Below the pieces are notes generated by a model. It saw nothing but the letters and a program-made list of their open reading frames with translations. It did no database searches and had not been told where the DNA came from. A stretch of DNA of 64,000 nt, taken from assembly GCF_030817415.1 (NCBI RefSeq), contig NZ_JAUSZI010000002.1:2232001-2296000 (forward strand), given 5' to 3'. Made by a program: the position numbers and the translations under genes. This stretch comes from Streptomyces umbrinus (GTDB lineage: Bacteria > Actinomycetota > Actinomycetes > Streptomycetales > Streptomycetaceae). This document shows, piece by piece, positions 1 to 64,000 of this stretch (its first letter is position 1; each line of letters opens with the position of its first letter).

Positions 1-399
1 CGCGAGGAGCGTCGGGCCGTCGATCCTGCGCAGGCCGTCCAGGAAGACCCCGGTGCCGAGCCGCCAGGTGAGCACGGTGAGGATCACGACGCCGGCGATG
101 GTGCCGAAGTGGGTGCGCAGGACGCGGGAATCGAGGCGCGCCAGGACGGGACCCGCGACGCCGGCCAGCACCTTGCGCGGACCCGCGGTGGGCGTGTCCG
201 CCGTCGCGTCGGCGCGGGCGGACCCGGTCTCGCCGTCCCCGCCGTTCTCGCCGTTCTCGCCGTTCTCGCCGTTCTCGCCGTCGAGGCGTACTCGTCCGGT
301 CTCCCGTTCCTCCGCACCGCCGTCACGGACCGCCGACGACAGTTCGTCGTCCAGGGCGGCCAGTGACTGTGCCTCGTCCGCCATCGCCGGCGTGCTCAT
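1..399 (-). CDS. YbhN-type (lysylphosphatidylglycerol synthase TM / flippase-like) membrane protein, N-terminal fragment
   Basis: Only the first 133 codons are inside the window; the frame stays open to base 1. The ATG shares one base with the stop of the upstream methyltransferase (TGATG), so translation is probably coupled. The first 90 or so residues are hydrophilic and include four Gly-Glu-Asn repeats. Residues about 97-113 form a first membrane helix (GTIAGVVILTVLTW), followed by LGTGVFLDGLRRIDG, which resembles the start of YbhN/UPF0104 proteins, relatives of the MprF flippase domain. The operon position after a glycosyltransferase and a methyltransferase fits a lipid-linked glycoconjugate translocation role, which is inference. 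The family call rests on only about 40 residues. Confidence 0.6.
   Translation of the reverse strand, partial: MSTPAMADEAQSLAALDDELSSAVRDGGAEERETGRVRLDGENGENGENGENGGDGETGSARADATADTPTAGPRKVLAGVAGPVLARLDSRVLRTHFGTIAGVVILTVLTWRLGTGVFLDGLRRIDGPTLLA
244..279 (-). repeat. 9-bp in-frame tandem repeat, four copies
   Basis: Four perfect copies of GTTCTCGCC (plus strand) lie head to tail. On the coding minus strand they encode Gly-Glu-Asn four times in the hydrophilic N-terminal linker of the flippase-like protein. Copy number is likely to vary between strains by slippage without breaking the frame. Confidence 0.9.
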
Positions 400-1463
400 C
401 AGGCTCCCCCTGTCGGGCGGGCCAGGGCGAGCAGGTCACTGTGGTGCACCACCACGCTCAACTGGCCCGCCTCGCAGGCCGCGAGGCGCTCCTTGAGGTA
501 GGCGTCGGCGCGCTCGGCCAGTGCCGGGCGCTCCTCGACGGCCGCGCCGACCCAGCCGCGCAGCCACTCCGCGGTCAGCGCGGACTCGTCCGGGCCGAGG
601 CGCCAGGCACTCGGGTGCACCCGGACCGTCGCGCCGTGCCGGGCGAAGGCGTCGCAGGCCGCGTTGATCGCTTCGGGGCCGAGCAGGTCGCCGCGCCGCT
701 GGTGGGCGTTGAACGCGTCGGCGATCTCCTCGTCCAGCGGGTGGGCCGGGGCGAGTTCGACGCGTCCGACCACGGAGAGCGTCAGGAGCGCGGGGCAGCC
801 GGCTCCGGCGCAGGCCGCGGCCAGGGCCTCGATCTCGTCCGTGGTGAGGACGTCAAGGAGCGCGGAGGCCGTCACCAGCGAGGCGCCGGCCAGGGCGTCC
901 GCGGTCAGCCGGGCGACGTCGCCACGCTGTGTCTCCACCGTGACGCGGCTGCCGTCGGCGGCCGACCGGGGCGACCCGACGGCGGCGAAGTGCAGCAGAT
1001 AGGGGTCGCGGTCGTGCAGCACCCAGTGCTGGGGCCCGTCGAGCCGGGGCGCGAGCCAGCGGCCCATGGAGCCGGTGCCGCAGCCCAGGTCGTGGATGAC
1101 GAGTCCGCCACGCCCCGGCAGGTTCGCGAGCCGGATCCGCAGCGGGTCGAGCAGCTCGGCCGCCCGGGCGGCCGCGTCGACGGGCTCGCGCAGTTCCAGC
1201 CATTCGGGGGCGTAGCGGGTCGCGTCGTCGATGGCCTCGCCGCGGGTGCGGTCACCAAGCCGAATCGTTCCTGTGTCCCGCCCCTGGCCCGGAACCACGG
1301 CCTCGGTCTCGGTCGTCGTCATCTCGTCGCGTCCCCGCCCTGCCGTGTGCGTCCCCTCACCACGTCCCAGCGAGGCGGTGCTCGTCTCCTCGTCGAGGCC
1401 GGGCTCGGCCGTCGTCATGCCATGTCCTGGAATCCCGGCCGGCGTCGTGCTCGTACCGCTCAT
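399..1463 (-). CDS. Class I SAM-dependent methyltransferase
   Basis: 354 residues. A Rossmann SAM-binding motif I is clear at about residues 124-133 (HDLGCGTGSMG), with following acidic and aromatic positions (HDRDPYLLHF) as in class I methyltransferases. The first 60 or so residues are a Thr/Glu/Gly-rich low-complexity tail with no family match that I know. The ATG at 1463 follows a GGAGG-type site and lies in an ATGA-type overlap with the glycosyltransferase stop; a much longer open frame upstream lies inside the glycosyltransferase gene and is not used. Substrate unknown; methylation of a sugar, lipid or pteridine-like group made by the neighbours is a guess. Within this cluster it sits between the GT4 and the YbhN-like gene, all overlapping. 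Confidence 0.85.
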   Translation of the reverse strand: MSGTSTTPAGIPGHGMTTAEPGLDEETSTASLGRGEGTHTAGRGRDEMTTTETEAVVPGQGRDTGTIRLGDRTRGEAIDDATRYAPEWLELREPVDAAARAAELLDPLRIRLANLPGRGGLVIHDLGCGTGSMGRWLAPRLDGPQHWVLHDRDPYLLHFAAVGSPRSAADGSRVTVETQRGDVARLTADALAGASLVTASALLDVLTTDEIEALAAACAGAGCPALLTLSVVGRVELAPAHPLDEEIADAFNAHQRRGDLLGPEAINAACDAFARHGATVRVHPSAWRLGPDESALTAEWLRGWVGAAVEERPALAERADAYLKERLAACEAGQLSVVVHHSDLLALARPTGGA

Positions 1464-2587
1464 GCCGCCCCCCTCCTTGCCTCGCTCTTCAGTCGCCCCA
1501 GGACACCCGACAGACTCCGGGCCGTGGCGGCCCAGCCTCCGAGGGACGCCCGGCGGGCGCGCGCGGCGGCCTTGAGGCGACGGCGTACGTCGGCCTCGCC
1601 GAACCAGCCGCGCAGTTCGGCCGCGAGGGCCGCGGGGTTCTCCGGCGGCACGAGGAGCCCGGGCACCCCGCCGTCGGGCGCGCGCCCGACCGCCTCGGGG
1701 AGCCCGCCGACGTCCGTGGCCAGCACGGGGATACCGCGGGCGAGCGCCTCGGTGACGGCCATGCCGTACGTCTCGGCGTACGAGGTGAGGACCATGAGGT
1801 CGGCGGAGGCGTAGCTCGCGTCGAGGGCGGCGCCGGACTGGGGGCCGGCCAGGTGCAGCCGGTCGCCGAGGCCGTGCTGCTCGATCAGCGCCCGTAGCCC
1901 GGCCACGTACTCGGGGTCGTGGTCGAGGCCGCCGACGAGGACGCAGGTCCAGGGCAGGTCGGTGACCGCGGCGAGGGCCTCGACCAGTCGGTGCTGCCCC
2001 TTGCGCGGGGTGACCGAGGCGACGCACAGCAGCCGCGAGACACCGTCGGTACCGGAGGCGAGCGGTGCGATGTCGGCGCCGGGCGCGGCGACATGGACCC
2101 GGTCGGGCGCGAGGCCGTGGTGGGCGACGAGCCTGCGGGCCGCCCACTCGCTGGTGGCGACGACGGCGGGCACGGACCGCAGCGTGCGGCGCTCACGGGC
2201 GTCGAGGTCCGCGGCGAGCGCGGGCGTGAGTCCCGTCTCGTCGCCGAGCGGCAGGTGCACGAGGACGACCAGCCGCAGGCGTTCGGCCTCCGGGATGACG
2301 ATCTCGGGGACCGCGCAGGCGACGATGCCGTCGAGGAGTACGACGGTGTCGTCGGCCAGGTCCGCGAGGGTGCGGGCCAGTTCGGCGCGGGCCGGGGCCT
2401 CGGGCTGGGGCCAGCTCCCGTCGATCGCGTGCTTGTGGACCTGCCAGCCGAAGCCGGGAAGGTCGAAGCTGACCCGGGCGTCGTAGACGTTGCCGCCGCT
2501 CGGCATGGTCGGGTCGTTGACCGCGCCGGGCATCACGAAGTGCATGGCGCGCAGGGACATGGGGATGATGTCGGCGTTGTGGTTCAC
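1460..2587 (-). CDS. GT4-family glycosyltransferase
   Basis: 375 residues with GT-B architecture. The C-terminal half carries the GT4 donor-binding signature ([17 protein letters not shown], an E-x7-E type motif), preceded by a typical [14 protein letters not shown] stretch. Such enzymes transfer a sugar from a nucleotide or lipid-linked donor with retention of configuration, normally at the inner face of the membrane. It starts with GTG at 2587, overlapping the stop of the PTPS-like gene by four bases (GTGA), and itself overlaps the methyltransferase start, so three genes are tightly coupled. Acceptor is not evident; the lipid enzyme and flippase in the same locus suggest a membrane acceptor. 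Confidence 0.88.
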
Positions 2588-2982
2588 AGGGCACGCTCGT
2601 AACTCGCCCAGGCGATGTGCGACTCGTGCAGGGTGACGGTGATGCCGGCCAGGCCGCGGGCGCCTTCGCCAAGCAGGCCCTTCTCCACGCGCTCGGCGAG
2701 GCGGTCGGCGACGACCTTGGCCAGGAACTCCGTCGAGGTGTTGGTGTCGGCGAACACCGGCTCGTTGTCGAGGTTCCGGTAGTTCATCTCGGCCACCACC
2801 TCCCCGAGTTCCCTGGTGGCCAGTCCGATGTCGACGACGATGTTGTCGTCGTCCAGCTCGGCGCGGCGGAACGTGGCGTCCACGAGGAACGTCGCCCCGT
2901 GCAGGCGCTGCGCGGGTCCGAAGACCTCTCCGCGGAAGCTGTGGGCGATCATCAGGTGATCGCGGACGGTGATGCTGAACAA
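2584..2982 (-). CDS. PTPS/QueD-fold protein with altered active site
   Basis: 132 residues, the usual size of a 6-pyruvoyl-tetrahydropterin synthase / 6-carboxytetrahydropterin synthase. Family features visible: an early AHSF histidine, an [16 protein letters not shown] segment matching the conserved (M)VxDF helix, NTSTEFLA matching PTxEN, and a C-terminal glutamate in [12 protein letters not shown]. The canonical Cys-x3-His-Gly-His block reads AQRLHGAT here, so the catalytic Cys and one zinc His are Ala, and the LDH catalytic His position reads MNY. I therefore expect a changed reaction or a binding role. Start chosen at TTG 2982, which has GGAGG eight bases upstream; an internal ATG would remove the first beta strand. 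Overlaps the glycosyltransferase start. Confidence 0.78.
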
Positions 2983-3179
2983 CGGACGACCCTCCAGGTG
3001 CGGCGCGTCTGACCCCTCTGCCGGGGCGTGCCGTGTAGTACGGCCGGTCCGTTCTCCGTGTTCAGGGGGTTCGGCTCGGAGTTTCGGCCAATGGTGCCCA
3101 GCACAGGAGGACAGAGAGACGGTGAGTGCGAACTTGGTTACCGGTGTGAGGACTTGGTCACTCGATGGACACCAGGTGA

Positions 3180-4220
3180 CTACGGGGTGTCTTCGGGGTG
3201 GCCGGTGGGGCCGACGGGTCGCGTGTCGTGATCCGGGGCGGGAGTGGCGTCGTACCGCACGAGGTGACACAGCGCTGTCGTCTGTCCCGCGGCGAGTTCC
3301 GCCATCGCCTCCGGCAGGTCCTCGAAGGCGCATTCGCCCGTGATCAGGGCGTCGAGGGCCGGGTCGGCGAGCAGGTCGAGGGCGATGGCGAGGCGGTCGG
3401 CGTAGGTGCGGCGGGCGCTCCTGGCCGGGGAGACGGTTCCGACCTGACTGCTGCGTATCACCAGGCGGCGGGAGTGGAACGCCTCGCCGAGCGGCAGGCT
3501 GACCTTCCGGTCGCCGTACCAGCTCAGTTCGAGGACGGTGCCCTCCGGTGCGAGGAGTTCGAGCGATCGGGCGAGCCCGGCCTCGGTGGCGCTGGCGTGG
3601 ACGACCAGGTCGCGGTCGCCTGCCGCGTCCGCCGGGAGCGCGAAGTCGACGCCGAGTGCCTGTGCGATGTCGGCGCGCGCCGGGTTGGCGTCGACGAGTT
3701 GGACCCGGGCCGCGGGAAACCGGGCAAGGAGCGCGGCGACACTCGCGCCGACCATGCCGGCGCCGACCACGGTGATGCGGTCGCCGATCAACGGCGTCGC
3801 GTCCCACAGGGCGTTGACGGCGGTCTCCACGGTTCCGGCGAGTACGGCGCGCGAGGCGGGGACGGTCTCGGGCACGGGAGTCACGGCGCTCGCCGGGACG
3901 ACGAACCGGGTCTGGTGCGGATAGAGGGAGAAGACGGTCCGCCCGAGGAGGTCCGTCGGGCCCGCCTCCACCACTCCTACGTTCAGGTACCCGTACTTGA
4001 CCGGGCCGGGGAAGTCGCCCTCCTGGAAGGGCGCCCGCATGGCGGCGTGCTGGCTCTCCGGCACGCCTCCCCGGAAGACGAGCGTCTCGGTTCCGCGGCT
4101 CACCCCTGAGAAAAGTGTTCGCACCACGACCTCGCCCTCGGCGGGTTCGGGCAGTTGGGTGTCCCGGATCTCGCCGAGGCCGGGAGAGCGGAGCCAGAAG
4201 GCGCGGGCGGAGCGGTCCAT
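3180..4220 (-). CDS. MDR-superfamily (zinc-type alcohol dehydrogenase-like) oxidoreductase
   Basis: 346 residues. Medium-chain dehydrogenase/reductase fold: N-terminal GroES-like domain, then a Rossmann motif [16 protein letters not shown] at about residue 150. The usual catalytic-zinc Cys of the GxCGTD motif is Ser ([11 protein letters not shown]) and the structural four-Cys lobe is missing, so it is probably zinc-free, as in BchC-like or quinone-reductase-like members. ATG at 4220 has an AGGAGG site; a longer in-frame start at 4244 lacks one. It is first in the minus-strand cluster, about 200 bp ahead of the PTPS-like gene, and divergent from the CDP-alcohol phosphatidyltransferase, with both promoters in the 144-bp gap. 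Substrate unknown. Confidence 0.8.
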
Positions 4221-4364
4221 TCGGCATCCTCCTGGGTGGTCCATGTGAATGGGCTGAGCAAATCAGCTGAACGATCGGGCGGCGAGCCACGTACCGACCT
4301 TTGCGAAGCCGCGCACAAGGTACGCGGCAATGATCGACTCTGTCACCTGGCCGGAGGATGTGCG

Positions 4365-5150
4365 GTGGCCCTGAACAACACGTACGACGCGAGGCTCTTG
4401 CAGCAGGAGACGGCCGTGGGAGCGGGTGTGCAGCTTCTGTTGCTCACCGTGCTCGGCACGGCGCTCGGCATGGGGCCCGTGGGCTGGCTGACGGGACTGG
4501 CGTTCGCGCTCGCGACGTGGGCGGTGCTCTCACGCGCCCTGCATCGCACGCGGCCCCGTTCCTTCGGACCGGCGAACCGCGTGACCCTGGGCCGGGCCAC
4601 CCTTGTCGGCGGAGTGACCGCGCTGGTCGCGGACTCCTTCCAGAGCCCGCCGCCGGTCACCGTCCTGGTGGCCCTCACCGCGGTCGCCCTGATTCTCGAC
4701 GCGGTCGACGGCAAGGTCGCCAGGCGGACGGGTTCCTCCTCCGCGCTGGGCGCGCGGTTCGACATGGAGGTCGACGCGTTCCTGATCCTGGTGCTCAGCG
4801 TGTACGTCTCCACGACCGTCGGCCCCTGGGCACTCCTGATCGGCGGCATGCGCTACGCCTTCGTGGCGGCCGCCCGGTTCCTGCCCTGGCTGAACAACGC
4901 CCTCCCGCCGAGCACGGGCCGCAAGACGGTGGCCGCCCTCCAGGGCGTCCTGCTGCTGCTCGCGGGCTCGGGGATCCTCCCGTACGCCCCGACGTTCGGC
5001 GTCGTCGCTCTCGCCCTCGGCCTGCTGACGTGGTCGTTCGGCCGTGACATCGCGTGGCTGTGGCGCACGAGGGGCTCCGCCGAGCGGGGGGTTGAGCGGG
5101 TGGAGGTCGAGCGCCTCCACCGGGAGCCGGCCGGCGCGGGCGCCCAGTAA
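4365..5150 (+). CDS. CDP-alcohol phosphatidyltransferase family membrane protein
   Basis: 261 residues with about six membrane segments. The diagnostic CDP-AP motif D-x2-D-G-x2-A-R-x8-G-x3-D-x3-D is complete ([10 protein letters not shown] at about residues 114-123, then [10 protein letters not shown]). These enzymes displace CMP from a CDP-alcohol to build a phosphodiester on a lipid or polyol in the membrane. The GTG at 4365 follows GGAGG by seven bases; longer in-frame extensions upstream cross the divergent promoter region and lack a site. Its divergence from the dehydrogenase/PTPS-like/glycosyltransferase cluster suggests it makes or loads the lipid part of the same product. Acceptor not identifiable from sequence alone. 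Confidence 0.88.
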
Positions 5151-5166
5151 CGGGTTGCTTTTAGGC

Positions 5167-5277
5167 TTTTAGGGGCGCGGGGAACTGCGCGCCCAGCCCC
5201 ACAGACCCGCAGCCGACGTACGACCTTGGCTGCGGGTTGTGTGTGGCTGAGCGCGCAGTTCCCCGCGCTCCTAAAAG
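5167..5277. terminator. Long imperfect inverted repeat between convergent genes
   Basis: The segment at about 5167-5200 (TTTTAGGGGCGCGGGGAACT...) pairs with 5245-5277 (...AGTTCCCCGCGCTCCTAAAA), and an inner stem pairs ACCCGCAGCC near 5206 with GGCTGCGGGT near 5228. It lies between the convergent phosphatidyltransferase and aldo/keto reductase genes and would fold on either strand, so a bidirectional terminator is likely. This GCGCGGGGAACTGCGCG motif is, to my knowledge, widespread between Streptomyces genes. Confidence 0.7.
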
Positions 5278-5302
5278 CGACGGGGGTTGCCCCGTGCCTG
5301 AA

Positions 5303-6181
5303 TCAGCGGCCGATCTTGTCCAGTTCCGCGATCTCATGGTCCGGCAGGACCAACTCCGCCGCCGCGATGTTCTCGCGGAGGTGCGCCCGCGACGACGTGC
5401 CGGGGATCAGGACCGTGGTCGCGGAGCGCTGGAGCAGCCAGGCCAGGGCCACCTGCTGGGGCGAGGCGTCCAGGCGGCCGGCCACGTCGGTCAGCGTCTG
5501 CGACTGCAGCGGGCTGAAGCCGCCGAGCGGGAAGAACGCGGCGAACGCGATGTTCTCCGCCGCGCACCGCTCGACGAGGGCGTCGTCCTGGCGGTTGGCC
5601 AGGTTGTAGAGGTTCTGCACGGTGACGACCGGGGCGATGGCCTGGGCCTCGGTCAACTGCGCGTCGGAGACGGCACTGACGCCGAGATGACGGATCAGGC
5701 CTTCCTTCCGCAGTTCGGCCAGGGCGCCGAACTGCTCGCTCAGCGGCTCCTCGTCCGTTCCCCCGTCGTTGGAGCCGACGCGCAGGTTCACCACGTCGAG
5801 CGCGTCCACGCCGAGGTGCTGGAGATTCTCGTGGACCTGGGCCTTGAGGTCCTCGGGGTCCCGGGACAGGATCCAGCTGCCGTCGTCGCCGCGGCGGGCG
5901 CCGACCTTGGTGACGATGCGCAGGTCGGCGGGGTAGGGGTACAGGGCCTCCTTGATGATCTCGTTGACGACGACGGGCCCGTAGAAGTCGCTGGTGTCGA
6001 TGTGGGTGATGCCCCGCTCGACGGCCTCCCGCAGGACCGCGACGGCCTCGTCCCGGTCCTTGGGCGGCCCGAAGACGTTGGGGCCCGCCAGCTGCATGGC
6101 TCCGTATCCCATGCGGGTGATCGTCAGATCGTCCGCCAGGGTCAGGGTTCCGCCGGAAACGGTGCCGGTTGCGTCCGTCAT
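5303..6181 (-). CDS. Aldo/keto reductase family oxidoreductase
   Basis: 292 residues, one (beta/alpha)8 barrel. AKR features: GYGAMQLAG near the N-terminus, the Asp-Tyr pair in HIDTSDFYG, the Lys in IVTKVG, and the C-terminal NADPH-binding loop IPGTSSRAHLRENIAA. At the tetrad His position (usually xxQLH) the sequence reads VVNLRVG, so His is replaced by Arg; some actinobacterial AKRs share this, but activity may differ. It is divergent from an MmyB-type regulator with a 196-bp shared promoter region, a common pairing in Streptomyces in which the regulator controls the oxidoreductase. Substrate unknown. Confidence 0.9.
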   Translation of the reverse strand: MTDATGTVSGGTLTLADDLTITRMGYGAMQLAGPNVFGPPKDRDEAVAVLREAVERGITHIDTSDFYGPVVVNEIIKEALYPYPADLRIVTKVGARRGDDGSWILSRDPEDLKAQVHENLQHLGVDALDVVNLRVGSNDGGTDEEPLSEQFGALAELRKEGLIRHLGVSAVSDAQLTEAQAIAPVVTVQNLYNLANRQDDALVERCAAENIAFAAFFPLGGFSPLQSQTLTDVAGRLDASPQQVALAWLLQRSATTVLIPGTSSRAHLRENIAAAELVLPDHEIAELDKIGR

Positions 6182-6331
6182 GGTGTGCCTCTCACTGCGT
6201 ATCCATGGCTGTTCTGTGTCTGTTTGTGCGGAGACGGGTTCGTCTTGATGTGCGTGGACGGATTCGTCCTCCGCCGATGCCGACTCTGCGCCCGGTCGAC
6301 GGCGGTCGGCAGTACCCCGCTGTTCCTGGTA

Positions 6332-6348
6332 GTGACAGGGACAGTCAC
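6332..6348. promoter_or_regulatory. Candidate operator in the AKR/MmyB-type divergent promoter
   Basis: GTGACAGGGACAGTCAC has GTGAC/GTCAC arms around a 7-base centre and lies about 30 bp upstream of the leaderless regulator start. The adjacent TACGGT at 6366-6371 is a good -10, so a protein bound here would cover the -35 zone of the regulator promoter. Assignment to the neighbouring regulator is inference. Confidence 0.45.
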
Positions 6349-6365
6349 CGGCGCCGGGACGGACC

Positions 6366-6371
6366 TACGGT
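6366..6371 (+). promoter_or_regulatory. -10 element of a leaderless promoter (MmyB-type regulator)
   Basis: TACGGT ends six bases before the ATG at 6378 and there is no Shine-Dalgarno sequence in that gap, so transcription should begin at or next to the start codon. Confidence 0.5.
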
Positions 6372-6377
6372 GGAGTC

Positions 6378-7289
6378 ATGGACGCAACGAACGCCCTCGG
6401 AGAGTTCCTGCGGGCCCGCCGTGCGCTGATACGGCCCGAGGACGCCGGGATCCGCCGTGGCGGCCTGCGGCGCGTACCGGGGCTGCGGCGTGAGGAGGTC
6501 GCGATGCTGGCCGGGATCAGCGCCGACTACTACCTGCGCCTTGAGCAGGGCCGCGACCGCAACCCGTCGCTCCAGGTCCTCGAAGCCCTGGCCGACGTCC
6601 TGGACCTGGACGCCCCCGCCACCGCGCACCTGATCGGCCTGACCCAGGCGCGCCCGTCCCAGGCCCGTCAGCAGGGCCGCTCCGGCGACCGTGGACGCGC
6701 CGCGCAGAAGCCAGAGCCCGTGCCGCCCGGCATCCTCCAGCTCATCGACGGATGGCCGAGCAATCCCGCGTACGTCGAGAACAGGTTCACCGACGTACTC
6801 GCGGCCAACCCACTGGCGGTGGCCCTGTCCCCGAGCCACTCCCCCGGCGTCAATCTCATCAGGGCCATCCTTCTCGACGAGTCCGAAAGGGAACTGCGCC
6901 GGGACTGGGAGGAACTGACCGAGGCGGGGGTCGCCGCCCTGCGGGCCAACGTCGGACCCGACGTCGACGATCCCCGCCTGGTGGAACTCGTGGGCGAACT
7001 GTCCGTACGCAGTGAGCGTTTCCGCCGTCTGTGGGGCCGTCACGACGTGCGGCCCAAGCACGCGCGCGTCATGCGGCTGCGCCATCCGAAGGTCGGCGAC
7101 CTCGAACTGCAGTCCAACAAGCTGGCCATCAACGGCACCGACGGCCTGATCCTCAAGGTCTTCCACGCCGAACCGGGCAGCCGGGACGCCGAACTGCTCG
7201 CCATACTCGGGAGTCTGACGGCGACCTCCTCCGGTGAGATCCGGATGCTGACCGGCTCCGACGAGCACCAGGCCGTCGACGAGCAGTGA
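6378..7289 (+). CDS. XRE-family regulator with MmyB-like ligand-binding domain
   Basis: 303 residues. Residues about 5-75 form an XRE helix-turn-helix (LGEFLRARRALI ... GLRREEVAMLAGISADYYLRLEQGRD), in the exact form seen in MmyB-type regulators. The rest (from about residue 110, GILQLIDGWPSNPAYVENR) is the PAS-like MmyB ligand-binding domain, which in characterised relatives holds a fatty acid. It probably represses the divergent aldo/keto reductase and itself. The start is a leaderless ATG with a -10 six bases upstream. Ends at a strong hairpin shared with the convergent exporter gene. Confidence 0.92.
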   Translation: MDATNALGEFLRARRALIRPEDAGIRRGGLRRVPGLRREEVAMLAGISADYYLRLEQGRDRNPSLQVLEALADVLDLDAPATAHLIGLTQARPSQARQQGRSGDRGRAAQKPEPVPPGILQLIDGWPSNPAYVENRFTDVLAANPLAVALSPSHSPGVNLIRAILLDESERELRRDWEELTEAGVAALRANVGPDVDDPRLVELVGELSVRSERFRRLWGRHDVRPKHARVMRLRHPKVGDLELQSNKLAINGTDGLILKVFHAEPGSRDAELLAILGSLTATSSGEIRMLTGSDEHQAVDEQ

Positions 7290-7332
7290 CGGCCGCCGCC
7301 CGGACCCCTGGTGAGGGTCTGGGCGACGGCCG
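7290..7332. terminator. Bidirectional hairpin terminator
   Basis: An 18-bp stem (7290-7307 with 7315-7332, two G-T pairs, 7-base loop CTGGTGA) starts directly after the regulator stop and precedes the end of the convergent MFS gene. Confidence 0.8.
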
Positions 7333-7353
7333 GTGCGCCGGTCCGCGATCACA

Positions 7354-8814
7354 TCAGCCGCGCACGCCCGGTGCGACGGTCTCCTGATCCGTACGCGACA
7401 CCTCGTGGTCGTGGGCAGCGGCCCGGGGCACGCGGGACATACGGTTCGCCCGCTGGACCGGGACGAGGAGCGCTGCCAGGGCCGCGGCGAGGCAGAGCAG
7501 GGCGAGCAGGGTGAATCCGTGGGTGTAGCCGGAGGCGTACGGCAGGCCCGAGGGCTGCAGGTGGCCGGTCACCAGGACGCTGGTCACGGCGGCGCCGATG
7601 GACCCGCCGATGGTGCGGATGTTGGCGTTCATGCCGGTCGCGGCGCCGGTCTGCTCGGCCGGGACGCTGCCCACGATCAGGTTGGCCATCGAGGCGAAGG
7701 CGAGACCGATGCCGAGGCCGAAGACGCCCGAAACGAAGGCGATCTGCCACTGCTCGTCGTGCCAGAGGGCGAGGAAGCCACAGGCGACCGCGCCGAGTGC
7801 GGCACCGGTGGTGAGCAGCTTCTTCGCTCCGAGTACCGGCTCCAGCCGGCCGCTGAGGATGCCCGAGACGAACATCGCGATCAGCATCGGCAGCATGAGC
7901 AGCCCTGACGCGGTGACGCTCGCGCCGAATCCGTACCCGGCGGAGCTGGGTGTCTGGACGAAGCCGGGCAGGAAGGACCAGATCGAGTACATGCCGGCGC
8001 CGAACAGCAGCGCGGCGGTGTTCGTGGTCCACACGGCGGGCAGCCGCATGACACGCAGGTCGATCAGCGGGGAGCGGGAACGCGACTCGGCCAGCAGCCA
8101 CAGCGCGAAGAGCACCACGGCGGCGGCGAACAGCCCGATCACCCGGGCGGAGCCCCAGCCCCACTGGCCCGCCTGGCTGAGCGGCAGCAGCAGCGCCACC
8201 AGCCATGCCGACAGCAGGACGGCGCCGAGCCAGTTGACGCGGCCCTCGGCACGGCTGGGCGACTCCGGGACGTACCGGAGGGCGATGAGCGCGGTCACCG
8301 CGACGATGCCGACGGGGATCCAGAAGAGCCAGCGGTAGCCGAGTGCGCTCACGACGGGACCGGCCGCGACCATGCCGACACCGCCGCCGGCGGCGATCAC
8401 GGCGGACAGGTTGCTGATGCTGGGGCTCACCCGGTTCGCGGCGAACTCGTCCCGGATGATGCCGAAGGACAGCGGGAACAGCGCGCCGCCGATGCCCTGG
8501 ACGACCCGGGCGACGATCAGTACGCCGATGGTCGGGGCGAGGGCGGCGAGCAGACATCCGAGCAGCACGGCCACCAGGACGGCGACGAGGGTGCGTTTCT
8601 TGCCGATCAGGTCGCCGACCCGGCCGAGGATCGGCGTGAAGACCGAGGCGGACAGCAGGTACGCCGTCATCACCCAGGTCGCGGTGGACTGGGAGGTGTC
8701 CAGTGCGTGCTGGACGGTCGGCAGGGCCGGCGCGATCAGCGACTGAAGCATGGAGAACACGCCCGCACCGGTCGCGAGGACCGCGAAGGTGAGGCGGGTG
8801 GACTTGCGGGGCAT
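7354..8814 (-). CDS. DHA2-type MFS multidrug exporter, 14-TM class
   Basis: 486 residues with about 14 hydrophobic segments, the DHA2 (drug:H+ antiporter-2) layout. Motif A between helices 2 and 3 reads GRVGDLIGKKRTL, and GxxxGPVxGG-like motif C appears as GGGVGMVAAGPVVSALG. Start ATG at 8814 has GGAGAGG six bases upstream; longer in-frame readings into the divergent promoter are not credible. It is divergent from a TetR gene whose promoter carries two GGAGG/CCTCC palindromes, so export is probably induced by the drug that releases TetR. Substrate not predictable. Confidence 0.9.
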   Translation of the reverse strand: MPRKSTRLTFAVLATGAGVFSMLQSLIAPALPTVQHALDTSQSTATWVMTAYLLSASVFTPILGRVGDLIGKKRTLVAVLVAVLLGCLLAALAPTIGVLIVARVVQGIGGALFPLSFGIIRDEFAANRVSPSISNLSAVIAAGGGVGMVAAGPVVSALGYRWLFWIPVGIVAVTALIALRYVPESPSRAEGRVNWLGAVLLSAWLVALLLPLSQAGQWGWGSARVIGLFAAAVVLFALWLLAESRSRSPLIDLRVMRLPAVWTTNTAALLFGAGMYSIWSFLPGFVQTPSSAGYGFGASVTASGLLMLPMLIAMFVSGILSGRLEPVLGAKKLLTTGAALGAVACGFLALWHDEQWQIAFVSGVFGLGIGLAFASMANLIVGSVPAEQTGAATGMNANIRTIGGSIGAAVTSVLVTGHLQPSGLPYASGYTHGFTLLALLCLAAALAALLVPVQRANRMSRVPRAAAHDHEVSRTDQETVAPGVRG

Positions 8815-8920
8815 GAAGAGCCTCTCCGAACTGGTTGCGGCCGAGAGCCTCGGACCGCGGCCGTACGGGCCCGGTGCCTGCCCGGGGGCAGCACAGGGCA
8901 CGGCGACGGTCGCGGGGTGG

Positions 8921-8964
8921 CGGTCCCCCCGGCTTCGGGCTCGGCCGAGAGCCGGGGGAAGGTC
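8921..8964. repeat. Small Streptomyces-type palindromic element (degenerate copy)
   Basis: GGTCCCCCCGGCTTCGGGCT followed by CGGCCGAGAGCCGGGGGAAG. The order GGTCCCCCC, CTCG, CGA, GAG(AG), GGGGGA matches the element interrupting the formate dehydrogenase gene at 35188-35233, so the two belong to one repeat family. Confidence 0.55.
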
Positions 8965-9138
8965 GCGGAAAGTGTCAGGGGACGGGCGATGCGCTCCGGC
9001 GCAGGACCCGCACGGGTACGGGCCCGGAGCCCGTCCGTATGCGGGGTGGCCCGGGGGTCCGCCCGAATGCGGGTGGCGTCGCGTCGTCGATGCGTGCGGC
9101 CGCACGCGTCCACGCCGTACGCACCCCGCACTGCTAAA

Positions 9139-9156
9139 GTGGAGGTACCCCTCCAC
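9139..9156. promoter_or_regulatory. TetR operator copy 1
   Basis: GTGGAGG-TACC-CCTCCAC, a perfect 7-bp inverted repeat with a 4-bp centre, about 53 bp upstream of the tetR start. The GGAGGTNNCCTCC form is typical of TetR sites. Confidence 0.75.
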
Positions 9157-9161
9157 TGTAA

Positions 9162-9177
9162 CGGAGGCAAACCTCCG
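9162..9177. promoter_or_regulatory. TetR operator copy 2
   Basis: CGGAGG-CAAA-CCTCCG, a perfect 6-bp inverted repeat with a 4-bp centre. Its centre is 22 bp from that of copy 1, two helical turns, so two TetR dimers could sit on one face. Confidence 0.75.
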
Positions 9178-9208
9178 CTTCAACCTCGTCCCGCCCCGGG
9201 AGGCAGCA

Positions 9209-9787
9209 GTGACCGCCCAGTCGTTCCCCGTCAGCGAGATCGTCGCGTCCCGGCGGCCGCACCGGAAGGACGCGGCGCGCAACTACGACGCCCTGCTCAC
9301 GGCCGCCCGCGAGGCCTTCACGGAGCACGGCGCGGAGGCCTCACTGGAGGACGTCGCCCGTCGCGCGGGCGTCGGCATCGGCACGCTGTACCGGAACTTC
9401 CCCACCCGCAGGCACCTCTTCGAGAGCGTCTACGCGGACGAGGTCAACGCCCTGTGCCGGGTCGCGGAGGAAGTCGCCGACCTGGAGCCGTGGGAGGCGC
9501 TGACGACATGGCTCGACCGGTTCGCCGACTACATGGTGACCAAGCGGGCCGTCCGGGAGGCGCTCAACGACGAGTCGGAGATCTTCACCGCCTGCCGCGA
9601 GTCGATGTACGCGGCCGGCGGCCCGCTGTTCGAACGGGCCCAGCGGGCCGGCGCGGCACGCACGGACATGGACTTCGTCGACCTGCTGCGCATGGTCGCG
9701 GGCATCACCGCGACGGCCTTCGACGACGACGCCCAGCGCGACCGGGTCCTGTCCGTCGCACTGGACGGCGTACGAGCGTCCCGCTGA
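9209..9787 (+). CDS. TetR-family transcriptional repressor
   Basis: 192 residues. The N-terminal helix-turn-helix is clear (ASLEDVARRAGVGIGTLYRNFPTRRHLFESV, residues about 40-70), followed by an all-helical ligand/dimer domain of the SBP33/TetR_C type. The GTG at 9209 follows GGGAGG by five bases; upstream extension would run through the operators. It is divergent from the DHA2 exporter and most likely represses both, binding the two palindromes at 9139-9177. The ligand is presumably an exporter substrate. Confidence 0.92.
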   Translation: MTAQSFPVSEIVASRRPHRKDAARNYDALLTAAREAFTEHGAEASLEDVARRAGVGIGTLYRNFPTRRHLFESVYADEVNALCRVAEEVADLEPWEALTTWLDRFADYMVTKRAVREALNDESEIFTACRESMYAAGGPLFERAQRAGAARTDMDFVDLLRMVAGITATAFDDDAQRDRVLSVALDGVRASR

Positions 9788-9826
9788 CCCCGGTCAGTAC
9801 TCCAACTGACCCCGGTCAGTACTCCA
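9785..9826. repeat. 20-bp tandem duplication carrying both convergent stop codons
   Basis: TGACCCCGGTCAGTACTCCA occurs at 9785-9804 and again at 9807-9826, perfectly. The first copy begins with the tetR stop; the desaturase stop on the minus strand lies in the second copy. Each holds the near-palindrome TGACCCCGGTCA. Confidence 0.9.
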
Positions 9827-10916
9827 GCTCGGGGCGCAGGCGCAGCGGGCCGGCGACGTCGTGGAGGTGGCGCAGCACCTGGCCGTAGGAGTCGAGAAGC
9901 CCGGTCTCGTGGTACGCGATGCCGTGCCGGGCGCAGTACGTGCGCACGAGTTCCTGGGCGTGGCGCAGGCTGGGCCGCGGCATGGAGGGGAACAGGTGGT
10001 GCTCGATCTGGTAGTTGAGCCCGCCGAGCGCGAAGTCGGTGAACCGGTTGCCGCGGATGTTCCGTGAGGTCAGCACCTGCCGGCGCAGGAAGTCAATTTT
10101 GTCGTCCTTGGCGAAAATGGGCATGCCCTTGTGGTTCGGGGCGAACGAGCACCCCATGTAGAGCCCGAACAGCCCTTGGTGCACAAGGAGGAAGACCACG
10201 GCCTGGAGCGGGGACAGGACCAGGAACAGGGCCGCGAGATAGCCGCCGAGATGCGCCGCCAGCAGGCCCGCCTCGGCGAGCCTGGTCCTCCACGACCTCG
10301 CGGCGCCGGTGCGGTCGAACAGCGCCCGTACGCCGGCCACGTGCAGGGCGAAGCCCTCCAGGAGCAGCATCGGGAAGAACAGCCAGGCCTGGTGACGGGC
10401 GAGCCATGCGTACGCTCCGCTGCGCACGCGGGCGTGGTCCTCGGTGAAGGCGATCGCGCCCTCGGCGATGTCGGGGTCGCGGTCGACGTGGTTGGGGTGT
10501 GAGTGGTGCCGGTTGTGCTTGGCGATCCACCAGCCGTAGCTGAGGCCGATCAGCAGATCGACGTGGAGGCGGCCGAGCAGGGTGTTGACGCGCTTGGAGG
10601 AGGCGATCTGGTGGTGTCCGGCGTCGTGCCCGATGAACCCGGTCTGGGTGAACATCACCGCGAGGAAGGCGGCGGTCAGCAGCTGCCACCACGACGGCCC
10701 GATCAGGGCGAACGCGGTCCAGCCGGCGGCCAGCAGAAGCAGGTTCCCGCCGACCTTGGCGCTGTAGTAGCCCCGGCGTCGCTTCAGCAGCCCGCGCTGC
10801 TTCACCTCACGGGACAGCGCGGCGTAGTCGCTGCCCCGGGCTCCGGGCGGGGGTTTCGTCGTCTCGGCGTGCCGGGCCGTCGGATCGGTGCCCCGGTTGA
10901 TGAAATCAGTGCTCAC
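9816..10916 (-). CDS. Membrane fatty acid desaturase
   Basis: 366 residues. Three histidine boxes of an integral-membrane di-iron desaturase are present: HDAGHH, HNRHH and, near the C-terminus, QIEHH (the front-end/acyl-lipid type ending). Hydrophobic pairs of helices flank them. It should introduce a cis double bond into membrane acyl chains using reduced ferredoxin or a flavoprotein. GTG at 10916 has GAGGAA upstream. It lies downstream of a cold-shock protein gene on the same strand, beyond a strong hairpin, and behind a 10-bp repeat array in its own leader or promoter, which suggests separate, perhaps temperature-linked, control. Confidence 0.93.
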   Translation of the reverse strand: MSTDFINRGTDPTARHAETTKPPPGARGSDYAALSREVKQRGLLKRRRGYYSAKVGGNLLLLAAGWTAFALIGPSWWQLLTAAFLAVMFTQTGFIGHDAGHHQIASSKRVNTLLGRLHVDLLIGLSYGWWIAKHNRHHSHPNHVDRDPDIAEGAIAFTEDHARVRSGAYAWLARHQAWLFFPMLLLEGFALHVAGVRALFDRTGAARSWRTRLAEAGLLAAHLGGYLAALFLVLSPLQAVVFLLVHQGLFGLYMGCSFAPNHKGMPIFAKDDKIDFLRRQVLTSRNIRGNRFTDFALGGLNYQIEHHLFPSMPRPSLRHAQELVRTYCARHGIAYHETGLLDSYGQVLRHLHDVAGPLRLRPELEY

Positions 10917-10990
10917 GGCTTTCCTCTCGGGATGCGCGGGCCGATACCACCGACGCGGGGGCAGGGCGCCGAACGCGGAAAGCCCGTACA

Positions 10991-11050
10991 GATGCAGATG
11001 AATGCAGATGGGTGCAGATCTATGCAGAAAGATGCAGACGCACGCAGAAC
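10991..11050. repeat. Six 10-bp units, helically phased, upstream of the desaturase
   Basis: Six successive decamers share ATGCAGA or a close variant at the same place: gATGCAGAtg, aATGCAGAtg, gGTGCAGAtc, tATGCAGAaa, gATGCAGAcg, cACGCAGAac. The 10-bp period puts every copy on the same DNA face. It lies 75-135 bp upstream of the desaturase start (minus strand TCTGCAT). Unusual AT content for this region. Confidence 0.85.
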
Positions 11051-11051
11051 G

Positions 11052-11078
11052 GGACAGGCCCGCGGTGCGGGCCTGTCC
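11052..11078. terminator. Terminator of the cold-shock gene
   Basis: A perfect 12-bp stem (GGACAGGCCCGC with GCGGGCCTGTCC) around a 3-base loop, 13 bp after the csp stop on the minus strand. It separates csp transcription from the desaturase. Confidence 0.85.
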
Positions 11079-11091
11079 TGACGAGATGTCC

Positions 11092-11295
11092 TCAGAGGGC
11101 GCGGACCTGGTCGGCCTGCATGCCCTTGGGGCCCTGGCTGGCGGTGAACTCCACCCGCTGGTTCTCCGCCAGGGAGCGGAAACCCTCGGTGTCGATCGCC
11201 GAGTGGTGCACGAAGACGTCGGCGCCACCCTCATCGGAGGTGATGAAGCCGAAACCCTTCTCCGCGTTGAACCACTTCACGGTGCCTTGAGCCAT
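11092..11295 (-). CDS. Cold-shock domain protein (CspA family)
   Basis: 67 residues, the full family length. Single OB-fold cold-shock domain with both RNA-binding motifs: RNP1 as KGFGFIT and RNP2 as VFVHHSAI. Binds single-stranded RNA/DNA as a chaperone. Start ATG has GGAGA-type pairing upstream. Like other csp genes, it has a long upstream region (no gene for nearly 490 bp) that may form a structured 5' leader, for example the GCCCGC/GCGGGC stem near 11400-11424. Streptomyces genomes carry several paralogues, so I do not assign a letter. Confidence 0.97.
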
Positions 11296-11783
11296 GTGAT
11301 GTCTCCTTCGAGATGACGAGCCGATCAGGCAGTCGCGCGCTCGCGCGATCCCGGGCTGTTGGTCGTCAGCCGTCGAAGAAAACCCCCGGAACGACGAAAC
11401 GCCCGCTGTCGGAACTCCGCGGGCGCTTCCACGTTCGCAAACTTCAACTACAACCGTTCCCTACAACGTCCGGGATGTCGGCAACGTTCCCGGGCTGTGG
11501 GATGCGGCACGTGGCGGGTCCGGAGGGGAGTACGGTTGGCAGCACCGAGCGCACCTCGCATGCCGTCATCCGTTTCGGCGTCGCCCTCGGGGAACGGCAC
11601 AGGCCGGCGCACCTCTGATCCGGCCGGAAATGGGCCGCACATGCCTTCTGGCTCGTACCGTCTCGCCGCCTTCCGTATCCGTTCCCGCGCAGCGCGGTAG
11701 CGAATTTCCTGCCCACCGGGATGCCTCCGTCGCATTCCGGCATCCCGCGCACGGCTCTGAACCGATCAAGAGGATGCGGACAC
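11296..11783. other. Divergent csp / small-protein intergenic region
   Basis: 488 bp with no supported gene. The part next to csp contains a stem (CGCCCGC 11400-11406 with GCGGGCG 11418-11424) that would be in or near a csp leader. The right half is unremarkable and should hold the promoter for the small Cys-rich gene. Confidence 0.6.
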
Positions 11784-12056
11784 ATGTATTCACAGGACTC
11801 GATCTCCGGCCACCGCCGCGGCCGTCCCGAGCCGACCGCCGAGATGCTCGCCGGGCTGGCCTGTCTGATCTGCGGTACCGACTACCGCAACGCGCCCGAC
11901 CCGGAGGCGGTGGTGGTCTCCCACCGCGACGACAAGCAGCTGCTCGCCTGCCACGGGACGTGCGCGCGCATGGCGTGCGGGTCGGTGAACGGTCTGAACG
12001 AGACACCGCTCCCGCTGACCGAGCGCGTCCGCGCGCACCGGCCCGGCGCCTCCTGA
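11784..12056 (+). CDS. Small Cys-rich protein of unknown function
   Basis: 90 residues. Two Cys clusters are visible, CLICG (residues about 29-33) and CHGTCARMAC (about 57-66), arranged like two knuckles of a small metal-binding domain, with a conserved-looking middle (SHRDDKQLLA). I do not recognise the family. ATG at 11784 has an AAGAGGAT site ten bases upstream. It precedes the PNT-type dehydrogenase on the same strand with a 120-bp gap holding a heptanucleotide repeat, so the two may or may not be co-transcribed. Confidence 0.6.
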   Translation: MYSQDSISGHRRGRPEPTAEMLAGLACLICGTDYRNAPDPEAVVVSHRDDKQLLACHGTCARMACGSVNGLNETPLPLTERVRAHRPGAS

Positions 12057-12077
12057 CCGACCGGAGACCGGACGGCC

Positions 12078-12109
12078 GCACGCAGCACGCAGCACGCAGC
12101 ACGCAGCAC
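12078..12109. repeat. 7-bp tandem repeat (GCACGCA, about 4.6 copies)
   Basis: GCACGCA repeats in the gap between the Cys-rich gene and the dehydrogenase gene, changing into GCACGACGAGAAC. Non-coding; copy number could alter promoter spacing. Confidence 0.85.
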
Positions 12110-12176
12110 GACGAGAACCACGAGAACGACCTGGCGCGAACGCCATGACACGAACGAAATGATGATGAGGAAGCGC

Positions 12177-13373
12177 ATGAGCCTGCTGAGTCTCGGAGTA
12201 CTCGCCTCCTCCCACAAGGAAAACGAGTTCCGCCTCCCCCTGCACCCGGCCCACCTCGGCCGGATCGCACCCGACGTACGCGAGAAGATCTTCCTCGAAC
12301 AGGGCTACGGCGAACGGTTCGGCGTCGCGGACGATGCGCTGCGGCCGCAGGTGGCGGGCCTGCGCTCCCGCGAGGAGCTCCTCGACGAGTGTGACGTCCT
12401 GCTGCTGCCCAAGCCGATGCACGACGACGTCGCCGCACTGCGCCAGGGCCAGGTGCTGTGGGGATGGCCGCACTGTGTACAGGACGAGACGATGACCCAG
12501 CTCGGCATCGACCGCCAGCTGACCCTCATCGCCTGGGAGGCCATGAACCACTGGACGTCCACGGGCGCCTTCAGTGTCCATGTGTTCCACAAGAACAACG
12601 AACTCGCGGGCTACTGCTCGGTGTTGCACGCCCTGCAGCTCGGCGGGCTGACCGGCAGCTACGGACGCCGTATGCGCGCGGTGGTCCTCAGCTTCGGCGC
12701 CACGGCACGCGGAGCGGTCACGGGTCTGGGCGCCATGGGCGTCTCCGACGTCACGGTGCTCACCCAGCGCGCCGCGGCGGCGGTGGCCTCACCGATGCCG
12801 TCCGTCGTGATGGGCCACTTCGAGGAGCGGCCGGACGATCCCTCGCGTCTGCAGGCACTCACCGGGCTCGGCCCCGTACCGCTCGCCGAGTACCTGGCCG
12901 GCTTCGACATCATCGTCAACTGCATCCGGCAGGACACCGACGCACCCCTGACGTTCGTCACCGACGAGGAGCTCGCCCTGTTCAAGCCGGGCACCTTCTT
13001 CGTCGACGTCGCCTGCGACGAGGGCATGGGCTTCACCTGGGCCCGCCCGACCACCTTCGGCGATCCGATGCCCACGGTCGGGCCGGGCTGCCACTACTAC
13101 GGGGTGGACCACAGCCCGTCCCACCTGTGGAACTCGGCCACGTGGGAGATCAGCGAGGCGCTCCTCCCCTATCTGCGCAAGGTCATGAGCGGGCCCGCGG
13201 CATGGGACGCGGACGCCACGATCAGCAAGGCCATCGAGATCCGCGACGGCGTCGTCATGAACCCGAAGATCCTCTCGTTCCAGCACCGGGCGGCCAACTT
13301 CCCGCACACCCGCGAGATTCAGGACCCGGTCCGCACCCCGGCGGCGCTGCACTCCTCCGCACAACCGGTCTGA
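12177..13373 (+). CDS. Alanine dehydrogenase/PNT-family protein, N5-(carboxyethyl)ornithine synthase-like
   Basis: 398 residues. The N-terminal substrate domain has the family ExR and K...P positions (SSHKENEFRLPLHP, then LLLPKPMHDD), and a Rossmann region follows (RAVVLSFGATARGAVTGLGAMGV). The overall pattern, including CIRQDTDAPLTFVTDEEL, is closer to the N5-(carboxyethyl)ornithine synthase / saccharopine-dehydrogenase-like branch than to true alanine dehydrogenase. Such enzymes reductively join an alpha-keto acid and an amino acid with NAD(P)H. ATG at 12177 has GAGGAAG just upstream; three tandem ATG codons at 12159-12167 lie in frame before it. The biological substrate is uncertain. Confidence 0.78.
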   Translation: MSLLSLGVLASSHKENEFRLPLHPAHLGRIAPDVREKIFLEQGYGERFGVADDALRPQVAGLRSREELLDECDVLLLPKPMHDDVAALRQGQVLWGWPHCVQDETMTQLGIDRQLTLIAWEAMNHWTSTGAFSVHVFHKNNELAGYCSVLHALQLGGLTGSYGRRMRAVVLSFGATARGAVTGLGAMGVSDVTVLTQRAAAAVASPMPSVVMGHFEERPDDPSRLQALTGLGPVPLAEYLAGFDIIVNCIRQDTDAPLTFVTDEELALFKPGTFFVDVACDEGMGFTWARPTTFGDPMPTVGPGCHYYGVDHSPSHLWNSATWEISEALLPYLRKVMSGPAAWDADATISKAIEIRDGVVMNPKILSFQHRAANFPHTREIQDPVRTPAALHSSAQPV

Positions 13374-13444
13374 CCCACTTCCGGGCAACCGGTCCGACAC
13401 GCACCTGCGGTCGGCCGGTCCGACGCGTCCCGAACCGGTCAGGG

Positions 13445-14686
13445 TCACTTCCCGGTCGGGAGCGTCACCGGCCGGTCGTCCCGCAGTTCCGCGAAGAGCT
13501 GCTGCGCCCGGCGGTCGTCCCACTTCACGGCGCTGCCCTTGGAGGTGGCGAAACCGGGGTCGGAGACGGGCACGTTGATCTGCCTGCCGTTGCCCGCCGA
13601 GACGCTCTGCATCGCCTGGAACAGCGACATGAGGTCCCGTAGGCCCGTGTCCTTGTCGACCACGAGCGTGTCGAGGCCCGCGCCAAGTGTCGGGAAGGAC
13701 CTGGCCGGGTTGAGGAGCGTGCCGGGGGTGACCGCCTTCTTGGCGAGCGCGGTCAGGAACTTCTGCTGGTTGCGGGTGCGGCCCAGGTCGCCCTCGGCCT
13801 CCTGCTTGCGCTGCCGGACGAACGCCAGCGCCTCGGCGCCGTCGAGGGTCTGGCAGCCCTGGCGCAGATCAGCGCCGGACTTCTCGTCCTTGACGGCCCG
13901 CTCCAGGCACATGTCCACGCCGCCGACCGCGTCCACCACTCCGACGAAGCCCGCGAAGCCGATCTCCGCGTAGTGGTCGATGTGCAGCCCGGTGTTGCGT
14001 TCCACGGCCCGTACGAGCAGGTCGGGGCCGCCCAGTGAGAACGCGGCGTTCAGTTTGTTCGGCTCGGCCGAGAAGCTCTTGCCGGTGTCGGGGCGTACGT
14101 ACGGCGGGACCGTCACCCACGAGTCGCGCGGCAGGCTCATCATCGTGGTGCCGTTCGAGCCGGTGTGCAGCAGGATCATCGAGTCGGTGCGGCGGCCCTC
14201 CGCCGAGCCGGTGCGCAGACTCTTCCTGGCCTGCTCGGAGAGACCGGCGCGGCTGTCGGAGCCCACGATCAGGTAGTTGGTGCCCTTTCCCTCCGCCGGG
14301 CGGTCCGGCAGCGCACCGAGGTCGACCTCCTGGTCGAGCTTGGTGTCGGCCCAGACGTACGTCCCGGCGGCGGAGGCCACCAGCGCGACGACCAGGAGGA
14401 TCGCGAGCCGCGTGATCTTGCGGCGCCGGGTGGGGGGCGGCTTGGGGGACCTTCCGCCCCCCGCGTCGCCCGGCGGCCGTCGTCCGTGGCCGGTGCGGCC
14501 CGGGGTGGCGGGTGAGGGCATGCCCGGCAGTGGTGCCGTACGCGTCGAGGGCGGGGACGCGTTCCCGCGTGCCACCCGGCCCGTCACGCCACTGGGCGGC
14601 TGAGCGGCACCACTCCGGTCATAGCCCACCGGCAGGTCGGTCCCTTCGCTCATCGGCCTGTCCAGTCCCTCACCACATGGGGTCAT
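13445..14686 (-). CDS. LCP (LytR-CpsA-Psr) family cell-wall polymer ligase
   Basis: 413 residues. A long Pro/Gly-rich cytoplasmic tail is followed by one membrane helix (residues about 82-104, RLAILLVVALVASAAGTYVW) and an extracellular LCP domain with its hallmark residues: NYLIVGSDSR, RTDSMILLH and MMSLPRDSWV. LCP enzymes transfer undecaprenyl-phosphate-linked glycopolymers onto peptidoglycan. ATG at 14686 overlaps the stop of the upstream synthase gene (ATGA), implying coupling; an in-frame ATG at 14653 is possible. The pairing with a GT2 synthase suggests that the polymer made by the synthase is attached to the wall by this protein. Confidence 0.9.
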   Translation of the reverse strand: MTPCGEGLDRPMSEGTDLPVGYDRSGAAQPPSGVTGRVARGNASPPSTRTAPLPGMPSPATPGRTGHGRRPPGDAGGGRSPKPPPTRRRKITRLAILLVVALVASAAGTYVWADTKLDQEVDLGALPDRPAEGKGTNYLIVGSDSRAGLSEQARKSLRTGSAEGRRTDSMILLHTGSNGTTMMSLPRDSWVTVPPYVRPDTGKSFSAEPNKLNAAFSLGGPDLLVRAVERNTGLHIDHYAEIGFAGFVGVVDAVGGVDMCLERAVKDEKSGADLRQGCQTLDGAEALAFVRQRKQEAEGDLGRTRNQQKFLTALAKKAVTPGTLLNPARSFPTLGAGLDTLVVDKDTGLRDLMSLFQAMQSVSAGNGRQINVPVSDPGFATSKGSAVKWDDRRAQQLFAELRDDRPVTLPTGK

Positions 14687-16761
14687 CTCGTCGGCACGCT
14701 CTTATACGGCGTTGGACCCTCGATCTGTTCAGCGGCCGTGCCCGAACGCTTCATGCGCTGCCACTTCAGCCGGCTGCCGAGGAGCACGGCGACCACGGAC
14801 TGGATGACGACCAGGTACATCAGTTGCCGGTAGACGACGAGTTGGAACGGCATCCACCACAGGGTCCGTACGCGTTCCCCGTCGAGCTTCAACGCGTAAC
14901 CGGCACAGACCAGTTGGACGGCCATGAAGCCGAACCACACCCCGGCCGACGTGAGCGGGTCGAGGAACAGCACGCCGTACAGGGCGAACACGTCGATGAC
15001 CGGCGCGAGCAGCGGCAGGGCGACCTGGAAGAGCGCGAGGTAGGTGAGTCCGCGCCGGCCGAAGCGTCCCGCGACGCCCATCTCCAGGACGGCACCGCGG
15101 TGCTTCCACATCGACTGGATGGTGCCGAAGCACCAGCGGTAGCGCTGACGCCACAACTGCCGCAGCGAGGTGGGTACTTCGGTCCAGGCGACGGCGGACT
15201 CCTCGTAGAGCACCCGCCAGCCGGCCCGCCACAGGGCCATCGTGAGGTCGGTGTCCTCGGCGAGGGTGTCGTCGCTGACCCCGCCGACGCCGATGAGCGC
15301 GTCCCGGCGGAACGCCCCGATGGCTCCGGGGACGGTGGTCATGCACTCCAGCACCTCGAACATCCGGCGGTCGAGGTTGAAGCCGAAGCAGTACTCCAGG
15401 TGCTGCCACTTGGCGAGCAGGCCCCGCCGGTTGCCGACCTTGGTGTTGCCGCTGACCGCGCCCACGGCGGGGTGCGCGAGCGGCTGGACCAGGTGGTGGA
15501 TGGCGTCCGGTTCGAAGACGGTGTCGGCGTCGACCATGATCAGGATGTCGTGACTCGCGTGTCCCAGACCGGTGTTGAGGGCCGCGGCCTTGCCTCCGTT
15601 GGGCTTGCGGACCACCAGCACGCGCGGATCCCCGATGTCCTCGGCGATCTCCGCCGTACGGTCCGTCGAGCCGTCGTCGATGACGACGATCTGCAGCTCG
15701 GGGTAGTCGGAGGCGAGCAGGGAGCGGACGGTGGACTCGATCCCGGCCTCTTCGTTGTAGGCGGGCACGAGCACCGTCACCGGTTCCGCGACCTCTTGCA
15801 GCCAGGGTGCGCCGGGCCGGGAGCGTTCGAGCCGGCGGACGTGCGCCCGGGCGAAGAAGACGAGCAGCACCAGTCGCAGCACCCCCAGAGCCCCCGCGAT
15901 ACCGAGCGTCCAGGTCATCGCGTTCGAGAACGCGCGCCCCAGGGTGGTGGCCCAGACGAGGGCGGTGCCGCGCCATCGTTCGACGGCCGAGACCGGTTCG
16001 TACGGGGTCAGCCGGAGGCCGGCCGAGACGGTGGTGAAGCGGTCGACGCCCGGGTTCTTGAGCAGCTTCTCCGTCTCCCGGTACGCGGTCGCGGTCTGGC
16101 TGAGCTGCCGGACCAGGCCCTGGGCCGGTTTCCGGGACCCCTTGTCGGCGGCGACCAGGACGTACCCCTGGGCGGCGGCGCGCCGCGCGGCGGTCCACTC
16201 GCGGCCACAGAGCGTGTCCGGCGAGGTGGTCCTGGGCATCCGCAGCAGATTGGTGCGGATGCCGGTGATGCCCGCCAACGCGGCCTGGGTCAGGTCCAGT
16301 TCGGCGGAGAAGCGGACGGACGACGCCTCGCCGAGGGCTCCCCCGGTGTAGGTGTTCGAGCCGATCTCGTGCCCCTCGGCGCGGATGCGCCGCACCAGGT
16401 CCGGATGGCGGGCCGCCTGGGAGCCGAAGAGGAAGAAGGTGGCGCGCGCCCGGTGCTGTCGCAGCAGGTCGAGCAGGCGCGGGGTCCACACGGGGTCGGG
16501 GCCGCCGTCGAAGGTGAGCGCGACGGTGCGGGCGGGCATCGAGGCCGTCTGGATCCCGTTGCCGTTGATCCCCACCACGGGACCGCCGCCGGCCACGGCG
16601 TCCGGTGCGGGTGAGGTACACGCGGACCGCGTCGTCGCGGCGTCCACCTCGTGGTTGGTCCAGCCCTCGAAGAGAAGGGCCGCGAACATCGCGGGCAGGA
16701 CGAGGACCAGTAACAGCCAGTGTGCGCGCGGGTCGCGGGACTGCTTGTGCCGAGCCTTCAC
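14683..16761 (-). CDS. Fusion of a degenerate polysaccharide-deacetylase domain and a GT2 membrane synthase
   Basis: 692 residues. After an N-terminal membrane helix, residues about 75-230 follow the NodB deacetylase fold, but the first motif reads TFDGGP instead of TFDDGP and the metal site H-x3-H reads NTYTG, so the enzyme should be inactive. From about residue 360 a processive GT2 domain carries VPAYNEE, DDGS, VDADT, EDTDL and QRYRW, followed by C-terminal membrane helices, as in PgaC/IcaA-like and Streptomyces MatB-like synthases. Codon 17 is TTA (16711-16713), so translation may depend on the bldA tRNA. GTG at 16761 chosen after a G-rich site. Coupled to the LCP gene. Confidence 0.85.
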   Translation of the reverse strand: MKARHKQSRDPRAHWLLLVLVLPAMFAALLFEGWTNHEVDAATTRSACTSPAPDAVAGGGPVVGINGNGIQTASMPARTVALTFDGGPDPVWTPRLLDLLRQHRARATFFLFGSQAARHPDLVRRIRAEGHEIGSNTYTGGALGEASSVRFSAELDLTQAALAGITGIRTNLLRMPRTTSPDTLCGREWTAARRAAAQGYVLVAADKGSRKPAQGLVRQLSQTATAYRETEKLLKNPGVDRFTTVSAGLRLTPYEPVSAVERWRGTALVWATTLGRAFSNAMTWTLGIAGALGVLRLVLLVFFARAHVRRLERSRPGAPWLQEVAEPVTVLVPAYNEEAGIESTVRSLLASDYPELQIVVIDDGSTDRTAEIAEDIGDPRVLVVRKPNGGKAAALNTGLGHASHDILIMVDADTVFEPDAIHHLVQPLAHPAVGAVSGNTKVGNRRGLLAKWQHLEYCFGFNLDRRMFEVLECMTTVPGAIGAFRRDALIGVGGVSDDTLAEDTDLTMALWRAGWRVLYEESAVAWTEVPTSLRQLWRQRYRWCFGTIQSMWKHRGAVLEMGVAGRFGRRGLTYLALFQVALPLLAPVIDVFALYGVLFLDPLTSAGVWFGFMAVQLVCAGYALKLDGERVRTLWWMPFQLVVYRQLMYLVVIQSVVAVLLGSRLKWQRMKRSGTAAEQIEGPTPYKSVPTR

Positions 16762-17152
16762 GGGCCGTCGTCCCCCCTCTCGGCGGCTATGAAGTACGGC
16801 TCGCGCGTGGCGTGTTCGGCGGGTCCCCCAGGGAGGTCGAGACGCGTCCGGCCGCCTCGGGGGTCCGTGTGCCGGGTCGTTCTTCTCCAGCCGTGAACGT
16901 CGGCGCGCGATGCGCGAGGGGATGTCGTCTTCCACTGCCGGATGGGGCTGGCGCTACGCATGGGGCGCGAGTCTAGTCACAGCTTTGCGACCGCACGGCC
17001 GCAACAGCGAGCCTCACAGAAAAGCGGCGAATCCTGTCACGACCGTGAGTGAGCGACACCCGCTCCTCGTCAAAGGCCAAGCGGGGCAAGCGTTTTCGGG
17101 AGGCGGCGGTGCGAGGAGCGCTCTTGTCAGAGTCCGGCCTTAGCGTGGCCGC
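16762..17152. other. Divergent synthase / SWIM-gene intergenic region
   Basis: 391 bp with no gene. It must contain the promoters of two TTA-containing genes: the GT2 synthase on the left and the SWIM gene on the right. Only the -10 at 17141 is clear. Confidence 0.6.
17141..17146 (+). promoter_or_regulatory. -10 element of a leaderless promoter (SWIM gene)
   Basis: TAGCGT ends six bases before the GTG at 17153 and no Shine-Dalgarno is present. The best -35-like TTGTCA (17124-17129) is too close, so an activator may be needed. Confidence 0.5.
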
Positions 17153-18544
17153 GTGACATCACTCATACATTCGTACACCTACTTACAACCCTCGGCCGTG
17201 AGCGAGTCCACGGCCGGACGCACCCTCGCGCTGGAGACCTCGGGAGGCGTGACCCCGGCCGGCGAGGTCGCCAACCCGCGGTTCTTCCACGGGTTCCTGA
17301 CCGCTCCGGCCGCCGCCGCGGCGGCGTTGCTGACGGTCGCCGACGTGGCGGCCACCCGCTACTTCCAGCCGGCGGCCTCGGCCTCGCTGGACCCGGTGGT
17401 GACGGCCGACGGGGACCGTCTGCGGATGGAGTCCTTCTCGGGCTGCTGCGGTGTGTACGCGCGCCTCGACGTCCTCGCACCCGGCCTCGACGGTGACGAC
17501 GTCGGCCACGGCACCACCAACGTCGACATCAGCTCCCCGCTCCGCAGGGCCCTCGCCAGGATCGGCGGACTCGACCCCCTGCAACTGACCGTCGGCCCCG
17601 GCGAGTTGGAGGTCACGACCTTCGACGGACGGTTCGTGGAGAAGCAGGTTCCGCTGCCCGAACGCTGGTTGCGGGGCTTCGCCGAGGCCCAGGTGCTCGC
17701 GGCGGGCTTCGCCCTGCGTGCGGAGATCCCGGCGACCGAGGCGTCCGCCTTCCTGCGGACACTGCCACGGCCCACCCTCCGGTCGAGTGCCCGTACGACA
17801 CGCTGGGTGGTGCCCGTGGGCGGCCGCTCCCTGCGTCCGACGAGCAGGCCGTCGCAGGATGCCGTGTGCCTGCCCGGCCCCGAACGACTGCTGGCGCTCC
17901 AGCAGGTGCTGCGACACGCGAGGACCGTGCGGGTGTACGTCCCGGTCCGCGCGGAGTCCGGTGCGGAGTCCGATGCGGCCGCCGTCGTCTGGGAGGTCCA
18001 ACTGCCGGGCATGCGGCTGACGTTAATGCTCTCCCAGAACGCCTCGCGGGGCTTCTCCGGCGAGGGCGGCGTACTGCACGATCTCGCCACCGGAGCGGCG
18101 GCGGACGACGCGGACCTGGTCTCTGCCCTGCTGGCCTGGGATCCGAGGATCGACGTGGCCGAGCTGTCCCGGCAGGCCGGCCTGCCTGCCGGGCGGGTGT
18201 GCGCCGCGCTGACGGTGCTGGGGACCTCCGGACAGATCGGCTACGACCTCGCGGAGGAGGCTCACTTCCACCGGCACCTGCCGTTCTCGGCGGGCGGTGC
18301 GGAGGCACGCAATCCCCGGCTGCGCGGGGCGCGGGCGCTGGTCGCGGACGGGGCCGTACGCCTGGACGGCGCACTCGCGTCGGTCGGCAAGGGCGACCGC
18401 GCCCATGTGGTCCGCGCCGACGACACGGGACGGCTGAGCTGCACCTGTCTGTGGTGGGCGAAGTACCGGGGAGGACGCGGACCGTGCACGCACGCGCTCG
18501 CGGTGAGCATGGTCAGGGACACGACGACGAAGGCTGCACGATGA
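17153..18544 (+). CDS. SWIM zinc-finger domain protein
   Basis: 463 residues. The SWIM finger is at the C-terminus (about residues 426-451): CTC, then a spacer GRGP and CTHALAV, giving C-x-C-x(n)-C-x-H. The rest has no enzyme motif that I recognise. SWIM proteins of this kind are known in bacterial MoxR/VWA ternary systems, where they probably contact nucleic acid or protein. The start is a leaderless GTG. Codons 11 (17183-17185) and 291 (18023-18025) are TTA, the bldA-dependent Leu codon, so expression is probably tied to development. Its stop overlaps the DUF6493 start (ATGA), so the two proteins are made together. Confidence 0.88.
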   Translation: MTSLIHSYTYLQPSAVSESTAGRTLALETSGGVTPAGEVANPRFFHGFLTAPAAAAAALLTVADVAATRYFQPAASASLDPVVTADGDRLRMESFSGCCGVYARLDVLAPGLDGDDVGHGTTNVDISSPLRRALARIGGLDPLQLTVGPGELEVTTFDGRFVEKQVPLPERWLRGFAEAQVLAAGFALRAEIPATEASAFLRTLPRPTLRSSARTTRWVVPVGGRSLRPTSRPSQDAVCLPGPERLLALQQVLRHARTVRVYVPVRAESGAESDAAAVVWEVQLPGMRLTLMLSQNASRGFSGEGGVLHDLATGAAADDADLVSALLAWDPRIDVAELSRQAGLPAGRVCAALTVLGTSGQIGYDLAEEAHFHRHLPFSAGGAEARNPRLRGARALVADGAVRLDGALASVGKGDRAHVVRADDTGRLSCTCLWWAKYRGGRGPCTHALAVSMVRDTTTKAAR

Positions 18545-21252
18545 AGCTGGTCGAGCTTGTGGAAGCCGGCGACGTCGCCGGAGTGGTACGGGAACTGGGT
18601 GCACTGACGCCGGATCAGCGGGGGGTGTGCGCCGCCGAGTTGACGGCCTTCTTCGAGGTCATGGCCCGGCGTGAAAACACGCTGGAGGAGAGGATCGCCC
18701 TGTGCGCCGCCCGACTGGGGTGTCAGGTCACCCCCGAGGCCACGGCGGTCTGGATCCGGACGAACCCGTACTTCACGATGGACACCTGGACGGTGGACCT
18801 CCTGGACCTGTTTACCGTCGCATGGCGGACCGAGTTGGTCGCGCACCTCGGCGAACGGGCGACGACCGCCGGCGCGGTGTTCGCGGTCACCGAGCACCTC
18901 GTCCGCGACACCGGCTGTCCGCTGCCGACCTCGCACGAGTTCGTCCTGGCCTGGCTGTACGACCGCGCCGACAATCCGGAGCGGCACCCGCGGGTGCTGG
19001 GCGGAGCACCCGGCGCCGACCTCCTGGAGCGGCTGCGCGCGGACGACTTCACCCCGAAACTCCTCCCACTGGCCGTGGCCCGACCAGGGCGCCTCGTCTT
19101 CGCCCCGCACACGTCGGAACGGCCGCTGGAAGCGCTCATCGGCCTCGCTGCCGGAGGCGTCGTGGACCGCGACGAGCTGATCCACAACCTCTTCGCGGAC
19201 ATGGTCGGCGATCCGCCGCACGGGACGCAGGCGGTGGTGACGCTGGACGCACTCGCGCTCACCCCTGCCGAACACGCCGGGGTGGCCCGGGAACGCGCCG
19301 CGCTGGTCGACCATCTTCTCGGGCGCCTCCTCGAAGACGGTACGCGCATGGAGATCGCGCCCTTCCTGGTGTTCCTGCGGGCCCTGGCCTCCACACCGGC
19401 CGAGAAGGCACTCGTGGTGCGGGACTACCTGGCGCTGCTCGACCGGTCGTTGCCAGTCGCCACGTACGCCCAGGAAATGCTGACCGAGCTGGACGAAGCG
19501 GGGTTGCTGGAGCCCGAGTTGCTCACCGAGGTGTGCGAACGGGTCCTGCTCCGCCCGGAGAAGAAGCTGGTGCGCACCCAACTCGGTTGGCTGGACCGGG
19601 TGGTGCGGCGGGATCCGGCGCGGGCGGGCCGGGCCGTGGTCGACGCTGCGACGACGTTCGGCCACCGGGAGATGACACTGCAGGAGCAGGCGCTCAAGCT
19701 GGTCGCGAAGCATCTCAAGGCCGTCGACGACTCGGTGCTGCCGGAGCTGCGGACGGCCGCCGGGCAGCTCAGCCCGGGGCTCTCGGCGCGAGCCGCCGAA
19801 CTGCTCGGCGCGGCCGAACCGCTCGGCACGGCCCACCTGTTCGGCACACCCCAGGACACCGTGACCGAGCAGCCGTACGCCGACGTACTGCCCGCCGTTC
19901 CCGAGCCCCGCCCGGTGCCGGGCCCCATCGCGACGGTCGCCGAAGTCGCACAGGAGGTCGCGGCGGTCGTCGCGAACGACCAGGACGTGGTGGCGTTCGA
20001 GCGCGCCCTGGACGGACTGGTCCGGCACGCCCACCTCGACCGGACCGCACTGGCCGAGGCGCTGAAGCCGGTCATGCGCAGGGAACCGAAGAGCAACGTC
20101 GACTGGGTGCAGTCCGACCTCTACGACGTGGCACGCGCGGTACGCGGCGACGAACCGAGGGGACGGGCCGTCCTGATGCACCGGGCCGTCCACATCAACC
20201 GGACCACTCCGAGCCGCAGTTGCTCCCTGGCAGGCTCGATGCTCGCGTCACGTCTGGCCGAGGCGATGGACGTCATCGAGTCCGGCACCCAGCCGTTCCT
20301 GCTGGCCGTGCCGACCCTCGCCATCGGCGCGCTGGACGCCGGCGTACTGGTGGAGCGGATCTCGGCGCTCGACGAACTCGGTGTCACCCCCGCGCCCGTC
20401 GACCTGGCACAGGCTCTGCTGCGGGTCACCCCGACATCGGACCAACAGGTGCTGCGCGCGGTGGAGAAGCTCGGTTCCGACGCCGGACAGCGGCTGGCGC
20501 GCTGGCTGCGCGAGGGCGGCCCGGCGCACCAGGACTCGGAGCCGAAGGGGTGGCCCCACCGCAAGCCGCCGAAGCCCGCGTCGCAGGGGTGGTGGACACC
20601 CGCACGCCCCGGGGTCGTCATGGATCCCCCGCTCCCGCAGGTCGCCGCGTCCCTGATCGGGCCGTACGTCGGCAACCAGGGCCTGGCCGACCCGATGGCA
20701 CCCTTCTGGGTGGCCCAACTGCCGAACCACCGCGAGGAGTTGATGGCACGCGACTACTTCGAGCCGCGCATGTCCCAGCGAGGGTGGCCCCGCAACCTGC
20801 CGTTCGTCGTGGAGTCCGGCGGTCCGGCAGGCTACTCGGTGCATCTCGCGCTCGCGTTCGGACTGATCTGGCAGACGGAAACCGACGCGGTGGTGGACGC
20901 CGTGCTGGTACTCGCCGCACGGAAGCAGTTGGACACGGACCTGCTCGGACGGCAGTTGGAGGCGCTGCTGAACCACGGGTGGGCCTTCGCGGACAAGGCG
21001 AGCGGCTCGCTGCGGGCCGTCGCCGAGACAGGTGCGTACGCCACCGTGTGGTCCGTGCTCGAAGCCGCCCTGCCCGGTCTGCTGGGCGACGCCCCGGTCC
21101 GGGGCTCGGCGGCCATGCTCGCCCTCGCCGTCGAGTGCGCTTCGCGGTGCGGGGCCAAGGGGGAGATCGCCGAGGTCACGGCACTGGCCGACCGCAAGGG
21201 ATCGAGCCAGGCGGTGAAGAACGCGAGGTTGCTGCGCGACGCGTTGCGGTGA
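18541..21252 (+). CDS. DUF6493-type large helical-repeat protein
   Basis: 903 residues, largely amphipathic helices of HEAT/ARM character, with no nucleotide-binding or catalytic motif that I can find. The partnership with a SWIM protein is the recognised context of DUF6493 (with associated C-terminal DUF domains) in actinobacteria, where MoxR AAA+ and VWA genes usually accompany it. Here neither lies downstream: the gene ends at a hairpin facing a convergent EF-G paralogue. The ATG overlaps the SWIM stop. No TTA codon seen, so bldA control would come from the upstream gene through coupling. A scaffold role is inference. Confidence 0.8.
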   Translation: MKLVELVEAGDVAGVVRELGALTPDQRGVCAAELTAFFEVMARRENTLEERIALCAARLGCQVTPEATAVWIRTNPYFTMDTWTVDLLDLFTVAWRTELVAHLGERATTAGAVFAVTEHLVRDTGCPLPTSHEFVLAWLYDRADNPERHPRVLGGAPGADLLERLRADDFTPKLLPLAVARPGRLVFAPHTSERPLEALIGLAAGGVVDRDELIHNLFADMVGDPPHGTQAVVTLDALALTPAEHAGVARERAALVDHLLGRLLEDGTRMEIAPFLVFLRALASTPAEKALVVRDYLALLDRSLPVATYAQEMLTELDEAGLLEPELLTEVCERVLLRPEKKLVRTQLGWLDRVVRRDPARAGRAVVDAATTFGHREMTLQEQALKLVAKHLKAVDDSVLPELRTAAGQLSPGLSARAAELLGAAEPLGTAHLFGTPQDTVTEQPYADVLPAVPEPRPVPGPIATVAEVAQEVAAVVANDQDVVAFERALDGLVRHAHLDRTALAEALKPVMRREPKSNVDWVQSDLYDVARAVRGDEPRGRAVLMHRAVHINRTTPSRSCSLAGSMLASRLAEAMDVIESGTQPFLLAVPTLAIGALDAGVLVERISALDELGVTPAPVDLAQALLRVTPTSDQQVLRAVEKLGSDAGQRLARWLREGGPAHQDSEPKGWPHRKPPKPASQGWWTPARPGVVMDPPLPQVAASLIGPYVGNQGLADPMAPFWVAQLPNHREELMARDYFEPRMSQRGWPRNLPFVVESGGPAGYSVHLALAFGLIWQTETDAVVDAVLVLAARKQLDTDLLGRQLEALLNHGWAFADKASGSLRAVAETGAYATVWSVLEAALPGLLGDAPVRGSAAMLALAVECASRCGAKGEIAEVTALADRKGSSQAVKNARLLRDALR

Positions 21253-21308
21253 GAGGACGCCGACGCCGATAAGTCCTCCGGGCCCGACGGGTCCGACGGG
21301 TCCGACGG

Positions 21309-21346
21309 AGTGACGGTCCCGCCCGCGTACAGGCAGGACCGTCACT
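21309..21346. terminator. Bidirectional hairpin terminator
   Basis: AGTGACGGTCC (21309-21319) pairs perfectly with GGACCGTCACT (21336-21346) around a 16-base loop, between the convergent DUF6493 and EF-G-like genes. A GGGTCCGAC triplication just before it (about 21288-21307) is not part of the stem. Confidence 0.75.
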
Positions 21347-21368
21347 GCGGGCGGAACCTCAGCTCCGG

Positions 21369-23522
21369 CTACCGGGCCTGTGTCCCGCCGGACGCCAGGC
21401 TCGCTGCCGAAGTCGCTGCCGGGGCCGGAGCCGGAGCGTAGCCGGTGGGCCGGGTGGTGAAGACTCCCCGGCCCTGCGTCCGGCTGCGCAGCCGGGTCGC
21501 GTAGCCGAACAGCTCGGCCAGTGGCACGGTGGCGGTGATGACCGCCGTGCCGGCTCCCGTTCCCGCTCCCCCGCGCGTGGTCGAGTCGGTGACCCGTCCG
21601 CGCCGCGCGGCCAGGTCGCCGAGCACCCCGCCCACGGAGTCCTCGGGGACGGTGACCGTGACCTCGACCACCGGTTCCAGGAGGACCATCGCGCAGGCGC
21701 GCAGTGCCTCCCGGAGCGCCTGCCGTCCGGCCGTCCGGAACGCCATCTCCGAAGAGTCCTTCGAATGGGTCGCGCCGTCGGTCAGGACCACTCGCAGCCC
21801 GGTCACCGGATGACCGCCGAGCGGCCCTTCACCCAGCGCGTCCCGGCAGCCGGCCTCCACCGCCCGCACGTACTCCTGCGGTACGCGTCCGCCGACGACG
21901 ACCGAGCGGAACTCGAAGCCCGTCGCACCGTCGCCGGCCGTGCCGGAGGAGTCCGGCAGCGGTTCCACGTCGAGGACGACATGCGCGAACTGCCCCGCGC
22001 CACCGTCCTGTTTGACGTGCCGGTGGACGTGTCCGGTGACCCCGCGTACGACCGTCTCCCGGTACGCCACCTTCGGCCGGCCGACGCGGACGTCCAGCCC
22101 GTGGGCGCGCCGGATCTTCTCCACCGCCACCTCCAGATGCAGTTCGCCCATGCCGGACAGCAGTGTCTGCCCGGTTTCGGGGTCGGTCCGGACGACCAGC
22201 GAAGGGTCCTCCTCGACGAGCCGTGTCAACGCCGACACCAGGCGGTCCGTGTCCGTACGGGCACGGGCCTCGACCGCCACGGAGACGACCGGTTCGGCGG
22301 TGGCCGGCGGTTCGAGGACCAGCGGAGCCCCGGGCGCGCACAGGGTCGCACCGGCGCGGGCGGTCTTCAGCCCGACCACCGCGACGATGTCCCCGGCCAC
22401 CGCCAGGTCCAGCTGAGCGTGCCGGTCGGCCTGGACGCGCAGGATCCGCCCGATCCGCTCGGTGCGCGGCGCGCCGGCGTCCCACACGGTCACAGCCTCT
22501 CCCTTCCGGATCGTTCCCGAGTACACACGCAGGTAGGTCAGCCGCCCGGTGGCGGTCGCGTTCACCTTGAACGCCAGCGCAGCGAACGGCGCTGCGGGGT
22601 CGGCGGCCCGCTCCTCCTCCCCGCCGTCCCGGCCCCGGACACCGCGCACGGCGGGTACGTCCGACGGCGCGGGCAGGTAGGCCACCACGGCGTCCAGCAG
22701 CGGTTCGATCCCCCGGTTGCGATAGGCCGAGCCGCACAGCACGACCACACCGTCACCGGTACGGGTCAGGTCGCGCAGGGCGCCTTCGAGGGTCCGCGCG
22801 GAGACGGCGGACTCCGCGCAGAACTCCTCCAGTGCTCCGGGATGGAGTTCGGCAACCGCCTCTTCCAGCACCCGACGCCGCCGACGCGCCTCGTCGACCA
22901 GCGCATCGGGTACGGGCCTCTCCTCGACCGAGTCGCGGCCGTCGGCCCAGACCAGCGCCCGCATACGCAGCAGGTCGACGACCCCGCCGAAACCGTCCTC
23001 GGCGCCGATCGGCAACTGCACCACCAGCGGGGCCGGATGCAGCCGCTGCCGGATCGACTCGACCGCCTTGTCGAGGTCGGCACCGGCGCGGTCCAGCTTG
23101 TTGACGAAGGCGATGCGCGGAACCCCGTACCGGTCGGCCTGCCGCCACACGGACTCGCTCTGCGGCTCGACCCCCGCGACCGCGTCGAACACCGCGATCG
23201 CGCCGTCGAGCACCCGCAGCGAACGCGCGACCTCGTCGGAGAAGTCGACGTGTCCCGGAGTGTCGATGAGGTTGATCCGATGCCCGTCCCAGCCGCAACT
23301 CACGGCCGCGGCGAAGATGGTGATCCCCCGGTCCCGCTCCTGGGAGTCGAAGTCCGTGACGGTCGTGCCGTCATGGACCTCGCCCCGCTTGTGCGTGGTC
23401 CCGGTGACATACAGGATCCGCTCGGTGACGGTGGTCTTCCCGGCGTCCACGTGGGCGAGGATGCCCAGATTGCGCACGGCGGTCAGGGGGTTGACGGGAT
23501 TTCGGTGAGGTTCGGTACGCAC
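21369..23522 (-). CDS. Elongation factor G paralogue
   Basis: 717 residues with all five G motifs: [25 protein letters not shown] and a GSA-type G5, followed by the EF-G domains II-V ([19 protein letters not shown], and [10 protein letters not shown] near the end). It is a full-length translational GTPase but lies alone, not in the rpsL-rpsG-fusA-tuf operon. Local changes such as the [10 protein letters not shown] stretch after G2 set it apart from the housekeeping copy, so it is the second EF-G that Streptomyces genomes often carry. Role unknown: stress, recycling or antibiotic protection are all possible. GTG at 23522 has GAAAGG ten bases upstream. Confidence 0.9.
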
Positions 23523-24080
23523 GGCCCGTGGCCTTTCAGGATGTTCCAGAAGGGGTCGGCGCAATTCCCGGACGAACGGACATGACCTACGGCCCATGTT
23601 CTGCGGGCACGCCCGAACCCACGCAACCGCAACCGGATGCGTATGCGAGGTGGGGCGAGGGGCGTGCTGAGATCAGGTGTTCGTCAGGGTCATCCGGGGC
23701 CGGCCGCGCAGCCGACACCGGACACCCGAAGACACGAGGATCACCTCGTACCGCGACGGGGGAACAACAACAGCGGTGCGGTAACGCATGGCTGGGCTCC
23801 CCTCAGTGGTCACGGGGCGCACCGCGGTGGTGTGCGGCGCGCGTTGTGGGGCGAGTCTAGGGAACGGGGAGGGGGCGGGGCATCGGGTTTTTCGACCTCG
23901 TTCCTTCCGCCTCGCGCCATGCCCAGCGGTCCAGGATCCGGACGCCGGAAGCAGACCCGATCCAGGACGCACCGGACCTTGACGCGGGTCGGCGACGCGA
24001 GGAGATTTGCGGGACCGAGCCGATGGCGTAGCGGCAGATCCACCTCAAGGCCCCGCCGACCGGCTCTGGTTGGGGGCATC
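23523..24080. other. Divergent EF-G-like / haloperoxidase-like intergenic region
   Basis: 558 bp in which no reading frame is credible; short frames on both strands are composition artefacts. I see no clear promoter, hairpin or repeat that I would defend. Confidence 0.55.
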
Positions 24081-25367
24081 ATGGCTGCCAGAACGCTCTT
24101 TCGATTGGCCGTCGGGTTCGCCACGTCGATGGCGGTCGCGACCTCAACCGCGCTGGTGGGCACCGCGCAGGCGGCTCCACGCCTGGCCGCCGCGGATCCG
24201 GCGGTGATCACGGAGTGGAACGCCGTCGCGGTGCGGACGATCTTCGCGGAGGCTCAGCAGGCGCCGCCGGTAGGGCAGTTGTACCTGGGCTTCGTCTCGA
24301 TCGCCGTGCACGACGCGGTGTCGGCAGTCGAGGGCAGGTACGCGCCCTACGCGAAGCAGCCGCGCGCCCACCGCCACGCCTCCCCGCAGGCCGCCGCGGC
24401 GACGGCCGCGTACGAGGTCCTCAGCCACTACTTCCCGGCGTCCGCGCAGGCGCTCGGCTCCGACTACGCCGCGTCGCTCGCCAGGATCCCCGAAGGTGTC
24501 GGCAGGACACACGGCATCCGGGCGGGGAAGGCGGCCGCCGCCACCCTCGTGCGGCTGCGTACGGGCGACGGCCGCAACGCCGACGTCACGCTGGACGTGA
24601 CTCCCGCGCCCGGGGTGTGGCGTCCGACGCCGCCCGCGTTCGCGCCGATGGCCGTCCCCTGGCTCGGGTTCGTACGGCCGCTGCTGCTCAAGTCGCCGAC
24701 CCGGATCCGGCTCCCCGGCCCCGACGCCCTGAACAGCAAGGCGTACGCGCGGGACGTCGCCGAGGTCAAGGCGATGGGCGCGGCTTCCGGCAGTGCGCGC
24801 ACGCCCGCGCAGACCGAGACCGCCCTGTTCTGGAACGACAACGTGCCCCGCCAGTACCAGACCGCGTTCCGCGACCTGGCCACGCGTCGCCATCTCGACC
24901 TGGACGACAGCGCTCGGATGTTCGCCCTCCTCAACGCGACCGCCGCGGACACGGCCATCGCCTGCTGGCGCGGGAAGTACGACCGCGCGTACTGGCGTCC
25001 CATCACGGCGATCCGGCTCGCCGACACCGACGGCAACCCGGCCACCACGCCCGACCCGGCGTGGAGCCCGCTCGTCGCGACCCCGCCCTATCCGGAGTAC
25101 CCGAGCGGACACGCTTGCCTCACCGGCCCCACCACGGCCGGCCTCAGCCACCTGTTCGGGGCGCGGCACATCGACCTCACGGTGGACTCGGCCGTCACCG
25201 GCACGACCCGGCACTACACCACCGCGAAGGCGCTGAACCAGGAGACGATGAGTGCCCGGATCTGGCTGGGCTTCCACGTCCGCAAGGCGATGACCGACGG
25301 CAACCAACTGGGCCGCGCGGTGACCCGTTGGGCGGTGGGGCGCTACTTCCGGCCCGTCGGCCGGTGA
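24081..25367 (+). CDS. Secreted vanadium-dependent haloperoxidase-fold / PAP2 protein
   Basis: 428 residues with a Sec signal peptide (hydrophobic stretch to TAQA at about residue 31). The three parts of the vanadate/phosphate site are visible: KYDRAYWRP (K-x6-RP), YPSGH, and SARIWLGFHVRKAMTDG (S-R-x5-H type). This is the shared site of vanadium haloperoxidases and PAP2 phosphatases; sequence alone does not tell which cofactor is bound. Export suggests action on the cell surface. ATG at 24081 has a GGGGG site six bases upstream. It stands alone between unrelated genes. Confidence 0.85.
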   Translation: MAARTLFRLAVGFATSMAVATSTALVGTAQAAPRLAAADPAVITEWNAVAVRTIFAEAQQAPPVGQLYLGFVSIAVHDAVSAVEGRYAPYAKQPRAHRHASPQAAAATAAYEVLSHYFPASAQALGSDYAASLARIPEGVGRTHGIRAGKAAAATLVRLRTGDGRNADVTLDVTPAPGVWRPTPPAFAPMAVPWLGFVRPLLLKSPTRIRLPGPDALNSKAYARDVAEVKAMGAASGSARTPAQTETALFWNDNVPRQYQTAFRDLATRRHLDLDDSARMFALLNATAADTAIACWRGKYDRAYWRPITAIRLADTDGNPATTPDPAWSPLVATPPYPEYPSGHACLTGPTTAGLSHLFGARHIDLTVDSAVTGTTRHYTTAKALNQETMSARIWLGFHVRKAMTDGNQLGRAVTRWAVGRYFRPVGR

Positions 25368-25425
25368 CGGGTTCGCGGACCTCGTCGTCGCTCCGCACGG
25401 ACGGGCAACTCACCCTTCCAGCCGT

Positions 25426-26259
25426 TCAGTTCGCCCCGTCGCCCCGCCGCTGTTCCGGGCGGGCGGGCGCGATGATGGTGGGGGCCTGGCCGGGCGGTGC
25501 GGGGCTGTCCGTTCCGAGTACTTGGCAGCGTGTCAGGCCGTGTCGGGACCACAGGGCGGCCGTCCAGGCGCAGAGCAGTGCGTCGATGAGGTCTTCGCGG
25601 TGCTTGTAGAGAGCGTCCCGCTCCGGTGAGGGCTTGGTCATGAGTTGGCGGGAGACCGGGTGGGAGGCGAGGAGCAGCGGCGGATCGGCCTCGGCCAGGG
25701 CCGCGAGACGCGTGATCAGGTCGTCGCACGTGTCCGCCCGCGTCGCACGCCAGCCCTGCGGCGGCCTCCGTCCCGGCCGCTTGTACCTGGGGCGTTCCTG
25801 GTCGTAGCCCAGCTCCTCGGCGCCGACCAGGGTCGTGTAGGGATAGCACTCGGACATGACCGGCCCGTCGGTCGGGGGCCCGCCCCTGCCGTCGTCATAG
25901 GCCCAGCCCGACGCCTCCAGCCGTTCCCGCAGCAGAACTCCGGCCTGGTGGCGAGAGTTCTGGTTCGTGCTGTTCGCGCTCACCTTCCAACGCCCGTACC
26001 GTCGGCCGACGTCATGCTCGCACGGCCGCTGGCCGGCCGGATTGTCGACGACCAGCGGCGCGTCGACGAACACCAGCGTCGATCCGTCGACGGCCGTCCT
26101 GGCAAGCCAGTCCATCGTCTCTTCGATCCCCCGCGTCCAGCCGCAGTCGATCACCGCACCAGTGAGGTCGATGGCGGCCACGCCGGTCTCGTTGGGCCTG
26201 GCACGCGCTCCGCCGCGCGCCCAGGCGAGGTCGATGCCGATGAACCGCTGTGTCCCCAT
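25426..26259 (-). CDS. DUF429 family protein (predicted RNase H-fold nuclease-like)
   Basis: 277 residues. The N-terminal GIDLAWARGG and the later VFVDAPL fit the RNase H-like fold of DUF429, and EDLIDALLCAWTA near the C-terminus supplies the final acidic residues. No experimental role is known to me. The domain spans nearly the whole protein except for a Pro-rich tail. No strong Shine-Dalgarno before the ATG at 26259, so leaderless translation is possible. Its neighbours do not suggest a pathway. Confidence 0.8.
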   Translation of the reverse strand: MGTQRFIGIDLAWARGGARARPNETGVAAIDLTGAVIDCGWTRGIEETMDWLARTAVDGSTLVFVDAPLVVDNPAGQRPCEHDVGRRYGRWKVSANSTNQNSRHQAGVLLRERLEASGWAYDDGRGGPPTDGPVMSECYPYTTLVGAEELGYDQERPRYKRPGRRPPQGWRATRADTCDDLITRLAALAEADPPLLLASHPVSRQLMTKPSPERDALYKHREDLIDALLCAWTAALWSRHGLTRCQVLGTDSPAPPGQAPTIIAPARPEQRRGDGAN

Positions 26260-26335
26260 GCGTCGGTGGTACCAGACATCGACTTCGTCGCGTAGGTCGG
26301 CGGCCTCTGGCTGTCGCGTAGGGCGGCGGCCCCGG

Positions 26336-26758
26336 CTAGGTCATCGCCTGGTCGCTGTCCCGGTGGCTGCCCCAGCCGTGCCAGCGGTCGATCTCGATCC
26401 ACGCGCTGACCCGGCCGCGTTCGCGGCCCGCGTACGCGTGGCCCAGGTAGTGCGTGGACAGCCGGTCGATGTCGGCCAGGCCCTCGTCGTCACGGATCTC
26501 GACGACACGGCCGATGAGGGTCACATGGGTGTACCAGCCCGACTCGTCGAGCACCGTCAGGGTGACCCGCGGGTCGTTGCGGATGTGGTCGAGCCGTTTG
26601 CGGCCCTCGTCCATGTTGACCAGCACGCGACCGTCGTCCCAGAGGTACCAGGTGGCCGCGGACACCGGCTGTCCGTCGGACCGGAGGGTGGCGATGACGG
26701 CTGGGTTGGGCTTCCTCAGCATGGCGACCACGGCCTCGGGAAGCGGCGGTTTCGACAC
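26336..26758 (-). CDS. PPOX-class F420/FMN-binding oxidoreductase
   Basis: 140 residues, a single split-barrel domain of the pyridoxamine-phosphate-oxidase superfamily. Features: AVIATLRSDGQPVSAATWYLWDDGRVLVNM at the N-terminal half and RDDPRVTLTVLDESGWY-type central strand (here IRNDPRVTLTVLD), with the RLSTHYLGH region. Members of this size in actinobacteria commonly use coenzyme F420 or FMN to reduce small molecules. Start is GTG at 26758 with GAGGAG upstream. Stands alone, divergent from the DUF952 gene. Confidence 0.88.
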   Translation of the reverse strand: MSKPPLPEAVVAMLRKPNPAVIATLRSDGQPVSAATWYLWDDGRVLVNMDEGRKRLDHIRNDPRVTLTVLDESGWYTHVTLIGRVVEIRDDEGLADIDRLSTHYLGHAYAGRERGRVSAWIEIDRWHGWGSHRDSDQAMT

Positions 26759-26990
26759 GGACTCTCCTCTGCGTCAGGTGCGTCATGGCTTCACGTCTGC
26801 ACGGCCCCGTGCCTGTGGCCTCTGGTGTGTGGCCGGCGGCGTCCAGCGTCCGAAGCACGTCGGCTGATCCTCGGGGCGCACACCCACGCTGCCACATCCC
26901 GGAGCCGAACCCCCGACGCCTCCCGGGGCGCACGTGGCGGAACCGGGTCGGGAGGGGCCTCCGCCATGCCCGTATGCCCGCCCGCCGTTG

Positions 26991-26996
26991 TATAAC
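26991..26996 (+). promoter_or_regulatory. -10 element of a leaderless promoter (DUF952 gene)
   Basis: TATAAC ends six bases before the ATG at 27003 and no ribosome binding site lies between. Confidence 0.55.
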
Positions 26997-27002
26997 CGGC
27001 CC

Positions 27003-27374
27003 ATGATCTACCACGCTGTGACGCTCGGCGACTGGACCGCACGTCCCGACCAGCCGTACGCCCCCGCCTCCCTCGCGGAGGAAGGTTTCGTCCACTGCTC
27101 CCCCGACGAGAAGACCACGCTGGCCGTCGTCAACGCCTTCTACCGGGACGCGCCGAGGCCCCTGCTGGCGCTGCTCCTCGACGAGGGCCGGCTCGCCGCG
27201 AGGTGCGTATGGGAGGCGGCGGATCCCACCCCGCCGCCGGGGGTCGACGAAGGTGTCCTGTTCCCCCACGTGTTCGGCCCCCTCGACCGCGACGCCGTCG
27301 AACGCGTCCTGGAGGTCCAGTGGGACGAGGAGGGCCGGGCGACGGGTCTGAAGGACCTGAACCGAGGGACGTGA
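27003..27374 (+). CDS. DUF952 family protein
   Basis: 123 residues. It opens with IYHAVTLGDW, then EEGFVHCS, and ends with FPHVFGPLDRDAV, the recognised DUF952 pattern, whose conserved His and Cys suggest a small-molecule pocket (the fold is ADP-ribosyltransferase-like). Function unknown. Leaderless ATG with TATAAC upstream. A longer frame start upstream is not used because it would cross the promoter. Confidence 0.88.
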   Translation: MIYHAVTLGDWTARPDQPYAPASLAEEGFVHCSPDEKTTLAVVNAFYRDAPRPLLALLLDEGRLAARCVWEAADPTPPPGVDEGVLFPHVFGPLDRDAVERVLEVQWDEEGRATGLKDLNRGT

Positions 27375-27384
27375 ACCGGCGGCC

Positions 27385-28422
27385 TTACTCGCCCTTGAGT
27401 TCCGCGATACCGACGGGCACGCCGGTGGTGACCGACCGGACGGCCGCGAGCGCGATGGACAGCGCGGCCCGGGCGTCCTCACCGGTGGCCGAGGGGTTGC
27501 GCCCCGTACGGACGCTGTCTGCGAAGTCGGCGAGTTCGGCGACGTACGCGTCGTGGAACAGGTCCTGGTCGTAGGTGACGCAGTCGGCGGCGGCGCCGTC
27601 CGGGCCGTACGAGGTGAGATGGGTGCGGCGGATGTCGCCCATGGTGAGCATTCCGGCGGAGCCGAAGACCTCGCCGCGCACGTCATAGCCGTACACGGCC
27701 TGGAAGTTGGCCTCGGCGGTGGCCAGGGCGCCGTTGTCGAAGCGGATCGTGACCACGGCGGTGTCGAGCAGGCCGCGGTCCTTGAGGTCGGGGCGGACCA
27801 GGGCGTCGGCCCAGGCGAAGACCTCGACCGGTTCGGCGCCCGGGTTGAGGAACCGCAGGGTGTCGAAGTCGTGGATGAGGGTCTCCAGGAAGATCGTCCA
27901 CGGCGGGATGCGGGCCGGGTCGTTCAGCTTGGGGTCCCGGGTGAGGGAGCGCAGCAGTTGGGGCGTGCCGAGGTCGCCGGCGACGATCTTGTCGTGGGCG
28001 GCGCGGAATCCGGGGTCGTAGCGGCGGTTGAAGCCGACCTGGAGCGGCACGCCCGCGTCACGGGCCGCGGCGACGGCCCGGTCGGCCTCCGCGAGGGTGA
28101 CGGCCATGGGCTTCTCGCAGTAGACCGCCTTGCCCGCCCGGGCTGCGGCCACGACCAGGTCGGCGTGGGTGCGGGCCGGGGTGGAGATCACCACCGCCTC
28201 GATCCGCGGGTCGGCCAGGAGTTCGCCGATCGCGGTGTACGCCGTGGGACGGCCGAGGTGGTCCGCAAGCCGGTCCGCAAGCTGGTCCGCGGCGCCCGGC
28301 GCCGGGTCGGCGACCGCGGCGAGACGGACACCGGGGAGGCGGCGGGCGAGCGTCTCGGCGTGGAAGGAGCCCATCCGTCCGGCACCGATGAGGCCGACGG
28401 CGAGGGGCTGGTGTGTGGTCAT
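27385..28422 (-). CDS. Gfo/Idh/MocA dehydrogenase, inositol 2-dehydrogenase-like
   Basis: 345 residues. N-terminal NAD motif GLIGAGRMGSFHAETLA, the EKPM lysine motif of the family, and GFNRRYDPGF plus the catalytic DxxxH-like ETLIHDFD. The combination GFNRRYDPGF and EKPM is typical of myo-inositol 2-dehydrogenases (IolG/IdhA), which oxidise a ring hydroxyl with NAD+. It follows a TIM-barrel gene on the same strand (117-bp gap) and is divergent, through that gene, from a LacI repressor. A role in inositol or related polyol catabolism is likely, but other sugars are possible. Its stop lies 10 bp from the convergent DUF952 stop. Confidence 0.85.
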   Translation of the reverse strand: MTTHQPLAVGLIGAGRMGSFHAETLARRLPGVRLAAVADPAPGAADQLADRLADHLGRPTAYTAIGELLADPRIEAVVISTPARTHADLVVAAARAGKAVYCEKPMAVTLAEADRAVAAARDAGVPLQVGFNRRYDPGFRAAHDKIVAGDLGTPQLLRSLTRDPKLNDPARIPPWTIFLETLIHDFDTLRFLNPGAEPVEVFAWADALVRPDLKDRGLLDTAVVTIRFDNGALATAEANFQAVYGYDVRGEVFGSAGMLTMGDIRRTHLTSYGPDGAAADCVTYDQDLFHDAYVAELADFADSVRTGRNPSATGEDARAALSIALAAVRSVTTGVPVGIAELKGE

Positions 28423-28500
28423 GCGGGGTCTCCGTACGTCTGCGGGCGGGCGCCGGCGGGAAGGGGGCGTGTCGATTGCGGTGCCAGGTGGAGTGCGGTG

Positions 28501-28536
28501 CCGTGCGGAATCGCGGCACCGTGTGGAATCGCGGCG
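28501..28536. repeat. 18-bp tandem repeat between the TIM-barrel and dehydrogenase genes
   Basis: CCGTGCGGAATCGCGGCA and CCGTGTGGAATCGCGGCG lie head to tail, differing at two positions, just after the stop of the TIM-barrel gene. A partial third copy precedes them. Confidence 0.8.
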
Positions 28537-28539
28537 CCG

Positions 28540-29322
28540 TCAGGGCGTGAAAGCCGAGCGGAACCGCTCCAGAGCGAGGTCGCCGTCGGTGGAAGCCCAT
28601 GCCTCCATGGCGACGGTGCCCTCATAGCCGAGGTCCACGAGGGCGCTCGCGACGGCCGGGTAGTTGATCTCCCCCGTCCCCGGCTCGCAGCGGCCGGGTA
28701 CGTCGGCGACCTGGATCTCGCCGATCAGGCCCAGGCCGTGGGCCCGGCGGACCAGTTCGACGAGGTTCCCCTCGCCGATCTGCGCGTGGTAGAGGTCGAG
28801 GTTCATCCGCAGCCCGGGACGGTCCACGGCCGCGACCAGGGCCAGGGTGTCGGCGGCCTTGGCGAACGGCACCCCGGGGTGGTCCACGGCGGTGTTGAGG
28901 TTCTCCAGGGTGAAGGTGATCCCGGCGCTCTCACCCAGCTCGGCGAGGCGGGTGAGCGTGCGGTGGGCGGCGATCCACATCCCCCCGGTGGGCTCGCCGG
29001 TCACCGGCACCACGGGCAGGCCCTCGCCGTCCAGGCCGGTGCCGTGGAGATTCAGCCGGGGGCAGCTGAGTTGCTCGGCCGCGCGGATCGACTCCTCGGC
29101 GGTGCGCAGGAGTTCGGCGGCACCGTCCTCGTCTGTGAGGCTGCCGCGGATGTAGCCGGTCATCGAGGAGAACTCGGCCGGGGTCCGGGCCAGTGCGTCG
29201 AGATCGTGCCGGGTCCAGTCCCAGATCTCGACCTGGAATCCGGCGTCGTGAACGCGCCGTGCCCGCTCGGGTATCGGCAGATCCCGGAAGACCATCTCGG
29301 CACAGACCGCCAACGTGAACAT
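28540..29322 (-). CDS. TIM-barrel sugar isomerase, hydroxypyruvate isomerase-like
   Basis: 260 residues of the AP-endonuclease-2 / xylose-isomerase-like barrel. Metal-site residues appear as TLENLNTA, MNLDLYHAQIGEG and QVADVPGRCEPGTGEINY, the hallmark order of Hyi/IolI-type isomerases. It interconverts hydroxypyruvate/tartronate semialdehyde or an inositol-derived keto sugar; the partner dehydrogenase favours the latter. ATG at 29322 has a GAGGG site. The promoter holds a perfect 14-bp palindrome at 29377-29390, so it should be repressed by the adjacent LacI protein. Confidence 0.82.
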   Translation of the reverse strand: MFTLAVCAEMVFRDLPIPERARRVHDAGFQVEIWDWTRHDLDALARTPAEFSSMTGYIRGSLTDEDGAAELLRTAEESIRAAEQLSCPRLNLHGTGLDGEGLPVVPVTGEPTGGMWIAAHRTLTRLAELGESAGITFTLENLNTAVDHPGVPFAKAADTLALVAAVDRPGLRMNLDLYHAQIGEGNLVELVRRAHGLGLIGEIQVADVPGRCEPGTGEINYPAVASALVDLGYEGTVAMEAWASTDGDLALERFRSAFTP

Positions 29323-29376
29323 CGCTGCTCGCCCTCTCTCTTTCGCCACGGGGGCACGTCCGACCACAACGTCCGA

Positions 29377-29390
29377 CTAGAACGTTCTAG
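29377..29390. promoter_or_regulatory. LacI-type operator 1
   Basis: CTAGAACGTTCTAG, a perfect 14-bp palindrome with the central CG typical of LacI/GalR sites, 55 bp upstream of the TIM-barrel start. Confidence 0.8.
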
Positions 29391-29456
29391 AATCGGTCGG
29401 GAGTAGCAGTACGCCAGCCGCCGGGGCGCCGTGTCAAGCTCCCGGACAGCCCGGAA

Positions 29457-29470
29457 CTAGAACGTTGCAG
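29457..29470. promoter_or_regulatory. LacI-type operator 2 (imperfect)
   Basis: CTAGAACGTTGCAG keeps the left half and centre of operator 1. The two centres are exactly 80 bp apart, suited to looping by a repressor tetramer, and this copy is closer to the lacI gene. Confidence 0.7.
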
Positions 29471-29581
29471 TCCTCGCCGACCAGTGCGTTCACCCTTGGT
29501 CTACGATCGTCGGCGGAAGCAGACACCTCGGCGGGGCACGCCCCTCGACCGAGTCACACACCTCGACCAGGGAGGCCGGCG

Positions 29582-30634
29582 GTGCCAGCGACCCCCGTGG
29601 TCCCGGACGGAAAGCGGCCGACCCTCGCCGACGTGGCGGCCCGGGCCGGTGTGTCCACGGCGCTGGTCTCCATCGTGATGCGCGAGGCCAAGGGCGCCAG
29701 TGCGGCCACCCGCGAGCGGGTGCTGGAGGCGGCGCGGGAGATCGGCTACCGGCCGGACTCCCGGGCCCGGTTGCTGCGCAGCAACCGCTCCCGTCTGCTC
29801 GGGGTGCAGTTCGGTCTCCAGCATCCCTTCCACACCGACCTCGTGGAGGGCATCTACATCGCGGCCGAGTCCGCCGGCTACCAGGTCGCCCTCGGCGCGG
29901 TCGCCCCCAGCCGCAGTGAGCGGCAGGCGGTGGAGACGCTGCTCGGCGACCGCTGCGAGGCCCTGATCCTGCTCGGTCCGCAGGCCCCCGCCGCACGGCT
30001 GGCCGAGCTGTCGGCGCACCTGCCGGTGGTCTCCGTGGTGCGGCGGCTGCGGCCGCCCGCCGCCGGTGTGGACGTCGTGCGCACCGCGGACGACGAGGGT
30101 GCGCGCCAGGCCGTCGACCATCTGGTGGCTCTCGGGCATCGCGACATCGCCCACATCGACGGCGGCAAGGCACCCGGCGCCGCCGACCGGCGCCGTGGCT
30201 ACCGCACCGCCATGAACCGCCACGGTCTCGCCGACCATGCGCGCGTTCTGCCCGGCGGGCTGACCGAGGAGGACGGTGCCACGGCCGCCCGCACGCTCCT
30301 CGACGCCCGGCCGCGGCCCACCGCCGTCCTCGCCTTCAACGACCGCTGTGCCACGGGCGTCCTCGACGCGTTCCTGCGCGCCCGGGTGTCCGTTCCCGAC
30401 GAGATCTCCGTGGTCGGTTTCGACAACAGCCACCTCGCCCGCCTCACCCACATCGACCTCACCACCGTCGGCCAGGACGCCTCCCGCCTCGCCGAACTCG
30501 CCGTCGGCCGGGCCGTCGCACGGCTGGAGGGCGAGGAGCCGTCCGGCACGGAGACCGTCATCGCCCCTCATCTCGTGACACGCGGCACCACGGCGGCACC
30601 ACCGGACGGCGTCCAGCCGGTCGTACGTGGCTGA
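29582..30634 (+). CDS. LacI-family transcriptional repressor
   Basis: 350 residues. Helix-turn-helix plus hinge: PTLADVAARAGVSTALVSIVMREAKGASAATRERV (cut here only to show order), then a periplasmic-binding-protein-like domain ending with VVGFDNSHLARL and TTVGQD. It most likely represses the divergent TIM-barrel/dehydrogenase operon and itself through the palindromes at 29377 and 29457. GTG at 29582 has GGGAGG seven bases upstream; the longer open frame upstream would translate an operator. The 3' end lies in a 27-bp repeat. Confidence 0.93.
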   Translation: MPATPVVPDGKRPTLADVAARAGVSTALVSIVMREAKGASAATRERVLEAAREIGYRPDSRARLLRSNRSRLLGVQFGLQHPFHTDLVEGIYIAAESAGYQVALGAVAPSRSERQAVETLLGDRCEALILLGPQAPAARLAELSAHLPVVSVVRRLRPPAAGVDVVRTADDEGARQAVDHLVALGHRDIAHIDGGKAPGAADRRRGYRTAMNRHGLADHARVLPGGLTEEDGATAARTLLDARPRPTAVLAFNDRCATGVLDAFLRARVSVPDEISVVGFDNSHLARLTHIDLTTVGQDASRLAELAVGRAVARLEGEEPSGTETVIAPHLVTRGTTAAPPDGVQPVVRG

Positions 30635-30700
30635 GAGACCGCGTCAGTCGTACCTGGTGAAGCAACCGAGCCGGTCGTACCTGGTGAAGTGCCTGAACGC
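30620..30700. repeat. 27-bp tandem repeat, three copies, at the lacI 3' end
   Basis: GTCGTAC(G/C)TGG starts at 30620, 30647 and 30674, a steady 27-bp period; copies two and three share the 16-bp GTCGTACCTGGTGAAG. The first copy encodes the last residues and stop of the repressor. Confidence 0.8.
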
Positions 30701-30858
30701 ATCGGTCAGGAATCGAGAAGCGCTGCCTTCGGGCCGCGGCTAGCGTGACCGGCATGTGCTTCACGAGTCAGCCAGGATTCCCACCGCGCGACGACACGAA
30801 CGCGTCCCCGGGCGCGTCCCCGGCCTCCCCTCACGACACGATCGATTCAGGAGTGACC

Positions 30859-31374
30859 ATGACCGGCTCTGCCGCACAGGGAGTCACGACCGTGCCGGAC
30901 TCCGAGGCGAAGCCGGCCGAGGCGACCGCCGCTCCCCGCTCCCGCGACCGGCGTCGTCGCGACACCGAGCACCGGCTCGCCCACGACGTCGATCTGTGGG
31001 TGGCCAGTGCTTCGGAGGACGGTACGCCCTACCTCGTACCCCTGTCCTTCGACTGGGACGGCGAATCGCTGCTGGTGGCCACGCCTACGAAGAGCCCCAC
31101 CGGCAGGAACCTGGCCGCCACCCGGACCGTTCGGCTGGGCCTTGGCCCGACCCGGGACGTGGTCATGATCGATGGCGAGGTCGAGGTCCTGGAGATCGAC
31201 GAGCTGCCGAAGGAGAGGGGCGACCGGTTCGCCGCGCACACCGAATTCGATCCGCGGACGCTGGCCACGCCGTACCGCTGGTTCCGTATCTCTCCGCGCC
31301 GCATCCAGGCCTGGCGCGAAGTGAACGAGATGGAGGACCGCGAGCTGATGCGAGACGGCCGCTGGTCGGTCTGA
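30859..31374 (+). CDS. PPOX-class pyridoxamine 5'-phosphate oxidase-like protein
   Basis: 171 residues with one FMN/F420 split-barrel domain: WVASASEDGTPYLVPLSFDWDGE, then LLVATPTKSPTGRNL and the strand RTVRLGLGPTRDVVMIDGEV. Specific substrate unknown. ATG at 30859 has AGGAG seven bases upstream. An in-frame ATG at 30754 is seven bases after a -10-like TAGCGT (30741-30746), so a leaderless, 35-residue longer form (Pro/Ser-rich extension) is possible; I prefer the shorter form because that extension is low complexity. Confidence 0.85.
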   Translation: MTGSAAQGVTTVPDSEAKPAEATAAPRSRDRRRRDTEHRLAHDVDLWVASASEDGTPYLVPLSFDWDGESLLVATPTKSPTGRNLAATRTVRLGLGPTRDVVMIDGEVEVLEIDELPKERGDRFAAHTEFDPRTLATPYRWFRISPRRIQAWREVNEMEDRELMRDGRWSV

Positions 31375-31558
31375 CGCCTCGGCCGGGCGGGCTCGGATCA
31401 CCTCGGCCGGCACCGCCGATCAGGAATGACGGCGTCCCGTTGCCGCGACCGGCGCCGACGAAGTAGAACCAGACATGCTGCTCGAAGCCGGTCGGATCGA
31501 GCCAGGTGACGCCGACGGAGAACTGCGAGAGCGGGCCCGTCCCACGGAGGGAGACACG

Positions 31559-33955
<2,397 letters not shown>

Positions 33956-33960
33956 TCGCC

Positions 33961-33966
33961 TATCTT
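33961..33966 (+). promoter_or_regulatory. -10 element of a leaderless promoter (TOBE regulator)
   Basis: TATCTT ends seven bases before the ATG at 33974, within a few bases of the upstream gene's stop; no Shine-Dalgarno lies between. Confidence 0.45.
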
Positions 33967-33973
33967 GACGCGT

Positions 33974-34366
33974 ATGCAGTCCTACACGATCGGCCAGGCA
34001 GCGCGGCTGCTCGGAGTCAGTCCGGACACCGCCCGGCGGTGGGCGGACGCGGGCCGGGTGGCCACGCACCGGGACGAGGGCGGGCGGCGCCTCATCGACG
34101 GGCGGGCCCTGGCCGCCTTCTCCGTCGAGCTGGCGAAGAGCGGCAGCGAGGAGGACGTCTCGTACACCTCCGTCCGCAACGCCTTTCCCGGCATCGTCAC
34201 CGCCGTGAAGCTCGGCGATGTCGCGGCCCAGGTGGAGATCCAGGCCGGGCCGCACCGGCTGGTGTCGCTGCTGACCCGGGAGGCCGTCGAGGAGCTGGGT
34301 CTTGAGGTCGGGGTGGAGGCCACCGCCCGGGTGAAGTCGACGAACGTGCACATCGACCGCGCCTGA
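33974..34366 (+). CDS. Helix-turn-helix + TOBE (molbindin-like) regulator
   Basis: 130 residues. Residues 1-50 form a MerR/excisionase-like winged helix (YTIGQAARLLGVSPDTARRWADAGRV); residues about 62-130 form a TOBE/Mop domain (SVRNAFPGIVTAVKLGDVAAQVEI ... VEATARVKSTNVHI) that in relatives binds molybdate or tungstate. It therefore probably senses oxyanion and controls molybdenum-related genes; the broken formate dehydrogenase and the sulfite-oxidase-fold protein nearby fit this. Leaderless ATG. Confidence 0.85.
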   Translation: MQSYTIGQAARLLGVSPDTARRWADAGRVATHRDEGGRRLIDGRALAAFSVELAKSGSEEDVSYTSVRNAFPGIVTAVKLGDVAAQVEIQAGPHRLVSLLTREAVEELGLEVGVEATARVKSTNVHIDRA

Positions 34367-34411
34367 GGGAACGGGGGTGGCCTCCGCCGGTCACAACCCG
34401 GCCGGGAGACA

Positions 34412-34469
34412 GGTCACTTGGTGACTGAGTATCGGTGCGCGGTCACTTGCTGACCGAGTACGAGTGCGC
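34412..34469. repeat. 29-bp imperfect tandem duplication at the fdh 3' end
   Basis: GGTCACTTGGTGACTGAGTA... (34412-34440) and GGTCACTTGCTGACCGAGTA... (34441-34469) are adjacent and mostly identical. The second copy encodes the last residues (YSVSK) and stop of the dehydrogenase on the minus strand; the first repeats a YSVTK-stop. Confidence 0.8.
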
Positions 34470-35644
34470 GCCCGTTCCCGCCAGTGCGCCGCCGTCCACG
34501 ATCAGGTACTCGTCGCGGATCGGCCGTCCGGCGAAGAAGGCTTCCAGGATCTCCCTGGTGCCCGCCGCGCAACGGGCCTGCGCGGAGAGGGAGGAGCCGG
34601 AGATGTGCGGGGTCATGCCGTGGTGCGGCATGGTCCGCCAGGGGTGGTCGGCCGGGGCGGGCTGCGGGTACCGGACGTCGCCCGCGTAGCCCGCCAACTG
34701 ACCGCTGCGCAGCGCCCGGTCGACGGCGTCCCGGTCGGCGATCTTCGCCCGCGCGGTGTTGATGAGGTACGCGCCGCGCTTCATCTGGCCCAGCAGTTTG
34801 TCGCCGAACAGCCCCTCCGTCTCCGGGTGCAGCGGCGCGTTGATCGTGACGACGTCGCAGTGCGGCACCATGTCGGCGGCCGTCTCGTGGAAGGTCAGGC
34901 CCAGTTCCCGCTCGATGTCCTCGGGCAGGCGGTGGCGGTCGGTGTAGTGCAGCTTCACGTCGAAGGGCGCGAGGCGGCGCAGCACCGCGAGGCCGATGCG
35001 CCCGGCGGCCACCGTGCCGACGTGCATGCCCTCCAGGTCGTACGAACGGGCCACGCAGTCGGCGATGTTCCAGCCGCCCGTCGAGCACCACCTGGTGGGA
35101 GGGCAGGTAGTTGCGGACGAGGGACAGGGTCATCATCACCACGTGTTCGGCGACGCTGATGCTGTTGCAGTACGTCACCTCCGCGACCTCCCCCAAACTC
35201 TCAACTTCGTTCGAGCCCGGGGGGACCCCCATCCCCGTGGGCGATGGCCGCGTCGAGGTCGACGTGGTCGGAGCCGATGCCGGCGGTGATCGCCAGCTTG
35301 AGGTTCTTCGCGGCGGCGACGCGTTCCGGGGTCAGGTACGCCGGCCAGAACGGCTGGGAGATCACCACGTCCGCGTCGGGCAGCTCGCGGTCGAAGACCG
35401 AGCCGTCGCCGTCCTTGTCGGAGGTGACGACCAGGGGGTGCCCGGCGGCCTCCAGGAAGCGGCGCAGGCCGAGTTCGCCGGAGACGCTGCCGAGGAGGTG
35501 GCCCGGCGTGAAGTCGACCTCGGACGGGGTCGGGGCGGTCTGGCCGCCGGGGTAATGGTCGATCGCGGGGAGGTCGTCACGGGCGTACGAGGTCGGGTAT
35601 CCGTCGGTGGGGTCGTCGTACAGGACGCAGAGCACCTTGGCCAT
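34443..35644 (-). pseudogene. fdh: NAD-dependent formate dehydrogenase, broken in two places
   Basis: Joining three frames gives a near-complete D-2-hydroxyacid-type formate dehydrogenase: [20 protein letters not shown] at the start, [39 protein letters not shown], then GTVAAGRIGLAVLRRLAPF, the NAD site, and the late PHHGMTPHISG. The first break is a 46-bp palindromic element (35188-35233) that brings an in-frame TGA. The second is one extra C in 35077-35079 (GACGGGCGG for GACGGCGG). The ATG has a GGAG-type site. NAD-dependent FDH oxidises formate to CO2; this copy cannot. The LysR upstream and TOBE regulator may be relics of its control. Confidence 0.9.
35188..35233. mobile_element. 46-bp palindromic repeat element inserted in fdh
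   Basis: On the coding strand it reads GATGGGGGTCCCCCCGGGCT, then CGAACGAAGTTGAGAGTT and GGGGGAG. It replaces the expected Val-Thr between HG and VAEV, a net gain of about 40 bp, which shifts the frame. The form GGTCCCCCC ... GAGAG ... GGGGGAG is, to my knowledge, a frequent small intergenic palindrome in Streptomyces. It has no coding capacity and no obvious target duplication. Confidence 0.7.
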
Positions 35645-35774
35645 GTCGCAGCTCCTCGACTCCGGGGTCCGGGAGTTCGGCTCAACTCCCGTGCGGGAAG
35701 GTGGAATTCACGATCCTCCGGGTCGAATGCGCTGGTCAAAACGAACTTTGCCATGCCCGTACAGCCGACGGCCA

Positions 35775-36716
35775 TCAACCCGAATCCGCGGTTTCCAGGT
35801 ACGTCCGCAGCCGCTCGTCCAGCGCCTCCCGTACGCCCGCCTCCCGCGCCACCGTCACCAGCGCCGCGGCGAGTACGGAGGGAGGATCGTCCGGGCCGGT
35901 CACCAGTCCCACCCTCGGTCCGTGGGCGGACCCCTCCAGCGGTACCACCCGCATGCCGTCCGGTACGCCGAACATGTGCAGCCACGCGTGCGAGATCACG
36001 CTGGACCAGCGGCCGCCGGGGAGGTGCGCGTACAGCCCTGCCACGCTGTCCGACTCGATCGCCGGGGCGGCCGTGGCGCCGTCGGCCGCGAAGCACTCGT
36101 CGATGATGCGGCGGTTGCGCATGCGCGGGCCGAGCAGCCACAGCGGGAGGGCGGCGGCCTGGGCCCAGCGGGCCGTGGAGGCGGTGGCGAGCGGGCCGTC
36201 GGTGGGGGTGAGCAGGACGTACCGCTCCTCGTACAGCGGCAGCCGGCGCAGCGAGTCGTCGTCGAGGTACGTCATCGCCGCGTCCAGCTCGAACTCGGCG
36301 AGTCCGTGGGTGATGTCGACCGAGGACAGCGACTCGATGCTGACCCGGGCGCGCGGGTGGCGGTCGCAGAACGGGGTCGTCAGCAGGGAGGCGGCGGGCA
36401 GCGCAGTCGGGACCACCCCGAGGCGGAGCGTGCCCGTGAGTCCGTCGCCCAGGGCGGACAACTCCTGGCGGAGTGCGTCGCGTTCGGCGAGCATGCGGTG
36501 CGCCCAGGCCAGGACCACCTCGCCCTCCGGGGTGAGGCCCTCGTACCGTCTCCCGCGCCGCACGATCGGGACGTGCAGCTCGTGTTCGAGGCGGCGGATC
36601 GCGGCGGACAGCGAGGGTTGGGAGACGTAGCAGGCGGCGGCCGCGCGGGCGAAGTGGCGTTCGCGGGCGAGGGCGAGGGCGAGGGCGACCAGGTATTCCA
36701 GCCGGCGCAGTTGCAT
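35775..36716 (-). CDS. LysR-family transcriptional regulator
   Basis: 313 residues. Classical N-terminal LysR helix-turn-helix (LEYLVALALALARERHFARAA, then SQPSLSAAIRRLEHELHVPI), followed by an inducer-binding domain. An insertion ALALA near residue 10 is unusual: the DNA shows GGGCGAG repeated (about 36670-36690), so slippage may have added residues to helix 1. ATG at 36716 chosen; a start further upstream has no site. It lies upstream of the broken fdh on the same strand (130-bp gap), whereas LysR genes usually diverge from their target, so the target is uncertain. Confidence 0.88.
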   Translation of the reverse strand: MQLRRLEYLVALALALARERHFARAAAACYVSQPSLSAAIRRLEHELHVPIVRRGRRYEGLTPEGEVVLAWAHRMLAERDALRQELSALGDGLTGTLRLGVVPTALPAASLLTTPFCDRHPRARVSIESLSSVDITHGLAEFELDAAMTYLDDDSLRRLPLYEERYVLLTPTDGPLATASTARWAQAAALPLWLLGPRMRNRRIIDECFAADGATAAPAIESDSVAGLYAHLPGGRWSSVISHAWLHMFGVPDGMRVVPLEGSAHGPRVGLVTGPDDPPSVLAAALVTVAREAGVREALDERLRTYLETADSG

Positions 36717-36826
36717 GCGTGACCTCCGCGGGAGGGGGCTGCGGGTCCGGGATGCCGGTGTGCCGACGTACAGCATGGGCCGGGCGGCGCGCCTCCGGGG
36801 CGGCTGCTGTCACCTGCCGGCCGGGG

Positions 36827-37306
36827 TCACGTCCACGGGGTGTAGCCGCCGTCCACGCGGATCGTGTCGATGGCGCTGATGTGCCGGGCGCCGCAGCGGT
36901 CCTGGGGCAGGACGAGCTGTGGTCCCTCTCTGTCGAGCGGGGTGTCGTCGATGCCGACCGCGAGCAGGACCGGCGCGCGGCCGAAGTCGGGGTCGATCTC
37001 GGCCCAGGACAGCAGCGCGTGGTGGCCGTCCCTGCTGGACACCGCGATGAGGAAGCGCAGCCGGTCCTTGCGGGCGGGGGCGAAGGCGGGGCCTCCGGCC
37101 GTCAGTACGTCGTGCAGGAGCGGTCCGGTGAAGCGGTGGTGGCGGATACCGCTGGTGGCGCACTCGAAGCTGACCTCGGCCTCGTGCTGCGGCCGGGCGA
37201 GCAGGTCGGGCACCGTCATCCGGGCCGGGCGGTCCGGATCACCGGCGAGCACCAGTTCCGCCACGGGACCTGCGGCTGTACGGGCAGCTGCGAGGGACTG
37301 ACTCAC
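36827..37306 (-). CDS. Small molybdopterin-binding (sulfite-oxidase-fold) protein
   Basis: 159 residues, one oxidoreductase-molybdopterin domain rather than the full sulfite oxidase. The candidate molybdenum-ligand Cys is in SFECATSGIRHHRFTG, followed by LLHDVLTAGG and the later VSSRDGHHALLSWAEID. GTG at 37306 has GGAGGTGG nine bases upstream. No signal peptide, so cytoplasmic. It belongs with the TOBE regulator and fdh as the third molybdenum-related locus in 4 kb. A substrate is not predictable. Confidence 0.75.
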   Translation of the reverse strand: MSQSLAAARTAAGPVAELVLAGDPDRPARMTVPDLLARPQHEAEVSFECATSGIRHHRFTGPLLHDVLTAGGPAFAPARKDRLRFLIAVSSRDGHHALLSWAEIDPDFGRAPVLLAVGIDDTPLDREGPQLVLPQDRCGARHISAIDTIRVDGGYTPWT

Positions 37307-37491
37307 GGGCTACCACCTCCCGCATGACCGTACCCGGACACTCGCCTCACACAAACGCACATGCCACTCTTTCAGGTAGCAGTTCTGGCGAATACAAAGG
37401 GAAGGATGATCTGAGCCTTGCATCTGCGGAACTCAAATCACCTCATGCGCGCCTACCGGACCGGAACGCCGCCGGACTCTGCAGCCGAGCG

Positions 37492-37749
37492 TCAGGCGTC
37501 TTCGGGTTCCAGCTCGAACGTGAAGTAGACGCTCAGGGTGTAGGGCTCGTCCTCGTCGTAGGCGAAGTCCCATGAGACATCGATCAGGAAGACCTGGTTC
37601 TCCCCCACCCACTCCTGGGCTTTCCCGAAGGCTTCCGCGGCGGTTGTGGCGGGGAACAGTTTCCTGGCCATGGGATGCACCTGGCTCTCGGCATCCGAGT
37701 CGTCGAACCCCTCCGGAACGTCAAGGCAGAGGTTGGGATCGAGCTCCAT
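37492..37749 (-). CDS. Small acidic hypothetical protein
   Basis: 85 residues, strongly acidic (LDVPEGFDDSDAES near the start and FELEPEDA at the end), with an aromatic middle (VSWDFAYDEDEPYTLSVYF). I do not recognise the family. ATG at 37749 has GAAAGGG nine bases upstream. It is flanked by gaps of 185 and 277 bp and shows no operon partner, so I infer nothing about function. Confidence 0.55.
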   Translation of the reverse strand: MELDPNLCLDVPEGFDDSDAESQVHPMARKLFPATTAAEAFGKAQEWVGENQVFLIDVSWDFAYDEDEPYTLSVYFTFELEPEDA

Positions 37750-38026
37750 GGACGCGCCCTTTCAGTCGACTGCCGGTACCCGTGGACAGAGGCTGATCCT
37801 GGTCTTGATCCTCTGAACACCACGCCGGGAAGGACGCCCGCGTACCTGGAAGGGTTGCTTCGCGGGGCACCGGAGGTATGGCGCAAGTCACAGCGAGCCG
37901 CGGTATCGAGAGGAGGAGCGGGAGCGTCCTCTCCCCCACGGGGATCATGCGCCGTCCTGCGGGCGAAGCCGACGGACGTGCGGCCGGTACGCCGCAACGC
38001 ATGGTCGGAGACAGGGGGAACCGACG

Positions 38027-38995
38027 TTGCGCCGCGGATACAAGTGGGTGGACCGCGAACTGTCCCGGATGGACCCGGAGACCGGCTGGGAGCGGATGGT
38101 CTCGCTCTATGTCGGCCACCGCGTCCCGGAGTTCGCCCTGGCGATGATGGTCTATCCGGGCACCATGCGCATGATGCAGCCGGGTTTCGGATCCGCCACA
38201 CTGGCCCACACCTCGAAGCTGGAGACGAGGCCCCACCGGCGTTTCCAGGACGGCAACGACTTCCTGATGGCCTGGATGGTGGACGGCCTGTCCAGTACGG
38301 CGGGCCGCGGGGCCGCCGCCCGGCTGAACCGTATCCACCTGGCCGTCGCCCGAAGAACCCCGCACTTACCCGGCAACTTCGACGACACCGACGACTTCGT
38401 CTATCCGCTGGTGCTGCTGGCCACGTTCGGCGACCGTCTCCAGACCTCGCTGGGCCTGCCCGGCACGAGCGAACCCATGAAGACCGCCTGGCACCGATGG
38501 GCGCAGGCGCTCTTCCGCCTCCTGGAACGCGAGTCCGGCCCACTGTCCGGCGAGGCGTTTCCCGAGGACTGGGACGCGATGACCGCGTTCGCAGTCGAGT
38601 TCGAGTCCAGGCCGTACGAGCCGGCGGAGTCCGGCCATCGAGTGGCGACCGCGATGATGGACTTCTTCGCGGAGCGCTGGTTCCCCGCCCCCTTACGGTC
38701 GTTCGGCAGGGACCTGACCCGCTACCTCGCGGGCGAGCGGGTCTGCCGGCTTCACCGCATCGGCTGGATCAGCCCCCGCCGCGAGCGTCTCGTCCGCGTC
38801 TTCCTGAAGTCCGCGTTCCGGGCCCAGCGCCTGCTGCCGGACTCCCGCACACCGCTTCCGGTACGCCTCCGCCGGAACCGGCGCACCAACGCGCAGCTCA
38901 AGGAGCTTGAGCCGTACCGGACCACCGGCACTACAGGAGGTACTGCCACTTGGTCATGCGGTCCTTCAGGTCGACGGTCGGGCCGTCCAGGGTGA
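38027..38995 (+). CDS. MpaB/DUF2236-like haem oxygenase family protein
   Basis: Up to 322 residues. The stretch RLNRIHLAVARRTPHLPGNF followed by DFVYPLVLLATFGDRL fits the MpaB / latex-clearing-protein-like DUF2236 family, which binds haem b and oxygenates hydrophobic substrates. The last 25 or so residues (after LKELEPYRTTG) are read through a fossil of an opposite-strand gene starting near 38931, so the natural stop has probably been lost. Two TTA codons are present, codon 114 (38366-38368) and codon 223 (38693-38695), implying bldA dependence. TTG at 38027 follows a GGGGGA site. Family call moderate. Confidence 0.6.
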   Translation: MRRGYKWVDRELSRMDPETGWERMVSLYVGHRVPEFALAMMVYPGTMRMMQPGFGSATLAHTSKLETRPHRRFQDGNDFLMAWMVDGLSSTAGRGAAARLNRIHLAVARRTPHLPGNFDDTDDFVYPLVLLATFGDRLQTSLGLPGTSEPMKTAWHRWAQALFRLLERESGPLSGEAFPEDWDAMTAFAVEFESRPYEPAESGHRVATAMMDFFAERWFPAPLRSFGRDLTRYLAGERVCRLHRIGWISPRRERLVRVFLKSAFRAQRLLPDSRTPLPVRLRRNRRTNAQLKELEPYRTTGTTGGTATWSCGPSGRRSGRPG

Positions 38996-39050
38996 AGGTT
39001 CCGTCTCCGCGGTGGTGGAACAGCTGCGGCTGGGGACCGTCGCGGGACCT
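38931..39050 (-). pseudogene. Fossil C-terminus of an unidentified gene
   Basis: On the minus strand, a frame ending at TAG (38931-38933) reads GDGTFTLDGPTVDLKDRMTKWQYLL over the last 25 residues, which looks like real protein with balanced composition, but the frame is stopped about 40 residues upstream and no start exists. It overlaps the 3' end of the MpaB-like gene. The parent family is not recognised. Confidence 0.4.
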
Positions 39051-39241
39051 GCCGCCTCATACGAACCGGTGCGCAGAGTGGGTGCCATACACCTGGGTAA
39101 ACGGCGGCCTGGTTCCGTTCCGTGGCCGCGACCAGGCTGGCCGTAGGCAGCCTCAAGGAGCTGCCGACCCCGCCTCGGCCGGCGTGAACGCGCTCGACGC
39201 AATCCACAGGCCGACGGAACCACTCACCTGAGGAGCTCGCG

Positions 39242-40009
39242 ATGAGCGACATTGACACGAACACGGACACGGACACCGTGAACTGGAACGGCAAGGCCTT
39301 CGACGAGATCGTCTCGAACGACGCGGGACGTCCCGTCCTGTTCACCAACGCCCGGGTCCTGACGATGGACCCGCTGATCGGGACCATGACCGGCGCCGAC
39401 GTCCTGCTCGTGGGCGCCCTGCTCGTGGGCGTCGGCCCCGGCATCATCACCGCGGCACAGGACGACAACGCCATCGTCGTCGACTGCACGGGCATGACCG
39501 TCGTACCGGCCGTCGTGGACACCGTCGCCCTGGTCGGCGGACGCGGCCACCGCTCGGAGTACGTCGCGACGCTGACACCGGGCAACGCCGGTGACCTGCT
39601 CGTCGTGCCCGACGAGTTCGCCGCCGATGTGGCGAGCGCACAGGCCACTCTCCTGACCCGCCCGGACCGGGTCCGCGCGCTGGTCGCGGCCGGCAAGCCC
39701 GTCCTGTGGGCCGGCACCGACGCCCCCGACCGCCCCACCCCGCCCGAGGCCGGCATCCCGGCCGCCGGGGACATGACCGGCAGTCCGCGCGTCGGCGTCT
39801 GGATCGACAAGAACGACTTCCTGCACCAGGAGCTCGCGGCCGACGGCCGCTACGACGAGACCCGGGGCGGCCGCCCGCACGCCTACGAGGGCCGGTACTG
39901 GGTCGACGGCGACCGCATCGACTACCTGGACGACCCCGGCTTCTGGGCCTTCGGCGAGTTCCAGGGCGAGGAGCTGCACCACGCGGGGTACGCCATGCGA
40001 CTCGGCTGA
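39242..40009 (+). CDS. Amidohydrolase sandwich remnant fused to an Atu4866 domain
   Basis: 255 residues. Residues about 30-100 copy the small beta-sandwich of amidohydrolases (VLFTNARVLTMDPLIGTM, then GMTVVPAVVDTVAL), but the HxH metal motif that should follow VDT is missing, and the chain passes directly to TLTPGNAGDLLVVPDE, the C-terminal sandwich strand. The whole catalytic barrel is therefore absent. Residues about 180-255 (GVWIDKNDFLHQELAADGRY ... YLDDPGFWAFGEF) form the compact Atu4866 domain of unknown function. ATG at 39242 has GAGGAG. Same family parts occur intact in the amidohydrolase gene at 41641. Confidence 0.8.
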   Translation: MSDIDTNTDTDTVNWNGKAFDEIVSNDAGRPVLFTNARVLTMDPLIGTMTGADVLLVGALLVGVGPGIITAAQDDNAIVVDCTGMTVVPAVVDTVALVGGRGHRSEYVATLTPGNAGDLLVVPDEFAADVASAQATLLTRPDRVRALVAAGKPVLWAGTDAPDRPTPPEAGIPAAGDMTGSPRVGVWIDKNDFLHQELAADGRYDETRGGRPHAYEGRYWVDGDRIDYLDDPGFWAFGEFQGEELHHAGYAMRLG

Positions 40010-40020
40010 CCCTTCGCCGT

Positions 40021-40083
40021 ACGGGCCAAAGCCGGTACGAGCCTTGACCGTTACGGTCTTGGCTCGTACCGGCTTTGGCCCGT
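40021..40083. terminator. 63-bp near-perfect hairpin, bidirectional terminator
   Basis: Arms 40021-40043 and 40061-40083 are 23-bp perfect complements (ACGGGCCAAAGCCGGTACGA...), and the 17-base loop pairs further (GACCG/CGGTC). It follows the Atu4866 gene stop and faces the convergent MFS gene. Confidence 0.85.
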
Positions 40084-40099
40084 CTCGACTCTGAACAAA

Positions 40100-40131
40100 C
40101 CAGTGGGACAGACCAGTGGGACAGACCAGTG
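40100..40131. repeat. 13-bp tandem repeat
   Basis: CCAGTGGGACAGA repeats at 40100 and 40113, with a third partial copy at 40126. Non-coding, between convergent genes. Confidence 0.85.
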
Positions 40132-40232
40132 AGCTCCGGCCCTTGCTCGCCATCAGGCGGAGGGGCTGGAGCTCTCGCTCGTCCGTAACGGAGCCACGTC
40201 GGGAACGGAGCCAAGTCGGGCCCCACCAGGCT

Positions 40233-41378
40233 TCACCGGTCGCGCCGACGGCCGGCCAGGGCAGGCAGAGAGAGCAACGTACCCACGACCAGCAGTACGG
40301 CAACCGCGCGGAGGATCCCGCCGAAGCCCTGCCCGGATAGGGCACCGGCCAGTTGCGGGCCCAGGCTGGCGCCGAGGAACATGCTGCACGCGTAGAGGGC
40401 GACGCCCGCGCCCCGGGCGTGGGACGCCATGGTGTGAACGATCTCGACGACGGCCGGAGCGGCCGCCGCCACCGCTGCCACGAACACGAGCAACACCAGC
40501 GCGAGGACGCGGACTTCGCCGCCCAGCGCGGAGCCCGCCGCGACCGCTCCGGCCGCCACGAGCATCGCGAGTACGACGCGTACCGGCGCTGCAAGGCGAT
40601 GCAGGGCAGACGTGAGGAGCGGTACGGCGACCAGGGCGGGCAGGGCGCTGGCCCGCAGGGCGAGCAGGGCTGCGTTGTCGCCCGCGACGCCAGGAGGTCC
40701 GGCGACGACGACCGCGGTGTAGACGGCCACGAAGGAGGCCATGACAGTGGCCGTGGCGAGGTAAAGGGCGACAAGGCGGGGCTTGCGCAGGAGACGAGGT
40801 ACGGCGACGAAGGCCTGGAGCAGGCTGGGGCCGGAGCCCTGTGTCGCCGTGGGGCGCAGGATGCGCCGGACCGGCCAGAGGCTGAGTGCCATGAGGGCGG
40901 CACTGAGGACGAAGACCATCCGCCAGCCCAGTCCGGCCGCGACGATCTGAGCGCCGATCTGCATGAGCACCGCGGAGGCCGGCATCCCGCTGGTGACACA
41001 GGTGAGTGCGATGCCCCGGCGATGGGGCGCGAGTTGGCCGGCGATGTACGAGAACGCCGAGGGCGCGAACGCCGCCGCGGTGAGTCCTTGCACGATGCGC
41101 AGCGCGACGGCCCAGGTGAGGTCAGGAGCGGCGCTCACTGCCAGTGTGGTCATGGTTGCCCCCACCAGTCCGCCCGTGATCACCGTCCGGGGACCGTAGC
41201 GGTCGGACAGCGGGCCGGCGATCAGGAATCCCGCCGCGTAGGCGAACCCGAACGCGGTCGCCGTCCACGTCGTCTGCGTCGGGGTGGTGGCCAGGGACCC
41301 GGCCATGGGGGCCAGCATGGCAAGGACGGTGTACATCTGGCCCACGACGAGGATGCCGAGGGCGGTCAGCAGGGCCAC
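40233..41378 (-). CDS. MFS transporter, 12-TM class, uncertain N-terminus
   Basis: The reliable part runs from VALLTALGILVVGQMYTVLA (GTG at 41378) through about 12 membrane helices to 40233, 381 residues. Motif A reads GPLSDRYGPRTV. The only other in-frame start, ATG at 41690, lies inside the neighbouring amidohydrolase gene. An ATG with a good GGAG site at 41491 is in another frame, so one indel in the Pro-rich stretch between 41379 and 41490 may have displaced the true start. Function as a small-molecule exporter is likely; substrate unknown. Same strand as, and downstream of, the amidohydrolase. Confidence 0.8.
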   Translation of the reverse strand: MALLTALGILVVGQMYTVLAMLAPMAGSLATTPTQTTWTATAFGFAYAAGFLIAGPLSDRYGPRTVITGGLVGATMTTLAVSAAPDLTWAVALRIVQGLTAAAFAPSAFSYIAGQLAPHRRGIALTCVTSGMPASAVLMQIGAQIVAAGLGWRMVFVLSAALMALSLWPVRRILRPTATQGSGPSLLQAFVAVPRLLRKPRLVALYLATATVMASFVAVYTAVVVAGPPGVAGDNAALLALRASALPALVAVPLLTSALHRLAAPVRVVLAMLVAAGAVAAGSALGGEVRVLALVLLVFVAAVAAAAPAVVEIVHTMASHARGAGVALYACSMFLGASLGPQLAGALSGQGFGGILRAVAVLLVVGTLLSLPALAGRRRDR

Positions 41379-41640
41379 GGTGGGGCCGTGGAGGCTGTGG
41401 GGGCCACGGAGGCCGTACGGCTGCCGGTCGGCGGGGGTGGGTCTGCCGCGGTGGGCGACGGCGATCGGCGGAGGATGCTGAGGCGGGACATGGGGACTCC
41501 GGTCGTGCGCGCACGTCGGTGGCGCCGGTTTCTGGATGTTGGTGCTGGTGCTGGTACTGGCGCTCGTGCTGAGTGCCGGGCCTTGTTCGACGGGGGCGCT
41601 CCTCGGCTCGGCCGAGCCGGGGCGCGCCCCCGAACTCCGG

Positions 41641-43035
41641 TCAGTTCGCCGGTGTGTTGAGCACGTACGTGCGGGAGGCGCCGACCTCACTCCGCAGGGC
41701 CGCGAGGTCCACGTCGAGAACCTGGCCGTTCCACTTACGGGGTTGGCCGCCCACCAGGACGCCGGTGATGTTGCGGGCGTCGGAGCCCAACACCAGTGTG
41801 CCGATGGGGTCGTTGAGCGGCATGTTGTTGAGGTCCTCGGCCTGGACGACCAGCAGGTCGGCCTTCTTGCCGGGCGTGAGCGAGCCGGTGACGTCGCCGA
41901 GGCCGTTGGTCCGCGCGCCCTGGAGGGTCGCGAAGTCCAGGACGTCGTGCGTGGTGATGCGGGAGAGGTCGCCGCCGGTTCCGTAGGCGGCGTTCACCGC
42001 GCGCATCCGTTGGATCGCGAGCAGGGCCCGCATCTGGGTGAACATGTCGCTGGCGAGGGCGACTTCGACGTCGATGCTCAGGCCGGGACGGATGCCGACG
42101 GCGAGCGCCTCGTCCACGGCGGGGATGGCCGTCTCCAGCCCGATCTGTGCGTCCGAGGTGGGCGCGAGAGCGACCGTCGTGCCGGACTCCCCCATCGCCT
42201 TCCATGCCTCCGAGGTCAGACCGGTGGCGTGGATCAGGGTGACATCGGGGCCGAGGATGCCGTGCTCGGCCCAGGACAGCACGGCCTCCGAGGAGGACGT
42301 ACCGAAGACCGCGTCGACGCTGACACCGATGCCCAAGTCGGCTGCGGTACGGGCGAGTTCGGGGCCGTACGCGAGGACGGGGCCGGCGATCTCGTCGGTG
42401 GCCAGCGTCGCCATGCGGAGCGTGAGCAGCTGGTCGTCGCTGCTGAAGTACTGGTCCTTGAGGCGGGTCAGGTCGGCCGGCCACTGGCGGTCCCACTCCC
42501 CGAAGTGCGGCCCCATCGAGGCGTGCACCCCGCGGATACCGGTGTCCCGCAGGGCTTCGATCGCCGCGTCGGAGTGCTCACGGGTACGGGAGTTGTGGGA
42601 GAAGTCGAGCATCGTGGTGATACCGCTGTCGATCGCGGTCAGGGCCGCCAGTCTGGTGCCGATGTACATGTCCTGCGGGCGGTAGACGGTGGCGTATCCG
42701 GCGAGCGTGGACATCACATAGCCGCCGAGGTCGTCGACGTCGGGCATGATCCGGCGCAGCTGGGCCTCCCAGGCGTGCCGGTGGGTGTCGACGAAGCCGG
42801 GGGCCAGGATCGTGCCGGAGGCGTCGACGACCACCGCGCCGTCGGCGGTCAGATTCGGCCCGATCGCGGCGATGGCGTCGCCCTCGACGAGCAGGTGGCT
42901 GTTGTGCAGGATGCCCAGTTCCGGGTCCATCGTGACGATGGTGGCGCCGGTGAACAGGATGCGCCGACGCGGATCGGCGGACTGGCGTCGCAGTTGTTCG
43001 AGAAGGCTGGCGCTGGTGGTGTCGTCGGTGCTCAT
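41641..43035 (-). CDS. Amidohydrolase family (atrazine chlorohydrolase/TrzN-like) hydrolase
   Basis: 464 residues. Complete amidohydrolase order: ILFTGATIVTMDPELG, the HxH metal motif in GFVDTHRHAWE, a barrel with LIHATGLTSE, APTSDAQIG and SIDVEVALASDMF (the last Asp/His positions), and LTPGKKADLLVV in the C-terminal sandwich. It belongs to the cytosine-deaminase/TrzN-like branch, which hydrolyses deaminated or halogenated rings, so a heterocyclic amine or purine-like substrate is a reasonable guess. ATG at 43035 has GAAAGGGG. It precedes the MFS gene on the same strand. Confidence 0.9.
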   Translation of the reverse strand: MSTDDTTSASLLEQLRRQSADPRRRILFTGATIVTMDPELGILHNSHLLVEGDAIAAIGPNLTADGAVVVDASGTILAPGFVDTHRHAWEAQLRRIMPDVDDLGGYVMSTLAGYATVYRPQDMYIGTRLAALTAIDSGITTMLDFSHNSRTREHSDAAIEALRDTGIRGVHASMGPHFGEWDRQWPADLTRLKDQYFSSDDQLLTLRMATLATDEIAGPVLAYGPELARTAADLGIGVSVDAVFGTSSSEAVLSWAEHGILGPDVTLIHATGLTSEAWKAMGESGTTVALAPTSDAQIGLETAIPAVDEALAVGIRPGLSIDVEVALASDMFTQMRALLAIQRMRAVNAAYGTGGDLSRITTHDVLDFATLQGARTNGLGDVTGSLTPGKKADLLVVQAEDLNNMPLNDPIGTLVLGSDARNITGVLVGGQPRKWNGQVLDVDLAALRSEVGASRTYVLNTPAN

Positions 43036-43429
43036 GGCGGGCCCCTTTCGGGTGGCTCTTCGCAGGCGCCGCGGGAGGCGCCGAGTCTGGGCCGAGTGGC
43101 TTCTGGTCCAAGACTCGATCCGCGCCCGCACGGCAACCAGGCCGCCGTTTCCCTAGGTGCGACGCACCCAGGACAGCCCGCGGTGGCAGGGGCTGCGCCG
43201 CCGAGAGGTGTGGCGCTCGGCCGACGGGCCGGACCGGGCACGCTGCCTTCAGCGCCGGGCCACACCGGGCGCCTTGTCGTCAGCGCCGGGCGACACCGCG
43301 CGCACTGCCCCCAGCGCCGGCCACACCACGCCCACCGCCCTCGGCGGCCCCTCCGAGAACGCCCATGGCGCCCTCGGCACCACCGAGAACGCACACACCA
43401 TGGCGCCTCAGCCTCCGTAGGCGAGAACC
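43036..43429. other. Gap upstream of the amidohydrolase, with repeats
   Basis: 394 bp with no supported gene. The left end holds the amidohydrolase promoter. The right part contains the 31-bp repeats (43250-43342) and a pair of CATGGCGCC-containing repeats near 43363-43410. Confidence 0.7.
43250..43342. repeat. 31-bp direct repeat, three copies
   Basis: CAGCGCCGGGCCACACC, CAGCGCCGGGCGACACC and CAGCGCCGGCCACACC begin at 43250, 43281 and 43312, an exact 31-bp period, with spacers that differ. Not a CRISPR: the conserved part is only about 17 bp and the spacers are 14-15 bp. Confidence 0.8.
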
Positions 43430-44206
43430 TCACCCTTCGGAGGCCAGGCGGTCCAGCCACTCCCTCAGCAGATGCTGCTCCGCGCCGCTGAGTGTCGTCT
43501 GTTCGGGCAGCGTGGCGCGCAGGGCGCGGGCGGCGCCGGCCGCACCCGCGTCCTGCACGGCCGGCTCCTGGTTGGTCACGGCGGCGACCATGGACTCCCG
43601 AAGAGTGGTCAACAGGGCCGGATCGCGGCGGTCTTCGGGCAGGGCCAGCCAGGTGAGCACCGCCCCGCGTGCCGTGGCGTGGATGAGCGCGGCCGCGAGT
43701 TCCTCGTCGACGCGGAGCCAGCCGCCGGCGGCCAGGCGGCGGATACGACCCATCAGGATCTCCATGCCGGCCTTGAACGCGGCCGACGTGGCCTTCGTAG
43801 GCTCGCTGTACATCAGCGTGTACAGCGCGGGATTGGCCAGACCGAACTCGACCGCCAGGTCCCAGCCGGCCCGCAGGTCCTCGATGAGGTCCTCAGGGTC
43901 CGGGTCGACGTGCTTGGCCGCGAGAAACGTGGCGAAGCCATGCTCGGCCACCGCTTCGAGCAGCCCGTCCTTGTCGCCGAACAGGCGGTAGATGGCCGGT
44001 GGTTGCAAGCCTGCCGCGACCGCGACCGCGCGGGTGGTGACGGCGTCACGGCCCTCGCGCGCCAGCAGGTCGGCGGCGGCCTCGATGACGCGTTGCCGGG
44101 TCAGCTCACGACCGACGACTGCGGAGTCGGAATCGGAACCGGTGTCGGAACCGGAGTCGGAATCAACGGCGGCAGCACCGTCCCTGGCGCGCGAACGTGG
44201 AGGCAT
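43430..44206 (-). CDS. TetR-family transcriptional regulator
   Basis: 258 residues. An unusual N-terminal Ser/Asp-rich tail (SDSGSDTGSDSDS) precedes the helix-turn-helix (REGRDAVTTRAVAVAAGLQPPAIYRLFGDKDGLLEAV) and an all-helical ligand domain. ATG at 44206 is 90 bp from the divergent NmrA-like oxidoreductase, which it probably controls. Candidate sites in between are TATCAACGATA (44208-44218), GTTAATAAC (44238-44246) and two TGCGTTTCC copies. Confidence 0.9.
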   Translation of the reverse strand: MPPRSRARDGAAAVDSDSGSDTGSDSDSAVVGRELTRQRVIEAAADLLAREGRDAVTTRAVAVAAGLQPPAIYRLFGDKDGLLEAVAEHGFATFLAAKHVDPDPEDLIEDLRAGWDLAVEFGLANPALYTLMYSEPTKATSAAFKAGMEILMGRIRRLAAGGWLRVDEELAAALIHATARGAVLTWLALPEDRRDPALLTTLRESMVAAVTNQEPAVQDAGAAGAARALRATLPEQTTLSGAEQHLLREWLDRLASEG

Positions 44207-44207
44207 A

Positions 44208-44269
44208 TATCAACGATACCGCACATGCGTTTCCGACGTTAATAACAGTGATACGCTCATTGCGTTTCC
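44208..44269. promoter_or_regulatory. Candidate TetR sites in the divergent promoter
   Basis: Within an AT-rich 90-bp gap lie TATC-AAC-GATA (44208-44218), GTTA-A-TAAC (44238-44246), and the direct repeat TGCGTTTCC at 44226-44234 and 44261-44269 (35-bp period). Which of these the TetR protein uses is not decided by sequence. Confidence 0.5.
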
Positions 44270-44296
44270 ACTGGAACCAGACTCCTGGAGCGCAAC

Positions 44297-45169
44297 ATGA
44301 TCATCGTGACCGGAGCCACCGGACAGCTCGGAGGGCAGACCGTCGAACGGCTGCTGACCCGCGTACCCGCGGGCCAGGTCGGCGTCAGCGTCCGCGACCC
44401 GCAGAAGGCGCAGACCTTCGCCGACCAGGGGATACGGGTGCGGCAGGGCAGCTTCACCGACGCCGCGAGCCTCGCCCACGCCTTCGAAGGCGCTTCCCAA
44501 GTGCTCATCGTCTCCGTCGACAAGATGGGCGAAGAGGCCGTGCGGCAGCACCGCGCCGCGATCGACGGTGCCGTCGCGGCCGGTGCCCGCCGCATCCTCT
44601 ACACCAGCCACATGGGCGCCGGCGCCTCGTCGCATTTCCAGCCCTGCCGCGACCACGCCGCCACCGAGGACGCGCTGCGCGCCTCCGGCGTGCCGTTCAC
44701 CTCACTGCGCAACGGCTTCTACGCCGCCAGCGCGGTGCGGTTCCTCGGTCACGCCATGCGGTCCGGCGAGGTCGCGCTCCCCGCGGACGGACCCGTCAGC
44801 TGGACCGCCCACGCCGACCTCGCCGACGCGGCCGCCGTCATCCTGGCCGACGAAGGCCGCTTCGACGGCCCCACGCCCCCGCTCACCGCGGCACAGGCGT
44901 TGACCTTCGACGACATCGCGACCATCGCCACCGACGTCACCGGCCGCACCGTCAAAAGGAGCACCGCCCCCGACGACCGGTTCCGGCAACAGCTGGTGGG
45001 CCGCGGTGTCCCCGTCGAGGCGGCCGACCAGCTGCTTGGCATCTTCGCAGCGAGCCGCGCGGGCGAATTCGCCGCCGTCGACCCGACGCTGGCCGCCTTG
45101 CTCGGCCGCGAGCCCGTCACCCTGAGCACGGTCCTGCGCGACCAACTGTCCGACAACGACGGCCGCTGA
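44297..45169 (+). CDS. NmrA/QorB-like NAD(P)-binding oxidoreductase
   Basis: 290 residues. N-terminal Rossmann motif VTGATGQLGGQTVERLL and the atypical-SDR pattern (VSVRDPQKAQ, then YTSHMGAGASSHFQPCRDHAATEDALRASG) match NAD(P)H:quinone oxidoreductase 2 (QorB-like) and NmrA proteins. May reduce quinones or simply bind NADP(H). Divergent from a TetR gene, the usual arrangement for an inducible quinone reductase. The ATG at 44297 has a weak GGAG site (CTGGAGC). Confidence 0.88.
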   Translation: MIIVTGATGQLGGQTVERLLTRVPAGQVGVSVRDPQKAQTFADQGIRVRQGSFTDAASLAHAFEGASQVLIVSVDKMGEEAVRQHRAAIDGAVAAGARRILYTSHMGAGASSHFQPCRDHAATEDALRASGVPFTSLRNGFYAASAVRFLGHAMRSGEVALPADGPVSWTAHADLADAAAVILADEGRFDGPTPPLTAAQALTFDDIATIATDVTGRTVKRSTAPDDRFRQQLVGRGVPVEAADQLLGIFAASRAGEFAAVDPTLAALLGREPVTLSTVLRDQLSDNDGR

Positions 45170-45258
45170 CCGACCGGCTGCCGGCCGCACTGACCGGCAC
45201 CCACGGACGCGAAGGCGAAGGCGGACGCGACGGCGGGAGCCAAGACGAAGGCAAAGCC

Positions 45259-45759
45259 TCACCGCTGAGCGGGCGGCACCGGAAAGAGCAGACAGCTACT
45301 GGTGGCGTGGGCGAGCAGACGGTCCTTCACGTCGACCAACTGCGCCTGGGCAAGGGCGGTTTGACGGCCCTGGTTGACCACCGTACCGATGGCTCGCACC
45401 CTGCCCGTGTCCACGGTGATCCGCCGCAGGAACTTCACCGTCAGGTCGAGCGAGGTGTACGCCACGCCTTGCGGAAGGGTGGACTGGACGGCGCACCCCG
45501 CCGCCGAGTCGAGCAGGGTGGCGAAGATTCCGCCGTGCACGCTGCCGATCGGGTTGTAGTGCTCCTCCCCCGGCATCAGGGAGAAGACCGCCCTGCCGGG
45601 CTCCACCTCGTCCAGGGCGAAGTCCATGCCGGCACCGATGGGCGGCGGTGGCAGTCGCCCGGCCTGCACCTCGCGCAGGAAGTCGATACCGGCCATGCGT
45701 CCGGCGGCCTCCGCCAGGATCGCGGGGTCTGCCCATTCATACGTACGCGTTCGTCCCAC
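45259..45759 (-). CDS. PaaI-family hot-dog thioesterase
   Basis: 166 residues from the GTG at 45759, which has GGGAAGG nine bases upstream; an ATG at 45777 has no such site. Hot-dog fold with the catalytic pattern NPIGSVHGGIFATLLDSAAG and the later TSLDLTVKFLRRI, as in PaaI/YbgC-like acyl-CoA thioesterases. It hydrolyses acyl-CoAs, often aromatic. The promoter is TTGACA (minus strand, 45818-45823), 18 bp, TAGCTT (45794-45799), with the palindrome GAAGCTAGCTTC over the -10. Divergent from the HxlR regulator. Confidence 0.88.
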   Translation of the reverse strand: MGRTRTYEWADPAILAEAAGRMAGIDFLREVQAGRLPPPPIGAGMDFALDEVEPGRAVFSLMPGEEHYNPIGSVHGGIFATLLDSAAGCAVQSTLPQGVAYTSLDLTVKFLRRITVDTGRVRAIGTVVNQGRQTALAQAQLVDVKDRLLAHATSSCLLFPVPPAQR

Positions 45760-45792
45760 GATCCAGCGCCTTCCCATCTGACTTTTGCAAAC

Positions 45793-45804
45793 GAAGCTAG
45801 CTTC
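45793..45804. promoter_or_regulatory. HxlR-type operator over the thioesterase -10
   Basis: GAAGCTAGCTTC is a perfect 12-bp palindrome covering the TAGCTT -10 of the thioesterase promoter and next to the HxlR promoter. Binding by the adjacent HxlR protein is inference. Confidence 0.7.
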
Positions 45805-45846
45805 CGGCTCACCTGACTGTCAATGACGAAGCCAGGCCCCTACGAT
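45794..45846. promoter_or_regulatory. Divergent promoters sharing one -35 region
   Basis: Minus strand: TTGACA (45818-45823) and TAGCTT (45794-45799) with an 18-bp spacer. Plus strand: CTGTCA (45817-45822) and TACGAT (45841-45846), also 18 bp, six bases ahead of the HxlR ATG. The two -35 boxes overlap almost completely. Confidence 0.65.
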
Positions 45847-45852
45847 GGCGGG

Positions 45853-46320
45853 ATGGAGTGGCTTGAGGCGAGCACGGAGAACTGCCCCGTCCAGCGGACG
45901 CTCGACGTGGTCGGGGAGAAATGGACGCTGCTGATCCTGCGCGACGCCGTCACCGGAGTCCGCCGCTTCGACGACTTCCACCGCCACATCGGCCTGTCGG
46001 AGGCGGTCCTCAGCGACCGTCTCCGGAAGCTGGTCTCGGCCGACATCCTGAAGACCGTCCCCTACCGGGAGGCGGGCAGCCGCTCCCGCAACGAGTACCG
46101 GCTGACCCGCAAGGGCTGGGACCTGTGGCCCGTCCTGATGGCGCTGAGCCAGTGGGGCGAGGCCCACGCCCTCGGCGCCGAGGGCCCCGTACTGGACGTC
46201 CGCCACACCGACTGCGACGCCCCGGTCCGCGTCGTCGTGGAGTGCTCCGCGGAACACTCCACGCTCACCCCCAGGGAAGTCACCGCCCGACTCGGACCCG
46301 GCGCCCGCCTCCGCTCCTGA
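45853..46320 (+). CDS. HxlR-family winged-helix regulator
   Basis: 155 residues. HxlR signature near the N-terminus: CPVQRTLDVVGEKWTLLILRD, then RRFDDFHRHIGLSEAVLSDRLRKL. These dimeric winged-helix proteins respond to aldehydes, quinones or other redox stress. ATG at 45853 is leaderless (TACGAT ends six bases before it); an upstream ATG at 45823 would start within the -35 region. It probably represses itself and the divergent thioesterase. Confidence 0.9.
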   Translation: MEWLEASTENCPVQRTLDVVGEKWTLLILRDAVTGVRRFDDFHRHIGLSEAVLSDRLRKLVSADILKTVPYREAGSRSRNEYRLTRKGWDLWPVLMALSQWGEAHALGAEGPVLDVRHTDCDAPVRVVVECSAEHSTLTPREVTARLGPGARLRS

Positions 46321-46402
46321 ACCACCGGCCCGGGGCACGCGGGCCCGCTCAGGACGGCGCCCGCTTCCGGAAGAACCCGTAAGGCGCCGTAAGGCCCCGT
46401 AC

Positions 46403-47341
46403 TCAGCGGCGCAGGGCGGTCTCCCGCTCCATGTGGGACAGCTTCTCGGGATTGCGCACGGCGTAGAGCCCGGTGATGAGGCCGTCGTCGATGCGCACCG
46501 CCACGACGGTGTCGAGCTCGCCGTCGAGCCGGACGATCAGCGCCGGGTGGCCATTGACCTGCACCGGCCGCAGCGACACCGCGTCGGCGACCCTGCCAAG
46601 ACCCGCGACCAGCAGGCGGGCCACCTTGTCGGCCCCCACGATGGGCCGCAGCACGGCCTGCTTGACTCCGCCACCGTCACCCAGGAGGACGACATCCGGC
46701 GCGAGGATGTCGAGCAGGCTCTGCAGGTCGCCCGTGTTGACCGCCCGCTGGAACGCGTCGAGCGCGTCTCTGGTCTCGGCCGGGGACACGACCCCGCGCG
46801 GCCGGCGCGCCGCGACGTGCGCCCGTGCCCGGTGCGCGATCTGGCGGACGGCGGCGGGGTTCTTGTCGACCGCCTCGGCGATCTCGTCGTACCCGAGGTC
46901 GAACACCTCGCGCAGCACGAACACCGCCCGCTCGGTGGGCTGCAGGGTCTCCAGCACCAGCATCATCGCCATCGAGACGCTGTCGGCCAGCTCGACGTCC
47001 TCGGCCACGTCGGGTGCGGTGAGCAGCGGCTCGGGCAGCCAGGAACCGACGTAGGACTCCTTGCGGCGGCCGAGCGTACGCAGCCGGCTCAGCGCCTGGC
47101 GCGTCGTGATCCGGACCAGGTACGCGCGGTGGTCCCGCACGGTGCCGAGGTCGACCCCCGCCCATCGCAGCCAGGTCTCCTGGAGGACGTCCTCGGCGTC
47201 GGCGGCCGAGCCGAGCATCTCGTAGGCGACGGTGAACAGCAGGTTCCGATGGGCGACGAACGCCTCGGTGGCGGGGTCCGTGCGTCCGCCGTCGGCGAGC
47301 CGCCCGGCCGTGTCCTCTGTGCGCTCACCGTGCTCGCTCAT
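46403..47341 (-). CDS. ECF41-type (SigJ-like) sigma factor with SnoaL-like C-terminal domain
   Basis: 312 residues. Sigma region 2 (NLLFTVAYEMLGSAADAEDVLQETWLRW) and region 4 (RAVFVLREVFDLGYDEIAEAV) are followed by a fused NTF2/SnoaL-like domain that controls activity instead of an anti-sigma factor. The three ECF41 landmarks are present: WLPEP between the sigma regions, DGGG(K) as LLGDGGGVKQ, and NPDK-like RNPEKL at the end. ATG at 47341 has AGGAG. An exact ECF41-type promoter, TGTCACA-N16-CGTC, lies upstream (47389-47415), so it autoregulates. The divergent AhpD-like gene is its usual partner. Confidence 0.93.
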   Translation of the reverse strand: MSEHGERTEDTAGRLADGGRTDPATEAFVAHRNLLFTVAYEMLGSAADAEDVLQETWLRWAGVDLGTVRDHRAYLVRITTRQALSRLRTLGRRKESYVGSWLPEPLLTAPDVAEDVELADSVSMAMMLVLETLQPTERAVFVLREVFDLGYDEIAEAVDKNPAAVRQIAHRARAHVAARRPRGVVSPAETRDALDAFQRAVNTGDLQSLLDILAPDVVLLGDGGGVKQAVLRPIVGADKVARLLVAGLGRVADAVSLRPVQVNGHPALIVRLDGELDTVVAVRIDDGLITGLYAVRNPEKLSHMERETALRR

Positions 47342-47388
47342 CACCGGCTGCTCCTGCCTGTTCGCTGTCGACGGTCTCACGCGCACAG

Positions 47389-47415
47389 GACGCCGGTCGC
47401 CGCCGCTCTGTGACA
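47389..47415 (-). promoter_or_regulatory. ECF41-type promoter, exact match, reading into the sigma gene
   Basis: On the minus strand TGTCACA is followed by 16 bases and CGTC, which matches the ECF41 consensus as I know it. It is about 48 bp from the sigma start codon. Confidence 0.8.
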
Positions 47416-47449
47416 CCCATGAGTGGTGGCGCACGTCACACGACCGCCC

Positions 47450-47476
47450 CGTCACAGGGAGCGAGGCGCCGGCATC
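47450..47476 (+). promoter_or_regulatory. ECF41-type promoter, near match, reading into the AhpD-like gene
   Basis: CGTCACA, 16 bases, then CATC: one mismatch in each box against TGTCACA-N16-CGTC, with the same spacer. It is about 60 bp upstream of the ATG at 47537. Confidence 0.6.
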
Positions 47477-47536
47477 TCGTGTTCGGCCAGTGCAACACCA
47501 CGAGTCGAGTACGACACCACGAGTGAGGACGAAGCC

Positions 47537-48022
47537 ATGGACGCCCGATTCAACCTGTTCGGCAACGAGATCGCCGGCAAGTTCGCCAAGCGGTTCGCAG
47601 GCGCCGGCCTGGTGATCCAGCAGTCGCCGCTGCCGAAGTCGACGCAGGAGCTGGTGTCGCTGCGCGCCAGCCAGATCAACGGCTGCGGCTGGTGCATCGA
47701 CATGCACACCAAGGAGGCCGCGGCCGCGGGCGAGACCGCGGTCCGGCTCAATCTGGTCGCCGCCTGGCGCGAGTCCACCGTGTTCACCGAGCCCGAGCGG
47801 GCCGCGCTGGCACTCGCCGAGGAGGGCACCCGGCTCGCCGACGCCCACGAAGGCGTGTCCGACGACACCTGGGCCCAGGCCCGCAAGCACTACGACGACG
47901 ACCAGATCGCCGCACTGGTCTGCCTGGTCGCCCTGATCAACGCGGCCAACCGGCTCGCCGTGATCGTGCACCAGCGGGGCGGCTCCTACGAGCCCGGCAT
48001 GTTCGCCACCGCGTTCGACTGA
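47537..48022 (+). CDS. Carboxymuconolactone decarboxylase / AhpD-like protein (ECF41 partner)
   Basis: 161 residues, one AhpD-like helical domain. The redox motif is CGWC followed by IDMH (C-x2-C-x3-H), as in alkylhydroperoxidase D; SLRASQING precedes it. Proteins of this COG are the most frequent neighbours of ECF41 sigma factors, so this one should be its direct target. It probably detoxifies peroxides or hydrolyses a lactone; not decided. ATG at 47537 has GAGGA upstream. Confidence 0.92.
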   Translation: MDARFNLFGNEIAGKFAKRFAGAGLVIQQSPLPKSTQELVSLRASQINGCGWCIDMHTKEAAAAGETAVRLNLVAAWRESTVFTEPERAALALAEEGTRLADAHEGVSDDTWAQARKHYDDDQIAALVCLVALINAANRLAVIVHQRGGSYEPGMFATAFD

Positions 48023-48075
48023 TCGGCAGCCGAAGCCTGGGTGCCTCCCGCCTGCCCGCCTGCCCGCCTGCCGAT

Positions 48076-48087
48076 CGTAATATTACG
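48076..48087. promoter_or_regulatory. TetR operator (own promoter)
   Basis: CGTAATATTACG, a perfect 12-bp palindrome, very AT-rich for this genome, 67 bp upstream of the tetR start. A related site is at 50656-50667. Confidence 0.75.
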
Positions 48088-48153
48088 TACGTCAGCCCAC
48101 GACTTAGACTTGGGTGCGGGACAACGGCCTTACGGAGCGAACGGAGGAAGCTC

Positions 48154-48726
48154 GTGGTGCGCTACGCCAAGGAGCACAAGCAGGTGACGCGGCAGCGCAT
48201 CATCGAGAAGGCCGGCCATCGGTTCAAGCAGGACGGCATCGACGGCTCGGGCATCTCCACACTGATGTCGGATGCCGGGCTCACGAACGGAGCCTTCTAC
48301 GCCCACTTCGCGTCCAAGGACGACCTCGTCGCCCATGTCGTGGCCGAGGAACTGCGCACGCAGATCGCGAGCTACGGCACGCTGCGGCCCGGCCGTCCGG
48401 GGCTCGAGGACTTCGTTCGCGAATACCTCTCGCCCGAGCACCGGGACCACCCCGGCCTCGGGTGCCCCTCCGCCGCCCTGCTCGACGAGATCGGCCGCTG
48501 CGGGGACGAGACCAAGCAGGCCTACACCGACGGCGCGCGGGACATCGTGGAGGAGATCGCCGCCCGTCTGACACCCGAGAACCCGCGGTCCGCCCGCGGC
48601 AGGGCCATCGGGCTCTTCACCATGATGGTGGGGACGTTGCAGCTGTCCCGCGCCCTGTCCGACCGGAAGTTCTCCGACGAGGTCCTTGAGCAGGGAATCG
48701 AGAACGCCCTCGCGTTCATGCGCTGA
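48154..48726 (+). CDS. TetR-family transcriptional regulator
   Basis: 190 residues. Helix-turn-helix: GISTLMSDAGLTNGAFYAHFASKDDLVAHVV, followed by a helical domain with a CPSAALLDEIGRC stretch whose two Cys might respond to oxidants. GTG at 48154 has GGAGG six bases upstream. It likely represses itself (CGTAATATTACG at 48076) and the SDR/quinone-reductase promoter that carries a sister palindrome at 50656. The hydrolase gene beyond it is convergent. Confidence 0.92.
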   Translation: MVRYAKEHKQVTRQRIIEKAGHRFKQDGIDGSGISTLMSDAGLTNGAFYAHFASKDDLVAHVVAEELRTQIASYGTLRPGRPGLEDFVREYLSPEHRDHPGLGCPSAALLDEIGRCGDETKQAYTDGARDIVEEIAARLTPENPRSARGRAIGLFTMMVGTLQLSRALSDRKFSDEVLEQGIENALAFMR

Positions 48727-48764
48727 GGGGAGGGCACACGGCCGCACTCGGCGCCTGCCGGCCA

Positions 48765-49631
48765 CTACCGTTCGAGGAACTCGACAGCCGTGGCCACGAA
48801 CTCCCGGTGAAACTGGAAGATTCCGCCATGGCCGGCGTCGGGGTAGATCACCAGCTCGCCGTCCGGCACCCGCCGCGCCAGATCGTACGAGTTCTGCGAC
48901 GGAACCATCCTGTCGCTCTCGCCGTTCGCGACGAGCACAGGCTGCCGGATGGCGGAGAGATCCTGGGGCCGCTCCAGCCCCCAGCGGTGAATGGCCTTGA
49001 GCTGGTTGCTGTACGAAATCGGGGAGATCGCCTTGTCCCGGTCCTGGGTGCGCTCCTTGAGGCGGGCCAGGAACTCCTTCCCGGCCCGGCGCCCGCCCGC
49101 GGTGCGCGTGAAGAAGAGAAACTGCTTCGGATCCTGAAGGGTGAACAGCCCTCGGACGGTGTCGAGATGGGACAGCCGGGTCACGTTCTTGATGCCCTCG
49201 CCCCCGGCGGGACCGGTACCCGTGAGGATGAGCTTGCGGACGAGGTCCGGATCGGTCTGCGCGATCACCTGGGCGATCATGCCGCCCATCGAGAAGCCAT
49301 GAAGGTCGACGTGGTCGAACCCGAGCGCCCGGATAAAGGTGACGGCGTCCTTCGCCATCGCCTGGATGGTGCGGGGTGTCGAACCGCTGGAAGCGCCGAC
49401 ACCTCTGTTGTCGAACGTGACGACCCTCCGCTTGGCCGCGATGCCGTCGACGACCCGGGGGTCCCAGTTGTCGAGGACCGCGGCGAGGTGGGTGAGAAAG
49501 ACAACCGGGACACCGGACCTGGGACCGAGCTCGCGATAGGCGAAGGTCACTCCCCCGGCGGTGACGGTGCGGGTCGGTGCGTCCTTGTACGACGTCACCT
49601 CATGACCTCGTACATCCTGTGCGTCGTTCAT
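48765..49631 (-). CDS. Alpha/beta hydrolase
   Basis: 288 residues. Nucleophile elbow GFSMGG, oxyanion region VVFLTHLAAVLDNWD, and the acid and base as NGESDRMVP and DAGHGG. Typical of small alpha/beta hydrolases near redox genes; the substrate (ester, lactone or peracid) is unknown. ATG at 49631 has GGGCAGGA upstream. It may share a transcript with the SDR gene 79 bp upstream on the same strand. Confidence 0.92.
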   Translation of the reverse strand: MNDAQDVRGHEVTSYKDAPTRTVTAGGVTFAYRELGPRSGVPVVFLTHLAAVLDNWDPRVVDGIAAKRRVVTFDNRGVGASSGSTPRTIQAMAKDAVTFIRALGFDHVDLHGFSMGGMIAQVIAQTDPDLVRKLILTGTGPAGGEGIKNVTRLSHLDTVRGLFTLQDPKQFLFFTRTAGGRRAGKEFLARLKERTQDRDKAISPISYSNQLKAIHRWGLERPQDLSAIRQPVLVANGESDRMVPSQNSYDLARRVPDGELVIYPDAGHGGIFQFHREFVATAVEFLER

Positions 49632-49710
49632 GGTCCTGCCCTTCGGTGTGGGGGTTTCTGTGAGCGCGCACCGGCTCCTCCCTTGCCGGAATCGCGAACC
49701 GGCCCTGGTG

Positions 49711-50526
49711 TCAGCCGGCCAGCTTGTTGAACCTGCGGATCTGCCTGTCGAAAATCCGGGTGGGAACGATGCGGCGCAGCACGCTGAGGCGTCCGGCCAG
49801 CGGGCCGGCGGTGTAGCGCAGCTTCGGCGTCGGGTCGGTGGCGGCCGCGACGATCGCCTTGGCGACGACGGCGGGGGCGTCGCCGCCCCTGACCGCCTCC
49901 GCGACCAGCCGGTCGGCGATACGCCGCTGCTCCGCGTAGACCGGCAGCGGCGTATCGGGCTGCACGATGTTCCCTTCGAACGCGGTGTTGGTCGCGCCGG
50001 GCTCGACGAGAAGGATCCGGACGCCGTGCTCGCGGACCTCGTGGTCCAGGGATTCGGAGTAGCCCTCGACCGCGTGCTTGGACGCGACGTACACGGCCAT
50101 GTAGGGCTGGGGGATGAAACCGTAGATCGACGACGTGTTGATGATGCGTCCGCTGCCCCGGGCGCGCATGTGCGGCAGGACGGCCTTCGTCATGCGGATG
50201 AGGCCGAACACGTTGATGTCGAAGACGCGCTGGTCCTGCGCCAGGGAGCTTTCCTCGGCGGCGCCTGTCGAGCCGATGCCTGCGTTGTTGACCAGGACGT
50301 CGATCCGGCCGAACCGGTCGGTGACCTCCTTGACCAGGGCGGTGACGGACGCGTCGCCGGTCACGTCGAGGTCGAGGAGGGTCACGCCGTCGAGCGGGGT
50401 GGCCTCCGAGGTCTTCCGGCCGGTTCCGACCACCTCGAAGCCCGCTTCGACGAGCGCGAGGGCGGCTGCTCTTCCGATGCCGGAGGACGCACCTGTCACG
50501 AGTGCTACCGGCCGTGTTGTCGTCAT
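49711..50526 (-). CDS. Short-chain dehydrogenase/reductase
   Basis: 271 residues, classical SDR: TGASSGIGRAAA (NADP site), NNAGIGSTG, the active Ser in IINTSSIYG, and YVASK (Tyr-x3-Lys). ATG at 50526 has AAGGA eight bases upstream. Divergent from the quinone reductase; the 200-bp gap holds CATAACATTATG (50656-50667), which resembles the operator of the TetR gene at 48154, so the two genes should be induced together. Confidence 0.93.
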   Translation of the reverse strand: MTTTRPVALVTGASSGIGRAAALALVEAGFEVVGTGRKTSEATPLDGVTLLDLDVTGDASVTALVKEVTDRFGRIDVLVNNAGIGSTGAAEESSLAQDQRVFDINVFGLIRMTKAVLPHMRARGSGRIINTSSIYGFIPQPYMAVYVASKHAVEGYSESLDHEVREHGVRILLVEPGATNTAFEGNIVQPDTPLPVYAEQRRIADRLVAEAVRGGDAPAVVAKAIVAAATDPTPKLRYTAGPLAGRLSVLRRIVPTRIFDRQIRRFNKLAG

Positions 50527-50655
50527 GAGGAGTCCTTGAGGAATTGATGATGCTCATGCGCTCCACGGAGATTCGGGACGCCGGCGGCGCGCCACGGCAG
50601 CTCCGGACCAGCGAGTCCGTACCAGCGAGTCCATTTGCGGACCGCTGACCCACAA

Positions 50656-50667
50656 CATAACATTATG
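50656..50667. promoter_or_regulatory. Probable TetR operator in the SDR/quinone-reductase promoter
   Basis: CATAACATTATG matches CGTAATATTACG (48076-48087) at 9 of 12 positions, with the outer differences symmetrical (G to A at position 2, C to T at position 11). Confidence 0.6.
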
Positions 50668-50727
50668 ACCGTACTTTAACGAATCGGAGCAGCCTCTTCC
50701 GCCTGCGGACGAGACAAGGAGACGACG

Positions 50728-51732
50728 ATGAGGGCCTTCACGGTGGAGCGCTACGGCAGCAAGGACGGGGTGCGTGTCGGCGACGTGCCGGAACCGGACG
50801 TGGGAGCGGACGACGTGCTGGTCCGGATCGTGGCCGCGAGCGTCAACCCGCTCGACCGCATGATCCGGGACGGCGAGATGAAGACGATCCTGCCGTACAA
50901 GGTCCCGTTCGTCCTGGGCAACGACCTGGCCGGAGTGGTGGTCGAGGTGGGCACTGCCGTCACGCGGTTCGCGGTGGGCGACGAGGTCTTCGCGCGGCCC
51001 GACAAGAAGCGGATCGGCACGTTCGCCGAACGCATCGCGGTGCACCAGGACGACGTGGCGGTCAAGCCCACCACGCTGACCATGGAGGAGGCGGCGTCCC
51101 TTCCCCTGGTCGCCCTGACCTCATGGCAGGCGCTGGTCGAGCGGGCGCACATTCAGCCGGGCCAGAAGGTCCTCATCCACGCGGGCTCCGGCGGCCTCGG
51201 CACCATCGCCGTCCAGCTGGCCAAGCAGTTGGGCGCGTACGTGGCCACCACCACGAGCACGGCCAACGTCGACCTGGTGAAGCGGCTGGGCGCGGACGTC
51301 GTCGTCGACTACAAGAAGCAGGCGTTCGAGACGGTGCTGCGCGACTACGACGTCGTCCTCGACTCGCTCGGCGGCGAGACCCTCAAGAAGTCCCTGGACG
51401 TACTCAGGCCCGGCGGAAAGGTCATCAGCGTCGCGGGCCCTCCGGACGCAGCTTTCGGCAGAGAGCTGGGAGCGAACCCGGTCATCCGGCTGGTGATGTC
51501 CGCACTGAGTCTCCGGACCCGACGAGCCGCCCGGCGCCGCGGCGTGACGTACTCGTTCCTGTTCATGAGGGCCAGCGGCGACCAACTGCGCGAACTCACC
51601 CCTCTCATCGAGGCGGGCAGGATCCGCCCCGTCGTCGACACCGTGTTCCCGTTCGAATCGGCCCGAGAAGCACTGGAGTACGTCGAAGCCGGGCGCGCGA
51701 AGGCCGGCAAGGTCGTCGTCAGGATGACGTGA
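50728..51732 (+). CDS. MDR-family NADP-dependent oxidoreductase (quinone reductase-like)
   Basis: 334 residues, zinc-free MDR fold: NPLDRMIRDGEMK, GNDLAGVVVEVG, and the NADPH motif IHAGSGGLGTIAVQLAKQLGA. The lack of zinc Cys and the GSGGLG motif fit QOR/ zinc-independent alkenal reductases. ATG at 50728 has AAGGAG seven bases upstream. Divergent from the SDR and probably under the same TetR control. Confidence 0.92.
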   Translation: MRAFTVERYGSKDGVRVGDVPEPDVGADDVLVRIVAASVNPLDRMIRDGEMKTILPYKVPFVLGNDLAGVVVEVGTAVTRFAVGDEVFARPDKKRIGTFAERIAVHQDDVAVKPTTLTMEEAASLPLVALTSWQALVERAHIQPGQKVLIHAGSGGLGTIAVQLAKQLGAYVATTTSTANVDLVKRLGADVVVDYKKQAFETVLRDYDVVLDSLGGETLKKSLDVLRPGGKVISVAGPPDAAFGRELGANPVIRLVMSALSLRTRRAARRRGVTYSFLFMRASGDQLRELTPLIEAGRIRPVVDTVFPFESAREALEYVEAGRAKAGKVVVRMT

Positions 51733-51785
51733 GGGAAGGGACATGGACACACCGCGGGAGCGACACCGCCGGGCGAAGGCCACTG

Positions 51786-51821
51786 GGCTATTGGCTATTG
51801 GCCGTGGGCCGTGGGCCGTGG
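51786..51821. repeat. Short 7-bp repeats between convergent genes
   Basis: GCTATTG occurs twice and GGCCGTG three times in a row, in the 141-bp gap between the quinone reductase and GH93 stops. Confidence 0.75.
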
Positions 51822-51873
51822 GCACCACCCGGTCTCGTGGTGATGCCCACAGCGTCATGCCCTGCCTCGTGAC

Positions 51874-53070
51874 TCAGGACGACGGCACGGGCTTCGTGGC
51901 GAAGTACGGCTTGCAGATGCCGTCGACCCAGTCGGTGGCGATCTCCAACAGGCTGTTGCCGTCCGCCGACGGGAGCAGGGCCGAGCTGTAGTTGGGGCAG
52001 TAGTCGACGACCGTCGAGTCGACGGTGACGGGCGCGGGGATCTCCCGCCAAGTTCCGCTGCCGCCCGCACTGTTGACCCAGACGGTCCTTCCGCTGCCGG
52101 CGGCCCGGGTGCCGTCCTTGTTGTAGAGGACCTGGCCGATGAGGAAGAGCCGGCCCAGCGGATTGCCCGCCTCGGGTGCCCAGGCGACGGTCGGGGCGTG
52201 CTTGAAGTACTTGCCGTCGGCCGTCTCGGGCCGGTAGCCGAGGAACGGACCGCTCGTCCAGTCCCAGCCGTCGGCCGAGGTCCGGTAGTGCACGACGCAC
52301 TGGTACTGCCCGGGGGCGGCGCAGATCTCGTACGACATGAAGTAGGTGCCGTTGCCGAGCTTGCGGACGACTGCCATGCCCGGGCGATCGGTGGCGAGCG
52401 GGCTGATGACGGTGGCGCGATGTCCGGTCCAGGTCACGCCGTTCGAGGTGCGGGCGGCCATGAGCTTCTGGCTGTGCGCGGAGTCGGTCTCGTCCGAGTA
52501 GTGGGCGACCAGTCGGCCGGTGGCGTCGACGGAGAACTCGGGCTCCCACAGGCCTCCGGTGCTGCCCGCGGTCGCGATGGTGGACAGGTAACTCCAGGTG
52601 CGTCCCACGTCGTTGCTCTTGAAGACGCGCAGGGCCATGCGCCGGTTCGTCTCGTCCTGGCCGACCGAGGCCGACCACAGCAGCGTGCCGGCGGGCAACT
52701 CACCGACCCTCTGCGGGAGTTCGAAGAGAGTGGAGCAGCAGAGTCCCTGCCCGCCGGCCGCCTCCGGATCGGTGACGGTGCCGACCTGACGGAAGGACGC
52801 GCCGGAGTCGGTGCTCTCGTAGATGGCACCGAGGCCGTTGTTTCCGGAGAAGGTGACCACCGACGACAGAACGCGGCCGTTGGCGCCCGCGTTGTGCGCG
52901 ACGCGGACGGCCCGGGGGTACAGGCCGGTGTCGTTGCGCAGTGCGGTGCCGGTCGCGGCGTCCGCGGTTCCGGACTGGGCGGTGAGCAGAGCGGCCAGGA
53001 GGGCGATCAACCCGGCGACAAGGGCAGCCAGTTGGAGCGGATGAAGCAGCGTACGGGGTCTTGCCGACAT
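51874..53070 (-). CDS. Secreted GH93-like exo-arabinanase (sialidase-fold beta-propeller)
   Basis: 398 residues with a Sec signal peptide (hydrophobic stretch ending TADAATG, about residue 40). BNR-type propeller blades are visible (STDSGASF, SNDVGRTW, TSADGWDW). The stretch GLCCSTLFELPQRVGELPAG is, as I know it, characteristic of GH93 exo-1,5-alpha-L-arabinanases rather than true sialidases, and the GH51 gene next door supports this. It would release arabinobiose from arabinan outside the cell. ATG at 53070 has GGGAGA. Last gene of the operon. Confidence 0.8.
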   Translation of the reverse strand: MSARPRTLLHPLQLAALVAGLIALLAALLTAQSGTADAATGTALRNDTGLYPRAVRVAHNAGANGRVLSSVVTFSGNNGLGAIYESTDSGASFRQVGTVTDPEAAGGQGLCCSTLFELPQRVGELPAGTLLWSASVGQDETNRRMALRVFKSNDVGRTWSYLSTIATAGSTGGLWEPEFSVDATGRLVAHYSDETDSAHSQKLMAARTSNGVTWTGHRATVISPLATDRPGMAVVRKLGNGTYFMSYEICAAPGQYQCVVHYRTSADGWDWTSGPFLGYRPETADGKYFKHAPTVAWAPEAGNPLGRLFLIGQVLYNKDGTRAAGSGRTVWVNSAGGSGTWREIPAPVTVDSTVVDYCPNYSSALLPSADGNSLLEIATDWVDGICKPYFATKPVPSS

Positions 53071-53129
53071 CAGATTCTCCCATCGGGGTGCGGGCTGGAT
53101 CTGTTCGGACGGTGCCGTCGGGCGGGACG

Positions 53130-54647
53130 TCACCGGGCAGGGGCCAGGCGGATGACGTTCCAGGACACCGGGGCCAGTTCCGCCTCCAGTGCCCCGTCGG
53201 AGGTGACCTGGGCTCCGCCCCCACCGCGCGGCGTCACGCGCTCCGGCTCGGCCTCGGTGTTGACGGCGTCCGGGTCCTGGTCGGCGAGTACGAGGTGCTC
53301 CAGCACCCGGTATCCCGACAGTGCGCCGCGCAACTCGGCCCGCAGGCGCAGGGGTTGCTCCTGGCCGCGGTTGACGGCGAGGACCGTGAGCGCGCCGCTC
53401 TCCTCCTCGTACGTCACCACCGTGTCGAGCGCCGATACGTCCCCGTGCCGCGCCGTGTCGATGCGGGACCCGGTGACGTCGGTGCGCAGCACCTTCCCGG
53501 TGGCGAACCGGGCCGCCTGGGCGAACGGGTGGAAGGTGGTCTGCCGCCAGCTCGCGCCGCCCGGTTCGCTGCGGATCGGGGCGATGACGTTGACCAGTTG
53601 GGCGAGACACGCGATGGCAACCCGGTCGGCGTTGCGGAGGAGCGTGATGAGCAGCGAGCCGACGACGACGGCGTCGGTCACGCTGTAGGTGTCCTCGATC
53701 AGGCGGGGTGTCTCGGCGGTCTCCAGGTTGCGTTCCCCGACGAAGCGGGCGGCGTACCAGACGTTCCACTCGTCGAACGAGAGCCTGATGTGCTTCTTGG
53801 CGCGGCGCGCGGCCCGCACATGGTCGGCGGTGGCGACCACATCGCGTATGTACTGGTCCATGTGCGCCCCGGACGCCAGGAAGCTGGCACGGTCGCCGTC
53901 GAACTCCTCGTAGTAGGCGTGCAGGGAGAGGTAGTCGACCTCGTCGTACGTCTGCTCCAGGACCTCGCGCTCCCAGGTGCCGAAGGTCGGCATGGCCGCG
54001 TTGGAGCTGCCGCAGGCGACCAGTTCGATGGACGGGTCGACCTGGCGCATCGCCTTGCCCGTCTCGGCCGCGAGCCGTCCGTACTCGGTGGCCGTCTTGT
54101 GGCCGGTCTGCCAGGGGCCGTCCATCTCGTTGCCGAGGCACCACAGTTTGACGTCGTGGGGTTCGGGGACGCCGTGCTTGATCCGCAGATCGGACCAGGC
54201 GGTGCCGCCGGGCTGGTTGCAGTACTCCACCAGGGCGCGGGCCGCGTCGATGCCGCGGGTGCCGAGGTTGACCGCCATCATCGGGTCGAGACCGAGCTGC
54301 CGGGCCCAGGTGAGGAACTCGTTGGTGCCCACCTGGTTGGTCTCGATGGAGCGCCAGGCCAGGTCGAGCCGGCGCGGCCGCTCGGAGGTGGGACCGACCC
54401 CGTCCTCCCAATGGTATCCGGAGACGAAGTTGCCTCCGGGGTAGCGGACCAGGCCGGTGCCGAGTTCTCGTACGAGGTCCGCGACGTCGGTCCGGAATCC
54501 GGCGGCGTCCGCCGAGGGATGCTCCGGCTCGTGGATGCCGGTGTAGACGCAGCGCCCCATGTGCTCGACGAACGTTCCGTACAGGCGCGGGTCCACCTCC
54601 CCGATGGTGAACTCGGGGTCGACGGTGAACCGTGCGGTGTGCGGCAT
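53130..54647 (-). CDS. abfA: GH51 alpha-L-arabinofuranosidase
   Basis: 505 residues, the normal length. Catalytic acid/base Glu174 in LGNEMDG and nucleophile Glu293 in SFDEWNVWY; substrate-binding RYPGGNFVSGYHW near residue 68. No signal peptide, so it acts inside the cell on imported arabino-oligosaccharides. ATG at 54647 has GAAAGG upstream. It lies 52 bp after the second permease and 59 bp before the GH93 gene in one operon. Confidence 0.95.
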   Translation of the reverse strand: MPHTARFTVDPEFTIGEVDPRLYGTFVEHMGRCVYTGIHEPEHPSADAAGFRTDVADLVRELGTGLVRYPGGNFVSGYHWEDGVGPTSERPRRLDLAWRSIETNQVGTNEFLTWARQLGLDPMMAVNLGTRGIDAARALVEYCNQPGGTAWSDLRIKHGVPEPHDVKLWCLGNEMDGPWQTGHKTATEYGRLAAETGKAMRQVDPSIELVACGSSNAAMPTFGTWEREVLEQTYDEVDYLSLHAYYEEFDGDRASFLASGAHMDQYIRDVVATADHVRAARRAKKHIRLSFDEWNVWYAARFVGERNLETAETPRLIEDTYSVTDAVVVGSLLITLLRNADRVAIACLAQLVNVIAPIRSEPGGASWRQTTFHPFAQAARFATGKVLRTDVTGSRIDTARHGDVSALDTVVTYEEESGALTVLAVNRGQEQPLRLRAELRGALSGYRVLEHLVLADQDPDAVNTEAEPERVTPRGGGGAQVTSDGALEAELAPVSWNVIRLAPAR

Positions 54648-54699
54648 GCTGGAGCCTTTCTCGGTATGGCGAAGGGTGTGAACTGGCAATCGGGGATGG

Positions 54700-55587
54700 T
54701 TACTTGAGGCCGGTTCCGGCGATGCCCTCGACGATGCGGCGCTGGAACAGCAGGAACACGGCGAGGAGCGGGATGGCGCCGAGTACGGCGGAGGCCATCA
54801 ACTGGGCGTAGGGCACGCCGAAGACGTCCTGGACCGAGGTCAGTCCGACCGGAAGAGTCATCATTTCCGGGTCGGTGACGACCAGGAGGGGCCACAGGAA
54901 GTTGTTCCAGACCCCGACGAACACGAAGATCGTGACCGCGGAGATCACCGGACGCGAGATGGGCATGACGATCTGCCGGTACGTACGCAGCCAGCCCGCG
55001 CCGTCCGCGCGTGCCGCGTCGATCAGCTCCCTGGGGATGCCGTCGAAGAACTGGTTGAACACGAACACGGCGACGACGTTGGGGACTTGGGGCAGCACCA
55101 CTCCCCAGTAGGTGTTGAGCAGGCCCACCGACTGGAGCGCCAGGAACTGAGGAATCATGAGGATCTGCCCCGGAATCATGATCCCGGCCAGAAGCACCAC
55201 GAACGCGGCGCGGCGCGTCCTGAAGCGGGTCTGGGAGAGGGCGAAGGCGGCGAGCGACGCGGCGACCACCGTGAGCGCGGTGGTGAGGATCGACGTGATG
55301 AAGCTGTTCGCGTACCAGTAGGGCAGCTTCCCCGCGTCGAAGATGTCCCCGTACGCCGCGAGGGTGGGGTTGGCCGTGAACCAGTTGGTCGGGTCGGTGA
55401 CGACTTCCTGCGCGGGCCGTATGGAAGTGGCGAGCGCCCAGGCCAGGGGCACCAGCCACAGCAGCGCGAAGGCGATGAGGGCGCCGAGGGCCACCCGGTT
55501 GAACAGGCGCTCGGCGTCATACCTGCGAGGGGGCCCGGCAGTGGTCTTCTCCTGCTCGGTCACGGGCGGTGTGGCGATGGCGGTCAT
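54700..55587 (-). CDS. Carbohydrate ABC transporter permease, MalG type
   Basis: 295 residues, six membrane helices, with the EAA loop ELIDAARADGAGWLRTYRQI that contacts the ATPase. N-terminal cytoplasmic tail precedes helix 1. ATG at 55587 lies two bases after the stop of the MalF-type permease. No ATPase gene is in the operon, so it probably uses a shared MsiK-type ATPase, the Streptomyces rule. Confidence 0.94.
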   Translation of the reverse strand: MTAIATPPVTEQEKTTAGPPRRYDAERLFNRVALGALIAFALLWLVPLAWALATSIRPAQEVVTDPTNWFTANPTLAAYGDIFDAGKLPYWYANSFITSILTTALTVVAASLAAFALSQTRFRTRRAAFVVLLAGIMIPGQILMIPQFLALQSVGLLNTYWGVVLPQVPNVVAVFVFNQFFDGIPRELIDAARADGAGWLRTYRQIVMPISRPVISAVTIFVFVGVWNNFLWPLLVVTDPEMMTLPVGLTSVQDVFGVPYAQLMASAVLGAIPLLAVFLLFQRRIVEGIAGTGLK

Positions 55588-55589
55588 GA

Positions 55590-56498
55590 TCAGCGCTCCT
55601 TCTCGGCGTGGCGGACGAGTGCGAACCAGACGAGCGAGACCAGCAGGATCACCACGAAGAGCAGCAGCGAGACGGTCGACGCGTAGCCGACGCGGCCCTC
55701 GACGAAGCCCGTGTCGTAGATGAGTTGGAGGGAGGGGCGGGTGCTCCCGTCGGGGCCGCCCATGGTCAGCATGTAGATCTGGTCGAAGACCTTCAGGGAG
55801 GCGACCGCCTGGAGGACCGTCACCAGGGTCGTGGTGCGGCCGAGCATCGGCACGATCACATGGCGGATGCGCTGCCAGGGCCCGGCCCCGTCGATGGCCG
55901 CGGCCTCGTGCACGGAACGCGGGATGTCCTGCAGACCGGCCAGGTACAGGACGAAGTTGAAGCCGATCGTCCACCACACGGTGGCGGCGGCGATGGAGAT
56001 CATCGCCCAGTCCGGATCACCCAGCCAGGACGGCGGGGTGTCCACGCCGATCCACTTCGCGGCCTGCTGGGCGAGGCCGACCTGATCGGCGTAGATGAAG
56101 GTGAAGATCAGCGAGATGACCGCCGAGGGCAGCACGAACGGCGCGAAGAAGGCGAAGCGGAAGAACCAGCGTCCGTGTACGAAGCGGTCGGCGAGAATCG
56201 CGAGCACCAGGCTGAGCAGCACGAGCGGAACAGTGGTCAGCACGGTGAACCACAACGTGTTCTTGAGCGTGCGCCAGAACTCGTCGTCGCCCAGCACGGC
56301 CGTGTAGTTGGACAGCCCGGCGAAGTCGCCGAGGCCCTTCTTGAGCAGGCTGGCGTCGAAGAAGCCGGCGATGACCGTATAGATCAGCGGCCCCACCAGA
56401 AAGACCAGGTAGAACAGGGCGAAGGGCAACAGCATCCCCGGACCGGCCCAGCGGTCACCTCTGCCGGGGGCCTTGGTCGGTGCGGTTGTCGTGGCCAT
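55590..56498 (-). CDS. Carbohydrate ABC transporter permease, MalF type
   Basis: 302 residues, six membrane helices, with the EAA motif SVHEAAAIDGAGPWQRIRHV. Forms the importer channel with the MalG-type partner and the lipoprotein upstream. ATG at 56498 has GAAAGGG. The 124-bp gap upstream holds three 15-bp repeats. Confidence 0.94.
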   Translation of the reverse strand: MATTTAPTKAPGRGDRWAGPGMLLPFALFYLVFLVGPLIYTVIAGFFDASLLKKGLGDFAGLSNYTAVLGDDEFWRTLKNTLWFTVLTTVPLVLLSLVLAILADRFVHGRWFFRFAFFAPFVLPSAVISLIFTFIYADQVGLAQQAAKWIGVDTPPSWLGDPDWAMISIAAATVWWTIGFNFVLYLAGLQDIPRSVHEAAAIDGAGPWQRIRHVIVPMLGRTTTLVTVLQAVASLKVFDQIYMLTMGGPDGSTRPSLQLIYDTGFVEGRVGYASTVSLLLFVVILLVSLVWFALVRHAEKER

Positions 56499-56593
56499 GG
56501 GACGGCCCTTTCAGTCAGGACATGCGGAATCTCAGACGTGCGGGGCCCGATGCGGGCCGTGACAGCGGCAGTCGGCGGCCGGGCAGGGCGGCC

Positions 56594-56638
56594 TACAGCG
56601 GTGCGGAGTACAGGGATGCGGCTTACAGGGGTGCGGGG
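56594..56638. repeat. 15-bp tandem repeat at the stop of the binding-protein gene
   Basis: TACAGCGGTGCGGAG, TACAGGGATGCGGCT and TACAGGGGTGCGGGG start at 56594, 56609 and 56624. The third contains the last codons (PAPL) and TAA stop of the binding protein. Confidence 0.8.
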
Positions 56639-57996
56639 CGGCTTGCGAGTTCGCGCAGTTCGCGGCGCATGCGTGCGGCTCCGGCCGTGGGGCTGGTGGC
56701 GCCGGTGAACACGGACGTGACGGCGTTGCCGACGACGACCTGCAGCGTGCTGCCCGCGCCGCTGTACCAGGCGGCCGGGTCGTAGGCCGCGCCATCGGCG
56801 GCAGCGGCGTAGTGGGACTGGGGTGCGAGGTCCCGGTAGCCGGGTGACTGCTGGGTGGGCAGCCACGCGGGGACGTGTCCGCCCTCCGCCCACAGCTTGC
56901 TGGAGTTGAGCAGGGCGGCGACGAACCCCAGGGAGAGGTCCAGGCGTTGTGCCGCGGCGGAGGGGGCCTTGGGCAGGACCAGGGAGTGCGAGTCGGCGGC
57001 GCAGGCGTAGGGCGCGTCGTGGAAGACCCTTGGCAGCGGCCGTACGTCGAACTTCACCTTGGCGCCCTGGACCGTGAGGACCTGCCAGACGCCGTCCATC
57101 AGGAAGCCGGCCTTGCCGGTGGTGAGCATCGTGATGGCGCCCGGGCTGTCGGTGCTCGTGGGGACGACCTTCTCCTGGGTGAGGCGGCGGATGTACGCAA
57201 GGGCCTCGGCCGCGGCCGCCGTGTCGATGACGACCTTCCTGCCCTGGTCGGCGACGAGGTCGCCGCCGCCCATCTGCCGGTAGAACGACCAGAAGAGCCG
57301 GAACTGCGTCGAGGCGTCCTTCACCGAGGCGACCGAGCCGCCCCAGGCCCCGGTCACCTCCTTCGCGGCGCGCAGGGCGTCGATGAACGCGTCGGGCCCG
57401 TCCACGTCCGTCAACCGGCCCTGTCCGTCGAGCAGTCCGGCCTTCTCGGCGATGTCGGTCCGGAAGTAGAGCACGAAGGGGTGGGTGTCGAGCGGGACGG
57501 CGTACAGCTTCCCGTCCACCTGGGACTTCTTCCATGGGCGCGGGTCGAACTTGTCCTCGGTGAGCCCGTGTCGGGCGAGATCGGACGTCCGCAGTTCGGT
57601 GAGGAGTCCCGCCTCGGCGAGCGTGGGCACCTTCGACAGATGAGTGACGGCGACCTGCGGGGGCCGCTCGCCGAGCGTCGCCAGGGTGAGCTTGGTGTAG
57701 TACGGGCTGCCCCAGACGAAGGTCGCCGACTTCAGGTCCGTGGCCCGGTGCCGGGCCCGGTAGACGTCCTCCATGGCCAGCAGCCGCTCGCCGTCACCAC
57801 CGGTGAAGGGATTCCAGAAGTTCAGCCGGGTCGGCGCGGGCGACCCTCCGGTGAACCCCTGCGCGAACGTGCTGCCGCAGCCGCCGAGGGCGACGGACGA
57901 GGCCGCGACGGCGCCGAGCGACAGGGTGCCGCGCAGAAGTGCGCGCCGGGACGGTGGGGGTGGAGGCGGGGTGGCGTGCGGTGTGCGGTCCCGCAT
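56623..57996 (-). CDS. Extracellular sugar-binding lipoprotein (ABC importer)
   Basis: 457 residues. A Tat-type start (SRRALLRG, Arg17-Arg18) leads to a lipobox LGGC with Cys40, so it is a Tat-exported lipoprotein. The mature part is a family-1 solute-binding protein (FWNPFTGGDGERLLAMEDVY near the start, TTGKAGFLMDGVWQ in the middle). It feeds the two permeases and should bind arabino-oligosaccharides. ATG at 57996 has AAGGA nine bases upstream. First gene of the operon; its promoter region has three CAACGTTG operators. Confidence 0.93.
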   Translation of the reverse strand: MRDRTPHATPPPPPPSRRALLRGTLSLGAVAASSVALGGCGSTFAQGFTGGSPAPTRLNFWNPFTGGDGERLLAMEDVYRARHRATDLKSATFVWGSPYYTKLTLATLGERPPQVAVTHLSKVPTLAEAGLLTELRTSDLARHGLTEDKFDPRPWKKSQVDGKLYAVPLDTHPFVLYFRTDIAEKAGLLDGQGRLTDVDGPDAFIDALRAAKEVTGAWGGSVASVKDASTQFRLFWSFYRQMGGGDLVADQGRKVVIDTAAAAEALAYIRRLTQEKVVPTSTDSPGAITMLTTGKAGFLMDGVWQVLTVQGAKVKFDVRPLPRVFHDAPYACAADSHSLVLPKAPSAAAQRLDLSLGFVAALLNSSKLWAEGGHVPAWLPTQQSPGYRDLAPQSHYAAAADGAAYDPAAWYSGAGSTLQVVVGNAVTSVFTGATSPTAGAARMRRELRELASRPAPL

Positions 57997-58033
57997 GGGC
58001 AGGCGTCCTTCCACGGCAGGGAGACCCAACGAG

Positions 58034-58046
58034 TACAACGTTGGAA
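58034..58046. promoter_or_regulatory. LacI-type operator A
   Basis: TACAACGTTGGAA with the palindromic core CAACGTTG (58036-58043), 40 bp upstream of the binding-protein start. Typical central CG of LacI sites. Confidence 0.8.
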
Positions 58047-58088
58047 TGGATGACAGGTTCGAACGGCTCGATCGATGCACGGAGGCGG

Positions 58089-58101
58089 TTCCAACGTTGT
58101 A
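58089..58101. promoter_or_regulatory. LacI-type operator B
   Basis: TTCCAACGTTGTA with core CAACGTTG (58092-58099). Its centre is 56 bp from that of operator A, and it is the reverse complement of A almost base for base. Confidence 0.8.
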
Positions 58102-58220
58102 TCCCTGCGGAAATTCGACGTCAACACCTGTGCGGAAACTGGTTGCTCGTCAGGGAGCGGGCTCCCAATCGGGATATATCACCCATGCGGGACGGGAATC
58201 TCATACGTAGGACGCGAGCC

Positions 58221-58234
58221 TCTTACAACGTTGC
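58221..58234. promoter_or_regulatory. LacI-type operator C
   Basis: CTTACAACGTTGCA with core CAACGTTG (58225-58232), 133 bp from B and about 100 bp before the lacI start. Suited to autorepression and looping. Confidence 0.8.
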
Positions 58235-58331
58235 AACATGGATTACGCTGGTCGGCACACCGGCATCGGCTCTCGTAGTGCGTCGACGACGAGGGCGGCC
58301 GGAGGAATGCCGGGGAGGGAGGGCGAGCGTC

Positions 58332-59357
58332 ATGGCAGGTGCACGCCTCAAGGACGTCGCGGAACGCGCGGGCGTGTCGATCAAGACTGTGTCGAACGTC
58401 GTCCGGGGCGAGATCCGTGTCGCGGAGCAGACCCGGCAGCGGGTACTGCGCGCGATCGCCGAGCTCGACTACCAGCCCAACGCGTCCGCACGCCACTTGC
58501 GCACCGGCCGCAGCGGCATCATCGCGCTGGCCGTCCCCGAGCTGGTCGCGCCGTACTTCGCGGAGCTGGCCGCGGAGGTCATCGCGGCCGCCAAGAAGCG
58601 CGGCTGCACCGTGCTCATCGAGGACACCGGCGGGGATCCCGCGGAGGAACTGCGTATCGCCTGCGGCCTGAGCGACCCGCTCATCGACGGTGTGCTGCTC
58701 AGCCCCCTCAGCCTCGACGAGGCGATGCTCGCCACTCGCGAGCGCCGCGTGCCCCTCGTACTCCTGGGAGAGCAGTCGTACAGGATCCCGGCGGACCATG
58801 TACTGATCGACAACTCCGCGGCGGCACAGGAGGCGACCGAGCACCTGCTCCGGCTCGGCCGCCGGCGCATCGGAGTCATCGGCCAGCCGTCGGACCGGGC
58901 CCATGCGACGACGGTGCAGCGCATGCACGGCTTTCTGACCGCGCTGCACGCCGCGGGTGTGCCGCACGACCCCAGGCTGGCCCCGGACACCGTGGCGTTC
59001 ACCCGCGCCGACGGCGCCTCCGCCATGCGGGTCCTGCTCGGTCTGGACGAGCCACCGGACGCGGTCTTCTGCTTCAGCGACCTGCTCGCCTCCGGCGCGG
59101 TGCGCGCGGCGCACGAGCACGGCCTGCGGGTGCCGCGCGACCTGGCGGTCGTGGGCTTCGACGACATCCAGGAGACCGGCTACAGCGTGCCGTCACTGAC
59201 CACCGTGTCGCCCAACAAGCGAGAGATCGCCGAACTGGCGGTGGACGCGGTGCTGCAGAGAATCACCGCCGACGCGGAGGCCCCCCACACGAGACTCACC
59301 GCGGGGCATTCGCTGGTGGTACGGGAGAGCACGCAGCCGGATTCGCCGCCGGGGTGA
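58332..59357 (+). CDS. LacI-family repressor of the arabinan operon
   Basis: 341 residues. Helix-turn-helix and hinge LKDVAERAGVSIKTVSNVVRG, then a sugar-binding domain with SDLLASGAVRAAHEHGLRVP and VVGFDDIQETGYSVPSLTTV. It should bind the three CAACGTTG operators in the divergent promoter and release them with arabinose or an arabino-oligosaccharide. ATG at 58332 has GGAGGG; the long open frame upstream would cross all three operators. Confidence 0.94.
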   Translation: MAGARLKDVAERAGVSIKTVSNVVRGEIRVAEQTRQRVLRAIAELDYQPNASARHLRTGRSGIIALAVPELVAPYFAELAAEVIAAAKKRGCTVLIEDTGGDPAEELRIACGLSDPLIDGVLLSPLSLDEAMLATRERRVPLVLLGEQSYRIPADHVLIDNSAAAQEATEHLLRLGRRRIGVIGQPSDRAHATTVQRMHGFLTALHAAGVPHDPRLAPDTVAFTRADGASAMRVLLGLDEPPDAVFCFSDLLASGAVRAAHEHGLRVPRDLAVVGFDDIQETGYSVPSLTTVSPNKREIAELAVDAVLQRITADAEAPHTRLTAGHSLVVRESTQPDSPPG

Positions 59358-59432
59358 CGGACGGCTGCACGCGAGGCCCCGCCCATCGTCTCCCGCCCCG
59401 GTCCCCCGGATCGTCCCTGCTCCGGAGCGGCG

Positions 59433-59965
59433 TCAGCGATTCCCGTCCGCCGCCGCGGACCACCCGACGAGGGCGCCGCGCAGTGCCGCCACCAGGCGGG
59501 TGGCGGCCTCGTCCTCCGTGTGCCCGCTCTTGATGAGGTCGAGGATGTCGCGGGGGTCGAACAGGAGGTTCCACAGGAACAGGGCCTCGTCGCCCAGGTC
59601 GCCGAGGCCGAGTTCCTCGGTGGTCTGCCGCAGCGGTTCGGCGAGTGCCTCGGCCTGCGGGGCGAGATAACCGGTGCCCTCGCGCAGCCGCTCCAGGTAT
59701 CCGCGGTGCGAACGCATCTGCGCCATCGCCCCGCCGTGTTCGAGGACGAGCGACACCCAGCAGCGGGACACCGCCTCCAGCCTCTCCATGCCCCGGGTGG
59801 TCTGCCGGGCGCTGAAGTCGCGCAGTTCGGAGCCGACTTGGGCGCGGAACGCGTGCAGGATCTCCTCGACGGAGGAGAAGTGCCGGTACGCCGTGGCGGT
59901 CGACACCTCGGCCTGCTTGGCGATCTCGGCCAGGCTCACGGGCGTCGGCGAGTTCTCGAACAGCA
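59433..59965 (-). pseudogene. TetR-family regulator truncated at its N-terminus
   Basis: The open part reads LLFENSPTPVSLAEIAKQAEVSTATAYRHFSSVEEIL and onwards, so the DNA-binding helices are present but the first helix (normally about 20 residues including the start Met) is lost at a junction near 59966, where rraA-like sequence begins on the other strand. Its promoter and start codon are gone; a GTG at 59939 gives a 168-residue remnant without helix 1, unlikely to fold as a normal repressor. Confidence 0.75.
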
Positions 59966-60295
59966 GCGCGGTTCGACGTGTTCGGCGCCGTCGGCGCGGT
60001 CGTCGACGGCTACGTCCGTGACGGCGCGATCATCGAGAAGCTCGGCGTGCCCGTCTTCGCACGCGGGCTGACACCCGCCGGCCCCTTCAAGAACGGACCG
60101 GGCACGATCGGCGAACCCGTCGCTCTCGGCGGCGTCGTGGCGAACCCGGGCGACATCGTCGTGGCCGACGACGACGGCGTCATCGTCATCCCGCCCCATC
60201 GCGCCGACGAGGCGCTGACGGCGGTCGAGGCGATCGTCGCCCGCGAGGCCGACCTCGACACCGAGGTCGCGGAACTGCGGAGCCGAATCGCCTGA
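59966..60295 (+). pseudogene. RraA-like aldolase/regulator, N-terminal half missing
   Basis: The frame from about 59966 reads DVFGAVGAVVDGYVRD, then VFARGLTPAGPFKNGPG, LGGVVANPGDIVVADDDGVIVIP: the C-terminal half (about 110 residues) of an RraA/HMG-aldolase-like protein of about 215 residues. The DG-x-VRD and GD-V-ADDDG motifs remain. An internal ATG at 59978 could give 105 residues, without the N-terminal half. It overlaps the next gene as TGATG, as an intact operon partner would. Confidence 0.75.
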
Positions 60296-61366
60296 TGGGA
60301 ACCGAGGAACGAGCCCCCCCCCGCAGGCTCCGCGTCGCGGTCGCCGCGCCACTGTCGGAGGACAACCGCGCGCGGATCCTCGCGCTGGAACCGCGCATCA
60401 ACCTCGTCGTCGACCAGGCCCTGCTCCCGCCGATGCGGTGGCCCGCCGACTTCGCCGGTGACCCGTCCTGGCACCGCACGCCGGCACAGCAACAGGCCTA
60501 CGAGGAGTCCCTCGACTCGGCCGACGCGCTCTACGGCATCCCCGACGTGGACCCGGCCGCCCTGGCCCGAACCGTCCGCGCCAACCGGGGGCTGCGCTGG
60601 GTGCACACGATGGCCGCGGGCGGCGGCAGCCAGGTGAAGGCCGCGCGGCTCACCGCCGACGAACTCGGGCGGGTCCTCTTCACCACCTCCGCCGGAGTGC
60701 ACGGGCAGCCGCTCGCGGAGTTCGCCGTCTTCGGCGTACTCGCCGGAGCCAAGGGTCTCCCCCGTCTGCTTCGCGGGCAACGCGATCACGAGTGGGGCGG
60801 CCGCTGGATGATGGGACAGGTCAGCGAGCAGACGATCCTGCTGCTCGGCCTCGGCGGCATCGGCCGGGTCGTCGCCCAGAAGCTGCACGCACTGGGTGCC
60901 AGGGTCATCGGAACGAGCAGGAGCGGCACCGGCGTTCCCGGGGTCCACGAGGTCGTACCCCTGAACCGGATCGCCGAGATCGCACCGACGGTGGACGCCG
61001 TCGTGAACACGCTCCCCGGCACCGCGGCGACCGAGCACCTGCTCGACAAGCGGTTCTTCGACGCCCTCCGGCCCGGCGCGACCCTCGTGAACGTCGGCCG
61101 CGGAAGCGTCGTGGACGAGACCGCCCTGATCGAAGCCCGCGACTCCGGCCGGGTCGGCTTCGCCACACTGGACGTCTTCGAGACGGAACCCCTCCCGTCC
61201 CACAGCCCCCCTCTGGAACCACGACCACGTACTGGTGAGCCCCCACACCGCCGCCCTCAGCCCCGCCGAGGACCGCCTCATCGCCGAACTCTTCGCCACC
61301 AACGCCACCCGCCTCCTCGACGGAGAGGGCCTGCTCAACCGCGTGGACACGGTCGAGTTGTACTGA
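60295..61366 (+). pseudogene. D-2-hydroxyacid dehydrogenase with a C-terminal frameshift
   Basis: The frame from ATG 60295 gives a normal D-2-hydroxyacid dehydrogenase through the Rossmann domain (LLGLGGIGRVVAQKLHALGA), INVGRGS-like VNVGRGSVVDE and LDVFETEPLP. At a run of six C (61204-61211) one extra base shifts the frame. Removing one C gives the expected ending LWNHDHVLVSPHTAALSPAE and a stop at 61364-61366. The shifted product would run to 61425 with a Pro/Arg-rich tail. The catalytic His of the family lies in the lost part (SPHTAA), so the protein is probably inactive unless this is an assembly error. Confidence 0.85.
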
Positions 61367-61569
61367 CGACCGGGCGAACGAACAGACACACGGCCCGGGA
61401 GAAAGCGGCGAACCACGGGTCCTGACCGGCAACCGAGGGTCGGCCCTCCCCCGTGTCAACGCGTGTTCCAGTCATGCTCTGTCGTCTCGCGTTGCGCGTG
61501 ATGCCCAATTTGTGATCGTTTGAAAGTTACCTCAGGGTATGGCGTGACTTCTTACAGGGGTGGGATTAG

Positions 61570-63249
<1,680 letters not shown>

Positions 63250-63339
63250 CGACGACCCGAGCGCGTGCACGTGCACGGCCGGGAGACGAGGGGGTCGAGG
63301 TCGGGGCCACCCGGACCTGCCGGGCAGCCCCGAACCGGC

Positions 63340-63819
63340 TCAGTGCCCCGGCAGTACGCACATGGCGTCGAGTCCCAGGACACGGTTGAGCCGTCCGAAG
63401 GCGAGCCAGGAGCCCAGGCTCATGGTCAGTTCGACGATCTCGGTCTGGCTGTAGTGCGTGGTCATCCGGTCCCAGAACTCCTCGTCGAGGCCGTGGTGGT
63501 CCAGGGCGTAGCGGTCGGCGTATTCGGCGGCCAGTCGGGTGCGGTCGTCGAACGCGTCGGTCGTGCGCCAGTGCTCGACGGCATCGGGGAAGTCGTCCTC
63601 GACCTTGTGGCCGTCCCGCTCGGTCCGCCAGTCGAGACAGAAGAGGCAGCCGTTGATCTGCGCGATCCGAAGCCGTGCCGCCTCGAACTCGCGTAGTCCC
63701 AGGGTCGTATGGGCGTAGACGGCCAGTGAGAAGTTCGCGGCGGCAGGTCCGATGCCGGGGACCATGTCGCCCCACACGTACTCGATCGGGTTCTTGCCCT
63801 CGGGGATGTCGACGTTCAT
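63340..63819 (-). CDS. Carboxymuconolactone decarboxylase-like (AhpD-fold) protein
   Basis: 159 residues from the ATG at 63819, which has AAGGAG six bases upstream; a GTG at 63864 overlapping the previous stop is possible. AhpD-type motif RIAQINGCLFCLDWRTE (C-x2-C), so it may be redox active. A second member of the AhpD family in this window. Likely co-transcribed with the gene entering from the right. Confidence 0.9.
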   Translation of the reverse strand: MNVDIPEGKNPIEYVWGDMVPGIGPAAANFSLAVYAHTTLGLREFEAARLRIAQINGCLFCLDWRTERDGHKVEDDFPDAVEHWRTTDAFDDRTRLAAEYADRYALDHHGLDEEFWDRMTTHYSQTEIVELTMSLGSWLAFGRLNRVLGLDAMCVLPGH

Positions 63820-63860
63820 CCGGACTCCTTCGTCCACGTTCCCGGCCTCGGCCGGCGATG

Positions 63861-64000
63861 TCACTTGGTTCCGAGTGCTCCGAGCGGTGCGGGTGCTCCG
63901 AGCCGTGTGGGCACGCCGAGTCTGCCGACCGCCGGGCGCAGCGGAACGTCGAGGGCGTCGTAGAGTCCGGGTTCCGCGTCGACGAGCCAGTCGATGGCTC
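63861..64000 (-). CDS. C-terminal fragment of an unidentified gene
   Basis: The last 46 codons of a minus-strand gene enter from the right edge and end at TGA 63861-63863: AIDWLVDAEPGLYDALDVPL, then a Gly/Pro-rich tail. Too short to identify. It lies just upstream of the AhpD-like gene, so they may form an operon. Confidence 0.6.
   Translation of the reverse strand, partial: AIDWLVDAEPGLYDALDVPLRPAVGRLGVPTRLGAPAPLGALGTK

Follow-up and report, generated by a model that had tools for sequence, protein, structure and literature searches.

A conserved gene cluster around a PTPS-IV protein suggests a GTP-derived pathway with a possibly lipid-linked product

What could a bacterial gene cluster make when it sets a PTPS-like protein among genes for a dehydrogenase, a glycosyltransferase, a methyltransferase and two membrane proteins? 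Such a cluster opens a 64,000-nucleotide stretch of Streptomyces umbrinus DNA (hereafter the window), and an earlier note, made from the sequence alone, had read it as making a lipid-anchored glycoconjugate with a pteridine-like or otherwise unusual unit, by a pathway not yet characterised. The six genes which that note described in positions 1 to 5,150 were all found where it had placed them (Table 1). In their longest frames, the glycosyltransferase and PTPS-like genes, the methyltransferase and glycosyltransferase genes, and the YbhN and methyltransferase genes overlap by 1-4 bases, and 197 bases separate the MDR gene from the PTPS-like gene. The window, whose left edge truncates the cluster, holds the larger part of the gene set. 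Extension of the locus to the left within its own genome, as the earlier note had proposed, completed the YbhN gene and added two more genes, one of the creatininase family and ribA.

Table 1. Genes of the cluster; positions are those of the window, and negative positions lie to the left of its first base.
Feature	Position	Strand	Family match or remark
ribA (RibA-like GTP cyclohydrolase II)	-2380..-1721 (L002:13620-14279; outside window)	-	Pfam GTP_cyclohydro2 (PF00925) 217.2, cut-off 23.3
Creatininase-family gene (proposed formamidase)	-1681..-890 (L002:14319-15110; outside window)	+	Pfam Creatininase (PF02633) 218.9 bits, cut-off 31.3
YbhN / LPG-synthase-TM flippase-like membrane protein gene	1..399 in window (whole: -1040..399)	-	Pfam LPG_synthase_TM 113.9 bits, cut-off 33.4
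Class I SAM-dependent methyltransferase	399..1463 (start uncertain: 1463 or Met at 1322)	-	Pfam Methyltransf_25 27.5 bits, cut-off 27
GT4-family glycosyltransferase	1460..2587	-	Pfam Glycos_transf_1 108.1 bits, cut-off 26.4
PTPS-like T-fold protein, FGPAQ (PTPS-IV)	2584..2982 (TTG start)	-	PTPS (PF01242) 77 bits, cut-off 22.4
MDR-superfamily dehydrogenase, BchC-like	3180..4244 (second start 4220)	-	ADH_zinc_N 27.6 bits, under cut-off 31.8
CDP-alcohol phosphatidyltransferase (CDPAP)	4365..5150 (GTG start)	+	divergent from MDR gene

Gene order, on which the earlier note had staked its reading of these genes as one unit, speaks in favour of that reading. The order of the eight genes is complete in 78 of the 100 loci with a PTPS match, namely in 76 of 80 named genome contigs and in each of two additional genomes retrieved from the same genus, and is far beyond chance. 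Three of the four incomplete named loci (L109, L128 and L134) end soon after the PTPS gene; the fourth, of Phytohabitans (L135), has RibD and neither RibA nor creatininase. A smaller core of MDR, PTPS and GT4 genes is found again in distantly related actinobacteria and on plasmids of Proteobacteria, the context beyond Actinomycetota being that of ten plasmid loci. Neighbours were scored by tblastn at E 1e-5 with few queries, so that diverged copies may escape. Flanking genes for an ornithine cyclodeaminase-like protein and an aldo-keto reductase were rejected as members, being present in only 9/100 and 3/100 loci, respectively.

With SCO6650 of S. coelicolor (PDB 3d7j), the PTPS-like protein shares 86% of its residues (114/132; E 1.9e-73). 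According to a passage of PMC5041015, the catalytic Cys of PTPS and QueD enzymes precedes HGH in the form CxxxHGH or CxxxxxHGH. With queuosine QueD and biopterin PTPS the cluster protein shares the PTPS domain, two of the three metal-binding His and the C-terminal Glu; it differs from both in having neither the catalytic Cys nor the third metal His, as Ala replaces the former and HGA replaces HGH. The Cys is replaced by Ala in all 142 PTPS copies with an MDR gene within 2.5 kb, of which 80 were found by patterns, one including FGPA, which leaves just the other 62 free of this selection. The third metal His is lost in 131 of these copies and kept in 11, all belonging to the distant family f18, and the C-terminal Glu120, which anchors the substrate, is kept in all 142. 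Among nine copies without an MDR gene within 2.5 kb, four have both Cys and HGH, three have Ala (L150, L209 and L223) and two are cut off. As such, PTPS or QueD chemistry, the family activity on which the earlier note drew, cannot be assumed for this protein.

Instead, the protein carries the FGPAQ motif, invariant in the 12 sequences of one alignment (that of the window included), whereas the f18 copies have FGPA without the Q. The section of PMC5445326 on PTPS-IV gives FGPAQ as the signature of this subfamily of COG0720, and already reports PF00925 and RibD_C (PF01872) neighbours. The present locus shares the motif and a PF00925 neighbour; PF01872 is absent from it and present in 47/142 related loci. 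The locus differs from the published subfamily in having a creatininase gene and no RibD_C, and that section mentions neither a RibA switch residue nor genes of the MDR, GT4, methyltransferase, YbhN or CDP-alcohol types.

The ribA gene next door leads to a more specific suggestion. Its product passes the ordinary ribA model (TIGR00505, 220.2 bits; cut-off 205.85), and has Met119 where RibBA of M. tuberculosis has Tyr. The Tyr at this switch position has a role in ordinary GTP cyclohydrolase II, and both other RibAs of the same genome carry it. Among 111 further loci, a creatininase gene lies within 9 kb in 91 of the 92 with a non-Tyr RibA (81 M, 6 L, 4 H and 1 Q) and in none of the 19 with Tyr, although the loss of Tyr is a single change on the RibA tree (SH-aLRT 88; a quick tree with long-branch warnings), so that the 92 loci cannot be counted as separate tests and the number of independent pairs is one. 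In the sole exception (L195), the creatininase gene lies about 13 kb from the PTPS gene. RibA is missing within 9 kb in 32/142 loci, including 10 of the 11 of family f18, and no creatininase gene was found in any of these 32. All 19 loci with a Tyr-type RibA have a RibD reductase (RibD_C). Creatininase and RibD are not mutually exclusive, as nine non-Tyr loci (eight of Streptomyces, one of Actinacidiphila) carry both; within 9 kb, RibD is found in only 10 of the 80 named loci and not in the cluster of the window, whose genome has 18 RibD_C matches. Because the cluster RibAs branch at several points of the RibA tree, and a RibA from elsewhere in the window's genome falls among them, the tree suggests that different RibA genes may have been recruited to the same core.

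We infer from this pairing a two-step route, in which a formyl intermediate would be formed and a formamidase would then release the diaminopyrimidine, a product for which an ordinary RibA needs no partner. The proposed logic is like that of archaeal ArfA/ArfB and of Sinorhizobium BrbF, the latter being described in the relevant part of PMC9478397 as a proven bacterial creatininase-family formamidase for FAPy. The cluster differs from these in that the first enzyme would be a relative of RibA rather than ArfA, and in that its creatininase stays below the ArfB cut-off (NF033501, 39.2 bits of 180); it is also below that of MftE (134.7 of 172). The same paper calls the first enzyme of the Sinorhizobium route 'yet to be discovered', and the association of a Tyr-less RibA with a creatininase gene nearby provides a candidate bacterial partner pair for this route. 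The purpose of the cluster appears not to be riboflavin.

For the remaining genes, family membership supports the sugar transfer, the methylation and the membrane module that had been predicted from the window. The nearest solved relatives of the GT4 protein are 3c4q and 3c48 (E 1.1e-18). An AlphaFold2 model of the methyltransferase (mean pLDDT 80) gave its best Foldseek E, 1.3e-10, to methyltransferases, and the predicted fold indicates no more than that identity. The MDR protein of the window has no ADH_N match; both ADH_N and ADH_zinc_N are over cut-off in a relative (L057). The DxxDGxxAR(x8)GxxxDxxxD signature of CDP-alcohol phosphatidyltransferases is invariant in 13/13 CDPAP proteins, and a Foldseek search with the CDPAP model found nothing that reached E 0.001. 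The YbhN protein scores 23.7 bits against the flippase-like model TIGR00374, under its cut-off of 43.2.

So how might these genes act together? We regard it as an even question whether the cluster encodes a pathway that starts from GTP and runs through FAPy, deformylation, reduction, a pterin-like unit, glycosylation and methylation, perhaps to the joining of a lipid. The Met-type RibA would open GTP and retain the formyl group; its product would be 2-amino-5-formylamino-6-ribosylamino-4(3H)-pyrimidinone 5'-phosphate (FAPy, AFRPP), from which the creatininase-family protein would release formate to give DARoPP, the compound that a Tyr-type RibA makes alone. A RibD_C-type reductase, encoded by the cluster in other lineages and here presumably supplied from elsewhere, would then convert ribosyl to ribityl, and since no deaminase domain accompanies it, the pterin-like 2-amino group would be retained. 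More speculatively, the MDR and PTPS-IV T-fold proteins could act on the diaminopyrimidine to yield a unit that is either pterin-like or a modified pyrimidine. Judging by their families, the GT4 protein would glycosylate this unit and the methyltransferase would methylate it. Finally, the unit might serve as the polyol phosphate that CDPAP couples to a lipid, with YbhN perhaps carrying it across the membrane. The pterin-type unit of the earlier note stands in part, as a GTP-derived pteridine or pyrimidine block, given ribA next door and a creatininase or RibD reductase.

The lipid attachment and the product of the cluster are our inference. Taken to its end, it would mean that bacteria of two or more phyla have a membrane phospholipid with a pterin or ribityl-pyrimidine, glycosylated and methylated, as its head group. 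RibA (or a non-Tyr RibA with a formamidase) would build this head group from GTP together with a RibD reductase, MDR and a PTPS turned to a new use; CDPAP would then join it to lipid, as PgsA does with glycerol phosphate, and YbhN would flip it. We put this forward tentatively and hold it to be rather unlikely. It is also possible, if somewhat doubtful, that the core makes a soluble metabolite or cofactor of the same glycosylated, methylated pterin or ribityl-pyrimidine type, with CDPAP and YbhN as a separate, co-travelling envelope module. In all 11 loci of family f18, RibD, MDR, PTPS, GT4 and methyltransferase genes occur with no CDPAP or YbhN gene found by tblastn within 9 kb; among the 41 matches of the GT4 protein is a weak one (E 3e-4) to 9v0l, the structure of a tetrahydrobiopterin glucosyltransferase, and pterin glycosides are known in bacteria. 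However, such hitch-hiking is hard to argue when CDPAP is present in 119/142 loci and YbhN in 116/142, the former in Actinomycetota, Alpha- and Gammaproteobacteria and the latter in the first two of these groups, in varying order.

Three other readings give the core a more familiar end. The set could substitute for GTP cyclohydrolase I: after RibA and the RibD reductase, MDR would oxidise the ribityl 2'-OH to the 2'-keto intermediate of that enzyme, and ring closure by the T-fold protein would give dihydroneopterin phosphate for later glycosylation. This chemistry is coherent on reasoning alone, and the best-scoring named MDR model is BchC, an enzyme that oxidises a secondary alcohol, though the match (E 5.7e-14) is at 51.9 bits far under the cut-off of 291. 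Moreover, all 11 f18 genomes have a FolB gene at a distance of 2-3 kb from PTPS; as it is the sole FolB copy in 10 of them, it is better explained as an ordinary folate enzyme than as a dedicated cluster member. Since GTP cyclohydrolase I is encoded in 21/21 genomes tested (the cluster was read in 20, and G065 is included by its PTPS match alone), no bypass is needed, and we consider this replacement improbable. A role in F420 synthesis is less probable again, even though the PTPS-IV signature is present and an unpublished statement quoted in PMC5041015 links archaeal PTPS-IV to F420. The FO synthase CofH is over cut-off in 17 of the 21 PTPS-bearing genomes, that of the window included, but not in G008, G866, G661 and G227, which argues against F420 as the common purpose. 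F420 and the proposed route share a ribityl-pyrimidine precursor; still, none of the genes named in the annotated loci belongs to F420 synthesis, and one of these loci (L222) has a gene for an F420-dependent oxidoreductase nearby. Finally, databases name the gene 6-carboxytetrahydropterin synthase, which would imply a true QueD in a queuosine or toyocamycin-like deazapurine pathway. The active-site residues described above already largely refute this barely credible reading: the copies with an MDR neighbour uniformly lack the Cys, and the protein reaches 34 bits against the QueD equivalog cut-off of 89. Neither QueE nor QueC is among the named genes of the annotated loci.

Returning to the GTP-derived pathway, its novelty can be stated with some care. 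A literature search on SCO6655, SCO6650 and the gene set found no paper on function, in line with the view of the earlier note that no such pathway is characterised; the cluster has not gone unnoticed, however, given the structure of SCO6650 and PMC5445326. The biochemistry of SCO6655, whose switch residue is reportedly Met, as in the cluster RibA, was reportedly studied by Spoonamore and Bandarian. If the membrane steps prove true, the product would represent a new class of lipid head group. In many genomes databases name the PTPS gene a queuosine enzyme, which it very probably is not, and the cluster supplies a testable pathway in its place. For a sulfatase-like neighbour no solved relative was found, and one genome scan showed at least 566 stretches that encode a relative of the PTPS-like protein.

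All six genes that the earlier note had assigned to this cluster are real and lie where it had placed them. The left edge of the window falls inside the cluster, as is seen from the same-genome sequence to its left (stretch L002, negative positions), and the leftward extension that had been called for completes the YbhN gene and brings in two more, one of the creatininase family and one for GTP cyclohydrolase II (RibA). The YbhN and creatininase reading frames overlap tail to tail by 151 bases (-1040..-890). Within the YbhN gene, the N-terminal region carries a short in-frame repeat with a nine-base unit (GEN repeats, window 230-290), and further to the left, at -10952..-9075 (L002), an open frame has seven-residue repeats (REPGAGS) in a row.

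Cluster genes completed or gained to the left of the window
Feature	Position	Strand	Basis
YbhN gene, complete	-1040..399		left extension, L002
Creatininase-family gene	-1681..-890	+	left extension, L002
GTP cyclohydrolase II gene (RibA)	-2380..-1721	-	left extension, L002

Conservation of gene order, the other comparison proposed at the outset, was assessed with ten query proteins against 100 loci with a PTPS match, namely 80 contigs of named genomes (the best 80 of at least 566 relatives) and 20 further stretches. The full order CDPAP(-) MDR PTPS GT4 MT YbhN creatininase(-) RibA, where CDPAP is the CDP-alcohol phosphatidyltransferase and MT the methyltransferase, is complete in 78 of them. 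Of these, 76 belong to the 80 named loci, and the other two are both of the same-genus genomes in the set of 20. Among the matches listed, the named loci nearest to the PTPS-like gene are from Streptomyces, at 98% identity. PTPS matches occur in 67 of 150 genomes drawn from the genus (E 1e-8), 57 of 394 of the class (E 1e-12) and 46 of 396 of the phylum (E 1e-8), the last count including ordinary QueD-like copies. Neighbours within 9 kb were searched for in 142 loci whose PTPS gene has MDR no more than 2.5 kb away. Summed over five groups of loci, GT4 was found in 141, MT in 131, CDPAP in 119, YbhN in 116, RibA in 110 and creatininase in 90, while 47 have the RibD reductase domain (RibD_C) and 24 a gene for a sulfatase-like membrane protein; these are lower bounds, since in 18 of the loci the sequence ends within 7 kb and distant copies may go undetected.

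The RibA of the cluster aligns Met119 with a Tyr of M. tuberculosis RibBA. SCO6655 of S. coelicolor, with Met at this switch position, reportedly releases the formylated pyrimidine FAPy instead of the normal product. Besides the window, 111 loci have PTPS, MDR and RibA within 9 kb, and in 92 of these RibA lacks the Tyr (M 81, L 6, H 4, Q 1). A creatininase gene lies within 9 kb in 91 of the 92; the one exception, L195, is a stretch that ends just short, and its genome encodes a creatininase of 62% identity some 13 kb away from PTPS. The 19 loci with a Tyr RibA all have a RibD_C gene within 9 kb and none has a creatininase, while both genes are present in nine non-Tyr loci. A Sinorhizobium creatininase-family enzyme has been proven to remove formate from the same intermediate (PMC9478397). 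This distribution is consistent with a two-step route, in which FAPy released by a Met-type RibA would be deformylated by the creatininase. No RibA was found within 9 kb in 32 of the 142 loci, ten of them in f18, a family of distant relatives; these 32 have no creatininase and 19 have RibD_C, and if the two-step route is right they must draw on a RibA elsewhere in the genome.

How independent are these loci? In a quick RibA tree of 58 rows (55 loci, those of Streptomyces thinned out, plus the window and the two further RibAs that its genome encodes), the non-Tyr RibAs form one side of one branch, with a single change (SH-aLRT 88), so that the tie between Tyr loss and creatininase goes back to one event in evolution, after which the residue drifted. 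Cluster RibAs are nevertheless scattered over several parts of the tree, and ten Tyr ones lie beside a non-cluster RibA encoded in the window's genome (99, starred). This favours the proposed route in suggesting that they were recruited separately, in a tree with long-branch warnings and only two non-cluster RibAs.

The window's cluster has no RibD, and its genome holds 18 RibD_C matches outside the cluster. In the four RibD proteins scanned (L057, L126, L151, L153) the reductase domain was matched in all and the deaminase domain in none; they would thus be expected to yield the ribityl-pyrimidine that keeps its 2-amino group rather than the uracil from which riboflavin is made.

The PTPS-like protein is closely related to SCO6650 (PDB 3d7j; E 1.9e-73, 114 of 132 residues identical) and bears the FGPAQ signature published for subfamily PTPS-IV (PMC5445326). 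Both the SCO6650 structure and the occurrence of PTPS-IV with PF00925 and RibD_C neighbours were already known; on cluster function, no literature was found among open-licence papers. The catalytic Cys position is Ala in all 142 copies with an MDR neighbour, although for this residue only 62 loci are free evidence, the 80 named ones having been retrieved by two patterns, one containing FGPA. All 142 retain the Glu near the C-terminus, which anchors the pterin in the PTPS fold. At the third metal His position, 130 have Ala, one Val and 11 His, the latter all from f18, whose copies lack the Q of FGPAQ. Nine further copies have no MDR gene within 2.5 kb: four (distant genomes) with Cys and HGH, two cut off, and three with Ala, namely L209, where MDR is further away, and L150 and L223. 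These last are free-standing on Streptomyces plasmids without the cluster (L150:8001-8426, 71% identical; L223:9001-9399, 78%), both near MEKHLA-domain, cupin, MBL-fold, sigma factor and BTAD regulator genes; in L150, the protein with the MEKHLA domain also gives a weak match to PAS. The lipid-anchored glycoconjugate with a pteridine-like unit that the earlier note had envisaged is thus supported in part: a GTP-derived unit is backed by the RibA and creatininase or RibD_C neighbours, PTPS chemistry is not supported, the catalytic Cys being absent, and a lipid anchor may or may not belong to it.

Two other purposes were considered. A folate bypass is rejected because GTP cyclohydrolase I is present in all 21 genomes tested. 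Archaeal PTPS-IV has been tied to F420 by an unpublished statement quoted in PMC5041015; F420 is not the common purpose here, as its enzyme CofH is above cut-off in only 17 of 21 genomes.

MDR, PTPS, GT4 and other members also occur on plasmids of the alphaproteobacteria Methylosinus, Peteryoungia, Neorhizobium, Rhizobium, Agrobacterium and Palleronia, and on those of Thiodictyon (Gammaproteobacteria) and Microbacterium. Rhodobacteraceae bacterium SC52 has MDR, PTPS, MT and RibD, with GT4 not among the annotated genes at the locus; plasmid records of Arthrobacter, Allorhizobium and Rhizobium SSA_523 carry no annotation and were assessed by tblastn only. An MdoH membrane glucosyltransferase gene adjoins MDR on Methylosinus and Neorhizobium plasmids (L152:6079-7881, L154:6098-8011), a cytochrome b561-type gene adjoins RibD in proteobacterial plasmid clusters L219, L220, L153 and L151, and an FkbM methyltransferase gene adjoins CDPAP in plasmid loci L153 and L219. 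The sulfatase-like membrane protein gene near PTPS often adjoins CDPAP as well (e.g. L047:5826-7610, L153:2472-4115); its Pfam match is weak or absent, and a structure search found no solved relative. In L181, L185 and L188, from genomes of family f89, about 2.9-3.4 kb with unassigned genes separates GT4 from MT. In the f18 loci (L050-L057, L062-L064) a divergent FolB gene, the sole genomic copy in 10 of 11 genomes, lies some 2-4 kb away from PTPS, and nine of the 11 loci have a divergent acyltransferase-like gene in that same range.
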